From the NCBI GenBank assembly GCA_017541025.1, contig JAFXZY010000017.1:1-48527 (forward strand): 48,527 bases of DNA, written 5' to 3'. Position 1 is the first letter of the stretch; every line of letters starts with the position of its first letter. This document shows, piece by piece, positions 1-48,527 of the stretch. The position numbers and the translations under genes are program-made. The DNA comes from Bacteroidaceae bacterium. GTDB taxonomy: Bacteria; Bacteroidota; Bacteroidia; Bacteroidales; Bacteroidaceae. The notes below the pieces were generated by a model. It was given only the letters and a program-made list of their open reading frames with translations, did not search any database and was not told the DNA's origin.

Positions 1-131
1 AATGTGCCTATGGCCAGTACCAAAGGGGCAACACCCAATATTATATCAGTAGCGGCATGGGTATCTGGGGCGGAAAATTCAGGATTGGAACCCGCTCGGA
101 ATATGTTGTGGTAACGATCTCTAAGAATTAA
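1..131 (+). CDS. Metallophosphoesterase, C-terminal end only (5' truncated by window)
   Basis: An open frame enters at base 3 and stops at 129-131, giving 42 residues. They include YYISSGMGIWGG followed by RIGTRSEYVVVTI. That pattern of an SSG-x-G turn and a final strand with an R-x-G-x-x-E motif is typical of the end of calcineurin-type metallophosphoesterases of the YkuE/YaeI kind, which are membrane-linked phosphohydrolases in Bacteroidota. The catalytic His/Asp motifs would lie upstream, outside the window, so the family call rests only on this tail. The next gene converges on it with a 12-base gap. Confidence 0.6.
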   Translation, partial: CAYGQYQRGNTQYYISSGMGIWGGKFRIGTRSEYVVVTISKN

Positions 132-143
132 AGGTAAGAAAAG

Positions 144-1325
144 CTATTTGCAACCGATGGTTTGTAGCTGGGCTGTACTGGAGACGTGAATGGGATTTTC
201 TGCCTTGTAACCTTGCATACGGCAGGCGGTTAGGGTGACACTGGCTTCATCACGAACGGTGATAAAATCCCATGAGGCACCAAGGGTGGTGAGGGCTCCG
301 TTGTCGCCGGAGAAACACTCTACATTTGTCACCGAAGTATGACCTTTTCCCTCAATGAGGATGGGATGAACGTCCTCCAACCGTTCGCCAACATTGGCTA
401 TGATGCTTCCCTGTGCTATCTGCCAGTTTCGGTTTTTCCATTGGCTGCCTAACTTATGTATGCCAAGGCTGACGCAATCGAAATTGAAATTGGTTAGCTG
501 GCCGTAGGTCTCGTTGCCTAAATATATACCTCCATAAACGCCAAACGTGAAGAGGTCCATAAGCTGGGCGTTATCGGTATGGTCTATCCAATAGGTATAG
601 GTCTTGCTGCGCACTACAGTATCAATGACATCGCGCTTAAATGTTCGCTTGAACTCCCTCATATTAGCAGGGTTAACGTGGCAGTGCAGGATTCGTGGCA
701 CATCGTAACAGCGGTCGATGGCTATAAACTGCCCGCTTAGAGGATAGCCGTAGCAATGCTCGAAAAGTATCTGTTCACAGATATATGGGGTCTTGGCACG
801 AAAGTCCATAGCCATATATTCGCCGTAGAAGGTGAGGCAGCTGAGGGTAACACCTTGTACGGATTGGTCTGTAGCCATACGGATGGTGGTAGGGTAGGGT
901 ATAATCTTGCTGCCATCCTGCCACGTCTGGTCGGGATAAAAGAACTGTATACCTCTTACTTGTGTAGCTGATTCTACGGTGAGGAAGGGATTCTCGCGGT
1001 CGTAAATGACAAACAGAGAACCTGTTGGCCCTGAGCGGTCAGGTAAGGCTGTGCCGCGTCCTGTGGGACCATGTGCACCCTGCAGTGTTACGTTTCGCCT
1101 AAGTATGATGCCGCCCTGAATGGGGTAACCTCCTTTCACTGGCTCTACATACAGGACGCCGCCCAGGGGACTCATCTTGTTGATGGCTTCCTGCAAGTTC
1201 TTACGGTTCTCCTCTGCCGTGTTAGTTGGCAATACACCTACTTCCTGCACGGATATCCAGCCCTGCGCATCTACTGTTAGAGTTACAGCAAAAAAGGCCA
1301 TGAGTAAGGTGAAGATTTTATGCAT
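144..1325 (-). CDS. Secreted right-handed beta-helix (pectate-lyase-like) protein
   Basis: A 393-residue protein starting at MHKIFTLLMAFF; the open frame runs 26 codons further upstream, but that extension overlaps the preceding gene and has no signal peptide. The chosen start gives a Sec signal peptide ending near VDAQG. The body reads as short beta strands with motifs such as GGVLYVEP, GGIILRRNVTLQG and ISSTAQL-like turns, as expected of a parallel beta-helix of the pectin-lyase/pectate-lyase-3 type. No catalytic residues can be assigned, so the substrate is unknown. Its start overlaps the stop of the preceding gene by 8 bases, implying co-transcription and coupled translation. Confidence 0.6.
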   Translation of the reverse strand: MHKIFTLLMAFFAVTLTVDAQGWISVQEVGVLPTNTAEENRKNLQEAINKMSPLGGVLYVEPVKGGYPIQGGIILRRNVTLQGAHGPTGRGTALPDRSGPTGSLFVIYDRENPFLTVESATQVRGIQFFYPDQTWQDGSKIIPYPTTIRMATDQSVQGVTLSCLTFYGEYMAMDFRAKTPYICEQILFEHCYGYPLSGQFIAIDRCYDVPRILHCHVNPANMREFKRTFKRDVIDTVVRSKTYTYWIDHTDNAQLMDLFTFGVYGGIYLGNETYGQLTNFNFDCVSLGIHKLGSQWKNRNWQIAQGSIIANVGERLEDVHPILIEGKGHTSVTNVECFSGDNGALTTLGASWDFITVRDEASVTLTACRMQGYKAENPIHVSSTAQLQTIGCK

Positions 1326-1677
1326 GTTGCTTGAAGAGTTCCATCTGGCGAATTCTGTTCTTTTCAGCAATGGAGTTTTTGTCCACCTCTGAAATAGGTT
1401 CATCAGGCAAGTCCCAGAAGAGGTCGAGCTGAACAGCTATATCAGGCTTAATGGCATAGACACCATAGGCGTTATGCTTGAAGGGAGATTCTTTCTTCTG
1501 GGATTGTTTCCACAGAAATTGTCCTACAGCCTTATAGATATCTTCATATCGAACGGTATTGTTAAACATATCTACATGCTGGTTGTAGATGTGTCTGACA
1601 ATACATGACAATTTCATTCCTTCCTGACCAAAAGGAAGGAGAAGTTCTATGATATCTCTGTAATATATATTGTTCAT
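1318..1677 (-). CDS. Small conserved-looking hypothetical protein, possible winged-helix N-terminus
   Basis: A 119-residue protein starting MNNIYYRDIIELLLPFG. No signal peptide or membrane segment is visible. The first 70 residues (LLPFGQEGMKLSCIVRHIYN ...) look helical and could be a small winged-helix or HARE-like fold; this is inference from pattern only. The ending DLPDEPISEVDKNS is acidic. A longer frame to 1770 exists but would cross the promoter at 1683-1713, so the start at 1677 is preferred. That leaves almost no 5' leader. It is the first gene of a two-gene unit with the beta-helix protein. Confidence 0.5.
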   Translation of the reverse strand: MNNIYYRDIIELLLPFGQEGMKLSCIVRHIYNQHVDMFNNTVRYEDIYKAVGQFLWKQSQKKESPFKHNAYGVYAIKPDIAVQLDLFWDLPDEPISEVDKNSIAEKNRIRQMELFKQHA

Positions 1678-1682
1678 CGTGA

Positions 1683-1713
1683 CAAAGATAATCATTTTTT
1701 TATTAAACTCAAA
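1683..1713 (-). promoter_or_regulatory. Bacteroidota-type promoter for the two-gene minus-strand unit
   Basis: On the minus strand TTTG (1713-1710), 19 bases, then TATCTTTG (1690-1683) match the TTTG-N19-TAnnTTTG consensus exactly. The predicted transcription start falls at about 1676-1678, on top of the ATG at 1677, so the message may be leaderless or nearly so. Confidence 0.75.
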
Positions 1714-1731
1714 TATTTGTGATAAAATATC

Positions 1732-1762
1732 TTTGCTCTTACAATGAAAAATAATAACTTTG
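1732..1762 (+). promoter_or_regulatory. Bacteroidota-type promoter for the BACON lipoprotein
   Basis: TTTG (1732-1735), 19 bases, TAACTTTG (1755-1762). This exact consensus match lies downstream of the first ATG of the open frame (1744), and so decides that translation starts at 1792/1795. It is divergent from the promoter at 1683-1713. Confidence 0.75.
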
Positions 1763-1794
1763 CACGTCAAAAAACATATTTAACAACAAAAATG

Positions 1795-2493
1795 ATGAAA
1801 AAAGTTTATTTTCTTAGCGCAATAGCTGCCAGTATTTTGTTGATTTCTTCATGTCACAAAGATCCCGAGAACCATTTGCTGAATGTAGTATACCCAAGTC
1901 CTTATGGAATTGTTTATGCTGAACAGGAATTAGACTCTATTATCTTTGAGACATTCAATAGTTACACCACAGAATCCCAGGTTGACTGGATAGATGTAGT
2001 TGCCGGTGCTTCGCACGATGTCAACTATGACTATCGTAATCTATATGCTTTTACTACCTTGGTGTCTTTTGAGCCGAACACAACGGGTAAGACACGTGTG
2101 GGTGCCGTAAGGATAGACAGTTACGATTATTCTACTGCTGCTGTATTCTATCAGTATGGTTTCATGGACATTAGTCGTCCGGAACCTACAAAAACAGCTG
2201 TTGCTGACTCTGTTTCTTTTGATTTGTATGTACCCTTTATTGCATCGGTAGACAGCATCTGCTTTAATGTATCAAAGTCATGGGAACTCTCATACGCCGA
2301 GGGTGCCGATCAGAGTTGGGCTTCGTTCGACTTGGCTCAGGGTGAAGCCGGCAGGAGTAAGGTTACACTTTCCGTTACACCTAACCCTGATACAACAAAT
2401 AGCCGTGTCACCGTTTTGGCTCTTAAGTGCGGTGAGGTTACCAACCTGATTAACATCAGGCAGGGAGCAGCTGTTAAGGATACAGAAGAATAA
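1795..2493 (+). CDS. Surface or periplasmic lipoprotein with two BACON-like domains
   Basis: A 232-residue protein with a signal peptide and lipobox (ISSC; Cys near residue 20). Two Ig-like repeats follow. The second (about residues 145-225) shows the BACON pattern: WASFDLAQGEAG, then VTPNPDTTNSRVTVL and a final INIRQ strand. The first (WIDVV ... PNTTGKTRVGAVRI) is similar but weaker. BACON domains in Bacteroidetes are glycan- or mucin-associated surface modules, and no enzymatic domain is attached here. The start at 1795 follows the promoter at 1732-1762; 1792 (an adjacent ATG) is equally possible. It converges on tatC. Confidence 0.65.
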   Translation: MKKVYFLSAIAASILLISSCHKDPENHLLNVVYPSPYGIVYAEQELDSIIFETFNSYTTESQVDWIDVVAGASHDVNYDYRNLYAFTTLVSFEPNTTGKTRVGAVRIDSYDYSTAAVFYQYGFMDISRPEPTKTAVADSVSFDLYVPFIASVDSICFNVSKSWELSYAEGADQSWASFDLAQGEAGRSKVTLSVTPNPDTTNSRVTVLALKCGEVTNLINIRQGAAVKDTEE

Positions 2494-2526
2494 GATTTTA
2501 TCGACTCTGACTTTTGTGTGAGATGT

Positions 2527-3339
2527 CTATTTCTTAATCACCATTATAGACATCTCATACAAGAGGAACAGGGGTACGAATACCAACATTAGCGTAAACG
2601 GATCGCCACTGGGTGTGATGATGGCTGCTGCCACCAATAATATCACAGTGGCGTGTCTGCGATATTGGCGCAGAAAATCCTTGTGAAGAACCCCTAATTG
2701 GGAGAGAATCCAAGCCAGCAAAGGCATCTCGAACACGATTCCCATAACCAAGATAAGCATGGTAAAGTTACCGATGTACGACGACAGGTTTATCTGGTTC
2801 TGAATACTGGGACTTAGCTCATATTCCATTAAGAAACGGAAGGTAAAGGGGAAAACAAGGAAATAGCCGATTGCACAGCCCAGATAAAACATAAGTGTTC
2901 CACCCAAAAAGGCGGGTCGGATGTGCTTTATCTCGTTCTCGTAAAGTGCAGGTTCTATGAATTTCCATATTTCCCAGATAAAATAGGGGAATGCAATAAC
3001 AGCTGCCAGCGAGATAGACGTCTGGATATGCGTCATAAACTGACTGGCTACGTTTATGTTGATAATCTGAACGTTAAAATCCGGGCTGAAGGTAATCATA
3101 CCATGGCTTATTTTGCTCAGCCAGCGGTAAACAAAGAAGTCGTTGCTGGTTGCTGCAAGAATGAAGTCGTCAAAAATGTGTGGCAGTACCGAAAAGGTTC
3201 CTATTAAACAAAGTAATAAGACGCATGCCGATCTGAAAAAGGCCCACCTGAGTACCTCCAGGTGATCCCAAAACGACATGCTTTCATTTGCATTTTCTTC
3301 TGTGCTCTCCTTTTTTATGACTTCTTTATCTTCTTGCAT
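2527..3339 (-). CDS. tatC: Sec-independent protein translocase TatC
   Basis: A 270-residue polytopic membrane protein, the substrate-recognition core of the twin-arginine translocase. The N-terminus carries SFWDHLEVLRWAFFRS, the TatC signature (HL-x-E-L-R), followed by six hydrophobic segments, with a conserved-type FPYFIWEIWKFIEPALYENE loop after the second. It is 71 bases downstream of the TIM-barrel gene, separated by a terminator-like hairpin, so expression may depend on read-through. With tatA at 6861-7070 it brackets a Tat substrate gene, which suggests a locus-linked Tat system. No tatB is seen; Bacteroidota commonly have TatAC only. Confidence 0.93.
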   Translation of the reverse strand: MQEDKEVIKKESTEENANESMSFWDHLEVLRWAFFRSACVLLLCLIGTFSVLPHIFDDFILAATSNDFFVYRWLSKISHGMITFSPDFNVQIININVASQFMTHIQTSISLAAVIAFPYFIWEIWKFIEPALYENEIKHIRPAFLGGTLMFYLGCAIGYFLVFPFTFRFLMEYELSPSIQNQINLSSYIGNFTMLILVMGIVFEMPLLAWILSQLGVLHKDFLRQYRRHATVILLVAAAIITPSGDPFTLMLVFVPLFLLYEMSIMVIKK

Positions 3340-3353
3340 AATCTTTATTTCAG

Positions 3354-3390
3354 AAAAATATGGGTTACAGGTTTAAAGCCTATAACCCAT
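3354..3390 (-). terminator. Rho-independent terminator after the TIM-barrel gene, before tatC
   Basis: The inverted repeat ATGGGTTA...TAACCCAT (3360-3390), with an inner AGG/CCT pairing, is followed on the minus strand by a T5 run (3358-3354). It lies between 3411-4298 and tatC. Confidence 0.65.
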
Positions 3391-3410
3391 AATTGTATTA
3401 CATTATAATA

Positions 3411-4298
3411 TTACTTAGCGTATGTGGGCTTAACAAACTTGGCTGCCTTCAGGTAGTCTGCGCAAACCTTCATTCCATCCAGAATGTTGGGTCTGTTGCT
3501 TCCTTCCAACTCTACAACCAAATGCTTCAGTCCAGCCTTGTCTGCATTGTTAAAGATAGCATCGAAGCCAACCATACCGCTTTCGCCAAACTCCCTGTGG
3601 TCCTTAATGTGGAGAAGGGTAAAGCGACCGGGATATTTCTTGAAGTATTCAACGGGACTAACCTGTCCGCGAACTGCCCAGTAAACGTCCATCTCAAAGA
3701 ATACTTTATCGGCGTCAGTATGCTCAACCATGTAGTCGTACCATACCTTACCTTCTACCTTACCGAACTCATGTGAGTGGTTATGGTAACCGAACTTCAT
3801 ACCGGCAGCATTCACCATTTCACCTACCTTGTTCAGGTACTTGCAGATTACGTCGGCTTCTGCCAATGTCTTAGGATAGTTTACACCTGGGTTTACAATG
3901 TACTGCATGCCTGCGCGCTTGTGTGCTTCAATGCACTCGGCCCACCATTTAAGAGCACCATCGAAATTACCAGACTTCAACTCGTTGTCGTTAAGATTGT
4001 GACCAACGTGGCTTGATAGCACCTTCATGCCTGCAGCTTCGATGTCAGCCTTAAACTGCTCTGGTGTAACACCATACAGCTTTCCGTCACCATAATTGGC
4101 AGCCTCAACAGCTGTATATCCCATCTGAGCCAATTCCTTTAGAACCTTCTCGTGGTTCTGAGCATACTTGCCGGGATCGCCAATAAGCTCACGAACAGAA
4201 TACATCTGGAAGGCAATATCCTTCTTCTTGGCCTCTACATTCATGCTCATAGAAAGAGCCGCCAGAGCCAAAAGTACTATAGAAAATAACTTCTTCAT
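3411..4298 (-). CDS. Secreted sugar phosphate isomerase/epimerase-like TIM-barrel protein
   Basis: A 295-residue protein with a Sec signal peptide (MKKLFSIVLLALAALSMSMNVEA). The mature part is an AP-endonuclease-2/xylose-isomerase-like barrel: FQMYSVRE strand 1, YHNHSHEF, FFEMDVYW, LLHIKDH and VVELE supply the usual Glu/Asp/His metal ligands. Family members act on keto-sugars. Being periplasmic and next to a DUF1080 protein and a Gfo/Idh/MocA dehydrogenase, it probably acts on a 3-keto-glycoside or 2-hydroxy-3-ketoglycal intermediate; comparable Bacteroides loci carry such an enzyme. It is 16 bases downstream of the DUF1080 gene. Confidence 0.8.
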   Translation of the reverse strand: MKKLFSIVLLALAALSMSMNVEAKKKDIAFQMYSVRELIGDPGKYAQNHEKVLKELAQMGYTAVEAANYGDGKLYGVTPEQFKADIEAAGMKVLSSHVGHNLNDNELKSGNFDGALKWWAECIEAHKRAGMQYIVNPGVNYPKTLAEADVICKYLNKVGEMVNAAGMKFGYHNHSHEFGKVEGKVWYDYMVEHTDADKVFFEMDVYWAVRGQVSPVEYFKKYPGRFTLLHIKDHREFGESGMVGFDAIFNNADKAGLKHLVVELEGSNRPNILDGMKVCADYLKAAKFVKPTYAK

Positions 4299-4314
4299 AA
4301 AATAACCAGTTTAA

Positions 4315-5178
4315 TTACTTTAATACCTTAACTCGAACATTACGATACCAAACCTCGTCGCCGTGGTCCTGGAAACCAAAATAACCGGGCTCCTTACCGC
4401 AATCCTTCATAATCTCGAAGGCAAGTGGCCAGTTCTTCTGACTGAACTTAGAGGTCTGAAGCAGGTCAACCCAAGACTGGTCAGCTAATTTATAGCTGAG
4501 CACTTTTACACCGTTCTGATAGTGAGTAACCTTGCCGTTCTTGCAAACAACTTTTACCTTATTCCACTGACCTGCGGGTTTAGCGTTCTGAGGTTCTGCA
4601 ACAATCATATCGTAAAGAGAGGTTGACTGACGTATTCCCAGTGTGGCACCTAACTTAGCATCGGGATGACGCTCGTTGTCCAACACCTGACACTCTGGGC
4701 AAGAGATATAGATGGGCTGATAGTTCAGTTTAGCATCTTTCTGAATGGTAATGGTAGCCTTGATAGGACCATCATTCAGTTCCTTTGTCTCTGGACGAGG
4801 TTGCTCGATGGTAGCAGTTTCCTTTCCCAGATAGAAAATTCCAGAGTTACCACCCTCTGCAATCTTCCATTCTACTTCGAACTCGAAGTTTAGGAACCGG
4901 CGTGTAAAGATGATGTCACCACCTTCACCCTGACCGCGACCGTTGAAGTGCAAAGCACCATCCTGAATATTCCATTTGCTGGGAATATGATCTTTACCAT
5001 ATCCTCTCCAACCGTCCATGCTGGTACCGTCAAAGAGTACATAGTAACCATCCTTGTCGACTTTCAGTGAACTCAATTCTACTTCGGGGTTTTGAACGAT
5101 AACGTACTGCATGCCTTGAGCGGTTGCAGTGAGTGCAGCCATCATAGAAGCAGCTGCCAATATGTTTCTCATTTTCAT
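4315..5178 (-). CDS. DUF1080 family protein (3-keto-disaccharide hydrolase fold)
   Basis: A 287-residue protein starting MKMRNILAAASMMAAL, with a Sec signal peptide ending near TATAQG. The frame extends 13 codons upstream, without a signal. The jelly-roll body has FDGTSMDGWRG, the edge-strand motif FEFEVEWKIAEGGNSGIFY and a C-terminal WYRNVRVKVL strand, all diagnostic of DUF1080/Pfam 3-keto-disaccharide hydrolase. The family cleaves glycosidic bonds after oxidation of the C3 hydroxyl to a ketone. Location (periplasm) and neighbours fit that role. An unusually long stem-loop (5213-5255) lies just upstream. Confidence 0.85.
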   Translation of the reverse strand: MKMRNILAAASMMAALTATAQGMQYVIVQNPEVELSSLKVDKDGYYVLFDGTSMDGWRGYGKDHIPSKWNIQDGALHFNGRGQGEGGDIIFTRRFLNFEFEVEWKIAEGGNSGIFYLGKETATIEQPRPETKELNDGPIKATITIQKDAKLNYQPIYISCPECQVLDNERHPDAKLGATLGIRQSTSLYDMIVAEPQNAKPAGQWNKVKVVCKNGKVTHYQNGVKVLSYKLADQSWVDLLQTSKFSQKNWPLAFEIMKDCGKEPGYFGFQDHGDEVWYRNVRVKVLK

Positions 5179-5212
5179 AACTTTGAAAGCTTTTGTTGAA
5201 TATAGAATTAAA

Positions 5213-5255
5213 GACAATTAGAGACATCGATTCAAACGTAATGTCTCTAATTGTC
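5213..5255 (-). terminator. Long intercistronic stem-loop (terminator or attenuator)
   Basis: A perfect 15-bp inverted repeat (arms 5213-5227 and 5241-5255, 13-base loop). On the minus strand it follows the dehydrogenase stop and is followed by a short TTTAATT stretch. It sits inside the presumed operon, so it may cause partial termination or protect the 3' end of the dehydrogenase message. Confidence 0.6.
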
Positions 5256-5282
5256 GGTTAGTTCAGAAATTACCTGTTATTA

Positions 5283-6818
5283 TTAATCTTGTGGCATGTC
5301 GGGTAGAACATAGCCGTTCTGATAATTAGGCTTAATCAGTTCTGCTGCGAACTCGCGTGCATTAACAGGATCTGTGTAGGTCTTGTTGAATGTTGGGTGT
5401 CCGTCGTGAATTGAGAAACCATCCTTCAACATGGCGCGAACAGTAGCATTCTCGGGAATGTTGGTGAACTTCATGTTTTCACCATCCCAATCCAAGGTCT
5501 GGTTCAGACCTTGCAGACGTGTAGCAACTACACCCATGGCAACCATCTCGTTGAATGGACCTGCCTCGCTGAAGTCTGATGCTGTTCTTGTCCAATCCTT
5601 CTTACCCTCGCGGATTTCCTTGATGGCACGGATCCAGTCGCGCTGGTGACCACCAGGACCACCAGGAACACGGCGGCAAACCTTAGGAGCATTGGGAACA
5701 CGACCGCTAACCAGATAGGGCTTCTCACCATAGCAACCAACTACCAGAATATCCTTGGTACCATAGAAGATAGCACCACCACCGCTGACGTTCAAGTCCT
5801 TACCAACGGGCAGACCGTCGGGACGGAAGGGGATAATACCACCATCGCTCCATGTAACAACAACCTCAGGCATAGCAACCTTAGGACGGTTGGGACGAGC
5901 GGGATAAGTCAGTTTAACAACCTGAGCGCTGGGGCAGCAGTCAGACATAAGTGGGGTAGAGCTACCCTCGGCGTGAATGGGATAACCCAAATCCAGAGCC
6001 TTGAATACGGGGTGCAGAATATGGCAAGCCATATCACCCAGAGCACCTGTACCAAAGTCCCACCATCCGCGGAAGTTCCAGGGGTGATAGATAGAGTTGT
6101 AAGGACGCTTGGGTGCGGGACCGATAAAGGCATCCCAGTTCAATGTGCTGGGAATCTCGTGTACTTCGGTAGGACGCTCCAGACCCTGAGGCCAGATAGG
6201 ACGGTCTGTGAAGGCATCAACGCGTGTTACCTCGCCGATCTCACCGTTCCAGATCCACTCGCAAGTCAGGTTTACACCCTCGCCGCTTGAACCCTGGTTA
6301 CCCATCTGGGTTGCAACACCGGCTTTAGCAGCCAACTTGGTGAGCAGACGAGATTCATATACTGTACGTGTCAGAGGCTTCTCGCAATATACGTGCTTGC
6401 CAGCTGCCAGTGCCTCGGCGCAGATGATAGCATGGGTGTGGTCAGCAGTACCGCAGATAACAGCGTCTGCCTGATCCAGGAGCTCTGCATACATCTTCTT
6501 GTAGTCGTCGTAAATCTTCATGTTGGGGAAGAGCTTCTTGTACTCGTCCAAAACACCCTTGGCATACTTCTGGTCAACATCACACATGCCGATGAACTCA
6601 ACATCGTCATAGATTTCGTCTTTACCTTTGTAAGTAACGCCATTGATGTCAGCGTGTCCACGGCCACCTACACCAACACCTAAGAGTTTAATCTTACCAA
6701 GGTTTGCATTCTTCTTGTTTGCCTTGGCCTTTGCAAGCAATTCGCTTGGAGTTAACGCCAATGCTGCGGTTGCAGCTGTACCAGCCTTCAGAAAAGACCT
6801 TCTTGACATTTCTTTCAT
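5283..6818 (-). CDS. Tat-exported Gfo/Idh/MocA family dehydrogenase (candidate glycoside 3-dehydrogenase)
   Basis: A 511-residue protein. The N-terminus MKEMSRRSFLKAG is a twin-arginine signal (Arg6-Arg7), followed by a hydrophobic stretch ending around SELLAKA. A Rossmann fold follows (KLLGVGVGGRGH, G-x-G-x-x-G type), then CEKPLTR, the EKP motif of Gfo/Idh/MocA enzymes, and the C-terminal alpha/beta domain with HQRDWIRAI. Such enzymes fold with NAD(P) bound, which explains use of Tat. In Bacteroides 3-keto-glycoside loci a homologue oxidises sugar C3 hydroxyls. Here it stands with DUF1080 and TIM-barrel partners and is directly downstream of tatA, supporting that role. The exact substrate is inference. 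Confidence 0.88.
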   Translation of the reverse strand: MKEMSRRSFLKAGTAATAALALTPSELLAKAKANKKNANLGKIKLLGVGVGGRGHADINGVTYKGKDEIYDDVEFIGMCDVDQKYAKGVLDEYKKLFPNMKIYDDYKKMYAELLDQADAVICGTADHTHAIICAEALAAGKHVYCEKPLTRTVYESRLLTKLAAKAGVATQMGNQGSSGEGVNLTCEWIWNGEIGEVTRVDAFTDRPIWPQGLERPTEVHEIPSTLNWDAFIGPAPKRPYNSIYHPWNFRGWWDFGTGALGDMACHILHPVFKALDLGYPIHAEGSSTPLMSDCCPSAQVVKLTYPARPNRPKVAMPEVVVTWSDGGIIPFRPDGLPVGKDLNVSGGGAIFYGTKDILVVGCYGEKPYLVSGRVPNAPKVCRRVPGGPGGHQRDWIRAIKEIREGKKDWTRTASDFSEAGPFNEMVAMGVVATRLQGLNQTLDWDGENMKFTNIPENATVRAMLKDGFSIHDGHPTFNKTYTDPVNAREFAAELIKPNYQNGYVLPDMPQD

Positions 6819-6860
6819 ACTGTTGTTGTTTTTAGGGTTATTATTGAATGTTTATTACAC

Positions 6861-7070
6861 TTATTTCTTTTCAACTTCTTTCTTCGTGTCAACTTCTGCG
6901 TTGATTTCGTTTTCTATTTCGTTCATGCCAGTCTTGAAACTTCTTACGCCTTTACCAATACCATGCATTAGTTCTGGGATTTTCTTGCCACCGAAGAGAA
7001 GCAATACTACTAAACAAATGACAATAATCTCACCTGTTCCTAATCCACCTAAAAATAATAATTGTGCCAT
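6861..7070 (-). CDS. tatA: Sec-independent protein translocase TatA
   Basis: A 69-residue protein: a short N-terminus, one hydrophobic helix ([21 protein letters not shown]), the FGGKKIPEL hinge typical of TatA/E, then an amphipathic helix ([15 protein letters not shown]) and a charged tail. It forms the pore-like component of the twin-arginine translocase. It lies 42 bases upstream of the Tat substrate gene and 20 bases downstream of a cytoplasmic dehydrogenase, clearly in one operon. Its partner tatC is 3.5 kb further down the same strand. Confidence 0.95.
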
Positions 7071-7090
7071 AATTATAATGTTATTTGTTT

Positions 7091-8161
7091 TTATTTCTGA
7101 TTAAGCAGGCCGTAACCATTTGTCATGTGGGCTCTGCGATAGTGAATCTGTTCCAGTTCCTCTGGTGTCCCTTTTGACGGCATGTCGTGCGTCCAAGCAT
7201 CATCCAACATCTTCCATGCATATTCCGATGCAATGGCTGCATCCTCGAACTTGGGCAGGTGTTCCGGTCTGACACCTGTCAGGATCGCCTCGCCCATCAG
7301 GTAACACAGGCGGTCGATATTCTTGTCTCCATAAGGTTTCTCAACCACCTCTGTGATGTGTTCGCCGTGCTTCTCCACAATGGCATTCTTGAAGTCGTGG
7401 TGCATGCGAACGAATCCCTTACTGCCAATAATCTCGGTATATGAGTTGTGGGTCTGGTCTTTTGCCAACTGACCGTAAACAAATCCCTGCGTAATATCGT
7501 AAACAATACCGTTCTCGAATGTTCCATGACATTGTAGCCACCAAGGGTCTTTGTAGTCCCACATACGAATGGCCTGTGCATGTCCTGTCTTGTACTCCGA
7601 ATCGGCATAGTATCGTGCGATATCTACATAATGCATGCCGCAATCGTGGAATGAGGGTCCTTCGAATTCGTGTCCTTCGCCAGGAGAAAGACCGGGAGTC
7701 ATGTGGCAGATTCTTATGATGGCCACGTCGCCAATCTCTCCGCTTTTAATAAAATTCTTCATCTCCTTGGTGTACCAAGCATTCCTCAGATACAGGTTTA
7801 CGGTGCAAATCTTATCTGTAGTCTTGGACAGTTTCACCAATTCGAATTCATCTTCCATCTTATAGGCTAAAGGCTTTTCGCACATTACGTGCTTGCCTGT
7901 GGCAATAGCTTTTTTTATCCGTCCCGGTCTGCTGTCGGCCAGGGCATATAATCCTACACATTCTATCTCCGAATCATCGAAAATATCATCTTCGTTTGTG
8001 GTGAAGATGGCGTTGGGAGCTATTTCTTTGGAATATTTCTCTTTTTCCGGATCAATATCACAGACATACTTGACATCCCAGAAATCGCAATTGACAAGTT
8101 CCCTTAGATGCTTTCTGCCCATGCGTCCTAATCCGATAATTCCTATTTTTACACGATTCAT
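7091..8161 (-). CDS. Cytoplasmic Gfo/Idh/MocA family oxidoreductase
   Basis: A 356-residue protein without a signal peptide. It begins [14 protein letters not shown] (NAD(P)-binding G-x-G-x-x-G) and contains CEKPLAYK, the EKP catalytic motif, then the dimerising C-terminal sheet ([16 protein letters not shown]). It is the promoter-proximal gene of the tat/keto-sugar unit. Being cytoplasmic, it could reduce or oxidise the imported keto-sugar, completing a cycle with the exported dehydrogenase; this is inference. Inositol-type dehydrogenase activity is an alternative. Confidence 0.82.
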
Positions 8162-8410
8162 TTGTTCTTTGTAACCAGTTTTAGGCCAATAATTACCCTT
8201 TAAACTCGCATTTGGTTGTAAAGGTACAATATTTTTTTTAACAATTCGTTATCTGCAATATATATTTTATCTATTTTAACAATTTACTTTGTATATCTTT
8301 TGTCTTTATTCTACTGCAAAGGTATCTCGCATTATTTTCGTGAAGCTTTAATAAATGACATAATATCTTTATTTATTGTCATATAAGTTATTTTGCCCAA
8401 ACAAGGATAT
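8162..8410. promoter_or_regulatory. AT-rich leader and upstream region of the tat/keto-sugar unit
   Basis: There is no ORF here. On the minus strand TACCTTTG (8324-8317) fits a -7 element but lacks a TTG at the -33 position. Just upstream, ATGACA (8355-8360) and TGTCAT (8377-8382) form an imperfect dyad. A weak promoter with an adjacent dyad is what an activator-controlled promoter would look like. About 150 bases of AT-rich leader separate it from the ATG at 8161. Confidence 0.35.
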
Positions 8411-8447
8411 AAAAAAAGAGGCGTTGCATAATTGCAAACGCCTCTTT
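8411..8447 (-). terminator. Rho-independent terminator of the TPR gene
   Basis: Minus-strand hairpin: AAAGAGGCGTT pairs with AACGCCTCTTT (11 bp), with an inner TGC/GCA pairing, then a T7 run. Strong, and oriented for the gene at 8470-9888. Confidence 0.9.
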
Positions 8448-8469
8448 CTGATTTGTGATACAATAATAA

Positions 8470-9888
8470 TTATTTTTTTCCAGCTCCGTTCCAGAAGTCC
8501 TCTTCGGCCTTCTTTCTCTTCATGAAGTCGTCGTATTCCTTTCTGTACTTGTCGTTAGCCTGCTGAGTTGCCTGTACCCTCTGGATATTAGCCTTCCTAC
8601 GACCAGCTTCACCGCAGAGTGAAATATCAGCCTCACATGCCTTATCGCAGTATTCAATAGCAGTGGCAAACTGACCCAGAACGGCATATATAGTGGCCAT
8701 ATTGAGATAAACTTTACCGGTAAGGTCGGGATTGTATCCGATAGCCTTCTCTGCGTAGGTCAGCGCACCTGTATACTGCTTTCCCTTGGTTAGAACGTAG
8801 GAAATCTTCAGGCAGATCTGACCACGACTGGCATCGCTAGAAGCTAACTCAAGAGCCTTGTTGTAGTAATCCAGCATCTTCTCCATCTCACCGTCCTTAT
8901 GTGCCTTCTGTGCTAAACCGATGGCACTGGTATAGGTGGGCTCAATGGCATAGGCAGCTTCAGCATACTTGTAGTAGATTTCGCTATCATCGCAATCGTT
9001 CATATTCATCAAGGTTATTGCGCTGTTCAGCTTATTGATATCCTCTTTGTAAGCATCAAACTTCTTGGTATAGATAGATACTATTTGAGCGCTATCTGCT
9101 GCACCGCTCTCAGCGAAGGTCTTGTCAATAAGAGCCAAGGGACCGTCGTACTTGGCAAGTAACTTGTTTGCTTTCTCCTCATCACCTTCTGCTTTAGCTT
9201 CCTTGGCAAGTTGCAACATCTTTTCACAAGCGTCCTTACTGTCCATATAGTCCTGTAGATACTGTTCGCGCAATGCGTTGGGGGCACTCTTGTACATAGC
9301 ATCACTGACCAAGAAGAAGTTCTGAAGCACAGAGCCTTCAATCTCACGACCGCCCTTCTCGTTAATCATCTTAATAGCTTTGCTGTAGTTGTCATAAGAC
9401 TTGTTCAGCGTGTAGCCAGAACCAGGTGTGTTAGGAGCAGTCCAATTGTAATAGTCGGCCTTCAATGCCAAGACATCACCCAAAGTAGACTTTGTCTTAG
9501 CAAAAGTATTCAGTGCCTCAAGGTTCTTTTCGCGAGCAGCGAAAATCTCCATCATCTCATTAAAATACTCCAGTTTTTTTGCCTGATCAGTCTCATCTGA
9601 AATCAGTTTAAAATAAACGTACGGCCCCTGAGTGTATATACCGGTAAGAGCATAAGGAGCATGTTTCAGCAACCAGCGCATGTTGATGCGTGCTTCTTTG
9701 TAATCCTGGTTCTGAAGTGACATCTGGAACATAGAAATGTTCTGAAGTCCCACCTTTATGCTATCTGGGTTGTTATCATTAGAATATCCGATACGGTCAT
9801 CATATGTCGTACCCTCGAAATTCTGTGCCAAAACAGGTGCGGCACATATTGCAAGTGCAGTTGTTACTGCAAGTTTTTTTAGTTTCAT
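8470..9888 (-). CDS. Secreted tetratricopeptide-repeat protein
   Basis: A 472-residue protein with a Sec signal peptide (MKLKKLAVTTALAICAAPVLAQ). The rest is helical; TPR-like units are clearest at the C-terminal half (ALTYAEKAIGYNPDLTGKVYLNMATIY; QFATAIEYCDKACEADISL). The C-terminus is charged (KRKKAEEDFWNGAGKK). No enzymatic motif is present. Similar periplasmic TPR proteins are common in Bacteroidales and usually have scaffolding or envelope roles. It is monocistronic, with its own promoter (9951-9981) and a strong terminator. Confidence 0.7.
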   Translation of the reverse strand: MKLKKLAVTTALAICAAPVLAQNFEGTTYDDRIGYSNDNNPDSIKVGLQNISMFQMSLQNQDYKEARINMRWLLKHAPYALTGIYTQGPYVYFKLISDETDQAKKLEYFNEMMEIFAAREKNLEALNTFAKTKSTLGDVLALKADYYNWTAPNTPGSGYTLNKSYDNYSKAIKMINEKGGREIEGSVLQNFFLVSDAMYKSAPNALREQYLQDYMDSKDACEKMLQLAKEAKAEGDEEKANKLLAKYDGPLALIDKTFAESGAADSAQIVSIYTKKFDAYKEDINKLNSAITLMNMNDCDDSEIYYKYAEAAYAIEPTYTSAIGLAQKAHKDGEMEKMLDYYNKALELASSDASRGQICLKISYVLTKGKQYTGALTYAEKAIGYNPDLTGKVYLNMATIYAVLGQFATAIEYCDKACEADISLCGEAGRRKANIQRVQATQQANDKYRKEYDDFMKRKKAEEDFWNGAGKK

Positions 9889-9950
9889 ATTTGTAATGTT
9901 TAGTTGTATTTTTATTAGTTATTTATGTCCCTTTACTTAAATTTCGTTTG

Positions 9951-9981
9951 CAAAAGTACAACTTTATTTTCAATTTGCAAG
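9951..9981 (-). promoter_or_regulatory. Promoter of the TPR gene
   Basis: On the minus strand CTTG (9981-9978), 19 bases, TACTTTTG (9958-9951). It matches TTG-N19-TAnnTTTG and gives a leader of about 55 bases before the ATG at 9888. Confidence 0.7.
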
Positions 9982-10034
9982 GTCTCTTAAAGAGAAAAAT
10001 CCCTACACAATGAGAAAATATCCCTATTTCTATC

Positions 10035-10064
10035 TTTATATGTGCAAAAAAGGTTGTAACTTTG
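10035..10064 (+). promoter_or_regulatory. Promoter of the antiporter unit
   Basis: TAACTTTG at 10057-10064, preceded at 18 bases by TTTA (10035-10038), a weak -33. It lies within the longest open frame and so favours the internal start at 10085. Confidence 0.55.
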
Positions 10065-10084
10065 CAAAACTTTTTCAGACAATT

Positions 10085-11026
10085 ATGATGCTGTTGAATT
10101 GTTTACTACTTGTTGTCGGCATAGTTCTCGTGCTATGGGGAGCCGACAGATTTACTGACGGGGGCTGTGCTATTGCCCGTCGTTGGAATGTAAGTGAGAT
10201 GGTTATTGGCCTTACTATTGTTGCCTTTGGAACTAGTTTGCCTGAATTTATTGTTAGCTTCTTCAGTGTGTTGAAAGGCAGTGCCGATATGAGTGTAGGC
10301 AATATTGTGGGCAGTAATATCTTTAACACCCTGATTATTGTGGGTGCATCTGCCATGATGATGAAGATGCCTGTTGACCGTTCACTTCTAATCTACGACA
10401 TTCCCCTGAGTCTTTTTTCTGGCTTCTGCCTTTATTTTATCGCGTATTTCGATGGAAATATCCGTCGTGTTGAGGGACTGGCGCTCCTAATGTTCTTTTG
10501 TGCTTTCATTTATTACACATTCTGGAGGGCACGCAAGAATAAACCTGATGCAGATTCGCAAACGTCAAAGACAGAACAGATGTCTGTCCTGAAGATTCTT
10601 GTGCTTTTGGTCGTTGGATGTATTTGCCTCGTATATGGCGGTCAGCTGATGGTGGATAATGCAGCAGAACTTGCTCGCCAATGGGGTGTTAGTGAGCGTA
10701 TCATAGGTCTTACCATTCTTGCTGCCGGAACCAGTCTCCCGGAATTGGCTACCAGTATGATGGCAGCCCGTAAGGGTAGTGACGGCCTTGCTTTAGGTAA
10801 TGCTATTGGTAGCAATGTATTTAATATTGCCTTTGTGATAGGTATCTGCAGTATTGTCAAGCCAATGGCTGTTTCTGATATTTCTTTTGTCGATTGGTTC
10901 GCGCTCATCTTTTCAAATGTACTATTGTGGATGTTGGCATTTTCAAGACACCAGCTTACTAAATGGAAGGGTGCAGTTCTTGTTATAACCTATATCGCTT
11001 ATCTTTTATATATTATAATAATGTAA
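10085..11026 (+). CDS. Calcium/sodium antiporter (YrbG/CaxA-type CaCA exchanger)
   Basis: A 313-residue inner-membrane protein with about ten hydrophobic helices arranged as two inverted halves. Each half carries the alpha-repeat motif: GLTIVAFGTSLPEF with GNIVGSNIFNTLIIVG, and GLTILAAGTSLPELATS with GNAIGSNVFNIAFVIG. These are the ion-binding signatures of the K+-independent Ca2+/Na+ exchanger family. The frame opens 25 codons earlier, but that part contains the promoter. The next gene follows after 6 bases, so it leads a small operon with a secreted protein and an SDR. Confidence 0.93.
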   Translation: MMLLNCLLLVVGIVLVLWGADRFTDGGCAIARRWNVSEMVIGLTIVAFGTSLPEFIVSFFSVLKGSADMSVGNIVGSNIFNTLIIVGASAMMMKMPVDRSLLIYDIPLSLFSGFCLYFIAYFDGNIRRVEGLALLMFFCAFIYYTFWRARKNKPDADSQTSKTEQMSVLKILVLLVVGCICLVYGGQLMVDNAAELARQWGVSERIIGLTILAAGTSLPELATSMMAARKGSDGLALGNAIGSNVFNIAFVIGICSIVKPMAVSDISFVDWFALIFSNVLLWMLAFSRHQLTKWKGAVLVITYIAYLLYIIIM

Positions 11027-11032
11027 GTAAAC

Positions 11033-11446
11033 ATGAAACACTTTCTCTTATTTTTGGCATATATATGCAGCCTTTCCTCTATGCAGGCACAAGGTCCCTG
11101 GAAGTTCAAACTACTTTGCCCAGAAGAAGACATACGTCTGCACATCGACCTTTATGAAGAAACCGTGAATGTACCTGGTATGGAGATGTTTGGCCCCCAG
11201 AATGGTTATTTGGGTGGCAATATCTATGGTGTATGGACAGTTACCAGTTTTAAGATTCAGGACGATAAGGTAGCTACACTTAAAATAAGTAACGATTTGG
11301 GCAGTGAGACACAGAAATTAGTTCTGACACAATACTCCGACAGCATCTATACGTTGCGCTTTGATGGAACCAACGTAGTAAAGCGTGCCATTGGCCGTAA
11401 GTTGGTAAAGATTCCTGGTGAGATTAAGATGAAGGTAGTTCAATAA
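11033..11446 (+). CDS. Small secreted protein of unknown function
   Basis: A 137-residue protein with a signal peptide ending near MQAQG. The mature part is probably all beta (LVLTQYSDSIYTLRFDGTNVVKR). It contains MFGPQNGYLGGNIYGVWTVTSFK. I recognise no family. It lies 6 bases after the antiporter and 13 before the SDR and is thus in their operon. Confidence 0.6.
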   Translation: MKHFLLFLAYICSLSSMQAQGPWKFKLLCPEEDIRLHIDLYEETVNVPGMEMFGPQNGYLGGNIYGVWTVTSFKIQDDKVATLKISNDLGSETQKLVLTQYSDSIYTLRFDGTNVVKRAIGRKLVKIPGEIKMKVVQ

Positions 11447-11459
11447 AGAAAAGAGTTTT

Positions 11460-12251
11460 ATGAGTATTTATGCCATTATAACCGGTGCTGCTTCAGGAAT
11501 GGGACGTTGTTATGCCCTTCAGTTGGCGCAGATGGGTTACGGCGTTATTTTAGTAGATATTAATGGTGAAGCTGCGCAGGAGTTGTCTTCGGAAATTGCC
11601 CAAAAGTATGCGGTTTCTGCACCAGTTATTTGTATTGATCTTACACTTCCAAATGCAGCAGACCTTATTTATGAGAAGTGTCAGCAAAATGGCTGGATAG
11701 TTGAGATACTCATCAACAATGCAGGAATGCTTATTACTTCTACTATCGAGGAAACCGACCCACAGAGGCTACAGCGTATTATTGCCTTGCATTGCACCAC
11801 TCCTTTGTTGCTATGTCGTCATTTTATTCCTTTGATGAGGCAGCAGGGTAAAGGGTATATCCTTAATATTTCCTCTATTACTGCGTGGATGGATTGGCCA
11901 GTTATTGGAATGTATGGATGCACCAAGCGTTTTGTGAAGGGCTATTCGCGCGAGTTGCGTATTGAATGCAAAGGTTCACCTATAAGTGTTAGCACAGCTA
12001 TCTTCGGAGCTGTAGATACACCTCTTATACGTTTCCCACTTCTGATGCGCTATCGTAAGTTGCTTTTGCGTTTTGGTTTTATGATTTCGCCTGAGAAGGC
12101 AACAAGTCTGGCACTCAAGGCAATGTTCAAGCGTAAGGGAAAACTAATTCCCTGCCTTTCCGACCGTTTTGTTCTCATGCTATGCCCTTTGGTGCCTAAC
12201 AGTTTGCTTTCTTTCTTGATTCGTAAGATGGATTTAAAATCTGCCTTTTAA
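11460..12251 (+). CDS. Short-chain dehydrogenase/reductase
   Basis: A 263-residue classical SDR: TGAASGMG cofactor loop at residues 8-15, INNAG after strand 4, NISS before the catalytic Ser, and the YGCTK active site (Y-x-x-x-K). It lacks the usual full FabG C-terminus and ends in a basic tail (FLIRKMDLKSAF). It is the third gene of the antiporter operon but converges, 11 bases away, on the polyene-type cluster. That cluster has ketosynthases and dehydratases but no ketoreductase of its own, so this SDR is a candidate to supply that step; this is inference. Confidence 0.85.
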   Translation: MSIYAIITGAASGMGRCYALQLAQMGYGVILVDINGEAAQELSSEIAQKYAVSAPVICIDLTLPNAADLIYEKCQQNGWIVEILINNAGMLITSTIEETDPQRLQRIIALHCTTPLLLCRHFIPLMRQQGKGYILNISSITAWMDWPVIGMYGCTKRFVKGYSRELRIECKGSPISVSTAIFGAVDTPLIRFPLLMRYRKLLLRFGFMISPEKATSLALKAMFKRKGKLIPCLSDRFVLMLCPLVPNSLLSFLIRKMDLKSAF

Positions 12252-12262
12252 ATCGGGAAGAA

Positions 12263-13576
12263 TCACCTTTGGTAGTATTTTCTGTTCAGTTTACCATTAT
12301 AGGTTCGTTCTATATGGTTTACAATAGTGTATAGCTGGGGTACTTGGTAGTGCTCCAGTTTTTGTTGAAGGTAGATAGAAAGGGCTTTTTTGTTTAGTTC
12401 CATACCGTCTTTGGGGACTACATACAAGTTCAGCACCGTTCCTAATACGGAGTGGGGAGCAGCGGTGCAGATGCAGTCGGCAACAGCAGGGAAGGAGAAG
12501 ACGGCATCTTCTACCTCTATAGGATTCACTTTATAGCCACCGATGTTGATAATGTCGTCAGAACGCCCTGAAAGATGTAGTCTGCCCTCTGCATCAATCC
12601 ATCCTTGATCAGACGTGAATAGAGCCTCATCGTGCAGCACAGACAGGGTTAATGCATCATCGCCTACATAGCCTTCCATTAACGTATCTCCCTTACAAGC
12701 CACGTTTCCCTCAGTTGTGATAAATATGGAAGAATGTTTCATAGGTTTCCCTAAACAGCCAGCTATGCAACAATTGGAATTGTAGTTGTGTGTACAGATG
12801 ATACCAGTCTCTGTGGAGGCATAGGTGTTATAAAGCCTTGTGTGGGGCAGAAGTCGGCAAAGCGCTTCCATATCAGTCTGTATTATGGGTGCAGCGCCTG
12901 TTTCTATGAAATCTATCTTTTCTGAGAGGACAGCAAGTTCTTTCTTGGCGAACTGTAGAAGCATTCTGATGCTCGATGGAACAAGGAAAGTTGCAATCTT
13001 ATTGTATGGAAGCTGGAACGCATGAAGGAATGCATTCATATCCTTCATCCCAGCTGTAATGTTGATTGTGGCTCCAACGATGATAGTGGGCCATATTTTG
13101 CTCAGACTGCCAATGTGGTTGAGCGGTCCACTGATAACGAATAACAATTCGCTTGTGAACTGCATGGCAGAGAGAAGATTCTCAGCATTGGCCACTATGG
13201 CCTTATGGCTTATCATGATACCTTTTTGACGCCCCGTTGTACCTGTGGTGTAAAGGATATCTGCCACGTTGGATGGAATCTGGCAGGCATTTATTTCATA
13301 CTGAATGGTGGCGAACTTATCGTCTGTGCAATCGGCCTCCAACGGGACAATGACTTTCCTTGCCTGATGACAGGCAAAATATGAAACGAGGAAATCTATG
13401 GTTTGAGAACTGCGGATAACCAAAGTATTACTTTCCTTCTGCTTATATTCCAGGGAGCGATAGGTCACTTTTTCCCACAACTCATGGTATGTGATGGTTT
13501 CCTCACCACATATTATTGCCACTTTTGAAGGGCAGGATTCTGACCATCCCTGAAGAAAGTCCTCCAAACACATCAT
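12263..13576 (-). CDS. AMP-dependent acyl ligase (adenylation enzyme of the polyene-type cluster)
   Basis: A 437-residue ANL-superfamily enzyme. It has the phosphate-binding loop YTTGTTGRQKG (about residues 109-119), STETG (motif A5), SGRSDDIINIGGYKVNP (hinge A8) and the C-terminal catalytic lysine in YNGKLNRK. It is shorter than typical acyl-CoA synthetases (around 500), mainly at the N-terminus. In aryl polyene clusters a ligase of this type loads an aryl starter or acyl group on an ACP. Its start overlaps the ACP stop by 4 bases, so the two are translationally coupled and probably partners. Confidence 0.85.
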   Translation of the reverse strand: MMCLEDFLQGWSESCPSKVAIICGEETITYHELWEKVTYRSLEYKQKESNTLVIRSSQTIDFLVSYFACHQARKVIVPLEADCTDDKFATIQYEINACQIPSNVADILYTTGTTGRQKGIMISHKAIVANAENLLSAMQFTSELLFVISGPLNHIGSLSKIWPTIIVGATINITAGMKDMNAFLHAFQLPYNKIATFLVPSSIRMLLQFAKKELAVLSEKIDFIETGAAPIIQTDMEALCRLLPHTRLYNTYASTETGIICTHNYNSNCCIAGCLGKPMKHSSIFITTEGNVACKGDTLMEGYVGDDALTLSVLHDEALFTSDQGWIDAEGRLHLSGRSDDIINIGGYKVNPIEVEDAVFSFPAVADCICTAAPHSVLGTVLNLYVVPKDGMELNKKALSIYLQQKLEHYQVPQLYTIVNHIERTYNGKLNRKYYQR

Positions 13577-13800
13577 TTCTTTTCTCTCAATTTTTCTTCT
13601 ACCATTGCAACAATGCTGTCAAGTGTTCTTAGGTTCTTGGGCGTAGCATCCTTGGCTTCCAGTTCGATGCCAAACTCGGCCGACAGTGTCATCAGTATGG
13701 TGGTGACACCCAGTGAGTCCAATTCGCTGAAAAGAAAGTCGGAATCTAAATCCATCAATGGCAACATATTCTCCAGTATTTTTTTTATTCTCTCTTTCAT
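13573..13800 (-). CDS. Acyl carrier protein 1 of the cluster
   Basis: A 75-residue acidic protein starting MKERIKKILEN. The phosphopantetheine attachment site is in ELDSLGVTTI (Asp-Ser-Leu, the serine being modified), followed by the usual helix 3 and 4 pattern. The open frame begins 10 codons earlier, but that part (MSERKLKNNY) lies in intergenic-repeat sequence. It is the natural acceptor for the overlapping AMP ligase. Confidence 0.85.
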   Translation of the reverse strand: MKERIKKILENMLPLMDLDSDFLFSELDSLGVTTILMTLSAEFGIELEAKDATPKNLRTLDSIVAMVEEKLREKK

Positions 13801-13818
13801 ATAATTATTTTTCAACTT

Positions 13819-13895
13819 CCTCTCGCTCAATCGCAGCCTTCAATTCTCAGCCTTGTTAATTATTAATTGTTAATTGTTCATTATTAATGCTCAAT
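13819..13895. repeat. Composite intergenic repeat reaching into the exporter C-terminus
   Basis: 13819-13841 matches 25218-25240 at 22 of 23 positions. 13841-13854 (CAATTCTCAGCCTT) recurs exactly at 28678-28691. An AT-rich run of TTAATTATTAATTGTTAATTG type follows (13854-13895). The last segment encodes the final exporter residues SINNEQLTINN. Confidence 0.7.
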
Positions 13896-16291
13896 ATTCT
13901 AAACAACAACGGTGGTATGACGTATGCCATCAGTACAACCGAGAGCATACCTACAATAGTTATCTCTGCCAACGAGTGCAAGGCAGGATGCTTGGCAAAA
14001 ATCAGCGAGCCGATACCAATGAACATTATCAGGGCAGATAGAGCAATGGAACGCTTGTGCGCAGCCAGCATCTTACGCCCATGTTTTTGCTCATATAGGC
14101 ACCCTTCTGTTACAAAGATGGTATAATCATCACCTTGGCCAAAGATGAAGGTGGCCAGGATTACATTCACCAGATTGAACTGTATGCCTAATAGTGCCAT
14201 TATACCAAGTATCCAAATCCAACTGATGGTCATGGGAAGGAACGTTAGCATAGCCAGCTTTATGTTTCTATATGAGAACCATAGGAATAGAAAGACAATG
14301 ACGGCGCAGGCCCAGCCCAAGTAGTTGAAATTGTTTGTCAGGTTGTTCAGTAATGCACTGTTAATGCCTTCTATGTCAAAGCAGAATGATTCTGGTGGCA
14401 ATACAGCGTTTACATTTTTTCTGGTGGACTCAATATCATCTTTATCTGCTGTTATAACATCCACCACGCAGTATTGACCTGCTATAGAATCTACACAGAT
14501 ATGCTTAGCGTAGATTTCCTGCAGGGGGGTAAAATATGAAAAATCCTTTGGCTGATATGACCTGCTTATAATCTCACCGAACGGGGCAAAAGCATCCGGA
14601 CTAAAGCCCATAGCTGTTGCTTTCTCCGTTAGATGTGGTCCCAGCAGACTGGCATGTTTAATAGTAAACTGTTCCCATCGATGGATTCTTCGGGCTTGTT
14701 CTTCCTTAGAGTATAGTTGACATTTGTCCATTGAATATTGAGACTTGAACTTAGTCCTTGCCTGTTCGGAGTGGTATAGCGCTTCGTCCATAGTATTTCC
14801 TTTGCTTACCACGTATAGAAACCTTACATTTTCCTCAGTTCCCTTTAAGAACTCCATATCTGCCAGTTGCTCGTCATTCATGTAGTTAATGTGGTTCATA
14901 TTGGCATCGAACTGAGTTCTGAGACTAAACCATCCAAATATGAGTGTCAGTACGCCTATCAGCATAATGCTCCATTTGTTGTTTTCCAAGGACAGATTAC
15001 CAACCCAATCAAGCAGTCGGGGTTGATAATCCTTTTCCCCGGTATTCATCTTTAAAATGTGAGGAAGCCATATAATCACAAACAGGATAGTGCCTACCAG
15101 CAACATAGCACTAAAGATTCCCAAATCCCTCAGAGCAGTTTCCTGAAGTGGAATTAGGGCGCAGAAAGCACCTACGGTGGTTATATTGCCGATTACCAAA
15201 GGGGTTATTATCTCCTGTAGCGTTTGCCTCATGCTATGGGTATGTCGGGCATGGGCAATCAAGTGTAGCGGATAGTTGACGGCAATGCCCACAATAATAC
15301 TGCTGATGCCGACCACAATCAAGGAAATGCTATCGCAGAAGATTGATAGCATACCCAGGGCAAAAAGCCATCCCCACGATATGGATACTACAATAAGCAG
15401 AATATTTTGCAAACTGCGGAAAGCATAATACAACAAAGCTAAAATAAGCAATGCGGCAATAGAAACAGACAGCAGACTATCCTGTTTTATTTGTTTGCTA
15501 TTACCCACAGCAATGGCTGGTCCGCCGGTAAAATGCACCGAAACTGAGGGGTTATAAGCCATTGTGCTATCAGCCACTGTGCTCAGCATTTCCATGAGGC
15601 GTGTATTTTCCTTTGTTTCGCTGTTTCCATATGGAGAAGTCATCATCATAATGCCACTTCTCATGTTCCGGGTAAAGATATACCCATCGTATAGCTCAAA
15701 ATGTGCCGCGTCATTTTTTTTGTATAGTTGCGAAACCGCAGGTCCGAAAAGATTCAAAGGGTCGTTCTCCAGATTGGATGCCAGAAAACTCGAAGTAGGG
15801 AAAATAAGTGCCTGTAAGTTCTCCTGTAGTTGACTTTCTGTGTATGCAGGAATGCTCAGCAGACTGTCCATTCTGGCATAATCCTCTTCTGTCAGGAAAA
15901 GTGGGATGTTCTGATAAACGAAGTCGGTGATTTCCGATATCTTGTCATAGTCAATCTGTGTTGTTTTTTCTTTGATAGTGGATGACGTGTCCGTTTCGGC
16001 CAAGAACGATTCATACTGGTTCATAGCTTTGACAATGCTATCTGCTGCAGAATCTGATTCCTCCTTCGACCGGAAAATCACCAAAACCTTATTAGCTCCG
16101 GATATATCCTGATATACCTGCATGGATTTCTTGTAGTTCTCGTCGAGAGGGAGAAAGGCTGATATGTCCTCGTTGAAATCTATACGGCTAACCAATCCTA
16201 TTAATACTGCAGTAAGTAGGCCGAAGGTGGACACACAAACCATGGTGTGCCTATGCAGGTAGTAATAAATCTTCAGAACAATATCAATCAT
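13856..16291 (-). CDS. MMPL/RND-superfamily exporter of the polyene-type cluster
   Basis: An 811-residue inner-membrane protein with the RND layout: helix 1 near residue 20, a large periplasmic loop (about 40-250), five helices, a second helix-loop (about 445-650) and five more helices. The motif FIFGQGDDYTIFVTEG in the second half (G-x-x-x-D-Y-x-x-F) is the conserved proton-relay region of MMPL-type lipid exporters. Cluster exporters of this type are thought to move the aryl-polyene lipid across the membrane. The last residues derive from an intergenic repeat. It abuts the esterase gene (1-base overlap). Confidence 0.88.
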   Translation of the reverse strand: MIDIVLKIYYYLHRHTMVCVSTFGLLTAVLIGLVSRIDFNEDISAFLPLDENYKKSMQVYQDISGANKVLVIFRSKEESDSAADSIVKAMNQYESFLAETDTSSTIKEKTTQIDYDKISEITDFVYQNIPLFLTEEDYARMDSLLSIPAYTESQLQENLQALIFPTSSFLASNLENDPLNLFGPAVSQLYKKNDAAHFELYDGYIFTRNMRSGIMMMTSPYGNSETKENTRLMEMLSTVADSTMAYNPSVSVHFTGGPAIAVGNSKQIKQDSLLSVSIAALLILALLYYAFRSLQNILLIVVSISWGWLFALGMLSIFCDSISLIVVGISSIIVGIAVNYPLHLIAHARHTHSMRQTLQEIITPLVIGNITTVGAFCALIPLQETALRDLGIFSAMLLVGTILFVIIWLPHILKMNTGEKDYQPRLLDWVGNLSLENNKWSIMLIGVLTLIFGWFSLRTQFDANMNHINYMNDEQLADMEFLKGTEENVRFLYVVSKGNTMDEALYHSEQARTKFKSQYSMDKCQLYSKEEQARRIHRWEQFTIKHASLLGPHLTEKATAMGFSPDAFAPFGEIISRSYQPKDFSYFTPLQEIYAKHICVDSIAGQYCVVDVITADKDDIESTRKNVNAVLPPESFCFDIEGINSALLNNLTNNFNYLGWACAVIVFLFLWFSYRNIKLAMLTFLPMTISWIWILGIMALLGIQFNLVNVILATFIFGQGDDYTIFVTEGCLYEQKHGRKMLAAHKRSIALSALIMFIGIGSLIFAKHPALHSLAEITIVGMLSVVLMAYVIPPLLFRILSINNEQLTINN

Positions 16292-17139
16292 CAGTTCAAT
16301 GTCTTAATCCATTTTAAAAACTCATCCTTCCACTGTCTGCTCTCGGCGGTTCCCTTAACATCTGAGGCGCCAAACCCGTGTCCGCCCGTCTTATATTGAA
16401 GATAGGTGTGAGGAATTTTTATATTCGATAATGCAGAATCCAGCAATAGGGAATTACGGAAGTTGACAATTGGGTCATCCATGCAGTTAACCAGGAAGAC
16501 AGGCGGGCAGTCATCAGGGATATTCAGTTCCAAGGAAAGCCGTCTTCTTAAGGCCAGGTTGTTTTTTTTGTTGTCCCCTAACAATGCACGTCTGGACCTT
16601 TTATGTACACACTCCTCAGTCATAGTTACAACGGGGTAAATGGCGGCTACAAACGATGGTTTTTCTGTCTGAGGCAACAGTTCCGCACTTGACATCACCA
16701 GATGTCCTCCGGCAGAGAATCCCATTGCACCAATTCTCTGTGGATTTATTCCATATTCAGCAGCCTTTTCACGGACAATCTTTAATGCTTGTTTAAGGTC
16801 GTTCTGCGCATCCGGATACCTCTTTCCCCTAAACAGATACCTGTATCTGAGAACAAAAGCAGGCGTTCCAGCAGTCCGGTATTTCAGCACGAACGCCGAG
16901 ATTCCGTTCTTTCTGAGCCATTCTGCAACCTGAAAGCCCTCGTTCTTCATGTCGTGCCAGAAATAGCTGCCACCAGGACAGATAATTACAGCCATATCGC
17001 TGCCACCCTTAGCTATATATGCCGTCATCTCCACTTTCTTCTTACAGGCTGTTCCTTCCCAGATGTTTGTCTGAGCAGCAATGCTGTTAATTGTCACAGT
17101 CATGGCAGCGAGCGATATCCACCTGATTATCTTACACAT
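16291..17139 (-). CDS. Secreted alpha/beta-hydrolase (acetylesterase-like)
   Basis: A 282-residue protein with a Sec signal peptide (cut near SIAAQ). Catalytic features: CPGGSY oxyanion loop, nucleophile elbow GFSAGGH (G-x-S-x-G), the acid in NCMDDPIV and the histidine in GGHGFG. This is the BD-FAE/pnbA-like esterase pattern seen in carbohydrate and xylan acetylesterases. It overlaps the GT2-acyltransferase gene by 8 bases and the exporter gene by 1, so it belongs to the cluster operon even though esterases are not a core element of aryl polyene pathways. Confidence 0.8.
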   Translation of the reverse strand: MCKIIRWISLAAMTVTINSIAAQTNIWEGTACKKKVEMTAYIAKGGSDMAVIICPGGSYFWHDMKNEGFQVAEWLRKNGISAFVLKYRTAGTPAFVLRYRYLFRGKRYPDAQNDLKQALKIVREKAAEYGINPQRIGAMGFSAGGHLVMSSAELLPQTEKPSFVAAIYPVVTMTEECVHKRSRRALLGDNKKNNLALRRRLSLELNIPDDCPPVFLVNCMDDPIVNFRNSLLLDSALSNIKIPHTYLQYKTGGHGFGASDVKGTAESRQWKDEFLKWIKTLN

Positions 17140-18652
17140 ACTGTTCTACCTGGTTACTTATGAAAGAGAATTTTTTAATGTAGAACCTCCTTAGCCGCTT
17201 GGTACGTTTCTGAACCGTTGTTCCCATTAGTTCCTGTTCTTCAGGAGACAATCTTTTCCCGATGTGTAGAACGATAGGACTCTTACTCATCCACCAGCTG
17301 TTTTTGCTTAAAGCTATTCCTGCTCCGTACAGCACTAAAGGCAGAATTTCCATCTGAAGATCGTTGGCCAACTGTAATGCCCCCTTGTAGAATCTGCCTA
17401 TTCTACTATCTTCCGACCGTGTGCCTTCCGGGAAGATGGCTATGCTGAATCCTCTTTCTGTCAGATCTTTGATCTTCGGTTTCAACTTATCGTATCCCAT
17501 GGATACGGGATAGTATTCAGCATGGCGTAGGATATATCCATAGAAGGGGTTGTTATAAACCCTGTCGTTGGTCAGAAAAACAATCTTACGGGTAAGGCTG
17601 AGCAAAATCATAAGGTCCAGATGACTCTGATGATTGCAGGTAATGATGGCAGGTCCGCTAAAATTCTCGCCCTGAACATTCTGCACGATTACCCTGCATC
17701 CTATAGCTTTCAGAAGCCTGGTGACCAATTTGCCGTATGCATGCAGAACATTGTACAAGGGGGTATTGTCCCAATGCATTATTTTAGCTATCAGAACATA
17801 AATATATGCAAATGGCATAATGGTACACAGCCCCAGCAGGTAAACCAGCAAGGCAAAGGCTGTACGGAGGGCTGTAAGCAATGCCCGTAGGATAATGAAC
17901 GGGTATCCAAATATAGGGGTTAGGACACACAGCAGGGTATTCAACACAAAGATACGTGCAAAGTCGGGCCCCGGACGGAAGTGAGAAACACGTTCCTCCT
18001 TTGATGGATAATATACATTCACGGGAACAGAAACAATCTTCACGCCATTCCATGCAGAGGAAACCAACAACTCCAGTTCAGCCTCATAGCGCGATGTTAA
18101 GAGTGGCAATATATGCAGTTTGTGCAAGGGATACAGCCTGAATCCCGACTGTGTGTCGGGCACATAGTGCAGCGTTTGCACACAGAACCAGAAATTGCCA
18201 AATGCATTGGCAAACTTACTGCCGCCTGAGCGGATAGCTCCCTTTAGTTTACGTTTGCCAATGATAATGGCCCCGGGGTTATGGAGATTACTTTCCAGAA
18301 GCACTGGAATGTCCTCTGGAAAATGCTGTCCGTCGGCATCCAATGTGATGGCGTAGGCAAATCCCATCTCCTGTGCCTTCTGTAATCCTCGTTTCAGGGC
18401 AGTCCCCTTACCATTGTTCCTGGTGTTCTCCACAAGGGTAATTTCCCCTGTTTCACGTAACAAATCACCTGTTCCGTCGGTACTCCCGTCGTTCACAACT
18501 ATAACATCGCAGCATAGCGTAAGGGTTCGGCTTATTACATCAATAATGGTTCCCACATTATTGAATGTAGGAATAACCACGCAGATTTTCCGCTCACGGA
18601 GTAATCCGGCAATATCCGTATCCTTTGTTATGTATTTTTGTTCAAACGACAT
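17132..18652 (-). CDS. Fusion of GT2 glycosyltransferase and PlsC-type acyltransferase
   Basis: A 506-residue two-domain protein. Residues about 20-230: GT-A fold with VVIPTFNNVGTI, VVNDGSTDGTG and the DADGQH metal-binding motif of dolichyl-phosphate-mannose-synthase-like enzymes. Hydrophobic segments at about 240-300 anchor it. Residues about 310-490: lysophospholipid acyltransferase with NHQSHLD (H-x-x-x-x-D) and FPEGTRS. Such fusions are hallmarks of aryl polyene and flexirubin clusters, where they are believed to build the lipid anchor. It overlaps the dehydratase-like gene by 11 bases. Confidence 0.88.
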   Translation of the reverse strand: MSFEQKYITKDTDIAGLLRERKICVVIPTFNNVGTIIDVISRTLTLCCDVIVVNDGSTDGTGDLLRETGEITLVENTRNNGKGTALKRGLQKAQEMGFAYAITLDADGQHFPEDIPVLLESNLHNPGAIIIGKRKLKGAIRSGGSKFANAFGNFWFCVQTLHYVPDTQSGFRLYPLHKLHILPLLTSRYEAELELLVSSAWNGVKIVSVPVNVYYPSKEERVSHFRPGPDFARIFVLNTLLCVLTPIFGYPFIILRALLTALRTAFALLVYLLGLCTIMPFAYIYVLIAKIMHWDNTPLYNVLHAYGKLVTRLLKAIGCRVIVQNVQGENFSGPAIITCNHQSHLDLMILLSLTRKIVFLTNDRVYNNPFYGYILRHAEYYPVSMGYDKLKPKIKDLTERGFSIAIFPEGTRSEDSRIGRFYKGALQLANDLQMEILPLVLYGAGIALSKNSWWMSKSPIVLHIGKRLSPEEQELMGTTVQKRTKRLRRFYIKKFSFISNQVEQYV

Positions 18653-19013
18653 TACAAATCAGTGAAATCTTAGCATAAACCGTATCGGAACTATCCGTTA
18701 CCATTGCCTGAGCCTTTATTATTTGTTTTTGTATTTGTATTTGTACTAAGTTTACGCAGATAACCTCATCTGCGGGTTTCAGCACCCGTAAGAATTTAGC
18801 ATTCTTAACGTATGCCGTTTGCAGATTCATTTTTAGGTGGTCTTCCAGTAATTCCTCTACCACTTGAATAATGCAAACTCCTGGAGTTATCGGCATATTT
18901 GGGAAGTGGGCCTTATAGATTGGGCATTCCTGGTTAAGTGATAAGCTGTATGTAACCCTTTCGGGAAACTCATTTTCATTTATTACCTTATATAAATAAT
19001 TCTTCAGTATCAT
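18642..19013 (-). CDS. FabZ-like hotdog protein with Gln at the catalytic Glu position
   Basis: A 123-residue single hotdog domain. HFPNMPITPGV (from residue 36) is the FabA/FabZ active-site histidine motif. The position normally holding the catalytic acid (…PGVLQIE in FabZ) is Gln50 here (PGVCIIQ). It may still dehydrate using another acid, act as a thioesterase, or form a heterodimer with the second hotdog protein at 23734-24180. It overlaps neighbours on both sides (4 and 11 bases). Confidence 0.75.
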   Translation of the reverse strand: MILKNYLYKVINENEFPERVTYSLSLNQECPIYKAHFPNMPITPGVCIIQVVEELLEDHLKMNLQTAYVKNAKFLRVLKPADEVICVNLVQIQIQKQIIKAQAMVTDSSDTVYAKISLICNVV

Positions 19014-19633
19014 TTTTCGATTATAGAATACAAAGATTCGTCAATAGTTGAGTTTATAATAATAGAGGAGAGCTCTATAGTAGTACTGTCGCCATTCTTC
19101 TCCCACATCTCAACTTTTGTGACAACAGACTGTTCACGGTCGTAGTACAGAATAATTTGGGTAAACATCTGCCTGATTTCTTTGCTTTGTGGAATAAGCG
19201 TAAGGATGTGATGATTGTTTTTGGTTTCTATGGATATCAGGAAATCTTTCTTTTCCGAAAGACATTTGCTTAGACCGTTGGGAATCATCAGACGGGTTAA
19301 TTCTCTTAGCATTTTGTTCCTGTTTACGTTTATGGTATGGTTGTGTTTGCTTCCTTTCAGTAACACTTTACCATTATTAAGTATTAATGCTGATTTATTA
19401 TGCGTCAGGTATTCCCACCTCAAAAGATTGGGTTGCTTACACCACATTTTCCCTTTTGAAGTTATCGCATTGCTAAGCATTTTCATTTTCTTTGTCTGTG
19501 TAAAATCTGCTTGCAGGGTACTGATGTTTTCAGATGCTTTGCTTATCTCATCTATAGCGTCTTGCGTGCTATTTTGCGCTAAAGCAAAGGCAGCACACAG
19601 ACTATATATTAAAGATAGTATTGCTACTTTCAT
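19010..19633 (-). CDS. LolA-like outer-membrane lipoprotein carrier of the cluster
   Basis: A 207-residue protein with a Sec signal peptide ending near FALAQ. The body follows LolA: LQADFTQTKKM, SKGKMWCKQPNLLRWEY, IEKNGD-like and TTIELSSI segments form the open half-barrel. LolA paralogues are standard members of aryl polyene clusters, where they probably ferry the lipid-linked pigment across the periplasm rather than lipoproteins. The start at MKVAIL is preferred over the Met three codons earlier. Confidence 0.82.
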   Translation of the reverse strand: MKVAILSLIYSLCAAFALAQNSTQDAIDEISKASENISTLQADFTQTKKMKMLSNAITSKGKMWCKQPNLLRWEYLTHNKSALILNNGKVLLKGSKHNHTINVNRNKMLRELTRLMIPNGLSKCLSEKKDFLISIETKNNHHILTLIPQSKEIRQMFTQIILYYDREQSVVTKVEMWEKNGDSTTIELSSIIINSTIDESLYSIIEK

Positions 19634-19649
19634 ATTATTCACTTTTCAC

Positions 19650-20006
19650 TTATCTGGATATAAGGTAACACCCTGCTATTATCAGTAGCACCCCTATCCA
19701 TTTATACAGGGCCACCTGTTCGTGAAAGAATATCATAGCAGCTATCATACCAAATACAAAACTCAAGCTTACCAAGGGATATGCTGTGCTTATAGGATGT
19801 TTTTTTATGATATACATCCATAGCAGGCTGGCAGAGCCAAAACAGATGCCGCTTAGGGCAAATTGCCAGTTCTGTAGGAAAGAACGCCAGAATGTAGGAT
19901 TCCATCCGAAGGGTTCCATACGTAGAAGTCCCAGTTTAAGCATCACCTGTCCCATGGCAAGTAATGCACTCTGAATGAGCGCTAAAGACAATAGACTTAT
20001 ATTCAT
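19650..20006 (-). CDS. Small four-helix EamA/SMR-like membrane protein
   Basis: A 118-residue protein with four hydrophobic helices. AMGQVMLKLGL in helix 1 and HPISTAYPLVSLSFVFG in helix 3 match the small multidrug resistance/ArnE-like half of the drug-metabolite transporter superfamily. The glutamate usually found in helix 1 of EmrE is replaced by Gln. It overlaps the ketosynthase stop by 4 bases, placing it in the cluster. It could flip a lipid intermediate. Confidence 0.75.
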   Translation of the reverse strand: MNISLLSLALIQSALLAMGQVMLKLGLLRMEPFGWNPTFWRSFLQNWQFALSGICFGSASLLWMYIIKKHPISTAYPLVSLSFVFGMIAAMIFFHEQVALYKWIGVLLIIAGCYLISR

Positions 20007-21682
20007 ACCTTTTTTACAATAACACTTTTTGAATATATGGGCATTTCGTCATGAAGTCCCACCAAAACATTCTCGGCCTTTCCTTCCCGGATAAGTCGCT
20101 GTGCATCTTGGATAGCCCACCAGAAGGATTCTTTACCCTGAGAATAGGTGATATTATATCCATGACAACCCAGATGGATAGCCAAAGCCCCTGCCAGCGT
20201 ATTATGCGTACTTTGCATGAATAGGGTAGGGCTTATACCTTCCTCGCCTTGTTCGTTTAGGGTGCCCGATATTTTTTTCCCATTCTCGAACATACCGTGT
20301 TCTGTGGCAATGATGATAGCGTCGGGCTTATTTATACCGGCTATCTCCAACGCACGCATGGAAGTAAGAAATGAGGCTTTCATCAGTTGACACATCCTAC
20401 GTGATTCCATAGGCGACATGTATTCTCGTAAGGCTTTCAGTTCATCTTCCTGGCTGACGGTAGCTTCAGCACAATTTACAGTTGAAACTTGATAGTTGAC
20501 ATTTGAATTAATATGGGTCTCACGGTCTGAGATAATCAACGAGGAGTCGTTACCGCCAAAGCCAAACGAGTTGCATATAACGTGGTGTAGGTCTGTGTCA
20601 GGTATGAAAGCCGATGGTGTGATACACTCCGGGCTCTTGTTTTTCCAACCATAATTACCAGGGATAAACCTGTTGTGCATGGCAATAAGGCAGATTACGG
20701 TTTCTATACTACCTGACGCTGAGGTTGTATGGCCAGTTAGCGACTTAGTGCTTGAAACAGGAGGAAGAGCATCAGCAAATACCCTGTGCAGAGCCGTGCT
20801 TTCTGCCTTGTCGTTGTCGGGTGTTCCAGTACCATGAGCGTTGATGTAATCGATCTCTTCCGGATTTAAGTTTGCCATCTTCATGGCATCTGTCATAGCC
20901 AGAAAAGCCCCCTCGCCATTTTCTGACGTAGCTGTCTGATGGAAGGCATCACATCTGTTGCCCCAACCAGAGATATATGCTTCGATGTTGGCCTTACGTA
21001 AACGCGCTTCATTGGTTCGTTCCAATACCAGATATGCTGCCCCCTCGCCCAGATTGAGACCCTGACGGGTGGCGTCAAACGGTCTGCATACCTGGTGGTC
21101 AAGAATCATCAGACTATTGAATCCGTTCAGGTGAAAAACAGAAAGGGCTTCTGTTCCACCGGCTAAAACAATGTCAGTTTCATCCATGAGCAACATTCTT
21201 GTACCCAGGATGATGGCGTTCAGGGCAGATGAACAGGCAGTGGAGATTGTTGATAATTGACAATCGGAAATGGGGATTTGAGAGTTAATCGTTGTGAGAT
21301 GGTCAATGGCTTTTGTGTTATTGCCACAGGAGTATTGCTCGCTTTTCTCTGTTCCTCCTACAGTAGTGCCCGAGATAAGCGTAACACGCTTACCTTTGAG
21401 TGCTTCGGAAGTAAGTCCTGCATCAGCTATCGTCTGCCTAAGAGCATAAGCACCCAGCATGGCTGTCCTGCTGTACACTTCTGTAGGACTTATCCCAAGA
21501 GCCTTCTTGAGTTCTGCGTCGGTCATCTTTACTTCCCCAACAGGCAGTTCCTTGTGGCGCGACGGCAGATAGCGAAGTTCTCCTACGCCGGTTTTGCCGG
21601 TCAGCAGAGAATCATGTACTTGCTTCTTATCGTTGCCAATGGCACAGATGATACCACTTCCTGTTATGGCAATACTGGACAT
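20003..21682 (-). CDS. Beta-ketoacyl-ACP synthase with a C-terminal ketosynthase-like domain
   Basis: A 559-residue protein. Residues 1-390 are a complete KAS I/II fold: nucleophile Cys150 in STACSSALNA, NAHGTGTPDND and KSLTGHTTSASG histidines, and GFGGNDSSL. After a linker (about 395-420), residues to 559 resemble the short ketosynthase N-terminal-like domain (Pfam Ketoacyl-synt_2 type) with MESRRMCQLMKAS, IIATEHGM and STHNTLAGALA. Aryl polyene clusters use such proteins as chain-extending synthase and length factor. The linker is encoded by sequence resembling intergenic repeats. Confidence 0.88.
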   Translation of the reverse strand: MSSIAITGSGIICAIGNDKKQVHDSLLTGKTGVGELRYLPSRHKELPVGEVKMTDAELKKALGISPTEVYSRTAMLGAYALRQTIADAGLTSEALKGKRVTLISGTTVGGTEKSEQYSCGNNTKAIDHLTTINSQIPISDCQLSTISTACSSALNAIILGTRMLLMDETDIVLAGGTEALSVFHLNGFNSLMILDHQVCRPFDATRQGLNLGEGAAYLVLERTNEARLRKANIEAYISGWGNRCDAFHQTATSENGEGAFLAMTDAMKMANLNPEEIDYINAHGTGTPDNDKAESTALHRVFADALPPVSSTKSLTGHTTSASGSIETVICLIAMHNRFIPGNYGWKNKSPECITPSAFIPDTDLHHVICNSFGFGGNDSSLIISDRETHINSNVNYQVSTVNCAEATVSQEDELKALREYMSPMESRRMCQLMKASFLTSMRALEIAGINKPDAIIIATEHGMFENGKKISGTLNEQGEEGISPTLFMQSTHNTLAGALAIHLGCHGYNITYSQGKESFWWAIQDAQRLIREGKAENVLVGLHDEMPIYSKSVIVKKV

Positions 21683-21742
21683 ATTAGTTTAGTAGCTTAA
21701 TAGCTTAATAGTTTAATAGATTTATAATTGTTATCGTTAACG

Positions 21743-22003
21743 TTATCGTTTTCTATTTTCACTTACATATTTTGCAATATTCTCTACGCTGGTGAAGATA
21801 GTTTTACCCTCAGCAGCACTTGCCAGACGGATTCCGTAGCGTTTCTCTAACAATACAATCAGTTCTAATGCGTCAATGGAATCTAATCCCAATCCACCAG
21901 CTCCAAATAAAGGAGCCGTGGAATCAATATCCTCTGGTGTTATATCTTCCAGATTGAGTACTCTTATAATCTCTTCTTTCAGTTCTAGAATCAGTTCATC
22001 CAT
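21743..22003 (-). CDS. Acyl carrier protein 2 of the cluster
   Basis: An 86-residue acidic ACP. GLGLDSIDALELI holds the phosphopantetheine serine (Asp-Ser-Ile). It lies 6 bases after the second ketosynthase gene and 60 bases before the first. Two ACPs with different DSx motifs (DSL and DSI) suggest one for the starter or ligase and one for elongation; this is inference. Confidence 0.92.
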   Translation of the reverse strand: MDELILELKEEIIRVLNLEDITPEDIDSTAPLFGAGGLGLDSIDALELIVLLEKRYGIRLASAAEGKTIFTSVENIAKYVSENRKR

Positions 22004-22009
22004 ATTATA

Positions 22010-23707
22010 CTAGTTTTCTATTTCCTGTTTATTGTTGCCATAGTCTATAATTCTCAATTCGGCAAAGTATTCATTTTCGCTTCTGTATTCCAACCAACCT
22101 GAAATGATGCTTTTATGATATTCATCTGACATGGTGGCTTGTGTTATCAATTGAATGATGTCATCATCTTTCTGAGGGAGGATAAAAAAAGCCGTTTCAC
22201 CACGATAATTGTTACGGATGGCTATCTCCCCGTTTACTATGTTGGGTAAGGTATAAACAAATGCGGAGGGAGAGGGGAAAAAGTTCTCCGGATCTGAAAT
22301 GGAGGCAAGGAACACTTTGTCAGCATGTTCCGAGGAAGACTGGTTGAAGAAGATAACAGCTCTGTCTTGTCGGTTCCTTTCGCCTTCAGTCTCTCTCTCT
22401 TTCTGTAATAATAGCTCCGTTGCGACAAAGCCGAGACGGGCCAGTCCATCCATCTTATAGAACTTGGGGTAATTGTTTATCTTTGTCTTATAAAGAAGGG
22501 TTAGCATACTTCCTCTTTGCTCCCCCTTATAAGGGAGAAGATCATTAGAAACCATAATCTCATTATCTAAGACAGCTTTCTGAGGTGTAATAACAATGCT
22601 GTGAGAAGATTTCCCTCTCCTTACATGGGAGGGACCAGGCGTAGGTTCCTTTTTGCTCACATAAATGGCTGCATTGCATCCTCCGAAGCCCGAGATAATC
22701 TTTAGGAAATCTGTCTTTTGATTATGTGTTGGAGTATTCTCTTTGATGATAGCGATGTTGCCACTTACCCCTATCTCATTATATCCTTTGGTTCCAACGA
22801 TGGTATGGTTGTCAAGACCATGCATGGTAATGATGGTTTCCAGTATTCCTGCGGCTCCCATAGTGTGTCCATAATAACCTTTTAGGGCATTGGTAGGGAT
22901 GTCGGCAAGTCCGGCTCTGCTAAGGCCACGCGCTTCCATCTGGTCGTTATACAGTGTTGCTGTTCCATGGGCATTGATAAGGGCCAGATTTGTGGCGTCC
23001 TGATCTTTCATGGCAGTTTCTATGGCCATCTGGCATCCGTCGGCTTGGGGTGAAGGACTGCTGATATGGAAGGCATCGTTTCTGATGGCAGCATTTATGA
23101 TGTGCCAACTGTCAGCTTTCTTATCCTTACTCAGTACAACAGTAGCAGCCGCTTCTCCCAGATTAAGCCCTGTTCTGTCTATGTCGAAGGGGCGACAGGG
23201 TTTTTCAGAAAGAGCCTTTAATGAATAAAAACCAGAGATGATGAAAGTGCTCTGTACGTCAATACCGCATACAATAACATAGTCGTACTGTTGCATCTCT
23301 ATCAGTCTGTTTGCCAATATCAGGGCTGATACACCGGAGATGCAGGCATTACAAACAATGATAGGAGTGCTTGTAATTCCTACGGCATGTGCTATCTCCT
23401 GAACCTCATGAACTCCTTGTCCTCCTCCCAGTTTGGTGGAACTGATCACGAGGCAAGTCCGCTCGTTAATAGTAATCTGGCATTGCTTCAATGCTTCCCT
23501 GATGGATTGGATGGCCAGACTCTCGAACAAGGTATAACCGTCAATGCGTAAGCTTCTTTTCTGTTCCTCGTTGAATAACGAAGCTGTGAAAGGGAAAGGG
23601 GAATTATAGTGGCACAAAGCAGACTTACCAGCCATTACTGCCTGGTAATTAGCTTGGGTAGTATTGCCCAATGGTGATATGATATTATCTGCTATTATTG
23701 TTGCCAT
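22010..23707 (-). CDS. Second beta-ketoacyl-ACP synthase with C-terminal extension
   Basis: A 565-residue protein. The ketosynthase domain (1-375) has an intact triad: Cys122 in VCNACISGV, NAHGTATLYND and GYYGHTMGAAG. After a linker rich in odd, repeat-derived residues (about 378-425) there is a ketosynthase-like C-terminal domain: KMDGLARLGFVATEL, FFNQSSSEHAD, PSPSAFVYTLPNIV and NNYRGETAFF. Because both synthases keep catalytic Cys and His, either could elongate. The linker DNA holds two palindromic segments (22520-22537 and 22613-22634). Confidence 0.88.
   Translation of the reverse strand: MATIIADNIISPLGNTTQANYQAVMAGKSALCHYNSPFPFTASLFNEEQKRSLRIDGYTLFESLAIQSIREALKQCQITINERTCLVISSTKLGGGQGVHEVQEIAHAVGITSTPIIVCNACISGVSALILANRLIEMQQYDYVIVCGIDVQSTFIISGFYSLKALSEKPCRPFDIDRTGLNLGEAAATVVLSKDKKADSWHIINAAIRNDAFHISSPSPQADGCQMAIETAMKDQDATNLALINAHGTATLYNDQMEARGLSRAGLADIPTNALKGYYGHTMGAAGILETIITMHGLDNHTIVGTKGYNEIGVSGNIAIIKENTPTHNQKTDFLKIISGFGGCNAAIYVSKKEPTPGPSHVRRGKSSHSIVITPQKAVLDNEIMVSNDLLPYKGEQRGSMLTLLYKTKINNYPKFYKMDGLARLGFVATELLLQKERETEGERNRQDRAVIFFNQSSSEHADKVFLASISDPENFFPSPSAFVYTLPNIVNGEIAIRNNYRGETAFFILPQKDDDIIQLITQATMSDEYHKSIISGWLEYRSENEYFAELRIIDYGNNKQEIEN
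22520..22634. repeat. Palindromic repeat-like segments inside the ketosynthase coding sequence
   Basis: 22520-22537 reads CTCCCCCTTATAAGGGAG, containing the 12-base perfect palindrome CCCTTATAAGGG. 22613-22634 pairs CCCTC-TCC with GGGAGGG. Their translations (PTPGPSHVRRG, LLPYKGEQ) look like the peptides that arise when such GC-rich intergenic palindromes are read as protein. Confidence 0.5.
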
Positions 23708-23733
23708 TACTTATTCCTTCACAGTTCACCTTT

Positions 23734-24180
23734 TTAGATTGCTATCTTGATTTCAGTAGTTGCCAAGGTCTTTTCTCCCAATGTAACGGCTGCTTCTGCC
23801 AATGACATCCCAAAAGCTTCTTCGCGGATAACGACTTCCGTGGTGATGGTATCTCCCACTTTTGGCAAACTGATAATTTCTGCATTCCGTATAGCGCCAA
23901 TCACACCAGGCTTAATGTCGTTATTGAAGATGTACCTACTAATAAAACCAATTCTCGCAGCACATGTCTGGGCGATATTTTCCAGTAGGCCGTTTGCAGA
24001 AAGGTTACCCTGGCTAACGAATATGCAGTCTTCCCTGATGCAAAACTGGGTCAGCACTTTGTCAGTACTGAAATGAATCATCTTATCTATCAGCACAAAT
24101 GGTTCCTGTTGTGGCAGGAGGATATGTATGTCAATGCTTTGTACAAATTCGTCTGTTGGATTTATTAATTCACCATGCAT
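23734..24180 (-). CDS. Hotdog-fold dehydratase (ApeP-like) of the cluster
   Basis: A 148-residue protein. ILLPQQEPFVLIDKM matches the start of the ApeP/FabZ-like hotdog family (LPHRPPFLLID), with the usual His replaced by Gln. NGLLENIAQTCAARIGF is the central helix with the candidate catalytic Glu67. This protein has the acid but not the canonical His, while the other hotdog protein (18642-19013) has the His but not the acid. A complementing heterodimer is therefore conceivable. Confidence 0.78.
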   Translation of the reverse strand: MHGELINPTDEFVQSIDIHILLPQQEPFVLIDKMIHFSTDKVLTQFCIREDCIFVSQGNLSANGLLENIAQTCAARIGFISRYIFNNDIKPGVIGAIRNAEIISLPKVGDTITTEVVIREEAFGMSLAEAAVTLGEKTLATTEIKIAI

Positions 24181-24192
24181 AGTTGTTTAAGT

Positions 24193-25074
24193 TTAATTTC
24201 CCCAAAATTCAAAGTAGTTGTACCATTGGGTAGGGTAGTGACTTAGCATCCGTTCTAATTCTGTCACATATTTCCCAGCCAGTTCCTTTATTTGCTCTTG
24301 GCGAGGTGCTTCCTTGTCGTATGGCAGAGGCGTGGCATATATCTTATATGTTCGGCACTTCAGCTTCATTACATGAACGGCTAAAACGGGGAGGCCTCTC
24401 ATGGTAGCTATGCTAAAAGGGCCGTAGGGGAAGTCGGCTACTTGTCCCAAAAAGGATATTTGCATTTTTTTCTGCGAGCCAAAAATACGGTCGGCAGGCA
24501 TACTGACAATTTCTCCGCGCTGCAATGCCTGATCTATCTCAAACAAATGTCCCATATCAGGCCTGATGGGTATCATCTTTATGTTGGTGCCGGAGAAGAG
24601 TCTTGCTCTGTTAGACATAACAGATGCTTTCTCTCCAAAGAATACAAGGGCATTCAGCGCTTTTTTATCATGCATGAGAGTATAGCCTGCAATCTCGTAA
24701 TTACCCATGTGCGAACTCAGTTGAATAAAGCTTTCTTTCCCACTGGTAAGTTTCTGATAATACTCCAATCCCTCTATTTCTATCCGGAACTTCTTGCCTG
24801 CATACATGGCAAACCTATCTATCACCACCTGGCCAAACAGGCAGTGGTTCTGGTAGGTTTTGAGGGCTGATTTAAGTCGACCGAATCCCATACGTTCCCT
24901 AAAGAACCGGTAGATAATGCCCGCGCTGGGGTTTATCAGCAGGCAGACGGGTATAACGAATACAGAGGTGAAGGCATACAGGATTCTTACATCCGTAAAC
25001 CTTAGCAAGCGTATCAGCCATTTGTGCATCCACGCATTACCGTATGTAGTACCTTCCCACTCCTTCTTTTTCAT
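24193..25074 (-). CDS. LpxL/HtrB-family lysophospholipid acyltransferase
   Basis: A 293-residue membrane-associated acyltransferase. There is a hydrophobic N-terminal segment (ILYAFTSVFVIPVCLLI), then the catalytic SSHMGNYE (H-x-x-x-x-E) near residue 120 and MPADRIFG as the second substrate-binding motif. It belongs to the lipid A acyltransferase family, members of which occur in aryl polyene clusters as tailoring enzymes for the lipid anchor. It is 12 bases upstream of the dehydratase gene. Confidence 0.88.
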   Translation of the reverse strand: MKKKEWEGTTYGNAWMHKWLIRLLRFTDVRILYAFTSVFVIPVCLLINPSAGIIYRFFRERMGFGRLKSALKTYQNHCLFGQVVIDRFAMYAGKKFRIEIEGLEYYQKLTSGKESFIQLSSHMGNYEIAGYTLMHDKKALNALVFFGEKASVMSNRARLFSGTNIKMIPIRPDMGHLFEIDQALQRGEIVSMPADRIFGSQKKMQISFLGQVADFPYGPFSIATMRGLPVLAVHVMKLKCRTYKIYATPLPYDKEAPRQEQIKELAGKYVTELERMLSHYPTQWYNYFEFWGN

Positions 25075-25082
25075 TTAGTTTA

Positions 25083-25240
25083 TTTTATTCTTGACCTTCG
25101 GTCGAGTCTGCTCACGTTAATTTCATCGACTTCGAACGCGACTCGGCCATCAGAGTGCGAGCACTCATGGCTCTCACTGCTTACTCGGTTCGGGATAGTT
25201 GATGCGAGCATCACTCTCCTCTCGCTTAATCGCAGCCTTC
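25083..25240. repeat. Hairpin-rich intergenic element between acyltransferase and methyltransferase
   Basis: GACC-TTC-GGTC at 25093-25103, then a longer hairpin at 25146-25171 (GCCAT and GAGTGC pairing with GCACTC and ATGGC), and a 23-base block at 25218-25240 that recurs at 13819-13841. Its base composition differs from the flanking genes. It looks like a REP-type extragenic element that splits the cluster. Confidence 0.5.
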
Positions 25241-25244
25241 CCTC

Positions 25245-26351
25245 TTACTTCTTCCTTCTTACTTCCAACAAACTGTGTCCTTGTCCCAGTCCGTCATAGA
25301 TTTTTATTGTTTCCAGTCCGGCTTCATTTATGCATTGCTGCATATCGGCAGTATTGTACATCTTACTGTTCCCATTTGCCAATGCAGCAAAGTATAGGCT
25401 CGTCATTGTCAGGCAGAACGTTGCCGGCTCAAATCGCTGGCGGTTCCACAGCGTTTCCATAATATACAGGTGGGTATCGTGCGTCATTGCCGTTTTTGCC
25501 CGGCTTAATATGCTTACAATCTGCGGCATAGAGAAGCAGTCCAGGAACTGCGACATCCAGATGGCATCCAATCCACCCTCACGCTTTGGGAAAGTGGTTT
25601 CCGGGTTAAGCAAGTCTATTGCATGGCCCTTTATGCGCTCAGCACCTGGTTTGTCTGCTATATTATCCTTCATCATCTTTATCTGTTGCGGAAGGTCCAG
25701 AATAGTTACTTCCACATCCTTGTCGAATTCTACGCATCGCAAGGCCCATTTGCCAGTATTACCGCCCACATCGTAGAGTGAAAGGGTCTTATGTTCTTTA
25801 AAGATGATATCCAATGCCTCTGGGAAGGCCGAGTCGCTATAGAAATGGTCGAACCCGAACCATGACTGCTGTACCTTAGGGGGAAGGGAACTCAGTCCTT
25901 CGTAAATGGTAGGCCATGGGCCAAAGTGTTTCAGCCCTTCCGGCTTACCGGTAAGGAGCGATTCTTCCAGACGGAACCATCCCTGATAATTCACATCATG
26001 GTTGAAGTCGATATTCACCCTTGTTGCCTGATCTGTCAGCAGGAACCAACCCGTTTTGCTGATGGTGTACCTGTCTGATTCCGGGTCAACCAATATGGTT
26101 CCAATACTCAGAGATGCCTCCAATAGGCATTTTACAGCATAGTCCGATAGCTGAGTCTTGCTTGCTATTTCCTCGCGTGTCAATCCCTCGTCGGCATCTC
26201 GCAGCATATCCAGAATGCCGAACTTAATCATCAGTCTGGAAGCTTGGAATACAGCAGGTCCCCAAGCTATAAGTTCCGCCAGTCGCTGGGCATCCTTAGC
26301 AGATAATTGCTCGTTGGTATATTTATTCTTTAATGCTGAACTCAGTTCCAT
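25245..26351 (-). CDS. SAM-dependent O-methyltransferase, first gene of the cluster
   Basis: A 368-residue protein of the two-domain small-molecule O-methyltransferase family. The N-terminal part (about 1-120) is a winged-helix dimerisation domain (GLTREEIASKTQLSDYAVKCLLEA). The C-terminal part has the SAM site YDVGGNTGKWALRC, the acidic end of strand 2 in VTILDLPQQ, and DAIWMSQFLDCFS as the later core motif. Aryl polyenes often carry a methylated aryl head, so it may methylate a phenolic OH or ring carbon. It is the promoter-proximal gene. Confidence 0.85.
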   Translation of the reverse strand: MELSSALKNKYTNEQLSAKDAQRLAELIAWGPAVFQASRLMIKFGILDMLRDADEGLTREEIASKTQLSDYAVKCLLEASLSIGTILVDPESDRYTISKTGWFLLTDQATRVNIDFNHDVNYQGWFRLEESLLTGKPEGLKHFGPWPTIYEGLSSLPPKVQQSWFGFDHFYSDSAFPEALDIIFKEHKTLSLYDVGGNTGKWALRCVEFDKDVEVTILDLPQQIKMMKDNIADKPGAERIKGHAIDLLNPETTFPKREGGLDAIWMSQFLDCFSMPQIVSILSRAKTAMTHDTHLYIMETLWNRQRFEPATFCLTMTSLYFAALANGNSKMYNTADMQQCINEAGLETIKIYDGLGQGHSLLEVRRKK

Positions 26352-26377
26352 TTCTTGTCCCTTTCCAAATTATCGTG

Positions 26378-26409
26378 CAAAGGTGATAATTAATTTCGAA
26401 ATGCACAAG
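26378..26409 (-). promoter_or_regulatory. Candidate promoter of the biosynthetic cluster
   Basis: On the minus strand CTTG (26409-26406), 20 bases, CACCTTTG (26385-26378). The -7 element deviates from TAnnTTTG at the first base (C for T), so it should be weak or regulated. It lies 27 bases before the methyltransferase ATG. Confidence 0.45.
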
Positions 26410-26496
26410 AAATTACAGAAAAAAAATATCAACAAGACTCGCCTCTACAAGATGCCATCATCCCCTCTCTGCCATCATCCGTCTCTCCTAATACTA

Positions 26497-26526
26497 AGAG
26501 TGGCAAGCCGTATGGCCTGCCGCTCT
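26497..26526 (-). terminator. Stem-loop after the fasciclin gene
   Basis: Minus-strand hairpin AGAGCGGCAGGCC-ATAC-GGCTTGCCACTCT, with two single-base irregularities, 7 bases past the stop codon. No strong T-run follows, so termination is probable but not certain. Confidence 0.5.
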
Positions 26527-26533
26527 AATTGTT

Positions 26534-28654
26534 TTACCAGATATCTTCGGGTTCTATGGGGTTATCGTAGATTTCCTTGGCACACCATTCCAGATAATCC
26601 ATGTACATCTCCTTCTTGTTAGAGTCAAGTACCGACTTCAGACGCAGGTAGTAGGTCTTATCAGGATCAAGGGTCTGACGTACCAGGATGTGGCGCAGGT
26701 TATTGGGGCTGCCAGTACGGCAGGGACCGTTGCTGTTTGCCACACTCATCTCGCCTCTCATGCGGTTGTTGTTACGCATGTGTTTGTCCACTTCAATATT
26801 ATGGAAATCATCGTCGGTATCAGGTTCATAACCATAATGGGAGTCGGTGCCGGCTTTGGTAAGGTCCACGGGAATACCGGTGGGAGCCAAACGTTCTTTA
26901 TCGGTTCCAAAGTAGAATTGTACAATACCACGGTCTCCGTTGGGCAGTACGCGGTAGCGCAACTCGTAGGTTCCACGGCGTGGTACAGGCGGCAACTTGA
27001 TGGTAATTTCGTAATGACCCTCAGCTTTCAGCTCGTCGGCCTGATTGTTGCACCAGTCGTAGGTATAACTGTTCAGGTAAACAAAGTGGGTATCATCGTT
27101 CATATCCATATTATCCAGATACCTGTACACCGAGTTAGTGGGGTAGTGTACAAACTGGTTACGCGGGTCAAGGCTGTTCTTCTTACGCTGGTCGTTTGAC
27201 ATGGCTTCGGGGAAGAGGCTCATGGCATCGAAGCGGATGCGACCCTTAGCCAGATTCTCGCGTACTTCGTCGGTATAGGACAGAGGCTTGTCTATACCAT
27301 ATATCATACCGTTTACAGCCTGATAAATCAGCACGTTTTCCGAGTAGTTGTCAATGTGATTGCCCACCTTGTCGGGGTCGCAAGATAACTCATGATACGT
27401 ACCCCTTCTACTGTTATCCAGATTGGGAAAGCGGTTCAGGAAAACACCTTCGCTCTCCTTGCTCTCGAAGATTTTCAACAGGCGGCGTTTTCCCATGGTA
27501 GCATAGAACTCATAAACGGGAATGGTAAGTTGTTTGGTGTTCATATTGTAGCCTAACTCGTTTACATGGAACACCAGACGGTTGGCAGCTATACGCATGG
27601 GCAGCACATGATAGGTGAACCACTGGTTCAGCAGGTTGTTGGGCGACTTCCAGTTCTCGTCCGCCTCAAAAACATCATTGCTGCTGTACTGCTTGTTGTC
27701 GAGTATCCACTGCTGTACATCCTGGCAGGTAATGTCGGCAGGTTCTTTCCCGATTACATTACGCCAGAAATCGTCAGTCTCGGCAAATACGGTAAAGCCA
27801 AAGTAGCGATGTTCAGGGGCGTAGGCAGTAGGATGGCCGGATGCTCCGTGGAATACCCATCCGAAGGCTCTGGCATCAAAGTCGGGGATAAGGCCTTTCA
27901 TGTACATCTCGCGGTATTTGAGATCTTCTATAACACTGAAGGTATCTTTTAAACCACAAGCCATCGCCATTCGGGATGCTACCAGGAAGCCTTCCTTTTT
28001 CTTGTCGAGAATATCAGCCATCATGTCGGCCATTGTGATATCTTTGGGAGCAATCACCTTTTCCATCTGATGAACTACACCGTTGATGGCAGGAATATCA
28101 CGGTTCTTGATGCTCATGGGGCAGTCATAGTTCATATAAATGCTATCGGGCTCGTTATCTACATAGCGGACCGTCAACTTACGGTCTCTAAGGTTTCCTA
28201 ACTGCAACTCACCGTTATTCTGGGTGGGGAAGGTCGATGTCTCGTAGCTGCTATAGTCGCCACCATCTATGATACTGCTGTAGGCAACCACCTTTCTGAT
28301 GGAGTCACGTAAAGATTCTTTGTCGAAGCTGTCCCATGAGGGTTCTGTAATGATTCCCTCATCCACCAAGTCAAGCAAGTATTGTTGCATAGCCTCGTTG
28401 GTAGGAGCAAAGACAGTATAGTTGCCGCGTGCTGACAGCAATTGATAAAGGGATGACTGGCTTATCTCGCTTACGGGAGTATTTTTCAGTACTTCCAGAT
28501 ACTCGGAGTAAGTATCGGGATGTTTCTCCAAATAGGAAATAATAGTCTGGTCCTTGAAAACGTAACGGTTGCTCTCGTCAACTTCCTCAGTACATCCTAT
28601 TACCATCGCGATGGCTGATAGGATTAATGTAAATAATCTACAGTTGGTTTTCAT
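26534..28654 (-). CDS. Large lipoprotein with fasciclin (FAS1) domains
   Basis: A 706-residue protein with a signal peptide and lipobox (VIGC, Cys near residue 21). The N-terminal FAS1 domain is clear: LYQLLSARGNYTVFAPTNEAMQQYL and AINGVVHQMEKVI. A second, degenerate FAS1-like region (LVFHVNELGYN ... AVNGMIYGIDKPL) follows. The last 200 residues look like a beta-sandwich (RRGTYELRYRVLPNGDRGIVQFYFG). Fasciclin lipoproteins of this size occur with SusC/D systems in Bacteroidetes and are presumed surface adhesins; no SusC/D neighbour is present here. The GH20 gene lies directly upstream on the same strand. Confidence 0.82.
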   Translation of the reverse strand: MKTNCRLFTLILSAIAMVIGCTEEVDESNRYVFKDQTIISYLEKHPDTYSEYLEVLKNTPVSEISQSSLYQLLSARGNYTVFAPTNEAMQQYLLDLVDEGIITEPSWDSFDKESLRDSIRKVVAYSSIIDGGDYSSYETSTFPTQNNGELQLGNLRDRKLTVRYVDNEPDSIYMNYDCPMSIKNRDIPAINGVVHQMEKVIAPKDITMADMMADILDKKKEGFLVASRMAMACGLKDTFSVIEDLKYREMYMKGLIPDFDARAFGWVFHGASGHPTAYAPEHRYFGFTVFAETDDFWRNVIGKEPADITCQDVQQWILDNKQYSSNDVFEADENWKSPNNLLNQWFTYHVLPMRIAANRLVFHVNELGYNMNTKQLTIPVYEFYATMGKRRLLKIFESKESEGVFLNRFPNLDNSRRGTYHELSCDPDKVGNHIDNYSENVLIYQAVNGMIYGIDKPLSYTDEVRENLAKGRIRFDAMSLFPEAMSNDQRKKNSLDPRNQFVHYPTNSVYRYLDNMDMNDDTHFVYLNSYTYDWCNNQADELKAEGHYEITIKLPPVPRRGTYELRYRVLPNGDRGIVQFYFGTDKERLAPTGIPVDLTKAGTDSHYGYEPDTDDDFHNIEVDKHMRNNNRMRGEMSVANSNGPCRTGSPNNLRHILVRQTLDPDKTYYLRLKSVLDSNKKEMYMDYLEWCAKEIYDNPIEPEDIW

Positions 28655-28677
28655 ATCTATTTAAAGTCAATTTTTCT

Positions 28678-28716
28678 CAATTCTCAGCCTTTATAATTGT
28701 CAATTATCAACTTTCA
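28678..28716. repeat. AT-rich intergenic repeat between GH20 and fasciclin genes
   Basis: CAATTCTCAGCCTT (28678-28691) is identical to 13841-13854. It is followed by TATAATTGTCAATTATCAAC, part of which also occurs inside the ketosynthase gene (near 21250). It fills the gap and ends at the GH20 stop codon. Confidence 0.55.
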
Positions 28717-30324
28717 ATTCTCCACCAAGCCTCTCTGTTCAACCCCCATTGTGTTCAAGCGCTGAACGTGTTTCAGAAGGCGGGGATAGAAGCCGTCCCA
28801 GTTCTGCTGAGTATTCTTAGTCCAAGCCTTCTCGGCCAATGCCAGTGCACGGGGGAATACCATGTACTGCAACTGAGCCTCTGTGGGGATGCGTTCGCAC
28901 CAGATGTTGCCCTGCATACCCTTTATTAACTTCAACTGCTCTGCATTGAGGTCGGTAGGTACGATATCACCTGTGTAGAGGGTTTTCAGGGTGTTATTGT
29001 CCTGTGCGTAGTCGAAGTAGCAGAAGGTGAAGGGGCAGAGAATCACCTCGTTTCCACCGCTGGTAGAGCGCTGTACCACATCGGTATGGTCGCCGCGCCA
29101 CCAGTTAACGGTAGCCGATTTGCTGACACCGCCTTCCAGAATCTCGTCCCAGCCGATAAGTTTCTTGCCGTTCTCGTTGAAGTACTTCTCCATAGTGCAG
29201 GTGAACCACGACTGCAGCTCGGCTTCGTCTTTGACGCCTTGGTCCTGAATGCGCTTCTGGCAATCGGCACATTTCTTCCAGGCTGAACGGTTCACCTCAT
29301 CGCCTCCAATCTCCACGTATTCATAGGGGAAAAGGTCGAATATCTCCTTATATACATTACGACAGAACTCCAGCGAGGTATCCTTGCCTACGCAGATGGG
29401 GTCGCGCCCGTCGTTGTTGCAGGAGAGCCAGGGATATACTTTTGTTGCTGCATAGCTATGTCCTGGCACATCAAATTCAGGTACGATATCAATACCCCTG
29501 ACAGTAGCATATTCTATCAGATCTCTTACCTCGTCCTGCGTATAGAAGCCGCCATACTGCAATCTACCGTCCTTTAATCGGGTAAATTCTCCTGTCATGG
29601 GAACTGCCATGCGAGGATTGTTATCGTTCTTAGCTATCTCGTTACAGCGTCTGTCCCAATGCTCGTCCTCGGGGAAGCGGAATCCGCTTTCGCTTGTCAG
29701 TAACGGATATTGCTTAATTTCCAGTCGCCATCCCTGCGAATCCACCAGATGCCAATGAAACTTACTGAACTTATACAATGCCATGATATCCAGCAAGCGT
29801 TTTGTCTCCTCTATGGTGAAGAAGTGACGTACGGGGTCCAGCATTATGCCTCGCCATTCAAAGTTGGGCGTGTCTTCAATCTCAACAGTAGGAACCATCC
29901 AGGTAACGTAGGCCTGGAGGGTCTGCTCTTCTATCTGGAAAGGAAGCAGTTGGCGCAATGTTGCTATACCGTGAATAATGCCGCGATAGTCGGCAGCCTC
30001 AATAAGAATGCCATTTGTGGAGGCAGTCAATTTATAGCCTTCGGTTCCTGCTTCGCATTTGGGATTTAGGCTGAGAATGATGTCGGCCTTCTTGCCCTTG
30101 GTTATAGGCAGATTGTAACCTGTGGCAGGTTTCAGTTTTTCTCTCAGATATTCAGCGGCAGGAAGCAGGCTCTTATGGTTGTATGCAATAGTGGTATTGG
30201 GCTTAAGAATATATGAGCCACCTTTTTCTACAATGCGTGTTGGTAAGGGAATTATGTTGACCTCTGCCATAAGTGATAGTGGCAAGAGAAACAGTATCAG
30301 AAAAAGTGCATTTATCCTTTTCAT
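28714..30324 (-). CDS. Beta-N-acetylhexosaminidase, GH20 family
   Basis: A 536-residue secreted enzyme starting MKRINALFLILF, with the signal cut near LMAEV. The N-terminal GH20b domain (about 20-150) is followed by the catalytic barrel: WRGIMLDPVRHF, FHWHLVDSQGWR, and YVEIGGDEV with the catalytic Asp-Glu pair (near residue 340). A tryptophan-rich end (GWDEI, WWRGDHTDVV) completes the GlcNAc pocket. It releases terminal GlcNAc or GalNAc from host glycans or chitooligosaccharides. The frame opens 12 codons earlier, but the promoter lies just upstream of that extension. Confidence 0.93.
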   Translation of the reverse strand: MKRINALFLILFLLPLSLMAEVNIIPLPTRIVEKGGSYILKPNTTIAYNHKSLLPAAEYLREKLKPATGYNLPITKGKKADIILSLNPKCEAGTEGYKLTASTNGILIEAADYRGIIHGIATLRQLLPFQIEEQTLQAYVTWMVPTVEIEDTPNFEWRGIMLDPVRHFFTIEETKRLLDIMALYKFSKFHWHLVDSQGWRLEIKQYPLLTSESGFRFPEDEHWDRRCNEIAKNDNNPRMAVPMTGEFTRLKDGRLQYGGFYTQDEVRDLIEYATVRGIDIVPEFDVPGHSYAATKVYPWLSCNNDGRDPICVGKDTSLEFCRNVYKEIFDLFPYEYVEIGGDEVNRSAWKKCADCQKRIQDQGVKDEAELQSWFTCTMEKYFNENGKKLIGWDEILEGGVSKSATVNWWRGDHTDVVQRSTSGGNEVILCPFTFCYFDYAQDNNTLKTLYTGDIVPTDLNAEQLKLIKGMQGNIWCERIPTEAQLQYMVFPRALALAEKAWTKNTQQNWDGFYPRLLKHVQRLNTMGVEQRGLVEN

Positions 30325-30361
30325 ATCTCTTTTAAAATAAGGTTTTAACAAATCTAACACG

Positions 30362-30393
30362 CAAATTTATGAAGAATTAGGATAAAGTCCAAA
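30362..30393 (-). promoter_or_regulatory. Promoter of the GH20 gene
   Basis: On the minus strand TTTG (30393-30390), 20 bases, TAAATTTG (30369-30362). It gives a leader of about 30 bases before the ATG at 30324. Confidence 0.6.
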
Positions 30394-30411
30394 TAAAATC
30401 TTGTTTTTCCC

Positions 30412-31290
30412 TCAAATTTTCATCATTTTCTGTTTTACTAGGTTGGTAAATTCATAGTTCTTGAGTCCCCATTGGGGTGCAATTACGTATTCTGGCGGAC
30501 TTTGACTGACAAATCTTTCTAATACAAAAGAAGAGGGTAGGTGAGAGATATATTCCAGCACCAGGTCTATATATTCCTCTGCTGTTGGGAGAGGCCAGGG
30601 ATGTTGCCGGTATTCCTCAGCCAAAGCCGTGCCACGTATAATTTGTAATTGGTGAAGTTTTAATGTGGAAAGGGGCAGTCGGGCTATTTCATCTGCCTGT
30701 CGCATCAGTTCCTTACGGCCTTCCCATGGGAATCCCAAAATAATATGGGCACCTACACGGATGCCACATGCAGCTGTCTTGCGGATCACATCGGCAGATA
30801 GTGCATAAGTATGACCTCGGTTGATGCGTAGTAAGGTTTCCTCGTTGGCACTCTCTATACCATATTCTATTATTAGAAAGGTGTTACGGTTCAGTTCTGC
30901 GAGGTAATCGAGTAGGGCAGGTGGCATACAGTCCGGCCGTGTGCCAATAACCAGTCCCATTACATCTGGTACACGAAGGGCTTCCTCGTACATATCCTTC
31001 AAACGCTCCAACTCTCCGTAGGTGTTGGTATAGGCTTGAAAGTATGCCAGATATTTCATGTGTGGATATTTACGGGCAAAAAAACGCTTACCCTCCTCCA
31101 GCTGCTGCGTGATGCTTTTTTGCGGTTGGCAGTATTCGGGGTTGAAGGTCTGGTTATTGCAGAAGGTACAGCCGCCATAACCTACCGTCCCGTCTCTGTT
31201 GGGACAGGTAAAGCCGGCATTCACGGAAATCTTCTGCACCTTTGTGCCTAACTGTTCTTGCAGCCAAGTACCGTATTCTGTATAATTCAT
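30412..31290 (-). CDS. TIGR01212/YhcC-family radical SAM protein
   Basis: A 292-residue cytoplasmic protein. CPNRDGTVGYGGCTFC near residues 29-44 is the variant iron-sulfur motif of this radical SAM family (Cys-x9-Cys-x2-Cys); GFPWEGRKE and GIRVGAHIILGFPW follow as the SAM-binding core. Members are widespread housekeeping proteins of uncertain, probably RNA-related function. TAnnTTTG-like TATTTTTG lies at 31317-31310 upstream. It is divergent from the peptidase gene. Confidence 0.88.
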   Translation of the reverse strand: MNYTEYGTWLQEQLGTKVQKISVNAGFTCPNRDGTVGYGGCTFCNNQTFNPEYCQPQKSITQQLEEGKRFFARKYPHMKYLAYFQAYTNTYGELERLKDMYEEALRVPDVMGLVIGTRPDCMPPALLDYLAELNRNTFLIIEYGIESANEETLLRINRGHTYALSADVIRKTAACGIRVGAHIILGFPWEGRKELMRQADEIARLPLSTLKLHQLQIIRGTALAEEYRQHPWPLPTAEEYIDLVLEYISHLPSSFVLERFVSQSPPEYVIAPQWGLKNYEFTNLVKQKMMKI

Positions 31291-31346
31291 AAATCCACGA
31301 CTTTATTCGCAAAAATACAAAAAAATAATGAAATGCGATATCTCAC

Positions 31347-31378
31347 TTGTGTTTTTTGAAAATAAAGTTGTAACTTTG
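31347..31378 (+). promoter_or_regulatory. Promoter of the S9 peptidase gene
   Basis: TTG (31347-31349), 21 bases, TAACTTTG (31371-31378). The leader to the ATG is about 40 bases and is A-rich, as is usual for Bacteroidota. Confidence 0.6.
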
Positions 31379-31425
31379 GCGGCAAATTTGACAAAGAAAC
31401 AAAAAAAAGACATACAAAAAACAGC

Positions 31426-33627
31426 ATGAAACATTTATTATTTTTGGTTGTATTTCTCGGCACATTTGCTAATATGGGTGCTGCAGGTGAGATTAAGCTT
31501 TCAGATCTCTGCCATGGTTTTTACGGTGCCCATCATGTTTATGGCGTGAACCCACTTATGGATGGCGAAAGCTATAGCCAGATGAAAGATGGCGGTAAGA
31601 AGATTGTTCGTGTTAGTTTCCGTACAGGTGAGGAAACAGAAGTTATCTTTGATGCGGATAATATCAAGACACGTATAGAAATGCCTCACATCGAGGGTTA
31701 TATCATGAGTCCCAACGAGCAGAATATTCTATTGCGGACACAGACCAAGAACATTTATCGTCATAGCCGTACTTCCCAGTATTATATATATAATGTAAAG
31801 AACCGTACAGTGGCAAAGTTAAGCGACGGCGGTCCTCAGGAGGTTCCCTTGTGGAGTCGTGACGGCAATATGGTTGCCTTTGTGCGCGAAGGAAATCTTT
31901 TCCTGGTAAAATTGCTCTTTAATAACAGCGAGAGCCAGATTACCAAAGACGGAAAGTTCAACGAGGTGATTAACGGTAAGCCCGACTGGGTGAACGAGGA
32001 GGAGTTCTCTTTTAATCGTGCCTTTGACTTCAACGAGGATAATACCATGATAGCATGGATCCGCTACGACGAGAAGGATGTTCCCATGTTCAGTTTTCCC
32101 TGGTATAAGGGTTTGAAGCCAGAGCGTAATGAATATGCAGAGTACCCGGGTTCGTATGATTATAAATACCCCATTGCAGGTGCCAAGAATAGTGTGGTAA
32201 GCGTACATAGTTTCGATATCAAGAGCCGCGTGATACGCAAGATGCAACTTCCCATCCCCGAAGATGGTTATGTGCCACGCATTTTCTTTACTAAAGACCC
32301 CGAGAAACTGCTCATCCTTACCAACAACCGCCATCAGGATTGTATGGATATCTATCTGGCCAACCCACGTAGCACAGAGTGCCGTGTGATTGTACGCGAA
32401 CAAGCAGAAAAGTATATACCGGAAGATGTCTATAAGAACTTCAAGGTGCTGGACGACGGTTTTGTCCTGATGAGCGAACGTAGCGGTTTTAACCACCTTT
32501 ATCTGTATGATTTAACAGGAACTATGCGTCGTCAGCTTACTAACGGTAACTTTGTGGTGACAGACTTCTACGGCTATGATGTTAAGTCGGGATCAACCTA
32601 TTATGCCAGTACCGAGGAGAGTCCTCTCTGTCGTACTGTCTATAAGTCCGATGCTAAGGGGAAAGTTACAAAACTTAGTCAGGAACGTGGTACCAACAAG
32701 GCCATTTTCAGTCGTGGACTTCGTTTCTATATGAACGTGTACAGCAATATCAACACCCCTCCTGTTACCACGCTGTGTGATGCTAATGGGAAAACCCTGA
32801 AGATGTTGATTGACAATGCAGAACTGAAACAGAAACTGGCAGGTCTGAACTTGGGAGAGCGTAAGTTCTTTACCTTTAAGACACAGGATGGGGTAGAGTT
32901 GAACGGTTATATGGTATTGCCTTCCAACTTTTCCCAAAGCAAGAAATATCCTGTTATCATGCATCAGTATGGCGGTCCAGGCAGCCAACAGGTGCTGGAC
33001 AGCTGGAACGCTGGCAATATGGGCGGTACCCTCTATGAGCAGTACCTCTGTCAGCAAGGCTTTATCTGTGTTTGTGTTGACGGTAGAGGAACTGGCGGCC
33101 GTGGCAGAGAATTCGAACAGTGTACCTATCTGAAACTGGGTCAGTTAGAAAGCCGCGACCAGGTGGAGACAGCCATTTATCTGGGTACATTGCCATACGT
33201 TGACAAAGACCATATTGGTATCTGGGGCTGGAGCTTTGGCGGTTTCAACACCTTGATGAGTATGAGCGAGGGTCGTCCTGTCTTTGCTGCAGGAGTAGCT
33301 GTAGCACCTCCTACTGATTGGCGTTATTATGATACTGTATATACAGAGCGCTTTATGCGTACCCCCAAGGAGAATGGCGACGGTTATAATGTCAGTCCAA
33401 TAGGAAGGGCCAGTCAGTTAAATGGCCATCTGCTTATCTGTCAGGGAACTGCTGACGACAATGTTCATTATCGTAATGTAGCCGAATATACCGAAGCATT
33501 GGTGCAGGCAGATAAGGATTTCCGTCAGCTCACCTATACCAACCGCAACCATAACATTAGCGGTGGCAATACACGTGTGCATCTTTTCCGTCAGATTACC
33601 CAGCACTTTAAGCAATATCTGCAGTAA
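31426..33627 (+). CDS. Dipeptidyl-peptidase IV-like serine peptidase (family S9B)
   Basis: A 733-residue secreted enzyme with a signal peptide ending near MGAAGE. An eight-bladed propeller (about 40-470) precedes the alpha/beta-hydrolase domain: HQYGGPGSQQV, nucleophile GWSFGGF (Ser near residue 602), the acid in GTADDNVHYRN and the histidine in NRNHNISGGN. The propeller carries WVNEEEFSF, fitting the Glu-Glu pair that binds the free amino terminus in DPP IV enzymes. It releases X-Pro or X-Ala dipeptides in the periplasm. Confidence 0.92.
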   Translation: MKHLLFLVVFLGTFANMGAAGEIKLSDLCHGFYGAHHVYGVNPLMDGESYSQMKDGGKKIVRVSFRTGEETEVIFDADNIKTRIEMPHIEGYIMSPNEQNILLRTQTKNIYRHSRTSQYYIYNVKNRTVAKLSDGGPQEVPLWSRDGNMVAFVREGNLFLVKLLFNNSESQITKDGKFNEVINGKPDWVNEEEFSFNRAFDFNEDNTMIAWIRYDEKDVPMFSFPWYKGLKPERNEYAEYPGSYDYKYPIAGAKNSVVSVHSFDIKSRVIRKMQLPIPEDGYVPRIFFTKDPEKLLILTNNRHQDCMDIYLANPRSTECRVIVREQAEKYIPEDVYKNFKVLDDGFVLMSERSGFNHLYLYDLTGTMRRQLTNGNFVVTDFYGYDVKSGSTYYASTEESPLCRTVYKSDAKGKVTKLSQERGTNKAIFSRGLRFYMNVYSNINTPPVTTLCDANGKTLKMLIDNAELKQKLAGLNLGERKFFTFKTQDGVELNGYMVLPSNFSQSKKYPVIMHQYGGPGSQQVLDSWNAGNMGGTLYEQYLCQQGFICVCVDGRGTGGRGREFEQCTYLKLGQLESRDQVETAIYLGTLPYVDKDHIGIWGWSFGGFNTLMSMSEGRPVFAAGVAVAPPTDWRYYDTVYTERFMRTPKENGDGYNVSPIGRASQLNGHLLICQGTADDNVHYRNVAEYTEALVQADKDFRQLTYTNRNHNISGGNTRVHLFRQITQHFKQYLQ

Positions 33628-33674
33628 GAGAGAGTTTTTAGGACGTTTTAGTTCCTTTTTTCCCTTATTTGTTG

Positions 33675-33682
33675 TATCTTTG
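33675..33682 (+). promoter_or_regulatory. -7 element of the tRNA-Arg promoter
   Basis: TATCTTTG ends 19 bases before the mature tRNA. No convincing TTTG lies at the matching -33 position. Confidence 0.55.
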
Positions 33683-33701
33683 CATCGCCTTAAGGCATAA
33701 T

Positions 33702-33775
33702 GGTCCCGTAGCTTAGCTGTATAGAGCGTCAGATTCCGGTTCTGAAGGTCGAGGGTTAGAATCCCTCCGGGATCA
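33702..33775 (+). tRNA. tRNA-Arg (anticodon CCG)
   Basis: A complete cloverleaf. Acceptor GGTCCCG/CGGGATC with one G-T pair; D stem GCT/AGC; anticodon stem TCAGA/TCTGA around TTCCGGT, giving anticodon CCG; T stem GAGGG/CCCTC with loop TTAGAAT; discriminator A at 33775. The CCA end is not encoded. A decayed second copy begins 75 bases downstream. Confidence 0.95.
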
Positions 33776-33788
33776 CGAAAGAAAAAAA

Positions 33789-33840
33789 GAATCTTCGAAG
33801 ATGAAAGTTCACTTTCAGATCTTTGGAGATTCTCTTTTTC
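33789..33840 (+). terminator. Terminator hairpin after tRNA-Arg
   Basis: A long imperfect hairpin: GAATCT (33789) pairs with AGATTC (33827), and the tip is GAAAG-TTCA-CTTTC. The run CTCTTTTTC follows. Confidence 0.8.
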
Positions 33841-33849
33841 ATTTAGATC

Positions 33850-33896
33850 GGCCCGTGGCAGGGGAAGGGATGGACGTAGTCAATCCCTCCGGGATC
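33850..33896 (+). pseudogene. Decayed partial copy of tRNA-Arg
   Basis: It begins GGCCCGTGGC (compare GGTCCCGTAGC in the intact tRNA) and ends AATCCCTCCGGGATCAC, identical to the tRNA 3' end (T arm half plus acceptor). The D and anticodon arms between are missing, leaving 47 bases. A second terminator-like hairpin follows, as after the intact gene, so the block looks like a degenerate tandem duplication. Confidence 0.65.
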
Positions 33897-33908
33897 ACGA
33901 AGAAAAAG

Positions 33909-33958
33909 GGAGGATTAAAAATGAAAGCTTGCTTTCGATTTTTTAAGGCTCCTTTTTT
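33909..33958 (+). terminator. Second terminator hairpin after the tRNA remnant
   Basis: GGAGGATTAAAAAT-GAAAG pairs with CTTTC-GATTTTTTAAGGCTCC around CTTG, and a T6 run follows. Same layout as the hairpin at 33789-33840, with the shared tip GAAAG/CTTTC. Confidence 0.7.
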
Positions 33959-34044
33959 CTTTGTTGGATGGCTTGCGCCAGCCAACGGCCTGACACACTG
34001 TTTTTACACTCTTCTTACCCAGCCAGGACCTTTTAAACTTCGAT

Positions 34045-34057
34045 TTCAGAACCGGAA
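34045..34057 (-). repeat. Inverted 13-base copy of the tRNA-Arg anticodon arm
   Basis: TTCAGAACCGGAA is the exact reverse complement of 33734-33746 (anticodon loop and 3' stem). It lies in an otherwise uncharacterised hairpin-rich stretch (33960-34130) with no ORF I can support. Confidence 0.4.
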
Positions 34058-34151
34058 GGTAACTGGGAGGTACTCCGGAGTTCGCACTCTTTGAGACTAA
34101 GTCTCGAAGACAGGCTGCACCTCGGAATAAAAAATAAAATTGAAATTTTAT

Positions 34152-34182
34152 TTTGTTCTTCTCTCGGTTTGCACTATCTTTG
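34152..34182 (+). promoter_or_regulatory. Consensus promoter in front of a 37-codon ORF
   Basis: TTTG (34152-34155), 19 bases, TATCTTTG (34175-34182): an exact match. An AT palindrome (AATAAAATT-GA-AATTTTATT, 34133-34152) abuts the -33 element. The next ATG with an open frame is at 34274. Confidence 0.75.
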
Positions 34183-34273
34183 TCCCCATAACGTGAGCAT
34201 ACGCATGTAAATGTGTGCAATTCACGGTAGTGTACTGCCAAAAATAATTAAACTAACAACCTAAAACGATACT

Positions 34274-34387
34274 ATGGCAACGTTTAAATGCAAGGATATC
34301 GTAAGCCTCTCGGCTAACGACCTATATGAAATGAATTATGCTCCCAAATGCCCCTATCTGTGGCAATGGCAATTACCTCTTTTTTAA
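34274..34387 (+). CDS. 37-residue ORF behind a consensus promoter (leader peptide or gene remnant)
   Basis: Starts MATFKCKDIVSL and ends in the aromatic-rich stretch PYLWQWQLPLF. It has no signal peptide and no recognised family. Its leader is about 85 bases. The AraC-type regulator begins 54 bases after its stop, so it may be a leader ORF for that gene, a small protein, or the start of a truncated gene. Support comes from the promoter and the ATG context only. Confidence 0.35.
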   Translation: MATFKCKDIVSLSANDLYEMNYAPKCPYLWQWQLPLF

Positions 34388-34441
34388 GCCAAGAATTCAA
34401 AATATAAGATTTGCGTTCGTCAAGTTCATATTCGAGTAGCA

Positions 34442-35566
34442 ATGCTGAAGGATATATTTTATGTGCTTTACGGTGGAGTGGCAGTGTTGAATGTGATTGC
34501 CTGCCTCTATCTGTTGTTTCGTCGGAGCAATGCCATAGCTCCTGACATTACATCGCCGGTACGCTTGCGCCGGTGGACCGCAGCCTTCTTTGCTGCCTCG
34601 GCTTTGAGTCACTTGTGGAATCTGCCTGTGTTTTTCCTTTCCTCAAGCGATGACGTGATGCTGAGTTATCTGGTAGGTGCCTTGCTCGACTGTATGACGG
34701 TTGGGCCTTTGCCCATAGTCATATTGTTTGTCATGATGCAAGACCGCAGGCGACCGCTGTGGCCTGTTGCCGTGATGTGTTTCCCTGCTGTTATCGTCAT
34801 AGGTCTGGCTATTGCCAGCCGTAGTGATGCCTTTCTGCTGATATTATATGCATACGTTATATTGCTGTTCATTGGCTTAGTGATATATATGCTGCGCGAG
34901 GTCAGGCAGTACGGGCGCTGGCTTCGCGATAATTATGCCGACCTGGTGCACAAGGAGGTATGGCAGACCTTCGTGGTACTGATTGTCGTTCTTTTAGCGT
35001 TAGGCGTCTATACTTACGCCATCGAAGGGCTGGCTTACGAATACTTTATACAGGTGATTGACGTAATGTTTGTCTGCTATCTCCTGTGGCGGGTAGAGAC
35101 GTTGAGCGACCTGAGCCTTTCTGTTAATGATGCGAACGAAGAAACGGTTGCCATGACGTATGTTGAGGATGACGGGCCTTCATCATCCATGCGCAATCGC
35201 TCGGCTTCGCCGCTTGGCATGTCTAAGAATATCGGTCCTTTGCTCAAGCAGCATTGCGAGGAGTCGCAACTCTATCTGCAATACGACATATCCCTTACCG
35301 AACTGGCAAAACAGATTGGCACCAATCGAGTGTATCTCAGTCAGCACTTCGCCTTGCAGGGTGCTACTTATAATTCCTACATCAACGGTCTGCGCATCCG
35401 GCATTTCATTAACCTTTACCATGAAGCGGCAGCAACCCATCAACCTACAACAGTACAGGAATTGGCTTACCAGAGCGGTTTCCGCAGTTACGGCACATTT
35501 AATACAGCCTTCAAAAAGAGCATGGGAATGACTGCGACCGAGTGGATGCGCACTATGACGGAGTAA
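34442..35566 (+). CDS. Membrane-anchored AraC-family transcription regulator
   Basis: A 374-residue protein. Seven hydrophobic helices fill residues 1-225 (LYGGVAVLNVIACLYLLF through FVCYLLWRV). The C-terminal 110 residues are an AraC DNA-binding domain with two helix-turn-helix units (ISLTELAKQIGTNRVYLSQHF; VQELAYQSGFRSYGTFNTAFKK). Sensing would occur in or through the membrane. It is encoded just upstream of, and in line with, the barrel and two hydrolase lipoproteins, whose promoter at 35661-35691 is a plausible target. Confidence 0.88.
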   Translation: MLKDIFYVLYGGVAVLNVIACLYLLFRRSNAIAPDITSPVRLRRWTAAFFAASALSHLWNLPVFFLSSSDDVMLSYLVGALLDCMTVGPLPIVILFVMMQDRRRPLWPVAVMCFPAVIVIGLAIASRSDAFLLILYAYVILLFIGLVIYMLREVRQYGRWLRDNYADLVHKEVWQTFVVLIVVLLALGVYTYAIEGLAYEYFIQVIDVMFVCYLLWRVETLSDLSLSVNDANEETVAMTYVEDDGPSSSMRNRSASPLGMSKNIGPLLKQHCEESQLYLQYDISLTELAKQIGTNRVYLSQHFALQGATYNSYINGLRIRHFINLYHEAAATHQPTTVQELAYQSGFRSYGTFNTAFKKSMGMTATEWMRTMTE

Positions 35567-35660
35567 TAGCAGGGCAGTCTTTTTTTCATTATCCAGTCTT
35601 CAATATCGTTAAATTCGCTTTGAAATCGTAAAAAAAATGAGGCTGACGGCTTTCAGGTTA

Positions 35661-35691
35661 TTGTGGCTTCAAAGGGAACTAACTATCTTTG
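35661..35691 (+). promoter_or_regulatory. Promoter of the barrel-amidohydrolase-esterase unit
   Basis: TTG (35661-35663), 20 bases, TATCTTTG (35684-35691). It lies inside the longest open frame and moves the translation start to 35714. Confidence 0.7.
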
Positions 35692-35713
35692 TGCCGTCAA
35701 CCTAAACGTTATA

Positions 35714-36451
35714 ATGAAGACTAAACTATTATTGGCTGTTGTATTGGTGATATGTACCCAGGGCAACGTGCAGGCTCAAAGCAAGCTGGAAGGCGGTCTG
35801 AAGGCAGATTTCGTGAGCAGTTACATCTGGCGCGGACTCAATCTGGGGCATGTGTCGCTTCAACCTGAACTCTCGGTGAGCTGGAAAGGACTAAGCCTCT
35901 CGGCGTGGGGAAGTGTAGGCCTGAGCCACAAAGACGACAATGTCGAGATTGACCTGACGCTGTCGTATGAGACAGGAGGCTTGTCGTTTGGCATCATTGA
36001 CTACTGGAACGATGAATATGACAAACGTTATTTCTACTATAAGACGAAGGCGGGTACCAATCGTCAGAAGACTGAAAGTACTGGCCATTGCTTCGAAGGG
36101 TATGTGAGTTACGATTTCGGACCCGTAAGCGTTTCGTGGCAGACTTTCTTTGCAGGCAACGACTATCAGGATGCTGACGGCAAGCGCGCCTACAGTTCGT
36201 ACTTCCAACTGATGGTACCATTCCGTTTGGTCACCTGCGAATGGGAGGCAGCGGCAGGTCTGGTGCCATGGGCTTCCGACTATTATTCTGTCACAGGCTT
36301 TAGCGTGAGCAACCTCTCACTAAAGGCCACCAAAGACATCAAGATTACCGACTCGTTCTCGCTACCACTGTTTGCCCAGATCGTGGCCAATCCTGCCAGC
36401 CAGAAGATGTACTTCCTGGCCGGATTCACCCTGAACGCTTTCAAAAAATAG
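35714..36451 (+). CDS. Outer-membrane beta-barrel protein (porin-like)
   Basis: A 245-residue protein with a signal peptide (MKTKLLLAVVLVICTQGNVQAQ). The mature part alternates amphipathic beta strands with short turns: DFVSSYIWRGLNLGHVSLQPELSVSWKG is typical of the first strands of TorF/MetA-pathway-like porins, and it ends in KMYFLAGFTLNAFKK. It is small for a general porin. As the first gene of the unit it may import the substrate hydrolysed by the two lipoproteins downstream. Confidence 0.72.
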   Translation: MKTKLLLAVVLVICTQGNVQAQSKLEGGLKADFVSSYIWRGLNLGHVSLQPELSVSWKGLSLSAWGSVGLSHKDDNVEIDLTLSYETGGLSFGIIDYWNDEYDKRYFYYKTKAGTNRQKTESTGHCFEGYVSYDFGPVSVSWQTFFAGNDYQDADGKRAYSSYFQLMVPFRLVTCEWEAAAGLVPWASDYYSVTGFSVSNLSLKATKDIKITDSFSLPLFAQIVANPASQKMYFLAGFTLNAFKK

Positions 36452-36494
36452 TCTCTAAAATCAAACCTATATAAAGTAACTAAAAACCAAGATT

Positions 36495-38243
36495 ATGAAA
36501 CAAACGGTTCGTAAATGTATCACGAAGATGCTGTTATGCGTCGCAGTGGTGAGTGTAGTCGTAGGCATAGGTATGTTTACTGGCTGCAAGAGTAATAGCA
36601 GTGCCGACCTTGTGGTCTATGGCAAGATATTCACTGCAGAGGGCAACCAGATAGCAGAAGCCTTTGCTGTGAAGGACGGTAAGTACGTCTATGTAGGCGA
36701 CAAGGCAGGAGCCGAAGCCTTTGTCGAGGAAGGCAAGACAGAGGTGGTGGACTATACAGGCAAGGGACTCGTGATGCCAGGCTGCGGCAACGGTCACGCA
36801 CACTATTCGCTGGGTTACGCCATTCAGACAGTCGGAACAGTAATGGATAGGGCAGACGGTTTGGACAAGTTCCTGAAGGAAATTATTCCCGCTGCGGTAA
36901 AAAAGGCAAAAGACACTGGTGCCAAAGCCATTTTTGGCAGCGGCTGGGATATGATGAAATTCCCGAAAAACTTGTCATACCGCAAACAACTGGATGCCAT
37001 TTGCAGCGACATTCCTATTTACATTGCCGACGAGGAAGGTCACAAGGGTCTTGCCAACACCATCCTGCTGAAGAAGGCCGGACTTATCAAGGAAGATGGC
37101 ACTGCTGGCAAAACCGAGGTGCGCGGCGGTGAGATTATCCTGGACACTGACGGCATACCTACCGGTTATGTAAAGGAACAGGCTGGCACCTATGTACGTT
37201 CGTTCTTGGACAACGAAGACCTCTTCTCCGTGGACATCGCCAAGGGCAATATGGCAAAGATTCAGGAGCAACTGCTGTCTGAGGGATACACGATGTATCT
37301 TGACGGCTACACCTCCTACTTCTTCAATGACAACTTCTACAAGGCAGCTCAACAGATGGACAAGGCTGGCGATATGCACTTCGTGTTGGGCACAGCATGG
37401 GAACTGGACAGTTGGATGGACGTGGACAAAACTCTGGAAAAGGCCAGTGCCACCAAGAAATACGAGTCCAGCCATATCAAGACGAACTGGCTCAAACTCT
37501 TCATGGATGGCACGGTGGAGAGCGGCACCGGTTTTGTTGATCCGCTGTACCCAGGCGGTAAGCAGGGCATCCCCAACTGGTCGGAAGAGGAACTGACTGA
37601 CATCACGCGCAAGGCGAATGCCAAGGGTATTACCATGCACGTACACGTGATGGGCAACAAAGGTGTCACCCGTATTGTCAATGCCTATATCAATGGTGGA
37701 AAGGATGAGATGCGCAACACGCTGGTACACGTGTATGGCGTCAGTGAACCAGACTATAAGCGTATGGCAGACCACAATATCTATGTCACCTCGGGTATGC
37801 TGTGGCATCATGCCGACAATGAATTGCAGGCAGAACTGATGCAGATTCTTCCTGAAGGTATGAAGGACAAGGGATATCCAATGAAGTCCTTCTTCGACAA
37901 CGGCGTCAACTTTTCATCACACTCAGACTTCCCAGCCTTGTCTGGTAGTCCCGATGACCCATTCGGCATTATGGAGATAGTTGTCACGGGCGTTTACCAG
38001 CCTGAAAAAGCGAAACCCTGGTGGCCAGAAGAACTGCTGACACGCGAGCAGGCACTCACGGCTCTGACTATCAACGTGGCAAAGCAGATGTTTATCGAGA
38101 ACGAGAGAGGCAGTGTGAGCGTAGGCAAGTATGCTGACTTCCTGCTCGTTGACAAGGACGTGATGACCTGCCCTGTCAATGAAATCCACACGGCAAAGCC
38201 TGTAGCAACCTATTTTGAAGGAAAAAAAGTGTTTGAGCAGTGA
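36495..38243 (+). CDS. YtcJ-like amidohydrolase lipoprotein
   Basis: A 582-residue protein with a lipobox (MFTGC, Cys near 31). It has the composite-domain start VVYGKIFTAEG of amidohydrolases, the first metal motif GNGHAH (H-x-H, near residue 100), THIKTNWLKLFMDGT-type strand, HVHVMG (fifth strand His), and SHSDFPA near the end. This is the amidohydrolase-3 family (YtcJ, formamide deformylase and related), which hydrolyses N-acyl or amide bonds. Its periplasmic or surface location is unusual for the family. It is 43 bases after the barrel gene. Confidence 0.87.
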   Translation: MKQTVRKCITKMLLCVAVVSVVVGIGMFTGCKSNSSADLVVYGKIFTAEGNQIAEAFAVKDGKYVYVGDKAGAEAFVEEGKTEVVDYTGKGLVMPGCGNGHAHYSLGYAIQTVGTVMDRADGLDKFLKEIIPAAVKKAKDTGAKAIFGSGWDMMKFPKNLSYRKQLDAICSDIPIYIADEEGHKGLANTILLKKAGLIKEDGTAGKTEVRGGEIILDTDGIPTGYVKEQAGTYVRSFLDNEDLFSVDIAKGNMAKIQEQLLSEGYTMYLDGYTSYFFNDNFYKAAQQMDKAGDMHFVLGTAWELDSWMDVDKTLEKASATKKYESSHIKTNWLKLFMDGTVESGTGFVDPLYPGGKQGIPNWSEEELTDITRKANAKGITMHVHVMGNKGVTRIVNAYINGGKDEMRNTLVHVYGVSEPDYKRMADHNIYVTSGMLWHHADNELQAELMQILPEGMKDKGYPMKSFFDNGVNFSSHSDFPALSGSPDDPFGIMEIVVTGVYQPEKAKPWWPEELLTREQALTALTINVAKQMFIENERGSVSVGKYADFLLVDKDVMTCPVNEIHTAKPVATYFEGKKVFEQ

Positions 38244-38269
38244 AAATGATACTGTGAATAATGTAAAGT

Positions 38270-39940
38270 ATGAGAAATAATAAACTATGGATGCTTGCAG
38301 CCATCATTATTTGTGGCGCAACGGTTATCCTTACAGCCTGCAAAAGTAATAAGTCAGATATGAGTGAACTGGAAGAATACAGAAAGATGATCAGAGCTTT
38401 CTATGGCGAGAACAAAACAATTACAGACGGTAACTACGACAAGTCGCTGGCCGTCAAGTGTATCAACGGAACTTTCGTCGGCAAAAAGACGGATAGCATC
38501 ATTGCCTTCAAGGGCATTCCGTATGTCGGCAAGCAGCCCGTCGGGGAACTGCGATGGAAAGCACCGGTTGACGTTACCCCGTGCGATAGCGTATATGAGG
38601 CCTATTACAATGCGAAAGCTGCCCCACAGCCAGAGGTCGAACTGTCATCACTCTATTATCAGGGCGAGGACTGCCTGTATCTGAACGTGTGGACGGCTGC
38701 CGGGGCAGCAGAGAAGAAGCCCGTCATCGTATGGATACATGGTGGTGCATACGCTTATGGCGGAACAGTAGATCTTCTGTATGACTTCCATAATTTTGTC
38801 AAGGAGAAGCCGGATGTCATCGTAGTCAGCGTAGCTTACAGGCTCGGCGTACTGGGGTACCTGCACCTGTCTCATCTGCCCGACGGAAAGGACTATCCTT
38901 ACGCACAAAACCTGGGACTCATGGACCAGCTGATGGCACTGAAATGGGTGCATGAGAACATTGCAGGCTTCGGGGGCGACCCGGACAACGTGACCATTAT
39001 GGGTGAATCAGCCGGAGGCGGCAGCGTAACCAGCCTCTCGCTCGTCAAGGGCTCACACCGGTATTTCAACAAAGTCATCTCACTGAGCGGCACCCCCGGA
39101 CTGTCAAGGTCTGCAGAGGCAGCCAAAGCATGTACGGACGATTTGATGGAGGTACTTGGCTGCAAGACCGTAGCCGACCTGATGAAACTCGATGCCGAGA
39201 CGCTCGTGAGCACAGCCACTGAGGTGCTCCCCTTGCGCATCGCTCCGGAAAGAGACGGCAGCCTGCTGCCTTTGGATCCCTGGGAGGCTATCGCCAACGG
39301 TGCAACAAAGGATGTAACCTTCCTGCAGAGCTGCAACAAGGACGAGATGAACTTCTTCTTGGTGGGCATGGGCGGACCCGAGCCATTCATAGAGTGGGCC
39401 AGCGATCGCGAGGCAAAGAAACTTGCCCCGCTGACAGACAAAGAAAAAGAATTTGTTGAAAACTACATGAAGGATGTAAAGGGCGAAAACTGGGAACAGC
39501 ATACACGCCTGCTTAGCCAGCTGATGTTCAATGCGCCGTGCATCAGACTGGCAGAAAACCAAACCATGGCAGGAGGCAAGTCGTACACCTATTACTTTAC
39601 GGTCGAATCCTCGGTTCCGATGATGAAGAGTGGACATGGCGTAGAACTGGCATCCTTATTCAAGCATCCTGATCTTGACAAAGACACAGGAAGAGAATTC
39701 GACGAAACCTTCTCAAAGACCATGCGCAAAATGTGGGTACAGTTCGCCAAAACTGGCAATCCATCGCTCACGGCAGAGCAGGCTCCCGATGGCAAAGCAA
39801 AAGTGTGGCCGCTCTACGACCTGAAAGACAAACACGTCATGGTGCTTGACGAGACCAATATCCATCCCGAAAAAGAATCCCAGAGAAAAATTGTTGATTG
39901 GGAGAGGACCTACTTCCTCACCAAATACTATGGTTTTTGA
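38270..39940 (+). CDS. Type-B carboxylesterase lipoprotein
   Basis: A 556-residue protein with lipobox LTAC (Cys near 24), followed by KSNKS, almost the same sequence as after the amidohydrolase lipid cysteine. Family motifs: EDCLYLNVWTA, WIHGGAYAYGG (oxyanion hole), GESAGGGSV (catalytic Ser near 246), SGHGVELASLF (catalytic His) and NKDEMNFF for the acid region. These enzymes cleave esters of small organic molecules. It is the last gene of the unit and is followed by a strong hairpin. Confidence 0.9.
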   Translation: MRNNKLWMLAAIIICGATVILTACKSNKSDMSELEEYRKMIRAFYGENKTITDGNYDKSLAVKCINGTFVGKKTDSIIAFKGIPYVGKQPVGELRWKAPVDVTPCDSVYEAYYNAKAAPQPEVELSSLYYQGEDCLYLNVWTAAGAAEKKPVIVWIHGGAYAYGGTVDLLYDFHNFVKEKPDVIVVSVAYRLGVLGYLHLSHLPDGKDYPYAQNLGLMDQLMALKWVHENIAGFGGDPDNVTIMGESAGGGSVTSLSLVKGSHRYFNKVISLSGTPGLSRSAEAAKACTDDLMEVLGCKTVADLMKLDAETLVSTATEVLPLRIAPERDGSLLPLDPWEAIANGATKDVTFLQSCNKDEMNFFLVGMGGPEPFIEWASDREAKKLAPLTDKEKEFVENYMKDVKGENWEQHTRLLSQLMFNAPCIRLAENQTMAGGKSYTYYFTVESSVPMMKSGHGVELASLFKHPDLDKDTGREFDETFSKTMRKMWVQFAKTGNPSLTAEQAPDGKAKVWPLYDLKDKHVMVLDETNIHPEKESQRKIVDWERTYFLTKYYGF

Positions 39941-39949
39941 TTAAAACAT

Positions 39950-39988
39950 ACACCGTCCGAAAGCTGACCAATGACTTTCGGACGGTGT
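39950..39988 (+). terminator. Stem-loop at the end of the esterase unit
   Basis: A perfect 14-bp stem ACACCGTCCGAAAG/CTTTCGGACGGTGT with an 11-base loop. There is no T-run directly after it, but its position 9 bases past the stop codon supports a terminator. Confidence 0.75.
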
Positions 39989-40106
39989 CTATGCTGTCTA
40001 GCCTGAGTCAGGCTGGTGTACAGGTCGGCCTGCACATAATACAATGCCCGTGACGGTCTTTTAAACGATGACCATTAGAACAAAAATTGCTAATGTATTT
40101 ATAATG

Positions 40107-40211
40107 GCTCAGCCCTCAGCCATCAGCCCTCAGACATCTTCCATCATACATCATCCATCTTCCATCATACATCATCCATCATACATCTTCCATCATCCCT
40201 CAGCCCTCTTT
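40107..40211. repeat. Degenerate CATCnTnC tandem repeat
   Basis: About 105 bases made of 7-8 base units such as CATCATCC, CATCTTCC, CATCATA and CAGCCCT in varying order. The same units form the tract at 45394-45527. It ends at the stop codon of 40218-40907. There are no unique spacers, so it is not a CRISPR. Confidence 0.8.
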
Positions 40212-40217
40212 CTGAAT

Positions 40218-40907
40218 CTATTTATACGATTTCAGCTCAAATTTCACTTTATACTTACGCTCTGGATTATAACTACTACTCTTATAATAAGCATAATTAT
40301 CCTTATAACCATAACCATTTAAAGTGAAACCTTTTGTCATTCCGGGGTCGATTCTTATAGACTTTGTAAAATCTTGATAATCAAGCATATTTCCACTCAT
40401 GTCATAGTAAATCATACGCCCTGTGATAGACACAACAGTTCGGTCGGTATTATTCTTCAAAGTAACAGTAGCATTAGAGTCCAACCAATCGTGATTATAG
40501 CGTGCCAAAGTAATTGCTTCAGATGTCGGATTCGATGAATCCTGTTTGTTTGCGGATGCTGATGAAGAATTAGCTGTTGTTGCAGTAACGGGTGTAGCCT
40601 TAGTTGCTGGCGAATTAAATGATTTAGCTAATTCTTCTTGTGAAGATTTCAACGATGTTATCTCTCTCTGTAAAGCTTCAACCTGTTGTTTTAGAGCATT
40701 CCACTCCTCTTCAGAAACGCTAAAACCATCTACTTGCTGTGTTACAGCTAGCTCTTTATTTGCCCCTTCGCTTTTCTCTCCGAGGATAGGCCTCAGTTTA
40801 CGAATGAGATCAGGGGCTACCAACATAGCAACTAAGATAACCACACAAATAATAATTACATAGATGGATTTGTTGCTACTCTTCTTCTCGTAAATATTGT
40901 CATTCAT
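40218..40907 (-). CDS. Membrane-anchored coiled-coil protein with FxLYD-like C-terminal domain
   Basis: A 229-residue protein. A short cytoplasmic start is followed by one helix (YVIIICVVILVAMLVA), then a coiled coil (EEEWNALKQQVEALQREITSLK), a Ser/Thr/Ala-rich linker and a beta domain (WLDSNATVTLKNNTDRTVVSITGRMIYYD) that resembles FxLYD/DUF3426-like sandwiches. The C-terminal KSYK is basic. I do not know its function; it is probably an envelope protein. It is the last gene of the minus-strand run that starts at hsdR. Confidence 0.6.
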   Translation of the reverse strand: MNDNIYEKKSSNKSIYVIIICVVILVAMLVAPDLIRKLRPILGEKSEGANKELAVTQQVDGFSVSEEEWNALKQQVEALQREITSLKSSQEELAKSFNSPATKATPVTATTANSSSASANKQDSSNPTSEAITLARYNHDWLDSNATVTLKNNTDRTVVSITGRMIYYDMSGNMLDYQDFTKSIRIDPGMTKGFTLNGYGYKDNYAYYKSSSYNPERKYKVKFELKSYK

Positions 40908-41008
40908 AGGATATTGAATTAATTATTATTATTTTCTGCAATTATTGTTTAGATTGCTCCTAAACTACTGAGCTATGAGCGAAAAGGGGCAAGAACCTCT
41001 GACACTTT

Positions 41009-41267
41009 TTATGTTGCTTCACACCAACCATAGATAAAGAACGCAATGATAGCAATCAGCGTTATAGCAACCATAATCTTAGCGCACAAGGGCTGGTCTC
41101 CATTATTTCCATTAGATGAGCCTCCTCCGCTACTGTTGTACACCGAATCGAAAACTATATAGTCTAATTCTTCATCCCAGTATGCCTGTTCATCCTCTGA
41201 ACCGTGAACCCTTAACCCTTAACCTTGAACCATAATTTGTACTATTACAGCAATTATTATCCACATG
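41009..41267 (-). pseudogene. Small membrane-protein ORF interrupted by a heptanucleotide repeat
   Basis: Reading from the ATG at 41267, one frame gives MWIIIAVIVQIMVQG, then TAA (41222-41220) inside a 7-base tandem repeat. The same frame then stays open to 41009 and encodes an acidic segment (DEQAYWDEELDYIVFDSVY), a Gly/Ser/Asn linker and a clean terminal helix (KIMVAITLIAIIAFFIYGW). The downstream part has no ATG start. Either one gene was broken by repeat expansion or there are two tiny genes, the second with an unusual start. Confidence 0.45.
41202..41234. repeat. Heptanucleotide tandem repeat
   Basis: On the minus strand, GGTTCAA, GGTTAAG, GGTTAAG, GGTTCAC and GGTTCAG lie in direct succession, five units of seven bases. 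The unit length is not a multiple of three, so copy-number change shifts any frame crossing it. Confidence 0.75.
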
Positions 41268-41360
41268 ATACTTTCAATCGTCTTAACTTTAAATAGCTCC
41301 CAGTTGAGTGGCTATTTCCATTTTGGAAACAACCACTTCCTTATCCAGCTCCCCTTTGTT

Positions 41361-44300
41361 TTATTCTTCCAGCTTGAGTAATTGACTTTCTAACTTAATT
41401 TTCTTGTTTTGTGGGGGAGTTGGTACATCTTTGGCTTTGACTCTGTTTGTAGCAACATTCGTAACGGTAAATGTATCATCAAAGGCACCAAAGGTTCCTG
41501 CATCTACGCAATACTTGATATAGAAATGGAAAATGAGTCCATTTTCACCATCTTCTACGTGGCCGCCAGTATAGTCACAAGCCATAATCATTCCGTATTC
41601 AGAGTGGTTGTAACCGGTAGGTTGGTCTGAGAAGGAAAGTGTGTTGTCTTCTTTGTTCCATGTGAATACAAAACCTTCCTCATTATAGATGAATGGTACA
41701 AGTTTGTACAAGCCTTCTTCTTTAAGGCTCTTGTATATTATACCGTAATCGTAATAATTAAACAACTCAGCAAAGAAGATACCGGTGTATAGTTTTGTCC
41801 ATTCAGGTTTCTCGCCATAGATTTCATGATGGACAATGCTTTGTGTATTGTCGGCATTGGAGAAGGTGATTTGCATATCAAAGGTGTATCCATCAAAGGT
41901 TCCCTGTCCGCTTACATATACGGTCTGCCCCAATGCATCGTTGTAAGCATATTGGCGTGGCATGGTAACTGCATTGTTTTCTTCGACATAAAGAAGCAGG
42001 TTGTGCCCTGTAGCATAAGGAGCCTGCAGGCGATATATATTTTCACCCTGGGCTTTCTCATAAGAGACTTGTGTGATATCAGGCATCATCTCTGACTTCA
42101 TGACAGTAGAACGGCTATCTGTCCAATGGTAGTCGTATTCTATCCAAGCCTGATGATTGACGATTACACTTACGTCTATGGGGTTGCTCTTTATGGGGAT
42201 TATCAGGTCGTCACGTTCAGTTCTACAGGTGATATTCGCATTATAGTGTTGTAATCCGGGGTATTCTGCAGGATGTCCTGTGAATTGTTCGCCCCAATTC
42301 ATTTTGTATATGCTGACAAATGGGTCGTAATAAAGATTTTGGGGATTAGCTATTCCATTGGCATTTACATCAAATCCCAAGCCCCACAAGTTAAGGTTGA
42401 GACGGTACGGGAAGTCGGTGTCATAGGCTGTATATACACGGCCTTCTCCTTCCATATTCAGGCTACATACCTTAACGTTTTCCTGGCCGGCCAGTTTCTC
42501 CATATCAAGCACGTCCACATTGTTTGCAGTTATGCGAGGTGCATAGCTGTAGCCGAAATAAAAGCCGGGTATGTCGCTAACTTTTACACGGAAACTGACG
42601 GTGTTGGATGCATACTGAATGGTGGGCGAAGCTGTTACATAGCTCTTTACGCGCAGATATATGTTTGCTTCTCCGCTAGATGGTTTGCCCTGTTGTTTCA
42701 TTAGCCATGCCAATGTATTGGACAGTGAAGTGCAATAGATATTTACTTGTTTGGTTCCAGAAACACCTATTGCGGTTGACAGGATCTTTGTCTGATCTTG
42801 TGGGAAGGTGGGTGTGAGAGAGACTTGTAGCTGGCTTTCAAATGTGACATTCCCATCATTCTCAGGCGGTGTGAAGCTGAAGAGAATCTGTTCAACAGAA
42901 TCAAGCGGCAACACTTCTAACTTGTCAATGAATTTGGGAATATCAAGTACCGTATTACTGTGTATGTGATTTTTGATGGAATCTGCGTTTGCAGGCTTAT
43001 AGTTTGCCAGATAAACATCGGATGGGTCGGGATTGTTAACCTCATTCAGCGCTGCATTGTATTTTTCCTCTAAAGCGGGGAATACAAAGTTCATCCATGC
43101 GGGACGTCCTTCTGTGTTAAAGCGACAGTCGGGCGGGAAGTTGCTTTCCTCGTAATCTCGTGTAACAGACAGATTAAGACGTTTTACATCAAAGAATGTT
43201 TGTCCTTCGCCCCACAACTCAACACGTTTCTGCATAACGATTTCTTCAATAGTAGCCTGTTGACCTGATGCAGGGAAGGCGTAGCTTGGGTTGCGGTACT
43301 GTTTCATAAACTGATTTGTCAGCTGTTGAGCCAGTTGTAAATCACCTTGTTGGGCAGCTGCCTCAGCCTCAATGAAGAACATTTCCTCTACACGCATTAA
43401 AGGGAATGCACTTAATGCTCCTATCATGTAATTATCTGCATTACCCTGGCCAGGACGAAATTTGATGCTGGCATAACCAGGAAGAAATTGGTTAATAGGC
43501 GTAGAAGCTCCGGTAATGACTGACGGGATCTGTTCATTTAAGGCATTATTGTCCGGACTTATCCACAATAATTTGCGAACATCCGTGTCTGGAATACGTT
43601 CGTACATCTTCTTATCTATACAAAGATACATATTAGTGCTAGTGCCTGTATAACCAAATGTTGTTTGATTGCTAACCCATGATGTCCAATTAGTAATAGA
43701 AGTTTTAACGGCATTATCTTCAGGAAAATACTGCACACCCCACATCCAACATGTAGGATCGTTAAAACCCGTAGTAGCACTTAGCATCTGCTCGCGATTC
43801 ATAGGTTTTGTGGTGGTGGTTTCAATAGCGAGGCGTGCATAGCGTTGAGCATTTTTATAATCACCTATCCAAAGGTAGAGACGAGCCTTCAAGCCATAAA
43901 CAACATCCAGATGTGGCAGCAGATGACTGTCTATATCAAGTTCCGGTATCAGTTTTTCTGCCAAATCCAAGTCGTCCGATATGAATTTTGCCATCTCCTG
44001 ACGTGTGGCACGAGGAGCGTAGTAATAACCTGTCTGTTCGTCAAACTCTGTTTCCTCCGTAATGATAGGCACAGTTAAGCCTGTGACGTTCTGGCCAGAC
44101 GTAGAAATAGGATTCGTACGATCGTTGGGTTGGAATTCATACATACGAGCCATATCCAAATAAAGCAAGGCGCGTGAAGCATAGGCTATGCCCAACAATC
44201 CCTTTAGCGCATCCTGCCCCTTACAAGCGACAATCCATTGGTTAGACTCCAACACCATATCGCGCAGGTATCCCCAAACATAGTTAGAATAGACGAATGC

Positions 44301-44687
44301 CGTACCCTGATACATATTTTTTGCCCAGTTAGAAAATTGGTCGAAACCAGCCTGAGTGCAAGTCATGTCCTCTGTCATCACATCTCGGACGTGCATGATA
44401 GCCCCATAGCCGAACATGTAGTGGCGTGAATTATCGTTTGCCTTCCATGAAAGGTTCCATGGCAAATAGTCTCGACTAAAACGAATGCTCTCTATTTGAT
44501 CCATAGAAAGGGTAGCGGCAGAGTCGGCATATAAATCTACGGTTTTTGCAGAGTCGTTAAACTCCATTTCGTAGAATCCGTTATATGTTGAGACGGCGCC
44601 GTCATTTGTTTTTACCTTCAGTTGTACCTGGGCAGTAGCAGCAAGAAATGTCAATGCGGCTACTAGTATAGAAATCAGTCTTCTCAT
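41361..44687 (-). CDS. RagB/SusD protein fused to SusE-like beta-sandwich domains
   Basis: A 1108-residue protein. The signal peptide (LTFLAATAQVQ) has no lipobox Cys, unlike ordinary SusD. Residues 22-75 are a short beta module. Residues about 75-560 are SusD-like: ALLYLDMARMYEF and YGLKARLYLWIGDYKNAQRYA (TPR helices), FPLMRVEEMFFIEAEAAAQ and ELWGEGQTFFDVKRL. From about 600, SusE/SusF-like sandwiches follow (NIYLRVKSYVTASPTIQYASNTV type motifs), with further beta domains to the end. SusD binds glycans and caps a SusC transporter, but no SusC is in the window. The gene is 18 bases after the T9SS-tailed protein gene. Confidence 0.82.
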   Translation of the reverse strand: MRRLISILVAALTFLAATAQVQLKVKTNDGAVSTYNGFYEMEFNDSAKTVDLYADSAATLSMDQIESIRFSRDYLPWNLSWKANDNSRHYMFGYGAIMHVRDVMTEDMTCTQAGFDQFSNWAKNMYQGTAFVYSNYVWGYLRDMVLESNQWIVACKGQDALKGLLGIAYASRALLYLDMARMYEFQPNDRTNPISTSGQNVTGLTVPIITEETEFDEQTGYYYAPRATRQEMAKFISDDLDLAEKLIPELDIDSHLLPHLDVVYGLKARLYLWIGDYKNAQRYARLAIETTTTKPMNREQMLSATTGFNDPTCWMWGVQYFPEDNAVKTSITNWTSWVSNQTTFGYTGTSTNMYLCIDKKMYERIPDTDVRKLLWISPDNNALNEQIPSVITGASTPINQFLPGYASIKFRPGQGNADNYMIGALSAFPLMRVEEMFFIEAEAAAQQGDLQLAQQLTNQFMKQYRNPSYAFPASGQQATIEEIVMQKRVELWGEGQTFFDVKRLNLSVTRDYEESNFPPDCRFNTEGRPAWMNFVFPALEEKYNAALNEVNNPDPSDVYLANYKPANADSIKNHIHSNTVLDIPKFIDKLEVLPLDSVEQILFSFTPPENDGNVTFESQLQVSLTPTFPQDQTKILSTAIGVSGTKQVNIYCTSLSNTLAWLMKQQGKPSSGEANIYLRVKSYVTASPTIQYASNTVSFRVKVSDIPGFYFGYSYAPRITANNVDVLDMEKLAGQENVKVCSLNMEGEGRVYTAYDTDFPYRLNLNLWGLGFDVNANGIANPQNLYYDPFVSIYKMNWGEQFTGHPAEYPGLQHYNANITCRTERDDLIIPIKSNPIDVSVIVNHQAWIEYDYHWTDSRSTVMKSEMMPDITQVSYEKAQGENIYRLQAPYATGHNLLLYVEENNAVTMPRQYAYNDALGQTVYVSGQGTFDGYTFDMQITFSNADNTQSIVHHEIYGEKPEWTKLYTGIFFAELFNYYDYGIIYKSLKEEGLYKLVPFIYNEEGFVFTWNKEDNTLSFSDQPTGYNHSEYGMIMACDYTGGHVEDGENGLIFHFYIKYCVDAGTFGAFDDTFTVTNVATNRVKAKDVPTPPQNKKIKLESQLLKLEE

Positions 44688-44705
44688 GTGTGGTTCCTTC
44701 CTTTG

Positions 44706-45206
44706 TTATTTTTTGATAAACTTAAAAACCGTCTTTCCAGCTTTAACAATATAAATGCCGCTTGGCAGCAAACTGGTATCAATGGGTGTGTCCCCTTCGG
44801 ATGTTTTGGTGGAGAGGCGCTGACGACCATTCGAATCAAAGAGGGTGACAGGTGTGCCTGCAGGCAGACCGCTAAGGTTCATTTTGCCATGTATGCTTCC
44901 ACCATCAAACATTTTCAATTTATCAATGCCATTAATGATGTCATTACCAAAGAACATTTCTACTTGTAGCGGGTGTAATTGTATGTAAGACTCCGTACCG
45001 TCTTCTTGTTCCATAACTAATCTTACCATGTTTTGGTAGAGATAATAATTACTGCTATAAGGGCTGAGGAGCCTAACCTTGGTTATCTGTTGTTTTAGAA
45101 TAGAACCATTCACAGTTATTACATAATCGGTTGTTTGAGCGGATATGCCCAAAGTACAACATAGCAGCAAGGCAAAAGACAGTTTTGTAAGTAATTTTTG
45201 TTTCAT
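44706..45206 (-). CDS. Secreted protein with T9SS-type C-terminal sorting signal
   Basis: A 166-residue protein starting MKQKLLTKLSFALLL, with the signal cut near GISAQ. The N-terminal module (TDYVITVNGSILKQQITKVRLL) resembles the short module at the start of the SusD fusion. The last 70 residues (GLPAGTPVTLFDSNGRQ ... LPSGIYIVKAGKTVFKFIKK) follow the Por secretion type A sorting domain, with the GIYIV strand and a basic end. That predicts export by the type IX system and attachment to the surface. The promoter is at 45314-45342. Confidence 0.72.
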   Translation of the reverse strand: MKQKLLTKLSFALLLCCTLGISAQTTDYVITVNGSILKQQITKVRLLSPYSSNYYLYQNMVRLVMEQEDGTESYIQLHPLQVEMFFGNDIINGIDKLKMFDGGSIHGKMNLSGLPAGTPVTLFDSNGRQRLSTKTSEGDTPIDTSLLPSGIYIVKAGKTVFKFIKK

Positions 45207-45313
45207 AATTATTTGGGTTTGGCTATTTTTAAGTTGTCTTTTCGTTGCAAATATAACTTCTTTCTCTGATTCAACCAGAGGTGACAAGGGACTTCTTATC
45301 TTAATTTTTTATG

Positions 45314-45342
45314 CAAAGATAGCATTTTTTTCTTGGAACAAA
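45314..45342 (-). promoter_or_regulatory. Promoter of the T9SS protein and SusD fusion unit
   Basis: On the minus strand TTTG (45342-45339), 17 bases, TATCTTTG (45321-45314). A leader of roughly 100 bases follows. A second TATATTTG lies at 45255-45248, without a well-spaced -33. Confidence 0.55.
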
Positions 45343-45393
45343 CACTTATCCCATATTTTTTTCGAAACTTGGGGATTGAAGTTTAGAAAATCT

Positions 45394-45527
45394 CACATCA
45401 GACATCATCCTTCAGCCATCATACATCAGCCTTCATACATCATCCATCTTCCATCATCCATCTTCCCTCAGCCATCAGCCCTCAGCCATCTTCCCTTTCA
45501 TCATCTTCTTCATCATCAGAAGAATAG
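45394..45527. repeat. Second degenerate CATCnTnC tandem repeat
   Basis: About 134 bases built from CATCATCC, CATCTTCC, CAGCCATC, CATACATC and CAGCCCT units, like 40107-40211. It overlaps the 3' end of the acidic small ORF, whose final codons and stop are formed by repeat units. Confidence 0.8.
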
Positions 45528-45616
45528 AGGCTACTTTCGTTGCGCTTTTCTCTCTCATGCTCTTCATGAGCATCTACGTTAGCCATGAAAGCTATAAAAT
45601 CCGTGAAATCCAACAT
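45482..45616 (-). CDS. 44-residue acidic ORF
   Basis: Starts MLDFTDFIAFMANVDAHEEH and continues with a charged, Asp/Glu-rich tail (SSDDEEDDEREDG) that runs into the CATC-type repeat. No known family. It follows the 27-residue hydrophobic ORF by 29 bases. A hydrophobic mini-ORF beginning MWI followed by an acidic mini-protein is also what 41009-41267 shows, which supports a real, repeated gene pair. Confidence 0.4.
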   Translation of the reverse strand: MLDFTDFIAFMANVDAHEEHEREKRNESSLYSSDDEEDDEREDG

Positions 45617-45645
45617 AGTAAAATGTATTTCTAGTAAACACACAC

Positions 45646-45729
45646 TCAGCACTGCGCTGAAACATTTCCCTGATTGTTGTCACCAGACATAAGGAAAAGC
45701 ATAAAAAAAACTGCAAAAACTATCCACAT
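45646..45729 (-). CDS. 27-residue hydrophobic ORF (MWI-type)
   Basis: Starts MWIVFAVFFMLFLMSGDN and ends NVSAQC. One membrane helix makes up most of it. The start ATGTGGATA plus the upstream TTAARACG resemble the ATG region at 41267 (MWIIIAVIV). It lies about 40 bases downstream of the palindrome at 45770-45798. Too short to be certain. Confidence 0.35.
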   Translation of the reverse strand: MWIVFAVFFMLFLMSGDNNQGNVSAQC

Positions 45730-45769
45730 AATCGTACGTTTTAATTGTTTTACAGTGCAAAGTAAACCC

Positions 45770-45798
45770 CATGCTGTACCATAACGCGGTACAACATG
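45770..45798. promoter_or_regulatory. Palindromic operator candidate
   Basis: CATGCTGTACC-ATAACGC-GGTACAACATG: 11-bp arms with one mismatch and a 7-base centre. On the minus strand TTACTTTG (a -7-like element) follows 3 bases later, where the spacer to a -33 element should be. It lies between the 102-residue protein gene and the mini-ORFs. Confidence 0.5.
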
Positions 45799-45837
45799 AA
45801 GAAATTTTTAAATTTTGTGGATTTTTTTTTTGAGTAG

Positions 45838-46146
45838 CTATTCGTAGTACTCTATTTTCAGCTCATCACTTACATTGAAGTCCTCATGATAATCATCATC
45901 GTAGAGATAGACAATGCGAAGCCCACGATATTGTATAGGAACTTTGAGCGTATCCAGCAAATGCCAACGGGGACGCCCGAAGTCATACGAGAATCTGTCA
46001 AGCACCAGCCGATTGCTCACCCAGTCAAACTGGTAATACCCACCGCCAATGCACTCATCATCCCCTATGAGCAAATCCTTATGCTGATTCACCATTCCCA
46101 GACGGAGATACCCGTCCATTGTTATTATGAATTTAGGGAGATTCAT
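45838..46146 (-). CDS. 102-residue hypothetical protein
   Basis: A soluble, acidic protein starting MNLPKFIITMDGYLRLGMVNQHKDLL. Other segments are ECIGGGYYQFDW, LDRFSYDFGRPRW and a Tyr/Asp-rich end (RIVYLYDDDYHEDFN). No signal peptide or membrane helix. The pattern recalls small Bacteroidales proteins of unknown function. It lies 33 bases after the AbiH remnant and shares the strand of hsdR, so it may be part of a defence-associated block. Confidence 0.55.
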   Translation of the reverse strand: MNLPKFIITMDGYLRLGMVNQHKDLLIGDDECIGGGYYQFDWVSNRLVLDRFSYDFGRPRWHLLDTLKVPIQYRGLRIVYLYDDDYHEDFNVSDELKIEYYE

Positions 46147-46179
46147 GCTATACCCATTTACTCTCTGTACCCAAACACA

Positions 46180-46293
46180 TTATTCAGTTAATGCTTTACA
46201 ATATAATTTATTAACTACCCTGTAGCGCATAAGTTTCATGTCAAGCCCATGAGCCAAATCGAATCCGTTTCCTATGAGTACAAGCCTATTCAT
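46180..46293 (-). pseudogene. AbiH N-terminal remnant coupled to hsdR
   Basis: A 37-residue frame starting [18 protein letters not shown], the characteristic beginning of the phage-abortive-infection AbiH family (NRLxxIGNGFDLAHGL), then diverging and stopping at 46180. Full AbiH proteins have some 300 residues, so this is a truncated gene. Its ATG overlaps the hsdR stop in ATGA (46293-46290), the arrangement expected of a co-expressed defence gene. Confidence 0.65.
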
Positions 46294-48527
46294 TCTTTCT
46301 TATCCGAACTAAACTCATCTTCCTCCTCTGCAGCATTAGCATAAGGACTTTGGTGTAGAGGTACAACCTTAGATGTTGAACGCTTTGCGGCGTCTCTTAC
46401 AAGTGGGGTATAATCTTTAACTATGCGTAGCCAGTCAAAGATTTTCATGTCAGGATAGCGCTCTCCAAACTCCTTCATGCACTCCACATGCAAATCGCCA
46501 TCGGGAGTATCAGGATTAAGTTGTAAACGGTTAAAAATAAGGTTGCGAACATCATGGTCATCCTCGACTCTATCAAGCTTTTGGGGGGTATAATTCTCTT
46601 CATCATCAGCCCATCTGTTACATTGAGCCATTACCGTTTTAAGAGCCTGTTCCTGCCCCTCTGGTGGATAGTGGTACTTCTTCAGCAGTCGCTTCACCAT
46701 CACACGCATCTTGGCACGTGCAGAATCTTTGTGATTCCAGTCTATGGTTCTATTCTTGCAAAGTTGTTCTGTCAGTTCTTTTGTGAGTTTTACGAACTCC
46801 TCATTTGAATAGGCATCCTTCACTCCCTGAGGTGACGACAAAGCATCATAGAAAGCTTTCTCTTCTATGGTCAGCCCCAACTCATTGCCTTCCTCTTCAC
46901 ACTTCCTGATTTCTTCAGCCATCCTAAGCAGTTCTGCAATCACCTCTTCATTGGTAAGCATACCCTTCAGGTAGTTCGACAAAGCATTGTTCATCATCTC
47001 GCTGAATTTCAGACTTTGTACGATATTGGTACGTTCAAATTTCCGAATTCTATCCCGAACAAGATTCTCCAAGAGTTTCAGAGCCAGATTGCGTTCTTTC
47101 ATCTTCTTGATCTCATTCAGGAAACTCTTATCGAATAGTGAGAATTTTACATTGGGAGTCAGCACCTCTACACCCTGGCTTTGAAGACTCTGTTCCAACA
47201 AGCGGGATATTCGCTCGTTTATATCATGCTTAGATACGGTGGTTCCTTTTGCCTCCAGTCTTTGAAGCATAATCCTCACAGCATCCATAAAAGTGACTTC
47301 CAACTTATCATGATCAGAAATCAGCGACTTACACAGCGTCTGCGCATTATGCAGCAACTGGCTTTCAGTAATATAGACCTTAGAGTCCTTAGGGTCCTTT
47401 CCCAGCATGAAGTTCACACCACTTGTAATCAGTCTGCTGCGTTCTGGGTCAGAGCCTTCATACCAGCTGCTATAGTCGAAGCCGTGCAACAGGTCGCGGC
47501 ATATCTCCAGTTTCTCTTGGAATTTCACCAATGCCGTCTTGCCAATATCCGGGTCGCCAAACTGCTTCTTATCACGACTGGTATAGTCCTGCATAGCTTG
47601 TTTCAAAGCGCCTGCTATACCCACATAATCTACAACCAAGCCACCTTCCTTTTCAGGGAACACACGATTTACGCGAGCTATAGCCTGCATCAGATTGTGT
47701 TCCTTCATTGGTTTATAGACATACATTGTTGCAAGACTTGGCACATCAAAACCTGTCAGCCACATATCCACCACAATGGCAATCTTCATTGGGCTGTTGT
47801 CATCCTTGAAGAGGGCTGCATATTCTTTGTTCCGCTTGGCATCTATCACATCGTGCCATTCTTCCTTGTCATTATTTGCAGCACTTGCCACTACATGAAT
47901 CTTCTCAGTCCATCCTGGGCGAAGCTCCAGCATCTTCCTGTATATCTTAACAGCCGCCTCTTTGTTGTATGCCACTATCATTGCTTTACCTGTCAGTTCA
48001 TACTGGCGGTTCTTCTCATAGTGTTCTATGATGTCTTTACAGAGACTCCCTATCGTATCAGGATGACATAATATCTCTTTCAGTCCGCTATTCTCCTGAC
48101 GTGCCTTATTTATCTGTTCATCAGTTGCTCCTTCGTCTGCCAGACGGTCAAACTCTTCATCCAGTTTCCGCAAGGCATCGTCATTCAGATTCAGTTTGAT
48201 GACACGGCTTTCATAATAGACTGGTTTTGTTGCGCCATCAGCAACAGCCTGAGTCATATCATATACATCTATATAGTCACCAAACACCTCCTTCGTATCT
48301 CTATCCCTTTGAGATATTGGTGTACCTGTAAAGCCTATAAACGAGGCGTGAGGCAATGACTCGCGCATGAACAGCGCAAAGCCTTTCTTCATCTTCTCTG
48401 CCTTTGCATCCCAATGTTCATCACCATATTGTGAACGGTGTGCCTCGTCTGTGATTACTATGATGTTACTCCTGTCACTCAGCAGCCCTGTTCCCTCTTC
48501 AAACTTCTGAATGGTAGTGAAGATAAC
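46290..48527 (-). CDS. hsdR: Type I restriction enzyme R subunit (HsdR), 5' end outside window
   Basis: The last 745 residues of a type I restriction translocase/endonuclease. The visible part begins just before motif II ([14 protein letters not shown] box), continues with motif III FTGTP (GFTGTPIS), and has [14 protein letters not shown] and [10 protein letters not shown] (motifs V and VI) of the superfamily 2 helicase. A long helical C-terminal domain (about 350-700) would contact the HsdM/HsdS complex. The nuclease domain and motif I lie upstream, off the window, with hsdM and hsdS presumably there. The final ATGA couples the gene to the AbiH remnant. Confidence 0.93.

Follow-up and report, generated by a model that had tools for sequence, protein, structure and literature searches.

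The window (the whole stretch of DNA analysed, 48,527 nucleotides of a Bacteroidaceae genome) carries a cluster of six genes, all on the minus strand, running from a BT_2159-like dehydrogenase through tatA, a Tat-signal BT_2158-like dehydrogenase, a DUF1080 protein and a secreted TIM barrel to tatC, with intergenic gaps of 20, 42, 104, 16 and 71 nt in that order. The host of the cluster is a rumen bacterium. The genes are:

7091..8161, minus strand: cytoplasmic BT_2159-like Gfo/Idh/MocA dehydrogenase (NF058563, 574.1 bits; PF01408)
6861..7070, minus strand: tatA (PF02416, 53.1 bits; TIGR01411, 64.7 against a cut-off of 53.9)
5283..6818, minus strand: Tat-signal BT_2158-like Gfo/Idh/MocA dehydrogenase (NF058561, 729.8 bits; PF10518, 28.5)
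4315..5178, minus strand: putative DUF1080 3-keto-glycoside hydrolase/lyase (PF06439, 149.9 bits; Sec-type signal by eye)
3411..4298, minus strand: secreted xylose-isomerase-like TIM barrel (PF01261, 59.7 bits; signal by eye)
2527..3339, minus strand: tatC (PF00902, 204.8 bits; TIGR00945, 151.8 against a cut-off of 132.7)

Gene order and profile matches agree with the sequence-only reading, in which tatA and tatC flank the Tat-signal dehydrogenase, the DUF1080 protein and the TIM barrel, with the cytoplasmic dehydrogenase upstream. Its equation of the four enzymes with the Bacteroides 3-keto-glycoside parts list also holds, the same families being recovered by profile and among solved relatives (8tdf and 8tdh nearest to the Tat dehydrogenase; 8v31, 8tda, 8rr2 and 9fbe for the DUF1080 protein; 8tct, 8tcd and 8tcs for the TIM barrel). 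The cytoplasmic dehydrogenase covers the whole BT_2159_fam equivalog model (disaccharide 3-dehydrogenase, NF058563, positions 1-350 of 350) and falls outside that family, its 574.1 bits lying under the cut-off of 650. The Tat dehydrogenase likewise spans all of BT_2158_fam (glycoside 3-dehydrogenase, NF058561, equivalog; positions 1-487 of 487) at 729.8 bits against 750; it probably works like BT_2158 while lying formally just outside the curated family. It has a predicted twin-arginine signal peptide (PF10518 TAT_signal, 28.5 against 22.7; TIGR01409, 23.9 against 16.7), in which Arg6-Arg7 is invariant in 11/11 aligned sequences, and is thus a predicted Tat substrate. The DUF1080 protein scores far above the gathering score of the 3-keto-disaccharide hydrolase domain (PF06439, 149.9 bits against 26.8); judged by eye, its start is more likely the ATG at 5178 than the TTG at 5217 listed for the open reading frame.

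Three further features lie in or beside the cluster:

8317..8324, minus strand: TACCTTTG, upstream of the cluster, a match to the promoter element TAnnTTTG
5213..5255, minus strand: stem-loop between the Tat dehydrogenase and DUF1080 genes (z -5.1 for the whole gap)
3359..3391, minus strand: terminator-like hairpin between the TIM barrel gene and tatC (13 pairs, then a T run)

TAnnTTTG is the Bacteroidetes promoter consensus, and the site is a candidate promoter, a match alone being no proof. We infer that the cassette is co-transcribed. The hairpin (3391-3359) separates tatC from the TIM barrel gene, so that tatC may or may not share the transcript; taken alone, this hairpin is weak evidence, as a scan of 7 kb gave 5 terminator-like sites where shuffled sequence gave 6.1. 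Across bracketed loci, strong folding (z < -3) was found in 22/25 TIM-tatC gaps versus 1/24 tatA-dehydrogenase gaps, and in 5/26 dehydrogenase-DUF1080, 6/26 DUF1080-TIM and 5/81 other same-strand gaps (L101 was left out for its length; L054, L146 and L150 were excluded beforehand). By energy alone (-15 or lower), 23/31 control gaps of 50 nt or more qualify too. A role for the hairpin in tuning TatC was considered and rejected, the same signal being present in loci without tat: the 100 nt after the TIM barrel gene fold with z < -3 in 22/27 such loci, 19/26 bracketed loci and 3/14 otherwise linked loci, a measure that is unspecific, 16/26 also qualifying after the dehydrogenase gene. Because similar folding follows the TIM barrel gene in loci without tat, the simpler reading of the hairpin is a terminator belonging to the cassette.

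The tat genes are predicted to encode a TatAC-type translocase, both products scoring over their curated cut-offs. No other tatA or tatC turned up in the assembly, which is 83.85% complete, and four bracketed congeners with 90-100% complete genomes also have one of each. The sequence-only reading had proposed a search for other tat genes and twin-arginine proteins: the 83.85% complete assembly yielded no further tat locus and ten other Tat-signal matches (TIGR01409), three of them under the cut-off and several unrelated to sugar oxidation. Because these are the only tat genes detected in the cell, its remaining Tat proteins must be exported by the same translocase.

The linkage of tat to the sugar cassette is conserved in parts of the Bacteroidales. 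The bracketed order recurs in 19/80 named loci, from rumen Bacteroidaceae and Alistipes, and in the examined regions of genera g1, g2 and g30. In the family sample, tatC lies within 6 kb of the BT_2158-like dehydrogenase gene in 16 of the 29 genomes that have the dehydrogenase and is unlinked in 13/29. In an order-wide sample it is rare: tat genes stand near the dehydrogenase gene in 6/100 loci, with none near in 94/100. Synteny, which had been suggested as a check, bears out the association in parts of the order. All 29 dehydrogenase genomes have tatC, compared with 95/122 family genomes without the dehydrogenase (p 0.0024, uncorrected for descent). Tat and cassette are joined in several arrangements (bracket, tatAC before, tatAC after, opposite strand); in two genomes (G006 and G034) tatA lies directly upstream of a dehydrogenase gene with tatC on another contig, and the BT_2159-like gene is missing from several bracketed loci. 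Some BT_2158 relatives were listed with internal stops; the seven checked all proved to have natural terminal stops.

We consider it improbable that this neighbourhood reflects chance or purely inherited gene order, devoid of functional meaning. By simple arithmetic, a 12-kb stretch in about 3 Mb gives a chance expectation of about 0.4% per copy, and chance is a poor account of the proximity because 16/29 genomes are linked. Chance or inheritance finds some support in the 6/100 linkage order-wide and in the grouping of bracketed TatC rows by descent, all 27 falling within one supported 32-row group. However, different gene orders join tat to the cassette, and on a quick dehydrogenase tree (96/98 rows) 12 changes are required for the tat/no-tat label and 7 for the bracket label, 5 of the latter forced by starred branches. 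A strict single origin of the bracket was also tried: an AU test rejects an exclusive clade for the 21 kept bracketed TatC rows (p 0.0095), because rearranged loci nest among them. This retest kept 71/86 rows, five long rows and ten near-copies having been removed. The TatC tree left out partial rows (L033, L039, L185 and L188), the window's second copy (L001), L062 and identical cores.

The translocase has a second candidate main cargo, an aldo/keto reductase that is a Tat lipoprotein and has a NapGH-like partner. It occurs in 105/151 family genomes, and 104/105 of these have tatC; 26/27 tatC-free genomes are also without the reductase (p 1e-15, uncorrected for descent), and its gene lies within 6 kb of tatC in 50/104 genomes. 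In these counts, five weak or partial tatC places were excluded and their genomes retained. The reductase tracks tatC better than the sugar dehydrogenase does. Tat could be kept mainly for the reductase, which carries ferredoxin domains, together with its membrane-bound NapGH-like partner; the sugar cassette would then be an incidental home of a second TatC lineage. Two congeners without the sugar dehydrogenase (G038 and G124) fit such a view, having one and two Tat-signal matches, respectively, of which the strongest in each is the reductase adjoining tatAC, and the window's own genome carries the reductase and NapGH-like pair at C24. We nevertheless regard it as rather unlikely: in the window's lineage tat sits beside the sugar cassette and not beside the reductase, genomes with the sugar dehydrogenase are richer in Tat-signal matches (median 6 versus 1 per family genome without it), and 20 genomes with tatC have no reductase. 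The claim that the translocase is kept largely for the sugar pathway is itself only partly right, given the ten other Tat-signal matches, the 95/122 dehydrogenase-free genomes that keep tatC and the closer tracking by the reductase.

We favour the view, with a probability of roughly 0.6, that the cluster is a periplasmic 3-ketoglycoside-cleaving cassette with a built-in TatAC translocase, a conserved unit of translocase and main cargo that is one of two in the family. Gene content, gene order, conserved linkage, TatC lineage and the number of tat matches form its basis. The BT_2158-like dehydrogenase would fold around its nicotinamide cofactor in the cytoplasm and exit via TatAC, and the DUF1080 protein and TIM barrel would be exported through Sec. 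In the periplasm, the dehydrogenase would oxidize the glycoside at C3, and the DUF1080 protein, the TIM barrel or both would split the resulting 3-keto glycoside through elimination and hydration. The 3-keto sugar could then be reduced back by the exported enzyme's bound NADH, in a redox-neutral cycle like that of glucose-fructose oxidoreductase, or by the cytoplasmic BT_2159-like enzyme after uptake; in either case, electron return would need no special device. Counted against this cassette are the sub-cut-off scores of both dehydrogenases, the terminator-like hairpin 5' of tatC, the want of linkage in 13/29 family genomes and 94/100 order-wide loci, and the brackets that have no BT_2159-like gene. 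A further point is that, in the available part of PMC11501099, deletion of BT2157 or BT2158 in Bacteroides thetaiotaomicron causes no defect on raffinose-family sugars.

The periplasmic dehydrogenase might instead pass its electrons to the quinone pool through a conduit such as the NapGH-like ferredoxin protein together with the Tat aldo/keto reductase. The window's genome does encode the pair (C24), and at C45 another NapH-like gene lies beside a ferredoxin with a sub-cut-off Tat-signal match. We give this route little credence, as the pair often occurs where the sugar dehydrogenase does not (105/151 genomes carry the pair, 29/151 the dehydrogenase) and is unlinked to the cassette here, and reduction of the 3-keto sugar would itself close the balance, for which the available text of PMC10628242 offers a precedent in Agrobacterium.

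In the TatC tree, each of the two cargo modules has its own lineage, and members of both lineages occur in the window's genus (AU p 3.5e-5). An RpoB tree drew on 26/30 genomes that gave rpoB; because the own genome contributed a fragment of just 228 aa, on a long branch, the tree was used for the relatives only, and there the label of G053, which has two tatC genes, came from the tatC adjoining the reductase and not from the TatC tree. We tentatively suggest that Bacteroidaceae Tat comes as two exchangeable cartridges, each pairing a translocase of its own TatC lineage with a cargo (the NapGH-linked aldo/keto reductase in one, the 3-ketoglycoside cassette in the other), and that species of one genus carry either as their only translocase. 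Folded-protein export as a whole in the window's lineage would then depend on a sugar-catabolic cluster and may be substrate-induced. The Tat system is commonly regarded as an all-purpose exporter; in this family of gut bacteria, whether it is present, which lineage it belongs to and where its genes lie all go with one or two cargo modules, so that the reasons why lineages retain or lose it can be put to the test. This would also tie glycan breakdown through 3-ketoglycosides to the export of a folded, cofactor-loaded enzyme, with a simple prediction for the recycling of periplasmic NADH.

Parts of this arrangement have counterparts elsewhere. The Agrobacterium tumefaciens O-glycoside beta-eliminase pathway proceeds by oxidation, elimination, hydration and reduction, with elimination by a TIM barrel and reduction of 3-ketoglucose by a Gfo enzyme; the available portion of its description names no DUF1080 (0 occurrences) and no tat genes (PMC10628242). 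A translocase tied to one main substrate is known in Bacillus subtilis TatAdCd-PhoD, where tatCd is expressed only under phosphate limitation, according to the part of PMC3827258 available. As in that dedicated system, a substrate gene lies within the tat cluster here, with conserved linkage, whereas tatA and tatC enclose a cassette of sugar enzymes as cargo. B. subtilis has a second translocase, TatCy; no separate general translocase was found in the window's assembly (83.85% complete) or in four near-complete congeners. Zymomonas mobilis glucose-fructose oxidoreductase and Caulobacter aldose-aldose oxidoreductase bind their cofactor tightly. Both are Gfo-family periplasmic enzymes with Tat signals (available text of PMC4628093) and, unlike the proposed cassette, involve no C3 oxidation or glycoside cleavage; the likeness of the window's dehydrogenase to them, known from its sequence, extends to family and Tat signal only. 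Closest is the B. thetaiotaomicron BT2156-BT2160 locus for disaccharide and glucosinolate use, with its Gfo dehydrogenases BT2158 and BT2159, DUF1080 protein BT2157 and TIM barrel BT2156. BT2158 is a periplasmic glycoside 3-dehydrogenase whose deletion abolishes growth on trehalose, leucrose and palatinose, as stated in the accessible part of PMC11300592. No tat genes were found in the Bacteroides loci examined, several of which were covered only in part, whereas here tatA and tatC lie inside the cluster.

All six genes named by the sequence-only reading are present on the minus strand, and family scans agree for each.

8161-7091, minus: BT_2159-like cytoplasmic dehydrogenase
7070-6861, minus: tatA
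6818-5283, minus: BT_2158-like dehydrogenase with a Tat signal
about 5178-4315, minus: DUF1080 gene
4298-3411, minus: secreted TIM barrel gene
3339-2527, minus: tatC

The tatA gene starts 20 nt past the BT_2159-like gene and ends 42 nt ahead of the Tat dehydrogenase, and no stable fold was found in that 42-nt gap. Both dehydrogenases come near the curated thresholds of the NCBI models that bear the names BT_2158 and BT_2159, but fall below them. Close solved structures are available for the Tat dehydrogenase (8tdf and 8tdh), the DUF1080 protein (8v31, 8tda, 8rr2 and 9fbe, among others) and the TIM barrel (8tct, 8tcd and 8tcs); solved relatives of the BT_2159-like protein are distant only. Judged by eye, the DUF1080 and TIM barrel proteins have Sec-type N-terminal signals. 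The twin arginines of the Tat dehydrogenase do not vary among 11 aligned sequences.

The host assembly (3.28 Mb, 95 contigs, 83.85% complete) contains one TatA and one TatC match, both in the window, and hence no second tat locus at that completeness. With E values up to 10, the Tat-signal model returns 11 matches in this genome, 8 of them counted above the cut-off. Five of the 11 are Gfo-family enzymes (including that of the window), and two of the other four adjoin further DUF1080 genes. The remaining six comprise an aldo/keto reductase that carries ferredoxin domains and a signal resembling that of a lipoprotein, along with two metallophosphoesterases, one TIM barrel, one ferredoxin-like protein and a contig-end fragment. 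Given ten further matches, the translocase therefore cannot have a single cargo, although Gfo-type enzymes still make up a large share. Three of the host's other contigs are relevant here (G000, host genome; L, fetched locus).

G000:C51, L363:5330-11581: Tat-signal Gfo enzyme beside DUF1080, then GH92 and GH76 (mannan-type)
G000:C25, L365:5168-7257: Tat-signal Gfo enzyme beside DUF1080
G000:C45, L367:2705-8785: beta-propeller proteins clustered with a NapH-like protein and a ferredoxin whose Tat signal is weak

A 343-aa neighbour in the last cluster has a KR-S-FLK-like N-terminal signal that the Tat model does not list.

In the family sample of 151 genomes, tatC was found in 124 and a BT_2158 relative (at least 600 bits, our own threshold) in 29, all 29 of which have tatC. 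The tatA search covered 17 genomes. In two of these assemblies (G034 and G006), tatA lies immediately 5' of a dehydrogenase and tatC follows the TIM gene on a different contig; in G006 a contig end falls right at the break. In G010, contig C12 ends with tatA and the start of a dehydrogenase, and contig C30 opens inside a dehydrogenase and continues with DUF1080, TIM and tatC, from which we infer a single broken bracket (tatA and tatC on either side of the cassette).

Among the best 80 of 573 named loci, chosen by similarity to the query and so biased to near kin, the bracket occurs in 19, one of which ends at a contig edge before tatA. Five others carry tatA and tatC as a pair in the cassette's orientation, two carry the pair on the other strand and two have tatA alone; in L068 the tat genes lie at a greater distance. 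Hosts of the bracket are rumen Bacteroidaceae, Alistipes and other uncultured Bacteroidales. The fetched flanks (some short) of Bacteroides, Parabacteroides and Tannerella loci contain no tat genes. In an order-wide sample of 393 genomes, the dehydrogenase was counted in 101 at E 1e-150 or better; one neighbourhood was taken per genome, excluding our own, around the best-scoring match (except in G338). At least 4 kb of flank was available on both sides in 61 of these 100 neighbourhoods, including all six with tat genes within 8 kb, which fall in 3 of 40 families. Conserved linkage thus holds in some families (tatC within 6 kb of the BT_2158 relative in 16/29 genomes of the window's own) but not in most (6/100 loci order-wide).

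The TatC tree (86 rows, midpoint root) separates into two supported groups, one of 41 rows (38 unlinked, 3 linked) and one of 45 (27 bracketed, 10 linked, 8 unlinked). Both occur within the window's genus: the single tatC of G000, G010, G060, G095 and G138 belongs to the bracketed lineage, and that of G078, G110, G038 and G124 to the other. Monophyly of TatC in this genus is rejected (AU p 3.5e-5, 71 rows), and the two kinds are intermixed inside it in the RpoB tree. Genomes G112 and G140 hold both kinds. Differential loss from an ancestor bearing both and replacement are both possible explanations. Extra tatA matches, at G112:C16:54423-54575, G140:C24:10161-10301 and G097:C11:147555-147704, are not next to any tatC found in those genomes. 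In L144, L145 and L147 (from G089, G148 and G120), the bracketed TatC clusters with that of G030, and the dehydrogenase, on a long branch, with that of Tannerella forsythia; this mismatch may mean that the cargo was swapped within the bracket, or it may be an artefact of the tree.

The proposal that Tat is kept largely for the sugar pathway held in form, as retention for a main cargo, but family-wide the best predictor of Tat is the Tat-lipoprotein aldo/keto reductase: it is found in 105 of 151 genomes, 104 of them with tatC, and is absent from 26 of 27 genomes lacking tatC (Fisher p 1e-15, kinship ignored). Of the fetched regions, 10 of 18 from the first TatC group and none of 22 from the second have tatAC near genes for this reductase and a NapGH-like membrane polyferredoxin.

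G000:C24, L361:5485-8581: reductase with C-terminal ferredoxin domains and NapGH-like polyferredoxin pair
L164:5316-9302: the corresponding pair in a relative

Reductase and tatC are no more than 6 kb apart in 50 of the 104 genomes having both. No genome shows both sugar and reductase linkage, 66 show exactly one, and neither is seen in 58 of the 124 genomes with tatC. Counting Tat-signal matches with E values of 0.01 or lower, the median is 6 where the sugar dehydrogenase is present (n=29) and 1 in the remaining tatC genomes (n=95); 24 of 27 genomes without tatC have none. A literature search found no report on the reductase and NapGH-like pair.

The gap between the TIM barrel gene and tatC holds one further feature.

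3359-3391: terminator-like hairpin

Such a hairpin recurs across bracketed loci, and because an equal one trails TIM in loci without tat genes, the best interpretation is a terminator of the cassette itself, with tatC lying past it. The hairpin is strong with or without a downstream tatC, and its sequence varies among relatives. A terminator before tatC would predict, hypothetically, more TatA than TatC. The TAnnTTTG consensus was sought in TIM-tatC gaps; it occurs in 2 of 21 examinable loci and is absent from that of the window. A separate stem-loop in the dehydrogenase-DUF1080 gap (5213-5255) is also present in the near kin L054 and L062, and stem-loops of differing sequence occupy this gap in a few other loci.

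Titles and abstract openings yielded no report joining Tat genes to the 3-ketoglycoside pathway; an earlier one may exist. In the parts of the sources available, BT2158 is called a glycoside 3-dehydrogenase of the periplasm that is required on trehalose, leucrose and palatinose (PMC11300592). The Agrobacterium pathway proceeds through oxidation, elimination, hydration and then reduction; there is preliminary evidence that 3-ketoglucose arises as the compound to be reduced by a Gfo enzyme (PMC10628242). Here, the 3-keto sugar may be reduced by the exported or the cytoplasmic dehydrogenase; if either does so, the pathway would be redox-neutral, and no outlet for electrons would be required. Export of the dehydrogenase with its cofactor in place would be consistent with the Tat signal, as with GFOR. 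GFOR binds its cofactor tightly. Like the Tat dehydrogenase described here, GFOR also has a Tat signal, according to the part of the source available (PMC4628093).
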